41,219 nt of DNA from Mariniblastus sp. (GTDB lineage Bacteria > Planctomycetota > Planctomycetia > Pirellulales > Pirellulaceae), in the NCBI GenBank assembly GCA_029247405.1, contig JAQWLH010000253.1:1-41219 (forward strand), in the 5' to 3' direction. The position numbers and the translations under genes were made by a program. The notes under the pieces are model-generated. The model was not told the DNA's origin. It did not search any database and worked only from the letters and a program-made list of their open reading frames with translations. This document shows, piece by piece, positions 1 through 41,219 of the stretch; within the stretch, counting starts at the first letter, position 1, and every line of letters starts with the position of its first letter.

Positions 1-1
1 A

Positions 2-136
2 ATGGAATCAAAAATCTTTATCGAAAAGCTCGTTGATGAATTTAAGATTCCTGAGAGATCCAACAGTCAATCAGGTTGCGTGGGGCTAATTCTTGTATTT
101 GTGGTTTTAGGGTTTATTCTTCAATTGATGCTCTGA
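2..136 (+). CDS. Possible C-terminal end of a membrane protein, cut by the window edge
   Basis: An open frame reaches the left window edge and ends with TGA at 134-136. From the ATG at position 2 it gives 44 residues: a charged stretch containing EKLVDEFKIPERS, then a strongly hydrophobic tail, GCVGLILVFVVLGFILQLML, long enough for one membrane span. It may be the C-terminus of a longer gene starting before the window, or a small tail-anchored protein. It is convergent with, and slightly overlaps, the decayed glyoxalase-type gene on the other strand. No family is recognised. The call rests only on the open frame and the hydrophobic segment, so confidence is low. Confidence 0.3.
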   Translation: MESKIFIEKLVDEFKIPERSNSQSGCVGLILVFVVLGFILQLML

Positions 137-581
137 GCAACCCTGGCGGCAGAAGTGCCAGTTTTTGAATCGCTGGGCTTTTTAAATAAGTCCATAAATT
201 TGGCGGTGCTAATTCAATCGAGTTGCCTGCGGGGTCACGAAAGTAAATTGAAGTTCGTCGGGCTCCATCGTCCCAGCAAACTTCTGATTCAATTTCGATA
301 TCCGCGCTGGCCGAGCGTATTCTCCGTGTGTCTCGCTCGTCTTTGTGATGATAAAGGCAATGTGGCCTTGACCACGGGGCCCGTGGGATGGGGCTTGCCT
401 TCCGGCAACCGGCTTTTGTCGGGATTGGAAATAACCAATAGCTTTCATTGATTTCAAAAACAAGCATCCAATCATTGCGGCTGAGCAGACGCAGGCCCGG
501 TGAGATTTGACGCTCAGCGATTGCCGGGAATAGGGTTTTTTTGATCACCCCCCCCTGCCCCAATTCAATAGGGTCTTTCAA
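114..581 (-). pseudogene. Decayed VOC (glyoxalase/bleomycin-resistance fold) protein gene
   Basis: The C-terminal part reads YFRDPAGNSIELAPPNLW, the typical final strand of vicinal oxygen chelate (glyoxalase-like) proteins, preceded by an ExESEVxW-like segment. The central part expected in this family, HGPRGQGHIAFII, is also present but in another frame (about 340-400). A short match (LGQRG) lies in the third frame between the two. The upstream part, LRLLSRNDWMLVFEIN, returns to the first frame, and the usual N-terminal domain half is missing. At least two or three indels are therefore needed to restore the fold, which indicates an inactive, N-terminally truncated gene. Intact family members bind a metal and act in detoxification or dioxygenase chemistry. 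Sequencing error is less likely because several shifts are needed. Confidence 0.7.
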
Positions 582-640
582 GCGGCAATCGCAAGGAAGA
601 AAGTTTCCCGAGTTCTAAATCGAGCCCATCGAGCTAACGA

Positions 641-1606
641 CTAGGCTGGCATTTCGCCAGCTTCGTTGAAGACACCAATTTTTCGGAACCGCTGGTAGCG
701 TTCTTCTAGCAAAGACTCGTGCGGTTTTCCAACAAGCTCTTTGAGTGTTTTCTTCAAATAGGACTTCATTTGAGATGCCGTCTTGTGGTGGTCGCGATGG
801 GCGCCACCAAGGGGCTCGGTGATCACATCGTCAACAATCCCCATCTGAAGTAGATTTTTGGAAGTGAATTTCAATGCGGTCGCGGCTTTTTCTGCATGTT
901 CAGCACCTTTCCAGAGAATGCCCGCGCATCCTTCGGGGCTGATAACGGAGTAGTAGGCGTGTTCCATGACTGCGACTCGATCTCCTACGCCGATTCCCAA
1001 AGCACCGCCGCTTCCGCCTTCACCGATAACAATACAGATGATCGGTGTTGTCAATCGAGACATTTCGTACATGTTTTCTGCAATCACCTGAGCTTGGCCA
1101 CGCTCTTCGGCGCCGATCCCGGGATACGCTCCCGGAGTGTCAATTAAGCAAACAACGGGCAATCCGTATTTTTCCGCCATTCGCATTTTAGCCATCGCCT
1201 TTCGATAGCCCTCAGGGTGTGCACAGCCAAAAAAGTTTTCGGTGCGATCTTTGAAAGTACGACCTTTTTGATGTCCCAGGACCATAACCTTTTGGCCATC
1301 CAGCGTTGCGAAGCCAACCCGGATCGCTCGGTCGTCACCAAAAAGTTTATCGCCATGCAACTCAACAAATTCATCGAACACCAGCGAAAGATAATCGGTG
1401 GTGTGCGGGCGATCCTTGTGACGGGCGACTTGAACCGTTTGCCACGGCGTCAGGTCGTCGTAAATCGTTCGCATTGTCTCGGTCAATTCACGATTCAGTG
1501 CACGCAATTGCTCCGCTGATTCAGCGGTGGTGCTTCCAGCCGATTCAACTTGTGTGATTTTCTTTTCAAGATCGGCAATTGGGTCTTCAAATGCAAGGTA
1601 GTCCAT
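641..1606 (-). CDS. accA: Acetyl-CoA carboxylase carboxyltransferase subunit alpha
   Basis: AccA pairs with AccD to transfer the carboxyl group from biotin to acetyl-CoA, making malonyl-CoA for fatty acid synthesis in the cytosol. The protein has the usual length (321 residues) and hallmarks: the start LAFEDPIADLEKKI, the conserved PxTxDY at HTTDYL, FxELHGD, GHQKGR, the crotonase-type core with DTPGAYPGIGAEERGQ, and GEGGSGGALGIGVGD followed by SVISPEGCA. The open frame also allows a TTG at 1618, but the ATG at 1606 (MDYLAFEDP) matches the family N-terminus, so it is chosen; neither has a clear ribosome binding site. The gene stands alone on the minus strand, with the decayed VOC gene downstream and a protein kinase gene upstream. 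Confidence 0.96.
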   Translation of the reverse strand: MDYLAFEDPIADLEKKITQVESAGSTTAESAEQLRALNRELTETMRTIYDDLTPWQTVQVARHKDRPHTTDYLSLVFDEFVELHGDKLFGDDRAIRVGFATLDGQKVMVLGHQKGRTFKDRTENFFGCAHPEGYRKAMAKMRMAEKYGLPVVCLIDTPGAYPGIGAEERGQAQVIAENMYEMSRLTTPIICIVIGEGGSGGALGIGVGDRVAVMEHAYYSVISPEGCAGILWKGAEHAEKAATALKFTSKNLLQMGIVDDVITEPLGGAHRDHHKTASQMKSYLKKTLKELVGKPHESLLEERYQRFRKIGVFNEAGEMPA

Positions 1607-1729
1607 GGCGGATATCAATGGGTGTCAGGGAAAGGGGGTGAGGCCAAAAACAGCCGGGTATTCTAATTCGGAAACCGAAAAAATGCGTGACCAAAAAGGG
1701 CGTCACCACGATTAAAATTCGGTAACAGT

Positions 1730-2605
1730 TTACTTTTTTCGAAAGCCCTCGGGGCGTTTGCCCGGACGAAACATCTGGATGCGGTCGAACTCGTGTAGAA
1801 AGTCGTCCATCGTTTGGATTCGTTTTGCCGGGTCCTTGGTTAGCATTCGTCTGACCAAATCGGCAAATTCTTTGGTTGCATCACTGTAAGCTTCAAGGGA
1901 TGGAATTGTCGCTGATAGATGCTTGGTTAAAAGCTCATCAGGTGAATTTGCCGAATAAGGCGTCTTGCCCGAAAGTAATTCGAAAATCACACAACCCAAT
2001 CCGTAAATATCCGCAGGTGCACCGGGGTTTTTGCGTCGAATTTGTTCGGGGGCCATATAGCTTCGTGTACCGCGTATTGATTTGGGGCGGCCGCTGCCGA
2101 AGAGTTTTCCGATTCCCCCCTTTTTCTTTTCTCGAACACCAATCGAAAAGTCAATTAGCTTCACGTTCGTTTCGGCGTCTGCCAAAAAATTGTCCGGTTT
2201 CACATCGCAATGAATCCAGCCTTTGTCGTGCATGTGTTTTAAGCCAAGCGCGCACTTGCGGATGATTACCGAGACGTTGGGATACATTTCAGCATGATTT
2301 TCCCGCATCGCAATCTTCAGGTTTTTTGCATAAAACAATTGCATCGAGATTAATGGGAATCCCTGATCATTATGATATCCAAAAATCTTGATCACATTTT
2401 CATGGTCAAGATCGGCACCCACTGTCGCTTCATGTTTGAGTTGCTGAATTTCATATTTGTCCTTGCGAAAGTTCTTCATCAGAACTTTGAGGGCAATTCG
2501 TTCATCGCCTCCTGTCCGCAGGGCCTCCCAGACTTGGGTCGATGTACCAGCGCGAATCAGGCGTAAAAGCTGAAACGGCCCAATGAAGTCTCTACCAATT
2601 GACAC
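1730..2605 (-). CDS. Soluble Ser/Thr protein kinase with atypical motifs
   Basis: A Hanks-type kinase domain fills the whole 291-residue protein, with no membrane segment or sensor domain. Visible landmarks are the ATP-binding lysine K40 (IALKVL), a helix-C glutamate near E59, the catalytic loop IHCDVKPDN (D134, N139), the metal-binding motif as DFS (152-154) in place of DFG, APE at 185-187, and the DIYGLGCVIFELL helix. The glycine loop is eroded (IRAGTSTQVWEA), and HRD is HCD, so this is a non-RD kinase. The essential K, D, N and D residues remain, so activity is likely. The start is a GTG at 2605 without a clear ribosome binding site. Substrates cannot be inferred; its neighbours (accA and a cation exchanger) have separate roles. 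Confidence 0.9.
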   Translation of the reverse strand: MSIGRDFIGPFQLLRLIRAGTSTQVWEALRTGGDERIALKVLMKNFRKDKYEIQQLKHEATVGADLDHENVIKIFGYHNDQGFPLISMQLFYAKNLKIAMRENHAEMYPNVSVIIRKCALGLKHMHDKGWIHCDVKPDNFLADAETNVKLIDFSIGVREKKKGGIGKLFGSGRPKSIRGTRSYMAPEQIRRKNPGAPADIYGLGCVIFELLSGKTPYSANSPDELLTKHLSATIPSLEAYSDATKEFADLVRRMLTKDPAKRIQTMDDFLHEFDRIQMFRPGKRPEGFRKK

Positions 2606-2920
2606 AAGATTCCAATCAAACGGATCGTAAATTTTGTTAGACGGATTGTTTGCAAAACATCATTCTAACCATATCTCAAACGTTCCCTTATTCTAAACCA
2701 AGTCCGTCCGAAACCAAAGTCGTTGCAGCGATCTGTGTTCGTAAAACTTTTGCAAGCAGTCCCGTCTCAGGTTGTCCCTGTGTATGGCCGTGAAGGGCGA
2801 CGACCACAACAGATTAAATTCGGTGCTCCGTGTGCTGAAAAACAAAACGGTGGGCTGCTTTCCTGACACAACGTAAACCGTTGGCAAAAAGTGCCGAGCT
2901 TACGTCCAAATTCAGGCGGC
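2606..2920. other. Intergenic stretch, nothing recognised
   Basis: This is the spacer between the kinase start and the end of the cation exchanger gene, both on the minus strand. Short frames here show no family resemblance and no good start context. It should hold the kinase promoter, but I cannot point to a convincing one. Confidence 0.5.
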
Positions 2921-4189
2921 CTAAATTGAGCTAATTCCCAAGGCACCAATGACGGCGTATCCAAAAAACAGGCCATATAACGCAACAAAGATCCAGCCAG
3001 TGGTCCGAGTGATCTGACGTCGGAACCACATGACTGACATTGCGATCGCCGTTAACACAAACAGGAATATTCTTAAACCAACGACGCCACTGTAGGTTTC
3101 GTCGTCTAGGCCGACCAAGTTGATTGGTTGCCAGTCGTTCAGATAGCAACATGCCAGCAGAGGAATCGACATGCCGACGCAGATGTCGAAGATGTTAGAG
3201 CCAAAAACGTTGGAGACAGCTCCCGAATCATCACCTCGTCGAGCCGATCCCAGGGACATGAATGTGTCTGGGATGGAAGAGACGGCGGCCGTCAAAATGA
3301 CGGCAACAAAAAATGGAGAGACTTCCAGTTTGGCGGCAGACTGGTTTGTTAAATCGACCAGCAGGTAACAGGCGATGGCGGCAACAAGCGTTGCAAAGAT
3401 CAAAATCAGGGTCGATGTCAGGCCGTTGAGTTGGATGTCAAAGGTTCCAAAAAATATCGACGCTTTTTCATCCGATTGTTCGATTTCAATTTTACCGTCA
3501 GCCAACTGGACCTGATATCGCCGCGTCGCGATGTACAAGTGTGCAACGTAAATGATGTAGGCGGCCAAAGCGACCACACCCATCCACCAATCTAATTTTG
3601 GCTGAAACAAAAAGACCAATAACCCAACTTGGGTCAACACGACCCACATCCCGTCTCGCTGGACGACTTCTCGCTCAATTTCAACATACGGCTTGTTCTT
3701 ACGGGAATAGGAGACTGCAATCGCACAGGCCGCGGGGATGAGAATCAAGTTGTAGATTGAGCTTCCCGCGCAAGTCGCAATTGTGGATCCGTACCCTTGA
3801 GCACTGTCGACAAGCCGTTGGGCTTGATCCTTATCTCCGGTCAGCGCGACGATAACAAAAAATAGGCCGGTAAATAGTTCGGGCATGCTGCTGGCAATCG
3901 CGTCAAGTGTCGCTCCGCGCACCGACGAAGGTAGTCTCAGTTGCTTACCAACCCACTGGGCCGCGTCTGCAAAAGGGTCGCATGCCTCGGCAATCAAGAT
4001 CGATATCGTTGCCGCCGCAGAAAGGATAAACCCAATCTCTATCCACCAAGCAGGATCCTGATTCCGCCGAAAATAGAACAGTGCCGTTAAACTGATCGCG
4101 ATGACGAACAGTGGCAGGCCATTAAAGAACGACCAATTGTTTTTTGGGGCGGGGATGGGGTCGTCGAGTTCGTTGTTTGAGTTGGTCAT
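2921..4189 (-). CDS. Sodium/calcium exchanger (CaCA) family membrane protein
   Basis: A polytopic inner-membrane protein of 422 residues with about ten to eleven hydrophobic helices in two halves, the layout of cation/Ca2+ exchangers. The two alpha-repeats that form the ion path are visible: GATLDAIASSMPEL in the first half, and AVSSIPDTFMSLG followed by NVFGSNIFDICVG in the second. The acidic residues expected for Ca2+ binding (PEL and PDT) are present. A hydrophilic loop of about 30 residues (near 230-255) separates the halves. The usual GSS in the first repeat is ASS. The family exchanges Ca2+ (or another cation) for Na+, K+ or H+; the exact ions cannot be read from sequence. ATG start at 4189 without a clear ribosome binding site. 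Confidence 0.88.
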   Translation of the reverse strand: MTNSNNELDDPIPAPKNNWSFFNGLPLFVIAISLTALFYFRRNQDPAWWIEIGFILSAAATISILIAEACDPFADAAQWVGKQLRLPSSVRGATLDAIASSMPELFTGLFFVIVALTGDKDQAQRLVDSAQGYGSTIATCAGSSIYNLILIPAACAIAVSYSRKNKPYVEIEREVVQRDGMWVVLTQVGLLVFLFQPKLDWWMGVVALAAYIIYVAHLYIATRRYQVQLADGKIEIEQSDEKASIFFGTFDIQLNGLTSTLILIFATLVAAIACYLLVDLTNQSAAKLEVSPFFVAVILTAAVSSIPDTFMSLGSARRGDDSGAVSNVFGSNIFDICVGMSIPLLACCYLNDWQPINLVGLDDETYSGVVGLRIFLFVLTAIAMSVMWFRRQITRTTGWIFVALYGLFFGYAVIGALGISSI

Positions 4190-4355
4190 GCTGTAGGGTT
4201 AAGCAACATTCGTATGAAGTTGGTTTCGCGGAGTCGGATCGGTTGCCTCGCGGTTTCAAGCCGCTTCCCGTGGCGAGTCAACTCATTCTATTGTTTACCG
4301 CTCAAGCTTAATACAGGGGCTTTGTGCTGGAGGTCATCCAGTGAGTTCGCACTTA

Positions 4356-5099
4356 CTAGACGACATGGTGCAAATACAAAGCGTGAGCTGGCGCTGTTTG
4401 CCCTGCAACCTGACGGTCTTGCTGGTCAAGAACCCATTTAACCCACTGGGCGTCATTGGAGTTTTTGCCGACTCGGATCAAAGTCCCGACAATGTTACGC
4501 ACCATGTTGTATAAAAATCCATTGGCCGTAATCGTGATTTTTAAACCAGGAAAGCCATCCATTGGTTCAGGCTCAATCTCCAACTGGGATACGTTTCGGA
4601 TGGTTGTGTTACGCTCAGCCCCCGTCGTTTGAAAGCTTGCAAAATCAAGTTCACCTGTCAAATGAATTGCGGCTTCCTGCATCGCTTGAATATCAATGTC
4701 ACCGGGGACGTACCAACAGGTTCGCAACCTAAGTGGGTTTTGGATTCGACCGTACTGAACGTAATAACAATAAGTTTTTTGAATTGCATCCCGGATTGCG
4801 TGAAAGTCGTCTGGGGCTTCCTCGACTTTGAGAACGGCCACGTCGTAAGGCGTTTCTGCGTTGAGCGCACGCACTAACGTTTCGGGGGTAAGTTGGCTCT
4901 CGGTCGCTACACTGCAAACCTGAGCCAACGCATGGACGCCACTGTCCGTTCGACCACTAGCGGTGATGCGAGTGGTTTCGCCAGTCACCGCAGTCCAGCC
5001 TTCCTCCAATCGCTGTTGGATCGACACCCCATTGTGCTGGACTTGCCAACCCACATAGTCGGTCCCGTCATAGGCGATCTTTAGTTTTAGGTGACGCAT
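4356..5099 (-). CDS. truA: tRNA pseudouridine(38-40) synthase
   Basis: TruA converts uridines 38-40 of the tRNA anticodon arm to pseudouridine. The 247-residue protein has the standard start LKIAYDGTDYVGWQVQ, the catalytic Asp in ASGRTDSGVHA, the motif FHAIRDAIQKTYCYYV, and the C-terminal NGFLYNMVRNIVGTLIRVG. The open frame runs 42 codons further upstream, to an ATG at 5225, but that extension has no family similarity; the ATG at 5099 (MRHLKLKIAYDGT) gives the normal length and is chosen. No clear Shine-Dalgarno sequence precedes it. It lies downstream of the HTTM gene, separated by about 325 bases with no recognisable gene, so it is probably transcribed separately. Confidence 0.95.
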   Translation of the reverse strand: MRHLKLKIAYDGTDYVGWQVQHNGVSIQQRLEEGWTAVTGETTRITASGRTDSGVHALAQVCSVATESQLTPETLVRALNAETPYDVAVLKVEEAPDDFHAIRDAIQKTYCYYVQYGRIQNPLRLRTCWYVPGDIDIQAMQEAAIHLTGELDFASFQTTGAERNTTIRNVSQLEIEPEPMDGFPGLKITITANGFLYNMVRNIVGTLIRVGKNSNDAQWVKWVLDQQDRQVAGQTAPAHALYLHHVV

Positions 5100-5425
5100 T
5101 GATTTGAATTTGCAAGTGAGGAAAGAAACGAACTGCGTGAACCCATTGTCAAAAATTTCACTCGCAACGCTAGGGACCACAGGGATCGTTGGGGATGATG
5201 GCGTGCTGCTGATTCCCGAATCCACGTCTCAAGAGGTGGTTTTTGTTGAGCCAGTTACGAATCATCCGGTATTCCTCCTGATGATGAGAGCGAACACTAG
5301 CTCCAAGCAATGAAGGTGGAACCGGGGCATCGTTTTGAAAATCCGGAGTGATTGCTGGGCGAGATTTCAGCAGATTCCGTATGACGAGTTTGGGGGAATG
5401 CAATTTTCAGCGGTCGCAATTTTGC

Positions 5426-6403
5426 TCATTCGCCACGCTGAGCCAGCCAAGTTTTCAAGCTCGAAGGTTCGATGAACGCAAGATTGGCGGTGATCATGAT
5501 CAAGCCAAATGGCAGCATCCCCATGCAGAGCCCGATACCAATGTGAACGGGAATGGCGAGTGCAAGTACCAGTGGGCGGGTGAGGCGAGGCCAAATCAGT
5601 GCGGGGTAGACCAACTCCCAGATTAAAGAAATTAATGTGATTAATGCGACTAACCACATGTGATGGGCAGTCCAAGTCATGTCGAGTGTCTGGTATTCGT
5701 AACTTGCAAATGCGAGCCAAATTGCCTCTCCGGTATACCAAGTCTCACCCTGAAGTTTTCCAATCGCCGCAAACGCATAGACTAAACACAGGTGGATTTG
5801 GATCAATCGAGTGGCGATATTGTTGAGCACCGTCGGCTGATTTTGACTGCCTCTCCCCTGCCCTGTTGGAGACTCTGCCGATTTGTTCCTTTTTGCCCTC
5901 CAGGCGTCGATTGACCAAGCCGCACCTGCGTTTCCTAGGGCAAGGTACAAGCAAAGAAATGCATTGATTTGGTCCAATCCAAAAAGAGCTCCGGTCCCAC
6001 GATTGGCATACGAGATTACCAGCATCGCTGTCAGGATTCCCGTCCAGCGTGTCCATAAACCTAGGCCGAATAAAACAACAATGGCCAAACCAGCAAGATG
6101 GACCGGCCCTAACAGGCCGATGGTGTCAAACCAATCCAGATGGCTCCACGCGAACGAATTTCCAAATAGCAACTTCCGATATTCGCCGGGTAATAAACCA
6201 TCGGCGGCCATAAATGTCGAGAGTTCTTTGGTCCAGGTCAAATGAGTATAAAAGACGATTGAGCCGGTCATGATCCGGATGATGCCGAGCACGTCCGGGG
6301 CTCTCCGAGTAAACCAAAATTGGTTCCATGCTTTTCCCCAATTCAGGAAATATTCATGAAACGAGCCCCGCGACTGATTTGAAATGTGAGTCGAGTCGCT
6401 CAT
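5426..6403 (-). CDS. HTTM-domain (vitamin K-dependent gamma-carboxylase-like) membrane protein
   Basis: A 325-residue polytopic membrane protein that opens with the pattern of HTTM proteins: an RRAPDVLGIIRIMTGSIVFY helix, then HLTW and a FMAADGLLP loop. Later helices include HLCLVYAFAAIGKLQGETWYTGEAIWLAF-like residues and a C-terminal run around HIGIGLCMGMLPFGLIMI. The domain is named for its kinship to the membrane part of vitamin K gamma-carboxylase; its role in bacteria is not established. The start at 6403 is supported by a strong GGAGGA seven bases upstream and by a 4-base ATGA overlap with the stop of the upstream gene. The two are therefore translationally coupled and probably act together. 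Confidence 0.87.
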   Translation of the reverse strand: MSDSTHISNQSRGSFHEYFLNWGKAWNQFWFTRRAPDVLGIIRIMTGSIVFYTHLTWTKELSTFMAADGLLPGEYRKLLFGNSFAWSHLDWFDTIGLLGPVHLAGLAIVVLFGLGLWTRWTGILTAMLVISYANRGTGALFGLDQINAFLCLYLALGNAGAAWSIDAWRAKRNKSAESPTGQGRGSQNQPTVLNNIATRLIQIHLCLVYAFAAIGKLQGETWYTGEAIWLAFASYEYQTLDMTWTAHHMWLVALITLISLIWELVYPALIWPRLTRPLVLALAIPVHIGIGLCMGMLPFGLIMITANLAFIEPSSLKTWLAQRGE

Positions 6404-7308
6404 CGGGATTCCTCCGTCGATGGCATGGTGACAGGAAACGGGGTGACGATTGGTGGAGGCTGGTTGGTCTCTGATTCACTGGATGAGGGCGAGATTATTT
6501 GGTAACCACTGGAGTCTAAGCGGCCAATAGGCAACCATTCTGACAGTAACGATGGGTCTTCCAGCTTCATCCCACTGGCAACTTCTTCGGCAAGTGGAAG
6601 CTCTCGAACCTGAACAAACAATTCGATTGAGTCCCCATCGTTGCGTCGAAGAAGTTCTTGGGCGACCGCACCACCGAGAACTTCGACTCGCTGACGAGCC
6701 GTTCGATACTGCTGGATTCCAGCGTCTCTCTCATGCTGGAGTTGTGTTGCCAGTTTCAGCTGCCCCAACTTCTGACGCCCTTCAATCTGCTGCTGGTAAG
6801 CTTCTAATTGGGTATTGAATTGTTCCGGAGAAGGTAACGTTGCGTTTTCATTGAAGATCGTTTCGCTAAGCATGAACCAGCGGTGATACAGCAGGCGGGG
6901 CCAGTTTTTTTTGCGGTCCGGGAAGACACCCTCAAAAGTGGTCCCATCCACGCGGTTTCCTTTGAACACTAGCAGATGGCTTGGCCCTGGGTCCGGTCCA
7001 AAGAAGCGATATCCATGCCCAAGGAAAAACGCTCGATGAATTGGCGAGAGTTTGGCTGCAATGGGGCCACTGAGATAGGGAGATGCAACCGGATTGGAGA
7101 GTGGCCCCATCAACAAAACAAACAGGTATCCTGCGATGACCAGTGTCGCAATTCGCCGATGGGTTTTCGGCCAATGGATTTCCTGATCCGTTGGCTCAAA
7201 AAAGTGACTGTTGCCATCAGCTAAGTTCCCGGCATCGGGTAGCTCGGTAGACCGCATTCGTTTTGTTTTTTTTCGTCTGGACATGGATCTATACCATCCT
7301 AATTCCAT
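6400..7308 (-). CDS. Membrane-anchored hypothetical partner of the HTTM protein
   Basis: A 302-residue protein with a basic, soluble N-terminus (RRKKTKR), one clear membrane segment near 54-70 (IATLVIAGYLFVLLMGPL), then a mostly soluble domain. The segment GHGYRFFGPDPGPSHLLVF and the following FEGVFPDRKKNWPRLLYHR look conserved and ordered. A glutamine-rich helical stretch follows, and the tail is rich in Ser, Pro and Glu. I do not recognise a characterised family. The stop overlaps the HTTM start by four bases, so the two form a coupled operon with this gene first. ATG at 7308 is used; an in-frame ATG at 7284 (MSRRKKTKR), with AGGA about ten bases upstream, is an alternative start. Confidence 0.75.
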   Translation of the reverse strand: MELGWYRSMSRRKKTKRMRSTELPDAGNLADGNSHFFEPTDQEIHWPKTHRRIATLVIAGYLFVLLMGPLSNPVASPYLSGPIAAKLSPIHRAFFLGHGYRFFGPDPGPSHLLVFKGNRVDGTTFEGVFPDRKKNWPRLLYHRWFMLSETIFNENATLPSPEQFNTQLEAYQQQIEGRQKLGQLKLATQLQHERDAGIQQYRTARQRVEVLGGAVAQELLRRNDGDSIELFVQVRELPLAEEVASGMKLEDPSLLSEWLPIGRLDSSGYQIISPSSSESETNQPPPIVTPFPVTMPSTEESR

Positions 7309-7324
7309 AACTCAGACGCGCACT

Positions 7325-7354
7325 AAAAAAGCCCGTTGGGACGAGACAACGGGC
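7325..7354 (-). terminator. Rho-independent terminator of the TIGR03000 gene
   Basis: Perfect 8-bp stem GCCCGTTG / CAACGGGC (7331-7338 and 7347-7354) with an 8-base loop. On the minus strand it is followed directly by six T residues (7325-7330). It lies 35 bases after the stop of the TIGR03000 gene and just before the HTTM operon, so it separates the two transcripts. Confidence 0.88.
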
Positions 7355-7388
7355 CAAATTAGTTGGGGATTCCGACGCTTTAATCGAA

Positions 7389-8612
7389 TTAACGTGACGC
7401 AATCAATTCTGGTGAAGAGGCAGCTCCGATGGACAGTTCGTAAGATTGACCGGCTCTTAGATCGAGCGTTTTTTCTTCGACTTGCTTTTTGCCATTAACC
7501 GAATATTCAACCCTGACTTGGTAGTCTTTCCAGACCTTGCCGGACTTAAGGCGATTGGTCGTGAAGTTCCGTAATGAACCAGTTTGCTTCATCTCTTGTC
7601 CGCAGATGCTAACTTTGGCATCCGTGGGCACCCGAATCGCCAAAGAAGTAACGGGCTCGCTAAAATCAAATTTGACGGTTTTGTTGATTCCGGATCGGAT
7701 CGAAACTAATTCAGTGCGGACTTTTTGTTTACCGTCCTCGACCAAAATGGCTTTGACTTCGTATTCGTAATCTTGGTCCTTGGTCAACTTGCTCGAAACA
7801 TAACTGCGAAACTTGCCCGGCGTTGTCGTTGGGGTTCCGTTGATCAGGATTTTTGCTTGCCGAGGAACGATAACATTTAAGACGGCTTTTGAGTCATCTG
7901 GAGAAATGCTCGTCGTGTCCTCCTCAGGGCCAAGCGGTTTGGGTTCATTACCGGGGCTTTCTGCTTTTGGTTGGCCAGTTTCTGGTTGGCCCTGCTTATA
8001 GTACTCCGGAGATTTCTCTCCATTCTCAATCAGCGGGCTTGTTGCACCGCCTCCTTCGAGCATGGATTGAATTGATCCACCATCGGGGATTGGCGCGGTA
8101 TCCATCGGAATTGTCCCGGGCACTGCTTGGGTTGGGTAACCCGGTTGAAAGCCGTAGTCGCCGACCGGATAGCTTGTCTCCATCATGTAGTTGCCAGGAA
8201 CTTGATAGCAGGAAGCCGAGCCGTCAAATGTAAATCCAGTGCAGCAGGAAAGAGACCTACCGTTCGTGTAACCTCCGGGCGAAACCCATACGCCGCGATA
8301 TCCAAATAATCCTCCACAGAGACGCCCGCCGACATAACCGCCGTTTGAACCGCCGACGTAGCCACCGCTCGAGCCACAAACGAAGTTGGAGACTCTAGAG
8401 TTCAGGCGTCCTAATAAATTCCGAACAGGTGCGCGTCTGTACAAAGTACTCCCAGTGCACGACCATCCGCCCGAGGATGCGTATCCACCCTGCGAACTGC
8501 CCCAGCTCCCGCCGGTTGCTTGAGCGAAGTCTGCGGTCAAACCAGTTAAACTGATACTTAGAATTATCAATCCAAAGAATTGGATCCGTTTGGTAGTTAA
8601 GCCAAAACTCAT
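7389..8612 (-). CDS. Exported TIGR03000-domain protein with two domain copies
   Basis: A 407-residue secreted protein. A signal peptide (KRIQFFGLIILSISLTG, ending near ADFAQA) is followed by a Gly/Ser/Tyr-rich, low-complexity region with repeated GGYVGG-like units and several cysteines. A Pro/Glu-rich linker leads to two tandem C-terminal domains with the TIGR03000 pattern, starting at VPRQAKILINGTPTTTPGKF and at VPTDAKVSICGQEMKQTGSL and ending in KTVKFDF and YELSI. TIGR03000 is a domain of unknown function found almost only in planctomycetes. The start at 8612 is preferred over the upstream codon at 8636 because GGAGGA lies seven bases before it and the signal peptide starts there. A surface or wall role is plausible but unproven. 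Confidence 0.88.
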   Translation of the reverse strand: MSFGLTTKRIQFFGLIILSISLTGLTADFAQATGGSWGSSQGGYASSGGWSCTGSTLYRRAPVRNLLGRLNSRVSNFVCGSSGGYVGGSNGGYVGGRLCGGLFGYRGVWVSPGGYTNGRSLSCCTGFTFDGSASCYQVPGNYMMETSYPVGDYGFQPGYPTQAVPGTIPMDTAPIPDGGSIQSMLEGGGATSPLIENGEKSPEYYKQGQPETGQPKAESPGNEPKPLGPEEDTTSISPDDSKAVLNVIVPRQAKILINGTPTTTPGKFRSYVSSKLTKDQDYEYEVKAILVEDGKQKVRTELVSIRSGINKTVKFDFSEPVTSLAIRVPTDAKVSICGQEMKQTGSLRNFTTNRLKSGKVWKDYQVRVEYSVNGKKQVEEKTLDLRAGQSYELSIGAASSPELIASR

Positions 8613-9157
8613 CTCTTCTCCTCCGAAGCATCTCAAGATGTCTGATCACCGAATTTGGGCGAAAAGGGGTCGATGTTGCTTGAAATTACCGAATAAAATT
8701 GGAAATCCTGCAGCTTAATAAGATAACAGGCAATCTCGGCAGTTCAAGGTGTTTGGGAGTTTTTAGCCGAATGAGTCGAGTTTGCCGGACTCTTTTTATA
8801 GTGAGATTCTTACCCTTGAGTATCAGAAAACTCAGACCTCGATTTGAGAATGCAAGCACTTCGACCGAGCTTGACCGTGTGTCGCGTTAATTACCATGCT
8901 GGGCCAAGTGAGATGATCCCAGTTCTGGCCGCCGGGACTTTTCGATTAACCTTGGTTGTGATGGAGGTTTAACGCCGGCAGGCAGCAGTTGAGCCCATCA
9001 AATCAATGTTAAATATCTCTGAAAATCCGAGTCGGCGCTTACCACGCGATCCCATATTCAATGAAGATGATCTCTCGGTAATCGCAGGTTGTCATGAACG
9101 ATGCATTGTTGGTGGGCCTCATCTGTGAGCCCGACAGAAGGTCAAAACAAGCGGGTT
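8613..9157. other. Long intergenic region, nothing recognised
   Basis: About 545 bases between two minus-strand genes. One imperfect hairpin (GGGCCTCA / TGAGCCC, near 9117-9136) lies just past the methyltransferase stop, but it has no T-run, so it is not a convincing terminator. Short frames look non-coding. The ribosome binding site of the TIGR03000 gene sits at the low end, and its promoter is presumably here. Confidence 0.5.
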
Positions 9158-10420
9158 TTAAAGATTCTTTTTAACCGCTTTCACCGAGAGATTGTCAAAT
9201 TTGGCCGTTCCGGTGGAGCCGAACATGCCAATGCGAACGATGCCCTCGCGTGCTGAATGGGGCACGCGGATATTTCGACTTTGCGTCAACCAGGAGTTTG
9301 TGCCTCGGTAAGGTCCAAGTAAATGCATCCCTAATTCTTGTCGTTCGGCATCGTAAAACGAGATTGCCGCCACTGGTAAATCTTTTGGTCTGGGGCCAAG
9401 CACAACATTTTCGCAAGCGAACGAAACGGAAAATTTAACTACCGAAACCTCTCGGCCGTCGATCGAAAAGCCTTGCATGACTTGGGCTAACTGTCCGGGC
9501 ACGCTGTTCTTGAATTGAACAAAATGTTTGCCACTGGGGGATTGATCGCTTTGTTCGAGCGTCAGTTGTCTTTGGTAGTACCAGCCCTTGGCGAAACCAT
9601 TTTCATCGAGCCCCTCTTCGAAATCGCCATTGAGGAGCGAAGGGTTGGCAGGGTCCGGCAAGACCCGGCGTTTCACTTCTGCTGCGCCGGTCATCGGAAC
9701 GAACAAAGTTGGTCGAAGTGCGCGACGCACCATTTTACCATCTTTTTTTTCCATCAAATATAATGTTTGCTGGTGCCGTTCTCCCATCGGCACAATGATC
9801 GTCCCTCCCTCTTTCAATTGGTCGATCAGTGGTTGTGGAATGTCTTCTGGAGAGCAAGTCACGATGATTTTGTCAAACGGCGCGTGTTCCGCCCAACCTT
9901 TGTAGCCATCACCGATTTTGGTCAGCACGTTTTTGTATTTGAGTTTTTTGAGAACTTTCGCTGCCGTCTTGCCAAGTCTTTCAACGATCTCGATCGAGTA
10001 AACTTCTTTTACCAGTGGACTTAGAATTGCCGCCTGATATCCGCTTCCGGTGCCAATCTCTAAAACCACGTCGGTCGGTTGAGGGTCAAGCTCTTGGGTC
10101 ATATAAGCAACGATGAAAGGCGAAGAGATCGTTTGGCTTTCACCGATCGGAACACCAGCATCAAGGTATGATTGAGAGCGGCGGATTTTTCTGGGTACGA
10201 ACTCGTGGCGTGGTGTGGCGAGCATCGAGCGAATGACTCGTTCATCTTTGACGCCAGCGCCCTTGACCGCAATCTCAACCATTTGCCGCCGCATCTTTTC
10301 GAACTGTTGCTCATTTTGCGGAACGGGAGTCGCCAACGAGAACTGGCAAAGAAGTGCCACAACCAACCAGGTTGTGATTGAAACGCCGGTCATTGAAGAA
10401 AGCAGTGAAGGAAAACGCAT
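9158..10420 (-). CDS. pcm: Exported protein-L-isoaspartate O-methyltransferase with a C-terminal extra domain
   Basis: PCM methylates isoaspartyl residues in damaged proteins using S-adenosylmethionine, starting their repair. The core (about residues 38-245) has the family marks: MLATPRHEFVP, the substrate motif GESQTISSPFIVAYM, the SAM-binding loop VLEIGTGSGYQ (118-128), and PFDKIIVTCSPEDIP. Two features are unusual. The N-terminus is a signal peptide (TTWLVVALLCQFSLATP), so the enzyme is probably exported. About 160 extra residues follow the core, starting at LLNGDFEEGLDENGFAKGW, and resemble a carbohydrate-binding-like jelly-roll. The ATG at 10420 is chosen over the upstream codon at 10474 because GAGGTGA lies just before it and the signal peptide begins there. 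It is divergent from the CPBP protease gene. Confidence 0.88.
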   Translation of the reverse strand: MRFPSLLSSMTGVSITTWLVVALLCQFSLATPVPQNEQQFEKMRRQMVEIAVKGAGVKDERVIRSMLATPRHEFVPRKIRRSQSYLDAGVPIGESQTISSPFIVAYMTQELDPQPTDVVLEIGTGSGYQAAILSPLVKEVYSIEIVERLGKTAAKVLKKLKYKNVLTKIGDGYKGWAEHAPFDKIIVTCSPEDIPQPLIDQLKEGGTIIVPMGERHQQTLYLMEKKDGKMVRRALRPTLFVPMTGAAEVKRRVLPDPANPSLLNGDFEEGLDENGFAKGWYYQRQLTLEQSDQSPSGKHFVQFKNSVPGQLAQVMQGFSIDGREVSVVKFSVSFACENVVLGPRPKDLPVAAISFYDAERQELGMHLLGPYRGTNSWLTQSRNIRVPHSAREGIVRIGMFGSTGTAKFDNLSVKAVKKNL

Positions 10421-10541
10421 TGTCTCACCTCGATACGATTGATTCTGTTGCTGGCACGGATGGATGAATGACACCCATGCCGAAAACGATTATAACCTTC
10501 AAAAAGCCAATGACTAACAATCAAGCCATGACCTGTGTTTC

Positions 10542-11297
10542 ATGACCCAAACTGAGTCACCATCATCCAGTGCAGTCCCATTTGTCCTGCCTTTTGTTCT
10601 GTACATGATTATCGGCATGTTTCCGGTCGATATCATGGGATCTTTTGAGGGCGATGGCTTTAGCGATTCTAAGATACCGGGGATCACTCCCGAAACCTGG
10701 TATTACATCCTGAAAATCGGTTTGCAAATTGCCGTTTGTACGGGTTTGTTGATTTATTTTCGCAAAGTTTATCTTCAACAGTTTCCATTTCGGATCTCGC
10801 CACTCTCTTTTGTGGTTGGTTTTTTCGGGGTGATTCTCTGGGTTGCGGCCTGTTATCCACAGGCGGAACTGAAGTTGATTGAGTTGGTGCCTCAATGGAT
10901 CGATTTTGATCTCAATCGCCCCTCATTTAATCCATTCCTGATTCAAAGCACCTCTGTTTTGGGGCTGTTTTTGACGGTGCGATTCATGGCACTGGTTCTT
11001 GTGGTCCCATTGGTGGAGGAATTGTTCTTGAGGGGATGGTTGGTTCGCTGGATTCAGAACCCTACTTGGCAAAACATCGGCTTTAAAGGTCTGTCGGTCA
11101 CGGCATTGTTTGCTGCCAGCATCTATGGCGTGGCGGCTCATCCGCTCGAATCCATCGCCGCGTTCCTTTGGTTTGGAATGGTGACCTGGTTGATGGTCAA
11201 GACGAATAACCTCTGGGATTGTGTTGTCGCACATGCAGTTACCAATTTGTTGTTGGGTCTCTACATCATTTGGTTTGAGCAATGGCACCTGTGGTAG
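10542..11297 (+). CDS. CPBP-family intramembrane metalloprotease
   Basis: A 251-residue membrane protein with about six to seven helices. The three catalytic motifs of the CPBP (CAAX protease / bacteriocin-processing) family are intact: EExxxR as EELFLRG (E159, E160, R164), a histidine after a helix (GVAAH, H200), and HxxxN as HAVTN (H231, N235). Family members cleave within or near membranes. This length and the EELFLRGWLVRW segment suit the group labelled CAAX prenyl protease-related protein, often seen with exopolysaccharide or exosortase loci. The neighbouring O-antigen ligase-like gene is consistent with an envelope role, but no exosortase is in the window. The gene is convergent with that neighbour. 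ATG start, no clear ribosome binding site. Confidence 0.86.
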   Translation: MTQTESPSSSAVPFVLPFVLYMIIGMFPVDIMGSFEGDGFSDSKIPGITPETWYYILKIGLQIAVCTGLLIYFRKVYLQQFPFRISPLSFVVGFFGVILWVAACYPQAELKLIELVPQWIDFDLNRPSFNPFLIQSTSVLGLFLTVRFMALVLVVPLVEELFLRGWLVRWIQNPTWQNIGFKGLSVTALFAASIYGVAAHPLESIAAFLWFGMVTWLMVKTNNLWDCVVAHAVTNLLLGLYIIWFEQWHLW

Positions 11298-11407
11298 TCA
11301 GGTATCGAGTCGGGTACGTTTTCAAATCTGCGAACCCGGCGGAATCAAAGTCGACTCGGGGCAAGTGTAATCTAGGCCAGCTCCCGTGCATTGAAAGGAG
11401 GTTTTTA

Positions 11408-12847
11408 TTACCGCTGTAGATGTAAACCTGGGGTTGCGAATGTCTCATGGAATAAGGCCGGACCAGTGGCTTCAACCCGGCTGAGAACTTTAAACGGCTG
11501 CGTGTTGCTTTTGATGTTGTTGATCAGTCCCAAAAGAAAAAACATGTAGGTATGTTGCATTGGGATAATCGAAACATCATGGAACAATCCATTGACGAAG
11601 TAGCAGACTAGCATGACGACGCCGATCAAACCGAATTGGCGTGCCCAAAGATCTAGAGATTCATTGTTCCAGATGTTCAAGCTTGTTCCGGCCATCAAAA
11701 TTAACATCAGCACAAGTGCGAATAACCCTACCAATCCAGTTTCTGTCAGATAGGTCAGAAACACATTGTGCTGCATCAAGTCTTTAGTAATTAAAAGTGG
11801 CACTCCCGAATTTGGATCCGTCAAATAAGGGTTTTTGGCTTTTGCGTATTGGCCAAAACCGCAGCCCATCAGAGGGCGGTCCTCGAACATGTTTTTGGCG
11901 ATGAGGAAAAACATGGGGCGCATTTGAGCTGACTTTTCCATTTCATTTTGCGTAACGTTTACGTCTCGTTTGAAAGAGAATACTTTTTCCGAAATGATCG
12001 GGAGCAGCAGAATAGCTAACGAGGTAGCTAGAATGATCAGCATTCCACGTGCTCTCTGTGTGGATGGAAGCCAAATAAACAGAGCGCAAGCTCCGGCCAA
12101 TCCCAGCCATGTGCTTCGCGTTAGTGTCGAATAAACCCCGATCGCCATGATCAATGCCATGGTCAGGATTAGAGCCCTTCCCCCAGTTTGGCAGCGAGGC
12201 CACCACATCAGCGTAAAGCAAAAGCAAGTTGTCAAGAAAATTCCGTTTGACACAGGGTTCAGAAATGGCCCGCGTCCACGTCCGAGGAATTCGGTTGTTT
12301 CAGAGTGCATGATGTAGCTGGGGACGATGACGGAGCTCAGGCCTTTGACTTCAGCGATAGCTGTCAGCCCCAGATAAAGGCCGAACAGAGCCATGGTGAA
12401 GGCGATGAACTTTAAATCTGATACCTGCAGTCGGCTTGTGCGCATCACCCAGTAAAGCGATACCGGCATCAAGTTGAAAAATAGCAGGCGAGAAGCCGGC
12501 ATGTTATCGAGGATCCGCCAGTTGTGCGTCACCGTGCTCAGCCCAATGATTCCCAGCAAAACAAGAATCGAAACGTCTAGCCGGTTGAGCGGTCGGAGAT
12601 CTTCTTTTTGCGTTAAATACAGATATCCAAAGACCCCGAAGGTCACTAGTAAGAGAAGTCGATCCAAAGTAATCGGGATGGGGCCGACAGGTGCGTTGAA
12701 GAAATCATGGCCAAGGACAGAGCCGCTGAGAACAACAAGGAGTCCGGCGATAGGAATCGGACTCAGTTGAATGGAGGGTTGAAATCGTACCCAGGCGCAA
12801 AGGCACGTGACGAATAACGAAATGATAATCAGAAATATCATTTCCAT
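11408..12847 (-). CDS. O-antigen ligase / polymerase (Wzy_C) family membrane protein
   Basis: A 479-residue polytopic inner-membrane protein with eleven or twelve hydrophobic helices. The Wzy_C core is visible as GRGRGPFLNPVSNGIF, then a TLTRSTWLGLAGACALF helix. A large periplasmic loop holds FEDRPLMGCGFGQY and DLMQHNVFLTYLTETGLVGL, the typical GxGxxxF...HNxxL...E.G pattern of the family. Such proteins ligate or polymerise lipid-linked glycans for surface polysaccharide. A TTG at 12865 could start the frame; ATG at 12847 is chosen as the more usual codon, and a second ATG follows two codons later. No other polysaccharide genes are adjacent, so the substrate is unknown. Confidence 0.85.
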   Translation of the reverse strand: MEMIFLIIISLFVTCLCAWVRFQPSIQLSPIPIAGLLVVLSGSVLGHDFFNAPVGPIPITLDRLLLLVTFGVFGYLYLTQKEDLRPLNRLDVSILVLLGIIGLSTVTHNWRILDNMPASRLLFFNLMPVSLYWVMRTSRLQVSDLKFIAFTMALFGLYLGLTAIAEVKGLSSVIVPSYIMHSETTEFLGRGRGPFLNPVSNGIFLTTCFCFTLMWWPRCQTGGRALILTMALIMAIGVYSTLTRSTWLGLAGACALFIWLPSTQRARGMLIILATSLAILLLPIISEKVFSFKRDVNVTQNEMEKSAQMRPMFFLIAKNMFEDRPLMGCGFGQYAKAKNPYLTDPNSGVPLLITKDLMQHNVFLTYLTETGLVGLFALVLMLILMAGTSLNIWNNESLDLWARQFGLIGVVMLVCYFVNGLFHDVSIIPMQHTYMFFLLGLINNIKSNTQPFKVLSRVEATGPALFHETFATPGLHLQR

Positions 12848-13062
12848 CTCAGGTCCCGCGAACAATCCCAGTCAATTTGCCGATGTCAACGCCGCGCCCC
12901 GGTAACATAATTCCGGCACGCGCCATCGTCCTTATCGTCATGGGATTGGCAGGCAGTTTGCTTGAAACATGAAAGAGCGGATAATCCGCAAAGTCACGCT
13001 AGATGAATGCCCTCGTTCTCTTTTAAGTGACGGGCTCGCATCATTCAGTTTGAATCGCCGGC

Positions 13063-15867
13063 CTAATTTACAACTTGAAATTTCATCTCGGGATTCAGCG
13101 AAGCAGTTTTGTTGTTGCCCAAGTCTTCCACTCTTAAATCAAGTCGATAGTTTCCGGGAGGCAGTTCGCCAATTTGGATGGGAAAATATAGATAGAAATC
13201 ACGACGTCTTTGCCGCACAACATCTTCGACGATCGGGTATTCTGCCTGCTGAACTGCCCTGCCCTGCTCGTCATAAACGACATAGCTTCCTCGAAGTTTT
13301 GTATGGAAATTCGTTTGGAAATTTTCAACCCTTGCGTTGGACAAGTAGTTTTCGACTTCGCAATAAACCAGAGTTCTCTGCCCGGGCTTAAACGAATTGC
13401 TGGAGAATGGCGTAAACTTTCCAAATCCAGAAATCTCGGAACAAAATGCGCCGTTGGCAACACTGAGTTTAGCGATTGCCTCCAAACGCTCGACAGCTTT
13501 TCGCAGGTGGTGAAGTGTTTGATAAGCGGCATTGTGACGGTCCATCTCTGAAGCGTCTGATTCTTGAGGCAGCATCATTGAGATCGCGTCAAGCTGGTGC
13601 TGCCAATAATCACGTTCTGGGTTTGCCATCTCCGTCTGGTCTTTTTCGGTGGATCGCAATTGGCGCTGTAGTACTTCGAGTAATCGCAAGTTGACCTCCA
13701 TACCATTTCGGGTCAGTGGGTCGACCTCGTCAGTAACTTGGCTGCGAACGTTTGCGATCGTTTCTGCAAGTTTCAAGTCCCATGGCACGGTGTTGTCGAT
13801 GACTTCGGCAACCAATGTTGGTTTATCCGAGGGTAGCAGCGTGTCCCCGCTATTCACAGGAACCTCTGTTGTCTCTGCCAAATCAGATCTTGGGGATTCT
13901 GTCGCTTTTGAATTTGCTGGGGCTGTTTCAGGAGCGGGGGAAGCAGGTGGCTTGGGATTCGATCCCTCAATAAGCTCGGTCCCTGAAGTCACCTTGGTTG
14001 TCACGGGGGCAACCCATGAAGCGGAGGTTGCGTTGTTGTCAGGGTTTTTCCATGCTGCGAAGTCGGATGTGGCAATCTCGGTTTGATGGCTGGCCGGCGA
14101 AGATTGGCTGAGAATAAACTTGTTGGGGATTTCCATGGATAGATTGTTATCCGGAACGTCAATCGACGTTGGTGGAGCAAAATCGGAATTGACCAATTGG
14201 TGGTTGCAGTTGGCGACAAAATTATTTTCCGCACACTCAGAGCAACGCGCTTTGACGCTCGCTTCTTGAGTTGACGTAATCGCTGGGCTAACAACTTCAG
14301 CCCACTCCTGATTATTTAAATTTTGATTCTCAGGTTTTTCATTCTCGCTGGCATCTGCCAAGTCCGCTGCGACACCATTGGTGTGCGTCCGCTGTATTTG
14401 TGACTCTGTGAGCGCTGAGTCAAACAGAGCCGCGGGGGCAACCTCAGTCGGTTGCGGAGTGAATGAGGCGTGAGCGACCTGGTCCATTTCAGGATGCTCT
14501 GCAAACGGTGGAAAAGTTTCATTGTTCATCGTCGCGACGATCACAACATTTTCTGACTCTATCGGTTCGGAAGGTATGGATTGGACAAACCCAGTTTGTT
14601 TGACATTGAACTGGGGGGCAGTAGGACTGGCTCGTAAAACACAGGATCCGTCACATTGGTTGAGCTGGCAGGACTGGCACAACAGCTGCGGCTTGAATCC
14701 AGGATATTCTGTCTTGGGGATTTCTGCGATTGAATTGACTTCGGCCAGGGCTGTTTTGATCTCCCCTCTAGGAGCTTGGGTTAGCTCGCCCTGGGTTGCA
14801 ACGATTGGGTTCTCTGGTGTTGCTGAGATAGGTTCAAATGCATTCATTCGTTGTTGGCTTGGCCTCGGCCGAATTGAGCTTTGTGCAGTTTGAGATTGAG
14901 TCGCTGGAATGTTCGGATTTGACGGCCGCATTGGTTTTAATTCAGTCCGAAGTAAATTCGCTCTCAGTTTGGCTTGATCATTTATTTGATTCACGCCTTC
15001 GTGGAAAATCGGTGCCAGAGGACGCTGGCCCGTTGGTGTGGGCAACGATTGAGGTTGAGGGAACGCGATTGGTTCTGCGTAAGGAAGTTCTGGCTTAAGT
15101 TTTGGCTTCATGCAGTCACACTCGACATGACCACAATTCCCGGGTGAGTTTTCTTGCTCAGGCTGTGGGCTCAGCGGCTGCATTGCCGAAAGCTTGATCG
15201 CTGCAGACGTTGCGGCGGTAATTGGGGCCGCCGGATTGTCCGGTCTGAGTTGCGATGGAGTCGTTGGGGTCAATCGCAGCGGCTCGCGAACCGCTGCAGC
15301 TGCCATAACGTCCAATCTTTTAGCCCCAGATAGGCTTGAATTTTTGGTTTGTGAAATGGGGGAATTGCTTGATGTTTCAAACTGATTGGAGGCTGGGAGG
15401 TTTTCTTCAAGGGTTCGCGCTGCACCGGTTGTCGCCGATTCAATCGAATCTTTGATCGGGGGCGCCGGGGGTGAGACGAAATCGTTCTCTCGATTAGATA
15501 ACTCGCGATTGCTTGTCTCTTGAGCGACGAAAATGACTTCTGAAGTTACCTCGTCAATGATGTCACTGGGATCTTCTTCCATCGAAACATCCTCAACCAA
15601 TTCGCCACGCAGTTCCAGCAATTCGTCCAAGGCGATCTGTGGGTCGTTGACGAACCGGCCTTGCGTTTCGGGTTGCTGAAGAGTTTTCCCAACATCCGTT
15701 AATTCAGGTTCTGCGCTTGAATCAGGGGCTTCGATTGCCAAAAAGTCGTTATTGATGAACGCTGAAAAATTGTGGAGCTTTGAACATCCCGTTTGTAGGG
15801 TGCCAATGGAGATTACAACCACGAAGACTTTGAATAAATTGGGGCAAACCAGATTCCGTTCCGGCAT
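13063..15867 (-). CDS. Large putative lipoprotein with three cysteine clusters
   Basis: A 934-residue protein without a family I recognise. The N-terminus is a lipoprotein-type signal (VFVVVISIGTLQTGC) with the lipid-accepting Cys at 28. Residues 30-700 are low-complexity and rich in Ser, Thr, Pro, Gln and Glu, probably disordered. Within them are three compact Cys clusters: C245/C250/C252 (CGHVECDC), C397/C400/C405/C409 (CQSCQLNQCDGSC) and C542/C545/C554 (CSECAENNFVANC). The end (about 790-934) looks folded: helical, then beta-rich around RTLVYCEVENYL, GSYVVYDEQG and LPPGNYRLDLRVED. The ATG at 15867 has AGGA eight bases upstream. It follows holA on the same strand after about 330 bases. A surface or periplasmic structural role is possible but not shown. 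Confidence 0.75.
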   Translation of the reverse strand: MPERNLVCPNLFKVFVVVISIGTLQTGCSKLHNFSAFINNDFLAIEAPDSSAEPELTDVGKTLQQPETQGRFVNDPQIALDELLELRGELVEDVSMEEDPSDIIDEVTSEVIFVAQETSNRELSNRENDFVSPPAPPIKDSIESATTGAARTLEENLPASNQFETSSNSPISQTKNSSLSGAKRLDVMAAAAVREPLRLTPTTPSQLRPDNPAAPITAATSAAIKLSAMQPLSPQPEQENSPGNCGHVECDCMKPKLKPELPYAEPIAFPQPQSLPTPTGQRPLAPIFHEGVNQINDQAKLRANLLRTELKPMRPSNPNIPATQSQTAQSSIRPRPSQQRMNAFEPISATPENPIVATQGELTQAPRGEIKTALAEVNSIAEIPKTEYPGFKPQLLCQSCQLNQCDGSCVLRASPTAPQFNVKQTGFVQSIPSEPIESENVVIVATMNNETFPPFAEHPEMDQVAHASFTPQPTEVAPAALFDSALTESQIQRTHTNGVAADLADASENEKPENQNLNNQEWAEVVSPAITSTQEASVKARCSECAENNFVANCNHQLVNSDFAPPTSIDVPDNNLSMEIPNKFILSQSSPASHQTEIATSDFAAWKNPDNNATSASWVAPVTTKVTSGTELIEGSNPKPPASPAPETAPANSKATESPRSDLAETTEVPVNSGDTLLPSDKPTLVAEVIDNTVPWDLKLAETIANVRSQVTDEVDPLTRNGMEVNLRLLEVLQRQLRSTEKDQTEMANPERDYWQHQLDAISMMLPQESDASEMDRHNAAYQTLHHLRKAVERLEAIAKLSVANGAFCSEISGFGKFTPFSSNSFKPGQRTLVYCEVENYLSNARVENFQTNFHTKLRGSYVVYDEQGRAVQQAEYPIVEDVVRQRRRDFYLYFPIQIGELPPGNYRLDLRVEDLGNNKTASLNPEMKFQVVN

Positions 15868-16195
15868 TTTCTTATCCTGCGTTAGTTCACTTGCATTGAG
15901 TCGAAGCGTTTAAGTCGAACATTTCGATAGATTCGCGCAAGAATAAAATATGAATCAAATATTTTACTTGCACTAAGATGCCCCTGAAATTTTCAGGGCA
16001 TATCGTCGCGAGGTTAGAGAAATCAATCCTTCGCGGCAAGGCTCAATGAGCCAGCAATTAGTTGCTGGCATCCTGAATTCTTGTTTCCTGCAAGAATCAG
16101 CCAAATCACAGGCGGTTAGCGGCGTTCTGCCGGCAAATGATTGTCCAGCGTCAGGTACCGATGAAGGAGTTTGCGATGGGTGCTTCAGGCTCGGT
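15868..16195. other. Intergenic region with one AT-rich-loop hairpin
   Basis: Spacer between holA and the large lipoprotein gene. An inverted repeat at about 15978-16001 (ATGCCCCTGAA / TTCAGGGCAT, one bulged base) could form a hairpin, but no T-run follows on either strand, so I do not call a terminator. The promoter of the lipoprotein gene should lie here. No gene is recognised. Confidence 0.45.
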
Positions 16196-17278
16196 TTAGG
16201 CGACCTTTGATTGCCCGAGCTCCTTTGACATTCGCACAATTAGTTTTTCCAGGACGAGACGGCCTCGGTCTGCCTTCGAGTGAGAACGCTTGAGCGCAAG
16301 GTCGGCTTCGAGCAGCCAATCATAAATCAAGTCGGCGCGAACTCGTCCTAGCTGTCGGATCCGACCTTGGGCAGTCTCGACTTCGCCGCCCCAGACTCGA
16401 AAACCGGCTTCTTTGATCGCTCCTGCGAGATCGGGTTTGCGTCCATTTCGTAGCTGTCGCATCACGATTTCGGATGCTTTTCCATATCGCCGAAATGACC
16501 AGGATAATTGTCCAAATAAGGCGAGAGGGTGTTCACCACTTCGCAGTAGTTGTCCAAGCAGTTCCAAGGCACGGCCTGCGTCGCCGTCGGCTGTGCAGTC
16601 AATGACCTCCCACATTGTTCGGGCTCGCCAACCGCCAATAACTTTTTTGATCGTCGCTTGGCTAACCTGGCCTTTGTCATTGGCATACAGCGATAGCTTT
16701 TGCAGCTCCTGATCCATTCGGCCAAATTCGCAATCGGTTAGATCAATTAAAGTCTGCGCTCCACCGGCTGGCAATTGAAATTCATAGACAGCTTTGGCAC
16801 GAGCAACCAGCCAGTCAGCGGTCTTTTTTTCATCTCGCTTCTTGTTTTTGCCTCCGAGGCTCGGAGCGTCGCAGCGAATTTGTAAGCCTGATTTGTGAAT
16901 GGCTTTGTAAAGCCGCGTATTGCTGGCCCAACTGTCGACAAGCAACACGAGAAGTCCAGAACTGCCGACGTAATCCTCGATTCGTTCTCGATTCTCACTA
17001 ACAAATTTATCGGCGTGGTCCACCACAACAATTCGTGGTCCGTCGCCACCGAAAAGTGAACGGGTCGACAACTCATCATGGACGTCGGCCCACAAGGCGG
17101 TATCTGAATCGTATTGAGACGCGGCAAAATCCGCATCATCACCGGTGATCGACTTAATCAGAAACTCAAGAGCCAGTTTCTGTAAAAACCGTTCGCTGCC
17201 AAATACGGCACAGACGCCGGTCGGCGGATCGGTCAGTTGCTGTTCCAGCAAATCAAATACGTGAATGGTTCCTTGCAT
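16196..17278 (-). CDS. holA: DNA polymerase III subunit delta
   Basis: HolA is the delta subunit of the clamp loader, which opens the beta sliding clamp and places it on DNA during replication. The 360-residue protein has the family layout: a degenerate AAA+ domain (CAVFGSERFLQKLAL in place of a working Walker A, then LSTRSLFGGDGPRIVVVDHAD and LLVLLVDSW), a middle segment with LIDLTDCEFGRMDQELQKLSLYA, and a helical C-terminal domain with RTMWEVIDCTADGDAGRALELL. The length fits. ATG start at 17278 with GGGAGG immediately before it, closer than normal for a ribosome binding site. It is divergent from the SIMPL-domain gene. Confidence 0.92.
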   Translation of the reverse strand: MQGTIHVFDLLEQQLTDPPTGVCAVFGSERFLQKLALEFLIKSITGDDADFAASQYDSDTALWADVHDELSTRSLFGGDGPRIVVVDHADKFVSENRERIEDYVGSSGLLVLLVDSWASNTRLYKAIHKSGLQIRCDAPSLGGKNKKRDEKKTADWLVARAKAVYEFQLPAGGAQTLIDLTDCEFGRMDQELQKLSLYANDKGQVSQATIKKVIGGWRARTMWEVIDCTADGDAGRALELLGQLLRSGEHPLALFGQLSWSFRRYGKASEIVMRQLRNGRKPDLAGAIKEAGFRVWGGEVETAQGRIRQLGRVRADLIYDWLLEADLALKRSHSKADRGRLVLEKLIVRMSKELGQSKVA

Positions 17279-17415
17279 CCTCCCAGCAGAACAGAAAAAG
17301 AAACTGTTTTCCAGTAGACCGCAGGCGAAATCGAGGATGTGGCAAGATTGGCAGTTGCATAGAATTAAGGTCTGACAATCACCTGACCCCGTCTATTTTC
17401 GAATATGAGATCACC

Positions 17416-18240
17416 ATGAAAGTTACTCGGTTGTTTAACCTGGTTCACATTCCGCTGTTACTCCTGCTTGTATTTGCAACTGCCCTGCCCTGCTTCGTTA
17501 TGGCCGACGAGGGGCAACCCCCAACCATCAAAGTTTCAGGATCGGCTGAAATTCGCACCGCTCCCGACGAAGCCGTTTTGACATTTTCGATCGAGTCGCG
17601 TGAAGAGAAACTTGACGATGCCGTCAATGATAATGACTCACGAATCAAAGCAGTTACTGCTTTCCTTCAGGACTCTAAGGTCGAAGCCAAGTACATTCGC
17701 ACACAAGTGATTTCGATTCGCTCGATTTTCGATTCCGAAAATAAAAACTCAGCTTGGAAGGGACAGATTGCACAGCAGCTTCCCAATGCTGCACCAAGGC
17801 CTCTCATTGTTGTGCCCGATAAACAGAAAAAAATCAAACCGATTGGATATATCGCTAGGCGACAACTATCTATCACGATCAAAGATCTCGAAGCATTTGA
17901 GGATATTTATCGCGGGCTCATTGCGAGGGGAGTCAATGATGTTGGTGGAATTCAATTTCGAACCACAGAATTACGTCGATTTAAAGACGAAGCGCGTTTA
18001 AAGGCGGTGCGTGCAGCACGTGAAAAGGCTACCGCAATGGCCGGAGAACTCGGCGCGAAGTTGTCTTCGGTTCAGGCAATCACAGAAAACAGTGGTTCTG
18101 GATACATGAATTTTTCACAAAATAATATTTCTTCAGCAGCCTTCAACGACTCTGAGAGTAGTGTGGCTGCCGGCGAAATCTCAATTTCTGCCCGCGTCGA
18201 GGTTGTATTCCAATTAGGTGAAACTTCCATGGATAAATAA
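17416..18240 (+). CDS. Exported SIMPL-domain (DUF541) protein
   Basis: A 274-residue protein with a clear signal peptide (HIPLLLLLVFATALPCFVMA, cleaved before DEG). The SIMPL domain starts at IKVSGSAEIRTAPDEAVLTF and includes YIARRQLSITIKDLEAFEDI, GVNDVGGIQFRTTELRRFKDEARLKAV-type residues and a final ISISARVEVVFQL strand. This is the standard DUF541 order. Bacterial members are periplasmic or outer-membrane associated, form oligomers, and have been linked to oxidative stress and envelope function, but their exact job is unclear. An upstream ATG at 17405 is out of use because it hits a stop after four codons. The gene is convergent with the amidohydrolase gene. Confidence 0.88.
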   Translation: MKVTRLFNLVHIPLLLLLVFATALPCFVMADEGQPPTIKVSGSAEIRTAPDEAVLTFSIESREEKLDDAVNDNDSRIKAVTAFLQDSKVEAKYIRTQVISIRSIFDSENKNSAWKGQIAQQLPNAAPRPLIVVPDKQKKIKPIGYIARRQLSITIKDLEAFEDIYRGLIARGVNDVGGIQFRTTELRRFKDEARLKAVRAAREKATAMAGELGAKLSSVQAITENSGSGYMNFSQNNISSAAFNDSESSVAAGEISISARVEVVFQLGETSMDK

Positions 18241-18355
18241 TCAGGGCCTCGATCTTGCGTCGATGATTGAAGTGAAATTCATCAAACCGAATCAACGCGA
18301 CAATTCGCGAATGCCTCGAGTGAGGCCGAAGCCTAAAAATTGCTTACTTCAAAAC

Positions 18356-19546
18356 TTACTTGCGTTCCGTTGCCGCCAAGAAAGCGTCTCGGATACCCGG
18401 GATCACGCGGATTGCATTTTTGTGGTAGATCTTTTTTAAGACATCTTCTGGCAAACCAATTCCATAGATCCGCCACATGCCCTGCGGCTGCGGAGATTTT
18501 TCGCTGTACTCAAAATACTCATCATAGGTTTCAAAGAATCGCCAATAGTAACTCAGCCTCAACTCAGGCCAAGGTCCGTCAGTGCCGAATAGGATTCGAT
18601 CTTGATACTTGATAAAGAATTTGCGCGCCGTGTAGGGCTGCCGACCAAGCTCATTGATTCGCGACGCAAATTCAACCATCAGGTTGGGGTACTTGTCGAG
18701 CCATTGGGAAACGGTGGTTAGGTCTTCGCTGTTGTTGGCGCCATGAGCTCCGATGAAAGTTGTTTTAGGATGCCGCCGAATCACTCGGTTTCGCGCCAAA
18801 AGTAATTCTTCACGAGTGGGGAATGGGTCGCCGTAAAAGCTCCATTCTGGATGGCGGCTAAGCTCTTCCCATCGCTCATTCTTGGAATCAATGGGCCTGA
18901 AAAACGCGGCGGGGTCGGCGGTGTGAATGATGACCGGAAGCCGCAGTTCCGCGCACGTTTTCCAGATCGGATCGAAGCGAGTGTCATCAATTTGGATAAG
19001 AGATCCATCGGCATTTTTGAACTGCAGCCCGAACGATTTAAAAAACTTGACTCCCATAATTCCTTTGGGCTTGGCGGCCCGAAGTTGCTCAACGCAGTTC
19101 CGCACAAATCCCAGCTGATTGCACGCCCATGTTTCGGGAGCATCTTTTTTTCCGGAGCCCTGAAAGTCAATATGCGCAAAAGCGGTGATTCGTTTTCCGT
19201 ATTCATCGCCAATGAATTGAAGGTGTTCCTCTTCATTGCCCAGCTTTGCATCAAGGCTGACTGAGACGGCAATTCGGTTTTTGTCCATCGCCCGAACGTA
19301 CCGGTCTAATTCCGTTCGGTCCCCCTTGAAGCGAAAGCCAAAGTGGCTGTGTATGTCGATGACTTGAAACTTGGCCTGATGCAAGTCTGTTTTAAAGACC
19401 TTGAGAGTGGGGGTGGGGTCAAAGTTTCGTAACGTCGGCGTTTCATTTTCCTGAATGGCTGGCCCATTCTGTTGACCATTCACGATGCCCGAGCCGATCA
19501 GCGTGACTGCCGAAGCCAAAAAGGTAATGAGAGCACACGATTTCAT
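18356..19546 (-). CDS. Exported amidohydrolase (amidohydrolase-2 type TIM-barrel metal hydrolase)
   Basis: A 396-residue protein with a signal peptide (CALITFLASAVTLIGSGIVNG) followed by a metal-dependent TIM barrel. Metal-site motifs of the amidohydrolase superfamily are in order: the HxH motif in IDIHSHFGF, VIIHTADP, FIGAHGANN and the late aspartate in ILFGTDGPWP. Family members hydrolyse or decarboxylate small organic substrates; the export signal suggests a periplasmic substrate, which I cannot name. The frame is open 71 codons upstream to 19759, but those residues are basic and not family-like. The ATG at 19546 begins the signal peptide and has GAAGAGA about six bases before it, so it is preferred. 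Confidence 0.85.
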   Translation of the reverse strand: MKSCALITFLASAVTLIGSGIVNGQQNGPAIQENETPTLRNFDPTPTLKVFKTDLHQAKFQVIDIHSHFGFRFKGDRTELDRYVRAMDKNRIAVSVSLDAKLGNEEEHLQFIGDEYGKRITAFAHIDFQGSGKKDAPETWACNQLGFVRNCVEQLRAAKPKGIMGVKFFKSFGLQFKNADGSLIQIDDTRFDPIWKTCAELRLPVIIHTADPAAFFRPIDSKNERWEELSRHPEWSFYGDPFPTREELLLARNRVIRRHPKTTFIGAHGANNSEDLTTVSQWLDKYPNLMVEFASRINELGRQPYTARKFFIKYQDRILFGTDGPWPELRLSYYWRFFETYDEYFEYSEKSPQPQGMWRIYGIGLPEDVLKKIYHKNAIRVIPGIRDAFLAATERK

Positions 19547-20149
19547 AAAGAATCTCTTCGATAGGTTGCTTGAACTGCAGCAGTAAGGACCGCATTCGTT
19601 TTGATTGACTGGCCAAGCCCCAAAACTTCTCTGTTTCGATCGCGCTTGGCGCAATGCCGTCGGACTCTTTAGGGCTCGAGTTTTATTTTTCAGCTGAGAA
19701 AAGTTTACCGTAAATTTTATGGTTGAAGAGGCGTGGTTCGACCTGTTGTCGAGTGACATTTGAAGTCCTGGAATTCAGCAGGCCGCTGGTTTGAGTTTAG
19801 GTAAGAGATCCGCCTCAGTGAAATCGTTTGCGAGACTCGATTGAAAAATGGTATTTCGTAAGTGAGGGGCAGCGCCCGGCCGCGGTGTCGGGTGGTCAGA
19901 AGCAGGGCTTGCCGTAGGACTCATTTTGCTTGCAGGATCCGAAAATTGACAGATGGAATTTCCGGTTAAGTAAGGTTAACCTATGGAGGACAAACCGAGA
20001 ATTCAAAGATGTTGTAATCCGGCCAGTTTTGACCACCGATTCTACTTGGGTGACCAGAGGCTGTTGCTTGGCGACTCGCCGGACAATACGAGAATGCGGT
20101 TCTGTTATTCAAGTTCGCTAAATTTATTCTGTCGATTGAGATTAAATTC
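19547..20149. other. Divergent intergenic region, one weak small ORF
   Basis: About 600 bases between the divergent amidohydrolase and methyltransferase genes, so promoters for both should be here. The only coding hint is a 56-codon frame at 19983-20153 (start MEDKPRIQRCC), whose stop overlaps the TTG start of the methyltransferase as TTGA. It has no recognisable family and a poor ribosome binding site, so I leave it uncalled and list it as a finding. Confidence 0.45.
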
Positions 20150-20992
20150 TTGAAGCATTTTTCGATTGCTTGTCTGCTGGTCGCGATTGTGATTGCGATA
20201 CCTGTCGGTATTTTTGGGAAGGCGATTCTTGAGTTATTGGACGTCGTTAATCAAAAGCAGGCTCCCACCTCCAAGCCAGATCCCATAGCGCAGAAGTCGT
20301 TGGCCTTCCCCGTCAAGGCTTGGCATTCAGTTGAAGGTTTCGATCAAAATCTGGCCGTGATGGAGACTGTATTTTGGGATCCGAGGGATACCGAAAGTTT
20401 GCGGCAGTTGATTGATGTTAGTGACTCACTTCAGGGGAAATCTGTTTTGGAAATCGGGACCGGATCAGGACTGCTGTCTCTTTGCTGTCTCAAGGCAGGG
20501 GCTGATCGAGTCGTCGCGACTGACGTGAATCCGGCTGCGATTGAAAACACAAAATACAATTCGCGTCGATTCAAGTTTTGTGATCGGCTTGATGCACGAC
20601 TAGTCCCTCTCGAAGAACCTACTGCGTATTCTGTTGTTAAGCCTGAGGAAAAGTTTGACTTAATCATTTCCAACCCGCCTTGGGTCAATGGAAAACCGGA
20701 AACGATTGAGGAATACGTACTCTACGATGAGAACTTTGGATTGTTAAAGTCGGTTTTTGAAGGACTCGAAGACCATCTCAACCCCAACGGCAGGGTTTGG
20801 ATGACCTATGGTCGCACCGATGCGATTAAGGCGATTCATGAGTTGGCCAAAACGCATCAATTCGAATTGATTCCCCGAGACTCGCGAGAACTGAGTCAAC
20901 TCCCCGAAGAGTTTTTTCCCGGGTTCGTCATTGAAATCCGTAAGAAGTTGCTGGCTCCAAAAGAGGCGGCAAAACCTGAGCCCGTGAATTAA
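20150..20992 (+). CDS. Membrane-anchored class I SAM-dependent methyltransferase
   Basis: A 280-residue protein with an N-terminal hydrophobic anchor (IACLLVAIVIAIPVGIFGKAI) and a soluble Rossmann methyltransferase domain. Motif I is VLEIGTGSG (99-107), the acidic end of strand two is ATDVNP, and the NPPW motif at 175-178 follows FDLIISN. NPPx is typical of enzymes that methylate planar nitrogen, as in HemK/PrmC and related small-methyltransferase-type enzymes, but the anchor argues against ribosome-factor methylation, and the substrate is unknown. The start is a TTG at 20150; no ATG lies in frame nearby, and other non-ATG starts slightly upstream are possible. It is convergent with the next gene. 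Confidence 0.8.
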   Translation: MKHFSIACLLVAIVIAIPVGIFGKAILELLDVVNQKQAPTSKPDPIAQKSLAFPVKAWHSVEGFDQNLAVMETVFWDPRDTESLRQLIDVSDSLQGKSVLEIGTGSGLLSLCCLKAGADRVVATDVNPAAIENTKYNSRRFKFCDRLDARLVPLEEPTAYSVVKPEEKFDLIISNPPWVNGKPETIEEYVLYDENFGLLKSVFEGLEDHLNPNGRVWMTYGRTDAIKAIHELAKTHQFELIPRDSRELSQLPEEFFPGFVIEIRKKLLAPKEAAKPEPVN

Positions 20993-21119
20993 ATGGGGGC
21001 GGCATCTGCTTTTGAGCTAAAAGGGAAACGATCAACTTCCGGTGTCACTTTGAAAGGTGGCAGATCGAATGGTTGTGAGCGGCAGCCTGGAGCTTTTGCT
21101 TGGGCGAGGTTGCAGTCGC

Positions 21120-23378
21120 TTATTGCTCACGTGGCGAACGCTCTCCAACGGGAACGACTCCATGAATCGTACCGCGGGGGACCAACCCTGAAACATCGAT
21201 GGCTTGAGTTAGCATATGCACGCCAACATTGCCGGCTTTGTCGAGCGCTTCAATTCTCAGGAAAATTTGATCTGGAACATCCGAGGTTGGTTTCCAGACA
21301 AAACGTCCTTCGTTGCGAAGCCCTCGACCAATCGAGTTCCAGGGACCCTGCGGAGTTGGACTGTAGGCCAAAGCAATGGGTCGAAGCGTCAAGAATTTAT
21401 CTGACACCGAATAGTTGATTACCAACCTTCCCGCCTCACGACCCCGCCCATAAGGCACAGATGTAATCCGAGTCAAAGGCGATTGTGTATCGACTAAGAC
21501 CCACATGTCAGCGTCATCGCCACTGGAGGGCCCCTGCCCTGTTAGGCCATCTCTGGAATGGACGACGATTCGGAAACCGTACCGCCCTTCTTCTTGAATC
21601 TCGACTGGAAAGGGACTTTGATTGTCGGGGTCACTCCCCCAGGTCTGCCATGACTTTCCACCATCTCGGGTTAACCAGAGGTCGACTCTGGCCACCCCTG
21701 ACGGATCGATCGAATCGATACCGTAATTCAAGCGGAAGCGTTTGCTTCCAATGATTTGGATCGGAGCGTTGGTCGCGCGGTCAGGCATCAAGCTGTTTGC
21801 GGCTTTTGGTTGACCAAACCCGGTTTGCGAAAAATTGCCTTGGGGAGTGGCCTCGATCTGTGAAAGCTGTTGACGGGGTTGGCGATGAGAGTCTTGGGCT
21901 TGATCAGCTTGTTGGTTGATTTTGTTGGCTGCCAGGTTCTGTCCGGCGGTATCTGGCAAAATGCCCTCAACTCCGGGCAGCAAAGTTGATTTTGGGATCT
22001 TGCGATTATTTTGAGAGCTCAACCCGCGATATTGGTTGGTCACACCCATCGTCGATGACTGACCAATGACTCGGTCACCGCTTCGTACCATCGTCGGTGA
22101 ATTGGAGGGAATCTTTGTAACGGATTGGCGCGGCAATTGGTTGGGAAATGGGTCGGGTGCGATTCTGGGATCAGGTCCAATGGTGGATGAAACACTCGTT
22201 TGATTTTGAGGAATCCAGTTTTCAACATCGCTCTGCCAGACTTGGGATGGGTTTGGAGAAACGACAGGAGGAATATCTGTCGAACTCGGTGACCCATCGC
22301 GACCGATTTCTGAGCTGGCTTGCTGCGATGAAACAATCGCAGATGTGTCGCGAAGTCGGGTGCGTGATTTTGATTGGTCGAAATTCCAACGATTGTCATT
22401 CGTCAGGCTGCCAACTTGCTTTGATTTCGGCGTGGGCTTTACCGCCGGAGGAGCGGAAGTGGCATTGTGAGTGGTTTGATCGTTATTGGTTTGGGAAGTT
22501 GCCAAGCGATTATTCAAAGACGAGGCAATTTGAGGCGAACGATCAGTGATTTGTGCCGTTGATTTGGCTTTATGTTTCCAGCCAGTTTGAGTGACTTGGA
22601 TTTGACGCGTTAGTTGAGTTGTATTACCAGCAATATCTTTTACCTCGACGGCGACGTTGAGTCTCCGTTCGGTGGTCTCAGGCCACCAAGCAAGTTGGTC
22701 AGCATAGACGCCCCCGACCGCGGCTGCGGTCAGTCGTATTGGGACTTGAGTCCAAGCCTTCGAGGCTCCTTGGCTGCCAGTGGGTTGATAAAAAATTCGC
22801 ATCGTGTCGGTCGCAAGATTTTTGTCCATTGCCCGCCAGCGGCACACGATTCGGCCAGCTGCATCGGTTTCAATTCGAAAGTCAAGTGTTGGTTTGACGG
22901 TGTCCACAATGATGCTTAGGTCAATTTCCGGATCGCCATCGGGAACCAGTTTCCGGTCGCGATTAAGAGTCTTTAACGAAAACCAGTACTCTCCATCGGC
23001 GTCAGCTTCAAACGGGAACTCCTGCTGATCGGTCGCTTGTCGGCCTTGAAATCGCCAGGTCTTACCTTGGTCACGGGAGAGGTAAAGCTGGACCTCAATA
23101 AATGAATCGTCAGCAGCATTGATCTGGAATGGGACTCCGAACTGACGCAGGTTCGTGGCGACAGTCTTGTATTTAGCTGAACTTCCAAAAGGCGAATCCG
23201 GTTTAGTGTTCGTCTGAGAAAAAGCTTGAGCAGAGCGTGTCGGTGCACCAGCGTTTTGGTTTTTCGTGATCCCTGATTGCGCTTGCAGGTTGGAATGGAA
23301 GTGCGGACCGTAGGCGCAAATTAAAATGAGCAGAGCCATGCCCCAGAGGGGTGTCGGTCGGCGATCAGTTTTTGTCAT
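21120..23378 (-). CDS. Large exported protein with two Ig-like / Asp-box-like modules
   Basis: A 752-residue hypothetical protein. A signal peptide (WGMALLILICAYGPHFHSNLQAQ) is followed by a linker, a first module with VQLYLSRDQGKTW (about 97-109) and DGEYWFSLKT, and a beta-rich stretch ending near VEVKDIAGNT. A long low-complexity Ser/Gln/Asn/Pro region comes next, then a second module repeating the pattern: VDLWLTRDGGKSW, EEGRYGFRIV, VDTQSPLTRI and IEALDKAGNVG. The repeated xxSRDGGKxW and xDxAGN motifs point to tandem Ig- or fibronectin-like folds of bacterial surface proteins. No catalytic residues are recognised. A TTG at 23393 could start the frame, but the ATG at 23378 gives a tidy signal peptide and is chosen. 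Confidence 0.75.
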   Translation of the reverse strand: MTKTDRRPTPLWGMALLILICAYGPHFHSNLQAQSGITKNQNAGAPTRSAQAFSQTNTKPDSPFGSSAKYKTVATNLRQFGVPFQINAADDSFIEVQLYLSRDQGKTWRFQGRQATDQQEFPFEADADGEYWFSLKTLNRDRKLVPDGDPEIDLSIIVDTVKPTLDFRIETDAAGRIVCRWRAMDKNLATDTMRIFYQPTGSQGASKAWTQVPIRLTAAAVGGVYADQLAWWPETTERRLNVAVEVKDIAGNTTQLTRQIQVTQTGWKHKAKSTAQITDRSPQIASSLNNRLATSQTNNDQTTHNATSAPPAVKPTPKSKQVGSLTNDNRWNFDQSKSRTRLRDTSAIVSSQQASSEIGRDGSPSSTDIPPVVSPNPSQVWQSDVENWIPQNQTSVSSTIGPDPRIAPDPFPNQLPRQSVTKIPSNSPTMVRSGDRVIGQSSTMGVTNQYRGLSSQNNRKIPKSTLLPGVEGILPDTAGQNLAANKINQQADQAQDSHRQPRQQLSQIEATPQGNFSQTGFGQPKAANSLMPDRATNAPIQIIGSKRFRLNYGIDSIDPSGVARVDLWLTRDGGKSWQTWGSDPDNQSPFPVEIQEEGRYGFRIVVHSRDGLTGQGPSSGDDADMWVLVDTQSPLTRITSVPYGRGREAGRLVINYSVSDKFLTLRPIALAYSPTPQGPWNSIGRGLRNEGRFVWKPTSDVPDQIFLRIEALDKAGNVGVHMLTQAIDVSGLVPRGTIHGVVPVGERSPREQ

Positions 23379-23836
23379 GATGGAAGTCCGCAATTGAACA
23401 GTTGGGAATCACGCGGAAGAGCGATCGGCGCGCAATGGTCCTATCAAATTCAAATTCGGCTTCTGAGACCGTTGGGAAACACTGATTGAGTCGATTCGAT
23501 ATCTGTTTCGTTTGTAACGGTCAAACGAAGCCGGCGGTCAGCAAGCTTATTGACGGTTTTTCACCCGCCACCGTCAGTTGTCCTTGGGCTATTTCATCCC
23601 AGAATGTCACAAAAGAGGCAGACTGGATCCTTAGGTGGATGGATGGAGCCCACCGGGATTGCGGAAATATTATATTTTCGTGAACCTCAGGCCCCTTATC
23701 CCGTATCACTTTCCGGTAAGACGAAGAAAGCTCATCAATGAACTCATACCAGGGGGAAGTTGAATGCAAGTTTCCTAAGCGTTTTAGAGTGAAAGCTCGA
23801 CGAGTTGAGAAATTGAGCTAAACCTAGCACGCCTCA
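23379..23836. other. Divergent intergenic region, nothing recognised
   Basis: About 460 bases between two divergent genes; promoters for both are expected. Short frames here show no signal peptide, motif or good start. No clear hairpin with a T-run was found. Confidence 0.5.
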
Positions 23837-24205
23837 ATGGATATAATCGCTAACGTTGGAAGTTCGGCGGGGGCATCCTCAACCGGGCTGGCAAATTTGG
23901 TTAGTTTGTTTTTTAAGATGGAATCGCTGAAAGAGTATTGGAACGAGGTGATGGAGATCCAGGAGGTTCGGTGGATCGTCATCGTTGCTGGCTTGGTCAC
24001 TTGCCTTTTTATTGCCATTTATATCGTGAAATTTTTTCGAGATATGGCATTGGGAAAGTCTGAGGATCCTACGAATTTCATCACTGATTTTCAAAAAATG
24101 CGTGAAGAGGGAAAGTTGGACGACGAAGAATATTCCAAACTCCAAAAGGCAATTCCGAGACAAATCCCAAACGAATTGTCTGGCAAGCAAGGTGAAGTCG
24201 ATTAA
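23837..24205 (+). CDS. Small membrane protein with a SHOCT-like C-terminus
   Basis: A 122-residue protein with one strong membrane helix near 44-65 (VRWIVIVAGLVTCLFIAIYIV) and a basic, charged stretch after it. The C-terminal segment FQKMREEGKLDDEEYSKLQK has the pattern of SHOCT and similar short helical hairpins (a charged helix, a G-x-[IL]-[ST/D]-x-E-E-[FY] turn, then a second helix), which often sit at the end of small membrane proteins. No enzymatic function is suggested. The ATG at 23837 has no good ribosome binding site. It lies about 240 bases upstream of clpX on the same strand; whether they share a transcript is not clear. Confidence 0.75.
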   Translation: MDIIANVGSSAGASSTGLANLVSLFFKMESLKEYWNEVMEIQEVRWIVIVAGLVTCLFIAIYIVKFFRDMALGKSEDPTNFITDFQKMREEGKLDDEEYSKLQKAIPRQIPNELSGKQGEVD

Positions 24206-24447
24206 TCGGCTTGTTAGAGCAAAGTAAAAAGAAATAAACCTGTCAGTTGTCTCGGGTGGATCGAAGATGACGACTGATTTGAAAGCAACAGGGTGCTATC
24301 AGCGACTGAAGATTTGATAGCCGGATTGCTGAAGAAGAAAGGGTTCGAAGTTCGCGGGCAAGGAAGCACCGTTGTCGGATGATGTGTAGTCATCGGGCAA
24401 TGTTCGAACGTCAACTACGGTTGGACTAGAAAGCTTTAGGAGTAAAC

Positions 24448-25731
24448 ATGCCCGCAGGCAACGATTCGGGAAGTGGCCGTACAACAGGTGCTTCCAAAAA
24501 GAACGCGCATTGTTCGTTTTGTCGAAAAAACTATCGTGACGTTGGACCCTTGGTCGAAGGGCCAGGCGATGTCTACATTTGTGGAGATTGCATTGAACTG
24601 TGCCAGTCCATACTGGAGCAGGAGCAGCGTCGACGTGGTCCGTCAAAACAATTATTCAACAAGATTCTGACACCGCGCGAAATCGTAGCGAAGATGGATG
24701 ACTATGTCATCGGCCAGCAGTCTGCAAAGAAAGTGCTGGGCGTTGCTGTCCATAATCACTACAAGCGTCTGTCGCTTGGCTGGGAAGGAAATGACGTCGA
24801 GATTGACAAATCCAACATCATGCTGGTCGGGCCAACGGGTTCGGGCAAAACGTTGTTGGCTCGCACATTGGCGAGGATCTTGAATGTTCCATTTGCAATC
24901 GGCGATGCGACGACACTTACCGAAGCAGGTTATGTTGGCGAAGATGTTGAAAACCTTTTGTTGAAACTTCTGCACGCTGCGGACTTTGATGTAGAACTAG
25001 CCCAAAGGGGTGTGATCTACATCGACGAGATCGATAAGATCGGCAAGACGAGCAACAATGTCTCGATCACCCGCGATGTTTCAGGCGAAGGCGTTCAGCA
25101 AGCTCTTCTGAAAATGTTGGAAGGCACCGTTGCCAACGTGCCACCGCAAGGTGGACGCAAACACCCAGAGCAACAGTACATTCAGATTGACACCAGTGAC
25201 ATTCTGTTTATCTGTGGTGGAACGTTCGTGGGCATTGACGACATTATTCGAAAGCGTCTTGGAGAACGCACGATTGGATTTGGGTCTGATGCAGGCTACC
25301 GTGAGGAAGCTGAAGTCGCCGAAATTCTGCCACAAGTCACTAGTGACGACATTCTGGAATTCGGGCTAATCCCGGAACTGGTTGGTCGTTTACCAGTGAC
25401 AACGGCACTCGCTCCGCTTGGCGAAGACGGACTGATCAAGGTTTTGACAGAACCTAAAAACGCACTCGTGCGTCAGTTCGAGTCACTTTTCCAAATGGAG
25501 AATTGCGAACTTAACTTTACCGACGAGGCGCTAAAGAAAATTGCCAAAAAGGCGATGGAAAAAGGAACCGGTGCACGAGGCCTTCGTTCTATTCTAGAGC
25601 AGGTCATGCTTGACATCATGTACGATCTACCCGACAAGCCGAAAGGCTCAAAGATTGTCATTGACGAAAAAATCGTGAGCCAGGGAATTAATCCTCAATT
25701 GTTTTCGATGCCAGAGTCCAAAAGCGCATAA
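24448..25731 (+). CDS. clpX: ATP-dependent Clp protease ATP-binding subunit ClpX
   Basis: ClpX is the hexameric AAA+ unfoldase that feeds proteins to ClpP. The 427-residue protein begins with the N-terminal C4 zinc-binding domain (CSFC at 22-25, CGDC at 45-48). The AAA+ core has Walker A GPTGSGKT, the pore loop GYVGED, Walker [11 protein letters not shown], the sensor region around [12 protein letters not shown], the [10 protein letters not shown] loop and the C-terminal [10 protein letters not shown]. Nothing is missing. The ATG at 24448 has AGGAG five bases before it. No clpP or tig lies next to it, unlike the common tig-clpP-clpX order. The nearest downstream terminator is about 370 bases away. 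Confidence 0.97.
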
Positions 25732-26096
25732 GTGACTTGAGTTTCAAAGTGGCCTGAGTCTTGCCACTCACCCACCTGTGTACTGCCTGAGATTAATCAG
25801 TTGGGGCACTGGGAGGGTGCTGAGACGAAGGGGTTTTGTAACTCATCACAACAATGCACTTTTGCGAACATCGGATCAAGTCTGAGGGCCGTTTTCTCAG
25901 CTTGATCGAGTGTCAAAGATCAATCGAAGGCAAGGCAAGACCCGTCAATCTTCGAACTGTGATAACTTGAGTTTCAACTGACCGCTTGGAGAATCATCAA
26001 GCCGAGTAGCTTTACAACTGCAAGGCAATTTGAATGTTGTCCCAGTCAACACTTCAAAAAGTCAACCGAAACTCAATCTCGCCGAAACTTCAAAGT

Positions 26097-26131
26097 CCCT
26101 GCCGATTAAAGACCGGCGGGGATTTTTTTAT
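26097..26131 (+). terminator. Rho-independent terminator, clpX transcript or an unannotated RNA
   Basis: Nine-bp GC-rich stem TCCCTGCCG / CGGCGGGGA with one G-T pair, a loop of about nine bases, then seven T residues (to 26131). It is oriented on the plus strand, about 365 bases after the clpX stop, far for a simple 3' end. Confidence 0.82.
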
Positions 26132-26374
26132 GGAGATCGCTTGCAGGCTTGGCTGCACATTGAAGGGGGTGGGAACGAGGAGTTTGTTCAAACTCCCCTG
26201 ATTTGGCAAATTGTTACTGCCGTTCAACCAAGGGAGCACGTGCAATGCTGGCGAAATTCAAGTTGTCCCAAATTTATGCAGTTATGTGTGGAGTAGGTTC
26301 GGTTTGCTCGGCACGACCGAGAATCTAGCCGAAACGACCGAGGTAGCGTCTTGAAGGGGCCTTGTAGCGCGCAA

Positions 26375-26407
26375 GAAAAAACTCTCTTGCTCATCATCAA
26401 GAGAGTT
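26375..26407 (-). terminator. Rho-independent terminator of the Flp pilin gene
   Basis: Perfect 10-bp stem AACTCTCTTG / CAAGAGAGTT (26380-26389 and 26398-26407) with an 8-base loop. On the minus strand it is followed by a run of T residues (26375-26380). It lies about 40 bases after the pilin stop codon. Confidence 0.85.
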
Positions 26408-26448
26408 AGTTCTTCAGCCGTCGGAAGGCTTTTTGATTTAGGGGAGGC

Positions 26449-26619
26449 CTAATGACCAAGGGCGTTTTGGATTGCGTTTGCGTTGGCTCCGAATGTCGTT
26501 CCCGTGGCGCCACCTACCGAAAGGATCGTCGCTAGAAGTAGTGATCCGATAAAAGCGAGGAGGATTGCATACTCAACAGTGGTTGGGCCGTCTTCGTTTT
26601 GAATAAAAGTCTTGAGCAT
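26449..26619 (-). CDS. Flp-family type IVb pilin
   Basis: A 56-residue gene, too short for many ORF callers. After MLKTFIQNEDG the protein reads PTTVEYAILLAFIGSLLLAT, a textbook Flp prepilin: a short leader ending in Gly (residue 11), a glutamate at +5 of the mature protein, the EYA motif and one hydrophobic helix. The tail (GATGTTFGANANAIQNAL) is the usual short Flp C-terminus. Flp pilins are cleaved by a prepilin peptidase and assembled by a Tad secretion system into thin adhesive pili. No Tad genes are in the window, so this is an orphan pilin gene here. Its own terminator follows. The ATG at 26619 has no strong ribosome binding site. Confidence 0.9.
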   Translation of the reverse strand: MLKTFIQNEDGPTTVEYAILLAFIGSLLLATILSVGGATGTTFGANANAIQNALGH

Positions 26620-26740
26620 GTTCAGAGTCTCGAGTTAGTAAGCTGGATGGTTGGAGTTGATGCATTAAGCGTGCCAAACAACTGGCTAGTTAGTTTTCTC
26701 CACAGCAAATTAAGATTTTTTGTTAAGCTCAATTTAGGGC

Positions 26741-26756
26741 GTTGCGTAAACGCAAC
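26741..26756. promoter_or_regulatory. Inverted repeat upstream of the pilin gene, possible operator
   Basis: Two 7-base arms, GTTGCGT and ACGCAAC, with a 2-base spacer, about 120 bases upstream of the pilin start in an AT-rich stretch. The short spacer suits a dimeric DNA-binding protein better than an RNA hairpin. No regulator can be named. Confidence 0.3.
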
Positions 26757-26852
26757 AATTTCGACTTTGTTGTGTTGCAGACTCTCCCCAAAGTTCGATG
26801 GCATGCGATCTTAGCCACTTTCAATAGTCCCCAGAAGCACCACGGCGCATAA

Positions 26853-26884
26853 AAAAAGCTCGCCAACATGTTGACGAGCTTTGA
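26853..26884 (-). terminator. Rho-independent terminator of the HMA-domain selenoprotein gene
   Basis: Stem AAAGCTCG / CGAGCTTT extended by CAA / TTG after one mismatch, with loop CATG. On the minus strand it is followed by seven or more T residues (26853-26859). It lies about 20 bases after the UAG at 26904, not after the in-frame UGA at 27084, which supports 26904 as the true gene end. Confidence 0.88.
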
Positions 26885-26903
26885 AAATCAAATCCTGAGG
26901 GGT

Positions 26904-27272
26904 CTATTCCACTTTTGACCAACCCTTGAGCTTGTTTTTCGCCGAGGCAATCTCCGTCAATTTAGCTTCAATGTCTAAATCAGCGGGAACTTTGAAGTTG
27001 CAAGAACTATCGGCCAAGTCGCAATTGACATCGCTTGCTCCGAGGCCTTTCAATGCAGTGCTCACGGCACCTACACATCCGCCTCAAGTCATGCCTGGAA
27101 GTTTCAGAGAAACCGTTTGGGTTTCTCCAGCGGGTGCCGCTGGGACTTCAGGGGTCACGGGGGCAGCGGTTGCTGCTGCATCGCCGCTGGCTGCTTTTGT
27201 TTCTTCTGGTTTGTCACAACCAGTTGAAATGGCGAACAAAGTCATCGCCATCAATGCTAAAAGAAATCGCAT
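26904..27272 (-). CDS. Candidate selenoprotein: lipoprotein with a heavy-metal-associated (HMA) domain, Sec63 at an in-frame UGA
   Basis: The gene reads through an in-frame TGA (27084-27086) to give 122 residues. The N-terminus is a lipoprotein-like signal (LLALMAMTLFAISTGC, Cys19) followed by an Ala/Pro/Glu linker. The HMA domain starts at TVSLKLPGMT; the next codon is the TGA, then GGCVGAVSTALKGLGA. In this family the motif is GMTCxxC, so the UGA falls exactly on the first metal-binding Cys, giving UGGC. The frame stays family-like after it (DVNCDLADSSCNFKVP, then a final helix) to a UAG, and a terminator follows. Two further Cys occur at 84 and 91. AGGAG lies six bases before the ATG. It likely binds metal ions or acts as a thiol/selenol redox protein outside the cytosol. 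The alternative is a Cys-to-stop mutation. Confidence 0.82.
27053..27078 (-). promoter_or_regulatory. Candidate bacterial SECIS element
   Basis: Directly after the in-frame UGA (27084-27086) the minus strand can fold into a lower stem (ATGT / GCAT), a 3-base bulge (GTA), an upper stem (GGTGC / GCACT, one G-U pair) and a 5-base loop, CGTGA. The loop has G at its second position, 19 bases from the UGA. This fits the known bacterial rule of a small apical loop with a G in its first two bases, about 16 to 37 bases downstream. The element lies inside the coding frame, as in bacteria. The pairing was done by eye. Confidence 0.6.
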
Positions 27273-27788
27273 TTCTTTCTCCTAATGTTTCGTTTGAGTT
27301 TGGGCGTGGAATATTATCACTACGTCGTGGGTTGGTGCCCAAGGAACATGTTATCGACTTAGGGAATTTGAAAACAAACCGAAATCAAGAATCCTGCAAA
27401 TTTTTATGAGATCTGCGGGTGAATTGCGTTAATTTTCACTTTCAACTCCCTCTTTCGGGTAAACCGGGACCCAAATCGCCAAAATAACCGTTCTTTTTGT
27501 TCGGAAATGATTCTTTTGGCACGGCCCGGATTTGTTGAGACCGCTACCGGCTGGGTAATTGAGGACGGTTTAGAATATATATCCGTAATTCGAGCGAAGT
27601 TCGGACGATTCTCTTATTGCAAATACTCGGTCAATCAGTACACTTTCCGGACTGATAATAAAGCGAGTAAAGCTTTGTGTACCGGTTCGTATTGACGAGC
27701 CATTTGTCGTTTGTAGGTAATTGTAGGAGTTGGATCGACGCGAGGCGGCAGAGTTCCCAAATTGCCGCGGTAACAGGATCAATCGGTT
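27273..27788. other. Divergent intergenic region upstream of the selenoprotein gene and rpsO
   Basis: About 515 bases between divergent genes. The strong ribosome binding site of the HMA gene is at the low end and the rpsO leader at the high end. No additional gene is recognised. Promoters for both genes should lie here, for example near the AT-rich stretch around 27570-27585. Confidence 0.5.
27745..27768 (+). promoter_or_regulatory. rpsO leader hairpin, possible autoregulatory site
   Basis: Six-bp stem GCGGCA / TGCCGC around a 12-base loop, 20 bases before the rpsO start. Just past it the leader reads GCCGCGGTAA, identical to part of the conserved 16S rRNA 530 region. Ribosomal protein S15 represses its own mRNA through leader structures in several bacteria, so this is a candidate site. 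The link is inference. Confidence 0.4.
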
Positions 27789-28058
27789 ATGACCATTACG
27801 AAAGAGAATAAAGCTGAGTTGGTAAGTGAGTTCCAAGCCAAAGATGGTGACACTGGATCTCCCGAGGTTCAAATCGCCATTTTGACGACGCGAATCAACC
27901 ATCTCACAGAGCACATGCGGTCGAACAAGAAAGATTATTCGACACGACGCGGTTTGTTAGGCATGGTTTCTCGACGTCGCCGCTTGTTGGATTATGTTCG
28001 TAATAATGATGCGGACAAGTATCTCGATCTTCTCGAGCGACTTAACATTCGTAAGTAA
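27789..28058 (+). CDS. rpsO: Small ribosomal subunit protein S15
   Basis: S15 binds 16S rRNA early in assembly of the small subunit platform. The 89-residue protein is full length with the family marks: [21 protein letters not shown], the RNA-binding [28 protein letters not shown] segment, and a final [12 protein letters not shown]. All key RNA-contacting residues look present. ATG at 27789; a weak AGGA lies upstream. A strong terminator follows within ten bases of the stop. pnp comes next on the same strand, the common bacterial rpsO-pnp order, in which read-through and separate promoters both contribute to pnp expression. Confidence 0.97.
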
Positions 28059-28064
28059 GTATTC

Positions 28065-28096
28065 ACGCGGCACCTTGATGTGTCGCGTTTTTTTTT
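28065..28096 (+). terminator. Rho-independent terminator after rpsO
   Basis: Eight-bp stem ACGCGGCA / TGTCGCGT (one G-T pair) with an 8-base loop, followed by a run of nine T residues ending at 28096. It starts 7 bases after the rpsO stop. Confidence 0.88.
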
Positions 28097-28172
28097 GATC
28101 TTCCGCACCGTGCATGGGTGCTTGGGCAGTTTGATCGCAAAGGGATTGCGTGATGTCCGTTCTGTTGCCTCA

Positions 28173-28195
28173 ACGGCGCTTTCTAAAGCTGCCGT
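28173..28195 (+). promoter_or_regulatory. pnp leader hairpin
   Basis: Arms ACGGC-GCTTT and AAAGC-(T)-GCCGT form a nearly perfect stem with one bulged base and a very small loop, about 90 bases before the pnp start. In enterobacteria a long hairpin in the pnp leader is cut by RNase III and lets PNPase repress itself; this stem is a plausible analogue, by inference only. Confidence 0.35.
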
Positions 28196-28283
28196 GAGAG
28201 TTCTATTGCGCTAATTTGTTTGGCGTTCTCTGGCGATTGTCTATTTGAATCAACTAAGAGATGTATTTTTGTAGGATTGAATT

Positions 28284-30611
28284 GTGAAAGTAAAAGTAGA
28301 AAAGAAAATTGGTGATGGCGTCCTTTCCTTTGAGACGGGTTATTTAGCCAAGCAAGCTGCTGCTTGCGTTTTAGTTCAATATAACGACACCGTTGTCCTC
28401 TCAACCGCTGCGACCGGCTCGCCGCGACCGGGAATCGACTTTTTCCCATTGATGTGTGATTATCGTGAGCGGACCTGTGCGGCTGGTAAGTTTCCTGGTG
28501 GATTCATCAAGCGTGAGGGGCGTCCGACCACCAAAGAGACATTGACTGCTCGTTTGGTAGACCGTCCCATTCGCCCGATGTTTGCTGAGGGTTTCAAAGA
28601 CGAAGTCCAATGCCAAAACTTTGTGTTATCAAGCGACAAGCAGACTGACGGTGATGTGTTGGCCATGAATGGAGCGGCGACCGCATGCTTCATTTCTCCG
28701 ATGCCCTTTTTAGACCCAGTCGCTTCTACCCGTGTCTCTCGAATTGACGGAGAGTTCGTTGCGTTCCCAACGCATGATCAGCTTGAAGAAAGTGATATGG
28801 ATTTGATCATCTCGGCAACGGATGACGCGATCACCATGATCGAAGGATTCGCTCGGGAAGTCCCTGAAGATGAAATGCTAGAAGCACTTGAGTTTGGTCA
28901 CGTGGTTTGTCGCCAAGTCATCAGCTTGATGCGTGAGTTGTATGAAAAAGCCAACGTTGAGAAAACGCCTTTTTCTTCTCCTGAAGATGACGGCATTCTT
29001 GATCAGCTTATCTCGAAATACTATGACGACTACAAGTCTGCAATTTTGATCGGCGGCAAGCATGATCGTGGCGCTGCCAAAAATGAATTGAAAGACAAAA
29101 TCAAAGCAGAGATGATTCCGGACGCTGATGCCGACGATGCATTGGATATGGGGGCTTTGAAAACTGCGATTCACGATCTGGAAGAGAGAGTCATTCGCGA
29201 TTCAATTTTGGCCGGTACCCGTTCTGATGGTCGAGATGGCAAAACACTTCGAGCAATCGAATGTCAAACCAACGTGATTCCTCGCGTTCACGGTTCAGCG
29301 ATATTCCAGCGAGGCGAAACTCAAGCCTTGATCACTGTGACGCTGGGAACGGGGCGCGATGAGCAACGAGTCGATGGGTTGCTAGATGAGTACTCCAAGA
29401 AGTTTATGCTCGATTACAACTTTCCCAGCTTCAGCGTTGGCGAGTGCCGACCGATTCGCGGCCCGGGCCGTCGAGAAATTGGCCACGGTGCGTTGGCTGA
29501 GCGAAGTATCAAGCCTGTTCTGCCTGATCAAGATGATTTTCCCTACACGATTCGAATTGTCTCTGACATCCTTGAATCAAACGGCTCTTCGTCAATGGCG
29601 ACTGTTTGCGGAACGACTCTCGGCTTGATGGCCGCTGGTGTCCGAATCAAGAATCCCGTTGCCGGTATTTCCGTCGGGATGGTTAAAGAAGGCGATGACT
29701 ATGCCTTGTTGACTGACATTCTCGGAAGCGAAGATCACTTCGGTGATATGGATTTTAAAGTCGCTGGAACTCAAAACGGTATTACCGGAATTCAGTTGGA
29801 TCTTAAGATTCGTGGAATCAGTTGTGAGCTTCTCAAAGAAGCATTGGCTCAATCTCGCGAAGCTCGGATCGAAATTCTCCGGACCATGCTTCAAGCCATT
29901 CCGCGTCCGTTGGAAGATTTGTCGGAGCACGCTCCACGCTTGCTTGTCACTCAAATTGATCCTGAGAAAATCGGGATGCTGATCGGACCTGGCGGGAAAA
30001 ACATTCGCTCCATTCAAGAAACCACACAGACGGTGATCGAGGTGAGTGAAGACGGTCGCGTGACCGTGGCCGGGACCAATGGAGCCTTGGCTGAAGCGGC
30101 GTTAAAGAAAGTTGAAGCCTGCACCGCGACGGTTCAAGTTGGCAAGATCTATGACGGTACTGTCAGCAGTGTCAAAGACTTCGGCGCGTTCGTGGAAATC
30201 CTCCCGGGCCGAGATGGACTTTGCCACATTAGCGAACTGTCCGGTGGTTTTATCGACAACGTCGAAGATATCTGTCACGTCGGTGATGAGATGAAAGTTC
30301 TTGTCCTTGATGTTGATGGCAACGACCGAGTCAAGCTAAGTCGACGTAAAGCACTTGAGGAACTTGGACTCGAAGATGAGTTGGCGACTGCCGACAACGC
30401 AGGTGGTGGCAGTAGTGACGATGGAGAAGATCGTCCTCCACGTGAAGACCGAGGCGATCGAGGCGACCGAGGCGGAGATCGCGGACGCAGCGGCGGCGGT
30501 GGTCGTGGTCGTAGCGGCGGCGGCGGCGGTGGCGGTCGTAGTCGCAGTGGCGGCGGTGGTGGTCGTGGACGTAGCGGTGGCGGCGGTGGTGGCGGTCGCG
30601 GACGTCGTTAA
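28284..30611 (+). CDS. pnp: Polyribonucleotide nucleotidyltransferase (PNPase) with a long Gly/Arg tail
   Basis: PNPase is a trimeric 3'-to-5' phosphorolytic RNase in mRNA turnover. The 775-residue protein has two RNase PH domains (the first from GDGVLSFETGYLAKQA; the second with RSDGRDGKTLRAIECQ, FQRGETQAL and the active-site region GSEDHFGDMDFKVAG), a helical linker, a KH domain (IDPEKIGMLIGPGGKNIRSI), and an S1 domain (GTVSSVKDFGAFVEI, GLCHISELSG). After the S1 domain comes an unusual tail of about 70 residues: acidic first (SSDDGED), then repeats of Arg, Gly, Asp and Ser ending in poly-Gly with RGRS units. The start is a GTG at 28284, with AGGA about eight bases upstream. A perfect terminator follows at 30677-30709. 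Confidence 0.97.
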   Translation: MKVKVEKKIGDGVLSFETGYLAKQAAACVLVQYNDTVVLSTAATGSPRPGIDFFPLMCDYRERTCAAGKFPGGFIKREGRPTTKETLTARLVDRPIRPMFAEGFKDEVQCQNFVLSSDKQTDGDVLAMNGAATACFISPMPFLDPVASTRVSRIDGEFVAFPTHDQLEESDMDLIISATDDAITMIEGFAREVPEDEMLEALEFGHVVCRQVISLMRELYEKANVEKTPFSSPEDDGILDQLISKYYDDYKSAILIGGKHDRGAAKNELKDKIKAEMIPDADADDALDMGALKTAIHDLEERVIRDSILAGTRSDGRDGKTLRAIECQTNVIPRVHGSAIFQRGETQALITVTLGTGRDEQRVDGLLDEYSKKFMLDYNFPSFSVGECRPIRGPGRREIGHGALAERSIKPVLPDQDDFPYTIRIVSDILESNGSSSMATVCGTTLGLMAAGVRIKNPVAGISVGMVKEGDDYALLTDILGSEDHFGDMDFKVAGTQNGITGIQLDLKIRGISCELLKEALAQSREARIEILRTMLQAIPRPLEDLSEHAPRLLVTQIDPEKIGMLIGPGGKNIRSIQETTQTVIEVSEDGRVTVAGTNGALAEAALKKVEACTATVQVGKIYDGTVSSVKDFGAFVEILPGRDGLCHISELSGGFIDNVEDICHVGDEMKVLVLDVDGNDRVKLSRRKALEELGLEDELATADNAGGGSSDDGEDRPPREDRGDRGDRGGDRGRSGGGGRGRSGGGGGGGRSRSGGGGGRGRSGGGGGGGRGRR

Positions 30612-30676
30612 TCGTTGGCCGATACTTACTCGGGAACTCGGCTCAAAAGCCTTTTTCCAACCTTAGATATCAACTA

Positions 30677-30709
30677 AAATCGCTCGGTAGCTTTCCGAGC
30701 GATTTTTTT
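30677..30709 (+). terminator. Rho-independent terminator after pnp
   Basis: Perfect 11-bp stem AAATCGCTCGG / CCGAGCGATTT with a 7-base loop, continuing into a run of seven T residues. It lies about 65 bases after the pnp stop and before the histidine kinase gene. Confidence 0.92.
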
Positions 30710-30824
30710 GTTGCGCCTTGAGCCAATCCGCTTGGCGTACAGATCACTTGATTGGCAAGTTCTACACAGTGTGCCTCATCGTTTATTAGTCTTTGCCAAT
30801 TTGGCCCAATGGACCTATCAAGAT

Positions 30825-31529
30825 ATGGAACCGATCGACGAACTTCGTAAGCGATACCACGATTTGGCAAGTCTGGCGGGTTCGCTAGCGCATGAAATCA
30901 AGAACCCGTTATCGACGATTCGCATGAACATGGAGCTGCTTTTCGAAGATTTTGAAATGTCGGCTGATCCCGAGGCTAGGCGTGCCCTCAAGCGCATCAA
31001 GATCGTCAACCGCCAATGTGAACAACTTGAATCGTTGTTAAATGATTTTTTGCGTTTTACTCGGCTGAGTACACTTGAGCTCAAGCCTGGGAAATTGAAT
31101 TCTCAGATTGAGCAAGTGCTTGAGTTTTTCCAGACTCAGGCTGAAAAACAGAATGTTGTGATTGAGCGGTACTTCGATCCTGATTTGCCGGGCATCAACC
31201 TTGATTCTCAAACCTTGCAGACCGCGTTAGTGAATCTGGTCAAAAATGCATTGGAGTCCATGCCGAACGGGGGAGAGTTGCTCGCCCGCACGAGAATCAC
31301 TCGAACGGGGGTCGCCTTGGACTTGATTGACACCGGTTGTGGGATGGAATCCAACGCTTTAATCAATATGTTCAAAGAGTTTTACACATCAAAGGAAGGT
31401 GGGACGGGGCTTGGTCTTCCGACCGCAAAGAAGATCATTGAGGCCCATAATGCTCGAATTAACGTTCAGAGTGAAGTTGGCAGAGGAACCAGCTTTACGA
31501 TTGAATTTCCAACTCCAAAACGGATTTAA
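30825..31529 (+). CDS. Soluble sensor histidine kinase without a sensor domain
   Basis: A 234-residue kinase core. The phosphoacceptor His is H23 in SLAHEIKNPLSTI, followed by the dimerisation helices and an HATPase domain with the N-box NLVKNALESM (N141), the G1 box DLIDTGCGM, the F-box FKEFYTS and the G2 box GGTGLGL. This resembles the catalytic half of NtrB-type kinases. It has no membrane segment, PAS or other input domain, and no response regulator lies next to it, so the signal and partner are unknown. The frame is open upstream to 30708, but the extra residues overlap the pnp terminator region and are not kinase-like, so the ATG at 30825 is preferred. Confidence 0.85.
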   Translation: MEPIDELRKRYHDLASLAGSLAHEIKNPLSTIRMNMELLFEDFEMSADPEARRALKRIKIVNRQCEQLESLLNDFLRFTRLSTLELKPGKLNSQIEQVLEFFQTQAEKQNVVIERYFDPDLPGINLDSQTLQTALVNLVKNALESMPNGGELLARTRITRTGVALDLIDTGCGMESNALINMFKEFYTSKEGGTGLGLPTAKKIIEAHNARINVQSEVGRGTSFTIEFPTPKRI

Positions 31530-31640
31530 ATTGTTTGTGAGTTGGTGTCGCGAACGGTTTCTCAGTAGTATCCCCGCCCTGCGGCTGACACCATCGGCTT
31601 GGATTTGTTTTTTATCCTGCAATCTCATCGTTAAAGTTTC

Positions 31641-32573
31641 ATGAAGCTAATCCGACAAATCGACGACTTTCCTGATTCACTGCGGGGAGGTGCGATCACC
31701 ATTGGAAACTTTGATGGCGTTCATCGTGGTCACGCCGTCATTGTAGACCAGCTCAAGCGGTTCGCCTCTGATCTCAGTGGGCCCGCCATTGTGTTCACAT
31801 TTGACCCGCATCCGGTTCGCATCTTGCGCCCGGAACAAACGCCTCCACCGCTAACGTGGACCAATCGAAAAGCCGACTTGTTGGCGGAATTGGGCGTTGA
31901 TGCAGTGTTTGCGTATCCGACAGACCTCGAATTACTTCAGCTGACTTACCGCGAGTTCTTCGATCGAATCATTGTTCAGCAGTTGGGAGCTAAAGCCATG
32001 GTGGAGGGCCCAAACTTCTTTTTCGGCAAGGGGCGGGAGGGTAACATTGAAAATCTGGCGGAGCTTTGTACTAGCAGCTCAATCCAGTTGGAGATCGTCA
32101 AACCTCTCGTGGAGACCGATGAGTTCATTTCCAGCAGTCGCATTCGTAACCTGATCCGTCAAGGCGATGTTGATACAGCCCGTGAGATGTTGACGCGTCC
32201 CTATCGCATTCGCGGGATGGTGACGCATGGCGCAGCGCGGGGTACGACGATTGGATTTCCCACGGCAAATCTAGATGCAATTGACACTTTAATTCCTGCC
32301 ATGGGTGTGTACGCCGGCAGAACTTATGTTCGGGGGCGATCCCATTGGTCGGCAATCCACATTGGCCCCAACCCAACTTTTGGAGAGGAGCTACCCAAAG
32401 TTGAGTCTCATCTTCTGGAGTTTGAGGAGTCCATTTACGGTGAAGCTATCGAGGTCGATTTTGTCAGCCGCATTCGAGATATTCAACAATTCGAATCGGT
32501 CGACCAATTGACTGACCAACTAAAACTAGATGTCGATGCGACGCGCGATCTGGCCCGTCAATTTTCCAGTTAG
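31641..32573 (+). CDS. ribF: Bifunctional riboflavin kinase / FAD synthetase
   Basis: RibF phosphorylates riboflavin to FMN and adenylylates FMN to FAD. The 310-residue protein has both domains. The N-terminal nucleotidyltransferase shows ITIGNFDGVHRGH, FTFDPHPVRI, FFFGKGREGN and ISSSRIRNLIRQGDV. The C-terminal riboflavin kinase shows YRIRGMVTHGAARGTTIGFPTANL-type residues, GVYAGRTYV, IGPNPTFG and ESHLLEF. Length and motif order are normal. ATG at 31641 starts about 110 bases after the histidine kinase stop, on the same strand, so co-transcription is possible. It ends just before a short tandem repeat. Confidence 0.96.
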   Translation: MKLIRQIDDFPDSLRGGAITIGNFDGVHRGHAVIVDQLKRFASDLSGPAIVFTFDPHPVRILRPEQTPPPLTWTNRKADLLAELGVDAVFAYPTDLELLQLTYREFFDRIIVQQLGAKAMVEGPNFFFGKGREGNIENLAELCTSSSIQLEIVKPLVETDEFISSSRIRNLIRQGDVDTAREMLTRPYRIRGMVTHGAARGTTIGFPTANLDAIDTLIPAMGVYAGRTYVRGRSHWSAIHIGPNPTFGEELPKVESHLLEFEESIYGEAIEVDFVSRIRDIQQFESVDQLTDQLKLDVDATRDLARQFSS

Positions 32574-32576
32574 CCT

Positions 32577-32615
32577 CGGCTGAATGGAAACCGGCTGAAT
32601 GGAAACCGGCTGAAC
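32577..32615. repeat. Short 15-base tandem duplication
   Basis: Unit CGGCTGAATGGAAAC occurs twice in perfect tandem, then a partial third copy (CGGCTGAAC). It begins around the ribF stop codon. It looks like local slippage and has no evident function. Confidence 0.75.
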
Positions 32616-32914
32616 GGGATAGTTGTAAAGCGGTGGTGGATCAATTGGCGGAGATCTGTCGAAACTTCGAGAAAGCTCAATCGAGACGCGATCTGAGGGC
32701 TGTGGCGGAATCGAACCTGTTCATGAGCGGGTTTCCTTGGACGTTCATCATGATGTCCATGGGCCCTTTAGGTGGTAACTAGGGATCGAATCTTGGTGGA
32801 GTTCCAAGCAAGGAACGGCAATGCAGCAAATGTCCTTATTTTCCAGTTTGTTGAATCCGGATTTTCGATTAACCTTGCTCTTTTCCCGAGTACTTGAGCT
32901 TTTGAGAATAACTA
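32616..32914. other. Intergenic region, nothing recognised
   Basis: Together with the tandem repeat this makes about 340 bases between ribF and the DHH gene. A T-loop-like string on the minus strand (GGTTCGATTCC, about 32730) does not form a tRNA. No gene or terminator is supported. Confidence 0.5.
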
Positions 32915-33916
32915 ATGAATGTTGACTGGCCCCGTTTCTGTGAAGTCATCCATGGTGCGAACAACATTATTTTGACCAGCCACATTCGTCCCGATTGTGA
33001 TGCCTTGGGAAGTTGTTTAGGAATGGCAGGAATTCTAGAGTCGCTTGGCAAAAAAGTCCGTATCGTCTGCGGGCAGGCTGTCCCACCGAATCTTGCCTTT
33101 ATTGATCCTGATAAAAAGGTCATGTGCATTAACGAAGATATCAAAGCTGAGGATTTCGCCGATGCCGATCTTCACATGATTCTCGATACCAGTGCGTGGA
33201 AGCAGATCGGGCCGATGTCAGAGGCGATTCGCAATTCGACTTATAAGAAGATCATTTTTGATCATCATGTTGGCGAAGATGATATTGATGCTGAGCTTTT
33301 TAAGAACACAACTGCCGAGGCCGTTGGCAGAATGTGTGTTGAGGCTGCCGAGCATTTAGGGGTTGAATTGACTCCGGAAATATCCATGCCACTGTTTTGT
33401 GCTTTGGCGACGGACACTGGTTGGTTTCGATTCCCATCGGTTTCAGAGACGACTTACACCATCGCCTCCAAGTTGATCGTTGGGGGGGCCGATCCAGCCA
33501 AAATATATGGCGATTTGTATGAGCGAGAAACGGTGGGCCGCGTTCGTTTGAGGGGGACCGTTTTAGCGCGGGTTCAAACTGAATTAGAGGGTCGCTTGGC
33601 GCATACGTATATCTTGCCAAATGATTTTGCTGACACGGGTGCACAACCGACCGACACCGAAGATCTGATCAACCTAGCCTTGCAAATTCAGGGAACTGTT
33701 TTCGCGGTCATTGCGGTTGGTCAAATTGATGGGGGATACAAGTTAAGTTTTCGTAGCCGTTGCAAGACGGCTGCCAACGAGGTTGCGAAACAATTTGACG
33801 GTGGCGGTCACAAAGCGGCGGCTGGTGCTTTCATTGAGAGTGACGATATTGACGAAGTTCAAAAACAGGTCCTCGACTATGTTCGAAAAGAGCTGACGGC
33901 TGAGTTCGAGGCGTAG
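32915..33916 (+). CDS. DHH/DHHA1 phosphoesterase (NrnA-like nanoRNase / pAp phosphatase)
   Basis: A 333-residue cytosolic phosphoesterase. The N-terminal DHH domain has TSHIRPDCDALGSCLGM, a metal-site aspartate in MILDTSA, the name-giving motif IIFDHHVGED and the late motif ALATDTGWFRF. The C-terminal DHHA1 domain ends with the substrate motif FDGGGHKAAAGAFI. This arrangement matches NrnA-type enzymes, which degrade oligoribonucleotides of a few bases and in many bacteria also dephosphorylate pAp. It suits a region that also holds pnp, though they are not one operon. The ATG at 32915 gives the family length. A 12-base tandem duplication lies just downstream. Confidence 0.93.
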   Translation: MNVDWPRFCEVIHGANNIILTSHIRPDCDALGSCLGMAGILESLGKKVRIVCGQAVPPNLAFIDPDKKVMCINEDIKAEDFADADLHMILDTSAWKQIGPMSEAIRNSTYKKIIFDHHVGEDDIDAELFKNTTAEAVGRMCVEAAEHLGVELTPEISMPLFCALATDTGWFRFPSVSETTYTIASKLIVGGADPAKIYGDLYERETVGRVRLRGTVLARVQTELEGRLAHTYILPNDFADTGAQPTDTEDLINLALQIQGTVFAVIAVGQIDGGYKLSFRSRCKTAANEVAKQFDGGGHKAAAGAFIESDDIDEVQKQVLDYVRKELTAEFEA

Positions 33917-33948
33917 CATCACTCCAGTGACGCAATCAAGTCGCTTTT

Positions 33949-33972
33949 CCAAGCGGGTTACCAAGCGGGTTA
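33949..33972. repeat. Short 12-base tandem duplication
   Basis: CCAAGCGGGTTA occurs twice in perfect tandem, about 30 bases after the DHH gene stop. It is probably slippage, like the 15-base duplication downstream of ribF. Confidence 0.75.
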
Positions 33973-34172
33973 TCAATGGAGAAGTTAAGATATCCGTCAA
34001 AGTTTGCAGCAAGTGCTCAAATGGGTGCAGCGGTTGATTGATTGTTGCGGTGGGCGAAGGCGGAAAATGAAAATCGTGCTATAATTTTTTCCGGTCATCC
34101 CCGACAAAAGACGCTCAGAGGCGTCGGTCGCTATCGAGTGGCAGTCAAACCAACCTTTCAAAGCATCGCGCC

Positions 34173-35120
34173 ATGCCATCCGCCATTCGCTGTACTAATC
34201 TAACCAAAACTTACAAAGGCAAACCGCCAGTCGAAGCGGTGCGTGGAATTGATTTCGAAGTTAACGTTGGCGAGTGCTACGGAGTGCTTGGCCCCAATGG
34301 TGCCGGTAAGACAACTACGATTGAAATTCTTGAAGGGCTTTTGGAGGCGACATCGGGCGAAGCAGAAGTCCTTGAGATGTCTTGGAGTAAGAATGCGACG
34401 GCCATTCGCGAACGAATCGGCGTTTCGCTTCAAGAGACCCAGTTGAGCGATCGCTTGAGTGTTGGCGAGACGTTGAACCTGTTTCGGAGTTTCTATGCTT
34501 CAGGCATTGATGCGACGACGGCGATGGAGCGAGTGTCGTTGCAAGAGAAAGAGAATGCCTGGATCAAAACGCTTTCTGGTGGTCAGAAACAGCGATTAGC
34601 AGTGGCGACGGCGCTGGTAGGTGATCCGGAGCTGATTTTCTTGGATGAACCAACAACGGGACTTGATCCTTCAAGTCGGCGTGAATTATGGGACATCATT
34701 GAAACATTCAAAAAGCATGGGAAAACCGTCTTATTGACGACGCATTATATGGAAGAAGCTGAACGCCTTTGCGATCGGGTTGCAATTTTTGACGCTGGGA
34801 AAATCATTGCGGAGGGAACGCCTAGCGACTTGATTCGATCCCTTGGAGCCGAGCACGTGATCGAATTTGCGCTTGATCATGACCACGATTCGTTCGATCT
34901 TGATTTAGTCCAATCCATTGAGACGGTTGATCATGTCGATGTTTCAGAGAGCGAAATTCGGCTGACTGTCGGCCAGCCCCACGTGGTGTTGCCCCAATTG
35001 ATCAGTCGGTTGGCAAAGAAGGGAATCTCGCTGGCGAGTTTGACCACGCGACACGCCAGTTTGGAAGATGTATTTGTTAGTTTGACTGGCCGCCATTTGG
35101 ATGAAGGTGATGAGGACTGA
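34173..35120 (+). CDS. ABC transporter ATP-binding protein (ABC-2 type)
   Basis: A 315-residue ATPase for an ABC-2 exporter. The nucleotide-binding domain is complete: Walker A GPNGAGKTT, the Q-loop SLQETQLSDRL, signature LSGGQKQRL, Walker B LIFLDEPTTGLDP and the switch His in LLTTHYMEEAERL. After it comes a C-terminal extension of about 90 residues, typical of DrrA/NatA-like ATPases, ending in ASLEDVFVSLTGR. These export drugs, lipids or other hydrophobic compounds, or Na+; the substrate is unknown here. The permease gene follows after 124 bases, so the two make one transporter. ATG at 34173 without a clear ribosome binding site. Confidence 0.94.
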   Translation: MPSAIRCTNLTKTYKGKPPVEAVRGIDFEVNVGECYGVLGPNGAGKTTTIEILEGLLEATSGEAEVLEMSWSKNATAIRERIGVSLQETQLSDRLSVGETLNLFRSFYASGIDATTAMERVSLQEKENAWIKTLSGGQKQRLAVATALVGDPELIFLDEPTTGLDPSSRRELWDIIETFKKHGKTVLLTTHYMEEAERLCDRVAIFDAGKIIAEGTPSDLIRSLGAEHVIEFALDHDHDSFDLDLVQSIETVDHVDVSESEIRLTVGQPHVVLPQLISRLAKKGISLASLTTRHASLEDVFVSLTGRHLDEGDED

Positions 35121-35244
35121 TGTAAGGTTCTTGCTTGGCGCCCATCGGCACTCCGAGCCGATGGAGTCGAGCGGTGAGCAAGTAGATAGACATTTTGTAT
35201 TCTGGTCAAAGTTGAAGTCGGCATCGGGCGAGCGTTAATATCAT

Positions 35245-36309
35245 ATGAAAACACAACATCCCATCCTTGCCGTTACCTTTGCCCGGCTTCGCGAATTCAT
35301 TCGAAGGCCCGAAGCTGTATTCTGGGTCTACTTTTTCCCCGTTTTGATGGTGATTGTTCTCGGCGTTGCGTTTCGAAATCAAAAAGTCGAAACATTTGAT
35401 GTCGACGTCATTGAAAGCTCCTTATCGAATTCAATCGTTGAAAAACTGGCAACCGAGCCAAGACTGAAAACACACGTTGTTTCGGAAATTGAAGCTCGCG
35501 ATCGCTTGCGGGCTGGTACGACGACTTTGATGATTGAAGCGGCTGAGTCGTCAGCTGATAAACAAATTCTTGAGCAGGTCGAATACCTGTTTGATGCGGC
35601 TCGACCGGGGAGTCTTGCGGCCCGAAATATTGTTGATGCCCGACTTCAGGAGGCAGCGGGACGGCGAGATGTCCTGAAGGTTAAAGACATCAAGTACGAA
35701 GAACCGGGGGGCAGCTACGTTGATTTTCTCGTACCTGGTTTGCTTGCCATGGGGTTGATGGGGGGCGGACTTTGGGGAGTCGGGTTTGCAATTGTTGACA
35801 TGCGAATCCGCAAACTTCTCAAACGCTTCATGGCGACACCAATGCGACGCTCACATTTTTTAATGGGGATGATGCTTAGTCGCCTGATTTTTATGATTCC
35901 ACAGATCGTCATCTTATTGGTCATCTCCTACCTTCTCTTTGGCGTCAAAATCTACGGTAGCTGGCTTTCGATTCTGCTTGTGGTTTTGGTCGGTGCAATC
36001 GAGTTTGCTGCGATCGGCTTGTTGGTGGCGTCCCGAGCGAAGACGTTGGAGACGGCATCGGGATTGATGAATCTTGTGATGTTGCCAATGTGGACTTTGA
36101 GCGGGATCTTCTTCTCTTACGAGCGTTTCCCCGAAATCATTCACCCCATCATCAAGGTTCTTCCTTTGACCCCGGTGATTGACGCTTTGCGGGCTTTGAT
36201 GATGGACGGTAAGTCGATTTTAACGCTGGGACCTGAACTTGGCGTTATGATTGTGTGGAGTATCGTGCCGTTTGTGATTGCCTTGGCGATTTTTCGCTGG
36301 AGCGATTAA
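35245..36309 (+). CDS. ABC-2 type transporter permease
   Basis: A 354-residue membrane protein, partner of the upstream ATPase. The first membrane helix (AVFWVYFFPVLMVIVLGVAF) is followed by a large soluble domain (about 45-150), as in the DrrB/LinM-like ABC-2 group. A C-terminal block of five helices comes next, with DFLVPGLLAMGLMGGGLWGV, the coupling-helix region LLKRFMATPMRRSHFLMG, and the conserved LMNLVMLPMWTLSGIFFSYERFPE segment. The last helix ends in FRWSD. The pair forms an ABC exporter in the inner membrane. ATG at 35245 without a clear ribosome binding site. Confidence 0.92.
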   Translation: MKTQHPILAVTFARLREFIRRPEAVFWVYFFPVLMVIVLGVAFRNQKVETFDVDVIESSLSNSIVEKLATEPRLKTHVVSEIEARDRLRAGTTTLMIEAAESSADKQILEQVEYLFDAARPGSLAARNIVDARLQEAAGRRDVLKVKDIKYEEPGGSYVDFLVPGLLAMGLMGGGLWGVGFAIVDMRIRKLLKRFMATPMRRSHFLMGMMLSRLIFMIPQIVILLVISYLLFGVKIYGSWLSILLVVLVGAIEFAAIGLLVASRAKTLETASGLMNLVMLPMWTLSGIFFSYERFPEIIHPIIKVLPLTPVIDALRALMMDGKSILTLGPELGVMIVWSIVPFVIALAIFRWSD

Positions 36310-36820
36310 GTTCTCTCACGGCGTACCTTTCTTCGCAAACAGGAACTGACAGCGAAGACTTTGAGAGATTCACCTGCGGCCGTTTTGTTTGCAGCAACCT
36401 TGCGAACTCATTCGGGCCAGTGCTTGCCGTACATCGGCAATGTTTAAATTATCCCATTGAGGCCTAAAGTCACTTAAGCAGCGGCAGGACGTCTTGTGAG
36501 TCCGCGAGGTAGGCAAGTATGGGTGATTTTTAAGGCTGCCACGAAGACGGCCAGCTGAACGCCAGAATCGATATTGGCTGTCGGCAAATCAAGGCTCATC
36601 AACGTTGTGGGCGGTTGCAATCCAGGGTGATTCAGATCCAGTTGCGGAAGTGTTGGGGGAACCACAGTCGAGGTTGCTCTGTGTGGGGAATGTCAGGGTA
36701 AATCGTGAATTCTTCCGAAGTAGCAGCTTTCGAATTGAGATGATTGGAACTCTATGGCAATCCATCTAAAATGAGAGAGTACGCGTGGCACACCATCCCA
36801 AGAAACAGCTGGACGTTTTT
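36310..36820. other. Intergenic region, nothing recognised
   Basis: About 510 bases between the ABC permease and the Asp-box protein. A minus-strand frame at 36474-36665 (GTG start) lacks any recognisable motif and is not called. The promoter of the downstream gene should be near the end of this stretch. Confidence 0.5.
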
Positions 36821-39253
36821 ATGACTTTTAAACACCGCTTAAAATTCTCAATTGTAATTTTACTTCAGTCGTTCCTGTTAAGCGGGATTTCTTTTGCTCA
36901 GGAAGAATTGCGACCAGAAACGCAACCGTCGCCATCTTTGTTGACTTCAAGCACCTCCGGTTTAAGTCAAAATGTTGAAACGAAAACTGTTGCCGAGGGC
37001 GTGGATACCAAACCACCTGAGTTTTCTGGCGTGGCTAGATTGAATTGGCACAAGCAGCATTTGGAGATGCGAGGGAAATCGCCTTATCAAGAGATTGAGT
37101 GGACGCACATTGGCCCGACACACATGAGCGGTCGTGTGACTGACATCGCCAAACCGCTTGACCAAGCCTACACCTTTTATGTGACCACTGCCTCGGGTGG
37201 TGTTTGGAAGACAGTCAATGAAGGCACGAGTTGGACGCCACTTTTTGATGATGCACCTTCAGCGGCTTGGGGTGCAATTGCGGTTGATCCATCAGAGTCA
37301 AAAACAATTTGGATCGGTGGTGGCGAATCAAATATTTTTCGTAGTAGCATGGCGGGAGTCGGTGTTTACAAGTCGACCGACGCAGGTGAGACGTGGACTC
37401 ATATGGGGCTGACCGATACGCAACACATTGCCCGAATTGTCGTCCATCCAACGGATTCAAATATCGTTTTCGTTGCCGCGGGTGGGCATGAATACACGGC
37501 CAACGAAGATCGCGGTATTTATAAAACAACCAATGGCGGGATCACTTGGAAGAAAGTCCTCTATGAATCGGATATGGCAGGCGCGAATGATTTGGTAATC
37601 GACCCAGAGAATCCAAACAACCTTTACGCATCCATGTGGCATCGAATTCGACATGCGTGGAGTGATCCTGTGCCCGGACCCGGGGGAGGGATTTACAAGT
37701 CGACCGATGGCGGTACCAGCTGGAAGCGTGTCAGCGAGGGGTTGCCACCGCGGAATACTTCAGGCCGAATTGGGCTGGCACTGGCCGCGAGCAAGCCGAA
37801 TGTGTTGTATGCCTTGATTGATAATCATGATCCGGCTCGAAAAGCCAAGCCAGGCGAGCGAGATGCCTACGGCCGTCAAAAGAAAGACGTCATTAAAGGG
37901 GCTGAAGTTTTTCGTTCCGATGATTTTGGTGAGACCTGGAGTAAGGTCAGTCAAAGCAATCGAACCATGGAAAGTTTGTTCTCAACCTACGGTTGGGTTT
38001 TTAGTCAAATTCGTGTTGATCCGTCGGATGAAAACACTTCGTATATTATGGGAGTCTCGCTGCTCAAATCGACCGATGGTGGCAAGACGTATAAACGGCT
38101 GTTTGATCGTGGCTTGCACGCTGATCACCACGCAATGTGGATTCATCCTGAGAATTCCGATTACGTGATCAATGGCAACGATGGTGGTGTGAATATTTCA
38201 TATGACGGTGGTGGCACCTGGAAGAATCTTGAAAACCTCCCGGTCGTTCAGTTTTACAATGTCGCGGTGGATAATCTCGAGCCCTACAACGTTTATGGAT
38301 CCGTTCAAGATAATCACAGCTGGGGCGGCCCGTCGGATCACAATCCTGAGCGGGATGATCCGAGAGGTTGGAAGCGAATCCCGGGGGGCGAAGCAAGTTA
38401 CCACGCGGTTGACCCTGAAGATCAGGACACGCTGTACTCAGAGATGTTTTACGGCAGTATCATGCGGTCAAACTTGTACACCAACAAAACAAAAAATATC
38501 AAACCGAAGGCCGCCTCCGGGGAACCGCCACTTCGAGGTCAATGGCTCGCTCCGTTTATTCTCTCGCCGCATAACTCACGTGTTGTTTATCATGGCATGC
38601 AATACGTGTTTCGAAGCATGAATCGAGGAGATAATTGGGAGAGGATCAGCCCTGATTTATCCCATGATAATCCGGACCAGCAAGGCAATATTTCGTTTGC
38701 AACGATCACATCGTTAAGTGAATCCCCCAAGAAATTTGGCGTACTGTACGCTGGGACTGATGATGGTCGGCTGCATGTGACCCGAAATAGCGGCCAAGAC
38801 TGGCAAGAAATCACAAAGGGATTGCCGCAAAACAAATGGGTTTCGCGAGTGGTTGCATCTGCATTCGACGAAGGCACCGTTTACGTCACGCAGAATGGTA
38901 AACGCGACAATGACTTTCAAGTTTATGTTTATCGATCAGTCGATTTTGGAAAAACGTGGGAAGACATTAGTGCAAACATTCCGGGCGGACCGGTCAATGT
39001 CATCAAGGAGGATCCCTTTAACTCGCGTACGCTTTACGTTGGTACCGATATGGGAGTTTACGTGTCGACTGATGCAGCAAAAACGTGGAGTGTGTTGGGG
39101 GCCAAATTACCCATTGCTTTTGTGCACGATATCGCGATTCATAACAAGAAACGGGAAATGGTAATCGCTACACACGGGCGTGGCGTTTGGAAAATCAGCA
39201 TCAAGCAAATCAAGCGGACCTTGGCTGAACCTTTGCCTGAAGTGGGAGAATGA
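36821..39253 (+). CDS. Exported Asp-box repeat (sortilin / BNR-like beta-propeller) protein
   Basis: An 810-residue secreted protein. A signal peptide (LKFSIVILLQSFLLSGISFAQ) is followed by a linker and then a repeat domain over almost the whole length, starting at WTHIGPTHMSGRVTDIA. About eleven Asp-box motifs (S/T-x-D/N-x-G-x-T/S-W) are visible, for example STDAGETW, TTNGGITW, STDGGTSW, SDDFGETW, STDGGKTY, SYDGGGTW and SVDFGKTW, with the repeated IxVDPxxxxxxYV pattern before them. The set fits a large beta-propeller like the VPS10/sortilin or WD40/YVTN/BNR-like families, often annotated as glycosyl hydrolase; catalytic residues are not evident. The upstream GTG at 36785 is possible, but the ATG at 36821 begins the signal peptide and is preferred. 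Confidence 0.88.
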   Translation: MTFKHRLKFSIVILLQSFLLSGISFAQEELRPETQPSPSLLTSSTSGLSQNVETKTVAEGVDTKPPEFSGVARLNWHKQHLEMRGKSPYQEIEWTHIGPTHMSGRVTDIAKPLDQAYTFYVTTASGGVWKTVNEGTSWTPLFDDAPSAAWGAIAVDPSESKTIWIGGGESNIFRSSMAGVGVYKSTDAGETWTHMGLTDTQHIARIVVHPTDSNIVFVAAGGHEYTANEDRGIYKTTNGGITWKKVLYESDMAGANDLVIDPENPNNLYASMWHRIRHAWSDPVPGPGGGIYKSTDGGTSWKRVSEGLPPRNTSGRIGLALAASKPNVLYALIDNHDPARKAKPGERDAYGRQKKDVIKGAEVFRSDDFGETWSKVSQSNRTMESLFSTYGWVFSQIRVDPSDENTSYIMGVSLLKSTDGGKTYKRLFDRGLHADHHAMWIHPENSDYVINGNDGGVNISYDGGGTWKNLENLPVVQFYNVAVDNLEPYNVYGSVQDNHSWGGPSDHNPERDDPRGWKRIPGGEASYHAVDPEDQDTLYSEMFYGSIMRSNLYTNKTKNIKPKAASGEPPLRGQWLAPFILSPHNSRVVYHGMQYVFRSMNRGDNWERISPDLSHDNPDQQGNISFATITSLSESPKKFGVLYAGTDDGRLHVTRNSGQDWQEITKGLPQNKWVSRVVASAFDEGTVYVTQNGKRDNDFQVYVYRSVDFGKTWEDISANIPGGPVNVIKEDPFNSRTLYVGTDMGVYVSTDAAKTWSVLGAKLPIAFVHDIAIHNKKREMVIATHGRGVWKISIKQIKRTLAEPLPEVGE

Positions 39254-39481
39254 TTGTGTGCTGCAATAATTCGATTCACCTCGAGGTCCTCTCGACCTGC
39301 CGCTCCCGCCTGTTCCGTTAGGGCGATCGGCATCGGTCGACAACTTGCACGCCCAGATGCATTATTGCTCGCGGATGTCCAGTCCCTTCGAATGCCGAGA
39401 ATTTAACACCCAGAACTGTTTAACTTGCCTTTGGTTGGCCAGCAATAACAATCAACATTTGGCCAATTTGTTATTTCTTCG

Positions 39482-41219
39482 ATGAATCAAAAATCTTCTT
39501 CCCCGTCGACGGACCCGCAGCCTAAAACTTCCAAGGGGCGGTTCGGCGAGTTCGTTGGAAAACTCAAAAGCGGCCAGCTAGGCAATGACCGTCACAGCAA
39601 ATCGGAACAAGAAGCCAATTCCAAAGGGCGTAAAAAGAGGAAAGATCCTGAGGCAAAGCGCAGACAGCGAGGCTATTTGCGTTTGTACATCAAACAACTC
39701 TGGCCCCACTGGAGAATGGTTGCAGTATTGGGGGTTCTGGCGGTCTCGGTTTCGGTCCTGGAGTTGGTCCAACCGCTTTTCGCCCGCTACATCATTGACC
39801 AGATATTATTGGCCGATCTTGAAGCGACTTCCCGATTCGTCAAATTAAATCTCGTGGGCGGCATCTTTCTTGGAGTCGTCGTCTTGACGCGTTGTTTGGG
39901 GGTGGCGAGAGCCTGGAATCAAAGATTGCTCAACGTGCGGGTGATCTTGACCCTGCGGCGTGCCTTGTTTGACCGGTTGATTCGCTTGCCGCTAGATAAA
40001 CTTTCGGAAATGAAAGTTGGCGGAATCATTTCGAGGTTGACCGACGATATCAATAAAACCACGGGATTACTGCAAATGGCAGTCATCTCTCCCGGCGTTG
40101 CAGTTTTGCGTTTGTTGCTGGCGATGGTGATTCTGTTTTCACTTAACTGGAAACTCGCTTTGACTGCACTCGGGATTGTGCCCCCGATCATGTTGCTGAG
40201 CATGATTGCAATCAGGAGGATTCGCCCCATTTATCGGGCGATCCGAAAAGATGTCGGGTTGGTTGATGGGCGTGTTGGTGAGGCATTTCAGGGGATCCGC
40301 GCAGTCCGCGCTTTTGGAGGTGAGCATCGTGAATCGACAGAATATACCGTCGGGCACCATTTGATCACGCGGATGCGGATGTTTGCTGCCAAACGCGAGA
40401 TCATTCTGTGGAGTACTTGGGGGTTTTTGATGGCACTGATTGGTGTCGTCATCACCTGGGCTGGCGGGTATTGGTATTTAAGTGATATCGCCAACAATGT
40501 CCCGATCGAACAGCGAACGACGATCGGGGATATCTCCGCGTTTCAGTTTTACACGCTGTTGCTGCTCAATCCCGTTTGGCAAATTGTGGAGTCTTTGACT
40601 GAGTTGCAGCGATCATTGGCATCGATGGAGCGCGTGTTTGAGGTATTGGAGACACCAATTGATAAGCCGGATCGTGAAAATGCTCTTGAGGCTGGTCCAG
40701 TGGTCGACAGGATCGAATTTGAGGGGGTTTGTTTTGCCTACCAGGGCGATCAAGCACCCACTGAGACGATGGGTCAGTCCGGTCACGATCCCGAAGATAA
40801 ACCTAAAGAGGAGGCACCCAAAGATGTGATTCGAAATTTCAATCTTAGCGTACCTGGTGGAAGCGTGGTCGCCTTGGTGGGGCGGAGTGGCGCTGGCAAA
40901 ACGACTATCACTGATCTTGTGGCCCGTTTTTATGATCCACGGCTCGGGAAGATTTTACTTAATGGTCGCGATCTTCGCGAATATCAACTTGATTCCTATC
41001 GCGATATGATTGGCGTCGTGCAGCAGGAGGTGTTTCTTTTTGACGGAACTGTGTTTGAGAATATCGCGTATGCAAATCGTGAGGCGACTCGGGAGCAGGT
41101 TGTCGCTGCGGCCCAACGTGCCAATGCGGAAGAGTTCATTGTTGAGCTTCCGGAAGGCTATGATTCGATTGTTGGTGAGCGGGGAGTGAAGCTTTCAGGT
41201 GGCCAAAGACAGCGATTGT
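39482..41219 (+). CDS. ABC transporter transmembrane-ATPase (MsbA-like exporter), cut by the window edge
   Basis: A half-exporter with an N-terminal basic, soluble stretch of about 75 residues, six membrane helices (from MVAVLGVLAVSVSVLELVQPL) and an ATPase domain. The intracellular coupling loops (RLPLDKLSEMKVGGIISRLTDDI, then GRVGEAFQGIRAVRAFGGE-type residues) are typical of the MsbA/LmrA group. The ATPase shows VALVGRSGAGKTT, VQQEVFLFDGTVFENI and LSGGQRQRL; the window ends right after the signature, so Walker B is outside. An acidic insert of about 25 residues follows the start of the ATPase domain (near FAYQGDQ). ATG at 39482. Homologs export lipids or drugs as dimers. Confidence 0.93.
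   Translation, partial: MNQKSSSPSTDPQPKTSKGRFGEFVGKLKSGQLGNDRHSKSEQEANSKGRKKRKDPEAKRRQRGYLRLYIKQLWPHWRMVAVLGVLAVSVSVLELVQPLFARYIIDQILLADLEATSRFVKLNLVGGIFLGVVVLTRCLGVARAWNQRLLNVRVILTLRRALFDRLIRLPLDKLSEMKVGGIISRLTDDINKTTGLLQMAVISPGVAVLRLLLAMVILFSLNWKLALTALGIVPPIMLLSMIAIRRIRPIYRAIRKDVGLVDGRVGEAFQGIRAVRAFGGEHRESTEYTVGHHLITRMRMFAAKREIILWSTWGFLMALIGVVITWAGGYWYLSDIANNVPIEQRTTIGDISAFQFYTLLLLNPVWQIVESLTELQRSLASMERVFEVLETPIDKPDRENALEAGPVVDRIEFEGVCFAYQGDQAPTETMGQSGHDPEDKPKEEAPKDVIRNFNLSVPGGSVVALVGRSGAGKTTITDLVARFYDPRLGKILLNGRDLREYQLDSYRDMIGVVQQEVFLFDGTVFENIAYANREATREQVVAAAQRANAEEFIVELPEGYDSIVGERGVKLSGGQRQRL

Follow-up and report, generated by a model that had tools for sequence, protein, structure and literature searches.

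The window analysed here is the whole of a 41,219-nt stretch of Mariniblastus sp. DNA (GenBank assembly GCA_029247405.1, contig JAQWLH010000253.1, positions 1–41,219 of the forward strand). From 27272 to 26904 on its minus strand lies a frame made up of 62 codons counted from the ATG, a UGA, 59 further codons and a TAG, in which the UGA (27084–27086) is the sole break in 122 codons. An earlier note had described this frame as encoding a probable new selenoprotein, an exported HMA-domain lipoprotein with selenocysteine (Sec) at the first metal-binding Cys. The frame was confirmed from the sequence, as was the claim that a UGA read as a stop would leave a 62-residue product. The gene, called the Sec-HMA gene below, sits between clpX and a divergent pair formed by an S15-like gene and pnp, and the locus comprises the following features.

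26904–27272, minus strand: Sec-HMA gene, 122 codons, UGA at codon 63, ending in TAG
27084–27086, minus strand: UGA codon probably read as Sec, at the first ligand position of GMT-U-GGC, as judged from relatives
27279–27283, minus strand: putative ribosome binding site AGGAG, 6 nt upstream of the ATG, from sequence reading
26855–26882, minus strand: intrinsic-terminator-like hairpin of 12 pairs with a T run, downstream of the TAG
27216–27272, minus strand: probable signal peptide with lipidation at Cys19 (ISTGC-D), from sequence reading
26940–27107, minus strand: HMA domain, residues 56–111 (Pfam PF00403)
27057–27071, minus strand: SECIS core hairpin, 5-bp stem and loop CGUGA (27062–27066), from covariation and codon-randomised controls
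27042–27086, minus strand: extended SECIS-like fold starting at the UGA, minimum free energy −16.7 kcal/mol
24448–25731, plus strand: clpX, convergent neighbour (Pfam zf-C4_ClpX and AAA_2)
27789–28058, plus strand: S15-like gene, conserved divergent neighbour, adjoining the Sec-HMA gene in relatives
28284–30611, plus strand: pnp (polyribonucleotide nucleotidyltransferase), conserved neighbour (Pfam)

The ribosome binding site and the terminator that had been pointed out on either side of the frame were both recovered, the latter as one of three terminator-like sites in the region, where shuffled sequence would give 1.8. A promoter-like site at 27341–27313 was rejected, such sites occurring at the chance rate (one found, 1.2 expected), and Rfam models gave a single chance-level match across the gene region (17.2 bits against 50). 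The frame at 27789–28058, which we take to be a ribosomal protein S15-like gene, adjoins the Sec-HMA gene in all ten same-genus loci compared (L020–L029), and pnp was matched at eight of these ten; short flanks may account for the other two. Scanning of 16 neighbouring frames, four of which matched nothing, gave no recognisable metal-resistance gene, mer gene, metal operon or redox partner gene, and the locus appears to be a single-gene unit for a one-domain HMA selenoprotein that is exported and probably lipid-anchored. Because no metal operon was recognised beside the gene, its function is argued from the HMA domain alone. Elsewhere in the window, two long minus-strand frames (13063–15867, 934 amino acids, and 21120–23393, 757 amino acids) have no Pfam match at E ≤ 1e-4.

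HMA domains bind metal through a CxxC ligand pair. With the UGA given as Cys, residues 56–111 of the Mariniblastus protein matched Pfam HMA at E = 5.7e-9 (36.7 bits, cut-off 24.8), and the match spans the UGA, which falls, as had been proposed, on the first metal-binding Cys of the motif. The site is thus UxxC (GMT-U-GGC) and not CxxC, with its positions unchanged. PF00403 also matched all 46 family domains scanned at E ≤ 0.01. A single-sequence AlphaFold model, of modest confidence (mean pLDDT 66.4, with block means of 72–84 over residues 51–110), gave a beta-alpha-beta-beta-alpha arrangement in which residue 63 opens helix 1. In Foldseek searches against the PDB, the nearest folds were the Cu(I) metallochaperone CopZ (2qif; E 2.5e-3) and MerP (E 2.7e-3), each with a probability of 1.00 and neither reaching E ≤ 0.001, a level at which no match was returned; the best PDB profile matches were copper ATPases. 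At the N-terminus, a hydrophobic stretch closing with GC-D is followed by a charged, Ala/Pro-rich long linker and then by the HMA domain. The residues G18, C19 and D20 are invariant across eight aligned sequences, the Mariniblastus protein included, and the lipobox is presumably non-canonical, with Ser at −3. The product is apparently exported and is probably lipidated at Cys19.

To place the UGA in a family context, 241 genomes of the same taxonomic family were searched at E ≤ 1e-6, giving matches at 60 places in 42 genomes, the best relative being 51% identical over residues 1–122. Exactly one in-frame TGA was present in 54 of the 60 places and none in the other six. All 54 TGAs lie at the motif column, with no scattered stops, and all six places lacking a TGA carry Cys there; the UGA form is present in 37 family genomes. 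On first reading, 58 motif matches gave 53 TGA, 4 TGC and 1 TGT codons under a pattern restricted to UGA and Cys codons in that place. The pattern missed two places, L066 and L078, which on later reading have UGA and Cys, respectively; both were excluded from every hairpin count, and L078 (genome G101) is an ordinary-looking HMA domain within a long frame of 841 residues. The ratio of nonsynonymous to synonymous proportions after the UGA was 0.27 among eight same-genus orthologues and 0.12 among seven copies of a second paralogue, and purifying selection is acting on the codons downstream of the UGA. The pattern that the earlier note had proposed as a check in related planctomycetes, UGA or Cys at one column with conserved codons beyond it, is what the homologues carry. 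Several same-genus genomes hold the second paralogue (L053–L060), a protein of ~250–270 residues with an N-terminal region followed by the Sec-HMA domain.

In a domain tree of 73 domains (66 Sec and 7 Cys, two of the Cys rows being distant HMA proteins), the Cys forms are scattered, and at least three changes are forced by well-supported branches; many forks are left unresolved because the alignment has only 72 columns. A class-wide search with the family profile (397 genomes, E ≤ 1e-15) found 24 places, 21 of which have one TGA. In a 392-genome sample of the phylum, in which the share lying outside the class was not shown, two genomes matched at E ≤ 1e-15, namely the Mariniblastus genome itself and one class genome. 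When contigs were scanned with Cys put for the UGA, 22 loci came back, one of them titled Planctomycetota (L101); the count favours Cys forms, since the only motif-spanning pattern was built on Cys codons. The class also holds a lower-scoring HMA group, otherwise mostly without UGA, with an in-frame TGA in G448, G342, G526, G567 and G488; SelB is over the cut-off in all five genomes, and this group is possibly another Sec-HMA family.

The sequence following the UGA was then compared with the published bSECIS limits, given in the accessible text of a 2026 review as a loop of 3–9 nt, a stem of 4–16 bp, a G in the first two loop positions, a spacing of 16–37 nt from the UGA and an energy of −7.5 (PMC13188914). 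The published −7.5 was replaced by a hairpin energy limit of −3 kcal/mol, our own choice; none of the 53 UGA genes has a 45-nt energy above −8.1. The Mariniblastus hairpin lies within the loop, stem, G and spacing limits, with the loop CGUGA beginning 17 nt past the UGA on a 5-bp stem. Merging of identical 57-mers among the 58 motif matches (53 UGA, 5 Cys) left 50 UGA genes, 49 of which fall within the same four limits; the 40 randomised sets averaged 18.2 and never exceeded 25. Locus L020 does so by a different, later hairpin, and L027 has no hairpin within the limits.

In the fixed register, bases 16–20, numbered from the U of the UGA, pair with bases 26–30. After merging of identical 45-mers, 49 distinct UGA genes formed 198 of 245 such pairs, compared with 127.1 (sd 6.9, maximum 154) in 1000 codon-randomised sets whose codon pool was the homologous genes themselves, whereas the five Cys homologues were at the null (8 of 25 pairs against 7.5). 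Of the 49 family sequences, 61% have the complete register, and in most of the rest the stem is displaced by one or two bases or sits further downstream. Covariation was measured on alignment A1, made of 45 of these sequences, in which 83.1% of cells pair and all five pairs change on both sides, giving a score of 0.406 against 0.170 for shuffled and ≤ 0.189 for slid alignments. This test leans to the fixed register, because the four repeats of locus L031, whose best stems lie further downstream, were left out. An out-of-sample set was drawn from 30 loci of the class search (L103–L132) as 18 unseen motif matches near the locus centre, 16 UGA and 2 Cys. The 16 UGA genes formed all of their 80 pairs, the randomised expectation being 44.5 and the maximum 59 in 1000 sets, and all 16 fall within the bSECIS limits. 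For the Mariniblastus gene itself, the 45-nt fold had a z of −2.40 relative to dinucleotide shuffles, of which 5 in 200 folded as well, and of −1.16 relative to codon-randomised versions. Overall 45-nt folding energy showed no difference between the 53 UGA genes and the 5 Cys genes (mean z −0.51 and −0.47, respectively), so the two are separated only by the local hairpin. In L031 and L067 the best hairpin is further downstream, with a loop of GGUCU or GGUCC ~22 nt past the UGA (AGUCU in one L031 repeat); the GGUCU/GGUCC loop presumably resembles that of E. coli fdhF.

The selenocysteine machinery was sought in the Mariniblastus assembly, which is 83.7% complete in 302 contigs. SelB (E 2.2e-114) and SelD (L133, G000 C42:12756–13682) were both over their cut-offs, SelA was represented by a fragment cut off at a contig edge (245.1 bits, below the cut-off of 267.9), and tRNA-Sec was not found in the assembly; the check proposed earlier thus turned up selB and selD, part of selA and, in this incomplete assembly, no selC. 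Eight sub-cut-off Rfam candidates for tRNA-Sec were rejected as ordinary tRNAs by ARAGORN (Ser twice, Gly, Cys, Leu, Tyr, Arg and His). The SelD gene has one in-frame TGA of its own, at SCAGUAGK. SelD is listed with a UxxK motif in the accessible text of PMC13188914. The SCAGUAGK codon fits that motif, and on sequence grounds SelD is likely to be an independent selenoprotein of the same genome.

Among the 37 family genomes with the UGA form, SelB was found in 34, tRNA-Sec in 34 and at least one of the two in 36. One or the other was present in 36 of 37 UGA genomes versus 88 of 204 other family genomes (Fisher p 5e-11, relatedness ignored). Neither was found in G135, an 80% complete genome with two UGA copies, L027 and L060, the second of which forms five of five pairs. 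Neither was found, at the thresholds used, in G004 and G005, which have the Cys form only, and G046 and G019 have the Cys form despite SelB and tRNA-Sec. A UGA match was present in 26 class genomes, 21 of which were in the class SelB test and the other five in an earlier SelB test; SelB was over the cut-off in 20 of the 21. The only SelB-like piece in class genome G504 is below the cut-off, at a contig end.

Longer relatives were also scanned for additional domains. In genome G062 (contig C92), L031:742–2094 is a single lipoprotein-like frame of 450 residues with four tandem HMA domains and a UGA at MT-U-GGC in each; there is no other stop before the TAA, and each of the four UGAs is followed by a hairpin within the bSECIS limits. 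Multiple Sec residues are noted in some archaeal proteins, and if all four UGAs were decoded L031 would exceed the maximum of 3 Sec seen in Table 1 of that review (PMC13188914, accessible text). An N-terminal YceI domain was present in 6 of 10 longer relatives scanned, with the YceI domain and a C-terminal Sec-HMA domain in one frame at L032, L043, L061, L068, L073 and L075. The YceI family is linked to lipid binding and envelope stress. In one of the ten (L053) a heavy-metal resistance domain (Metal_resist) was matched below threshold, and the N-terminal region of L060 gave no Metal_resist match. These fusion partners, YceI and the sub-threshold heavy-metal resistance domain, fit an envelope role.

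Eight proteins, from Mariniblastus and seven relatives, were compared with NCBIfam models, and none passed any cut-off. Among the closest known systems, NF041115 (UxxU (seleno)protein, putative mercuric reductase type) has Sec at the first ligand of an HMA-like domain, as here, and similarity to it was seen in 45 of 46 family domains at E ≤ 0.01. It differs in having two Sec (UxxU; PMC13188914, accessible text), whereas the second position of the Mariniblastus protein is Cys, and against its cut-off of 95 bits the Mariniblastus protein scored 26.5 and the seven relatives ≤ 60.3, the four-repeat protein being the top. MerP (TIGR02052) is an exported single HMA domain, as the Mariniblastus product appears to be, and is the best NCBIfam model for six of the seven relatives; its cut-off is 92.55 bits, against 23.9 for the Mariniblastus protein and 26.2 to 79.7 for the relatives. 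Unlike MerP, the Mariniblastus protein has a lipobox-like Cys and a long Ala/Pro-rich linker, with no mer genes recognised alongside. The HMA part of NF045683, a MerT/CopZ fusion-like heavy metal transport selenoprotein, could be aligned with 42 of 46 family domains, whereas that protein is MerT-fused by its name and has a cut-off of 375 bits, compared with ≤ 61.2 in family proteins. The Sec P-type cation ATPase is a large membrane pump, unlike the apparently exported stand-alone domain of the Mariniblastus protein. The two share the UxxC motif (PMC13188914, accessible text).

Sec has been listed before in related proteins, namely a UxxU metal-binding protein (NF041115), a UxxC P-type ATPase and a mercuric transport protein (PMC13188914, accessible text), and a 2008 survey of Global Ocean Sampling data reported two Sec-containing 'Mercuric transport protein MerP' sequences, known here by their listing alone (PMC2398784, accessible text). 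A 2016 study of planctomycete selenoproteins places its candidate table in a supplement (PMC4807772, accessible text). The family appears to be unnamed in NCBIfam and in the literature searched, a comparison that lay outside that supplementary table. No exported HMA lipoprotein selenoprotein, Sec-HMA/YceI fusion or four-Sec HMA protein was found in the literature searched, to which subscription papers and supplements largely did not belong, and no paper in it joined a selenoprotein with YceI. Because Sec in HMA-type proteins has been described before, this is a new family of an already known kind. Of the earlier description as a probable new selenoprotein, the selenoprotein part is supported by the relatives, the SECIS hairpin and SelB, and 'new' holds for the family and not for Sec in an HMA-type protein. 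What is apparently new is the class-wide exported family, its YceI fusions and the relative with four Sec-HMA repeats.

Taken by itself, the locus would say little. The window holds 146 TGA-ended stop-to-stop frames of ≥ 60 codons, of which 19 have ≥ 59 open codons after the TGA and 19 have a SECIS-like hairpin by a loose rule; three, including the Sec-HMA gene, have both, and because of these frequencies an open frame with a hairpin is not improbable at one locus. As judged from the sequences, what is more than chance here is the HMA match across the UGA together with the relatives. On this basis, we place the probability that the Mariniblastus protein is a full-length selenoprotein, with its UGA decoded as Sec, at roughly 0.92. 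A sequencing error cannot account for the recurrence of the identical UGA in 37 genomes. That recurrence, in 54 of 60 homologous places, would also require a pseudogene or recent nonsense mutant, with the UGA a stop and the remainder decaying, to have arisen many times. The commonness of such open frames in the window and the missing tRNA-Sec would suit decay, whereas the constraint past the UGA, the covarying hairpin and the presence of SelB speak against it, and we consider it extremely improbable. Decoding in some other way, by a near-cognate tRNA that inserts Trp or Cys, or by a regulated stop yielding a short and a long product, is better placed and still most unlikely. Any read-through would keep the post-UGA frame constrained, and the sequence is compatible with two products from one gene. 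However, the column holds UGA or Cys in 60 of 60 places, UGA-form genomes nearly always have SelB or tRNA-Sec, and the hairpin fits the bSECIS limits while the fixed pairs of the five Cys homologues stay at chance level.

If the UGA is decoded as Sec, a ribosome would reach it at codon 63, and comparative evidence together with established knowledge of SelB and SECIS elements suggests that the hairpin just past it would recruit SelB and selenocysteinyl-tRNA. Sec would be inserted, and translation would run on to the UAG. The mature domain would then display Sec-Gly-Gly-Cys at the opening of helix 1, the site of the HMA Cys-x-x-Cys, and the selenolate-thiolate pair may bind a soft metal, e.g. 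Cu(I), Hg(II) or Ag(I), at the envelope, for buffering or hand-over. Soft-metal binding by the Sec-Cys pair is, from the domain and its motif, the likeliest function, at about even odds. Its main functional rival is a selenoprotein in which the UxxC pair carries out redox chemistry, such as thiol-disulphide or peroxide reduction at the envelope, in place of metal binding. Such a role would agree with the presence of oxidised MerP (1osd) among the closest folds, with the YceI domains of the longer relatives and with the statement that the majority of uncharacterised selenoproteins are likely to be redox proteins (PMC13188914, accessible text). Set against this, the fold is HMA and not thioredoxin-like, and no redox partner was recognised among the neighbours scanned; we regard a redox role as rather unlikely. 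Under soft-metal binding, the class-wide exported Sec-HMA set, comprising stand-alone lipoproteins, YceI fusions, other exported N-terminal fusions and the four-repeat lipoprotein, could be read, tentatively and at somewhat less than even odds, as envelope soft-metal traps.

If a gene caller takes the UGA as a stop, the functional domain of the Mariniblastus gene and of its relatives is lost, and an exported family spread through the class would be missed or filed as fragments. The protein would be a clean case for testing Sec in a metal-binding fold that lies outside the cytoplasm, which bears on the role of Sec beyond redox enzymes, and the four-Sec relative bears on how SelB may handle four successive UGAs in one message.
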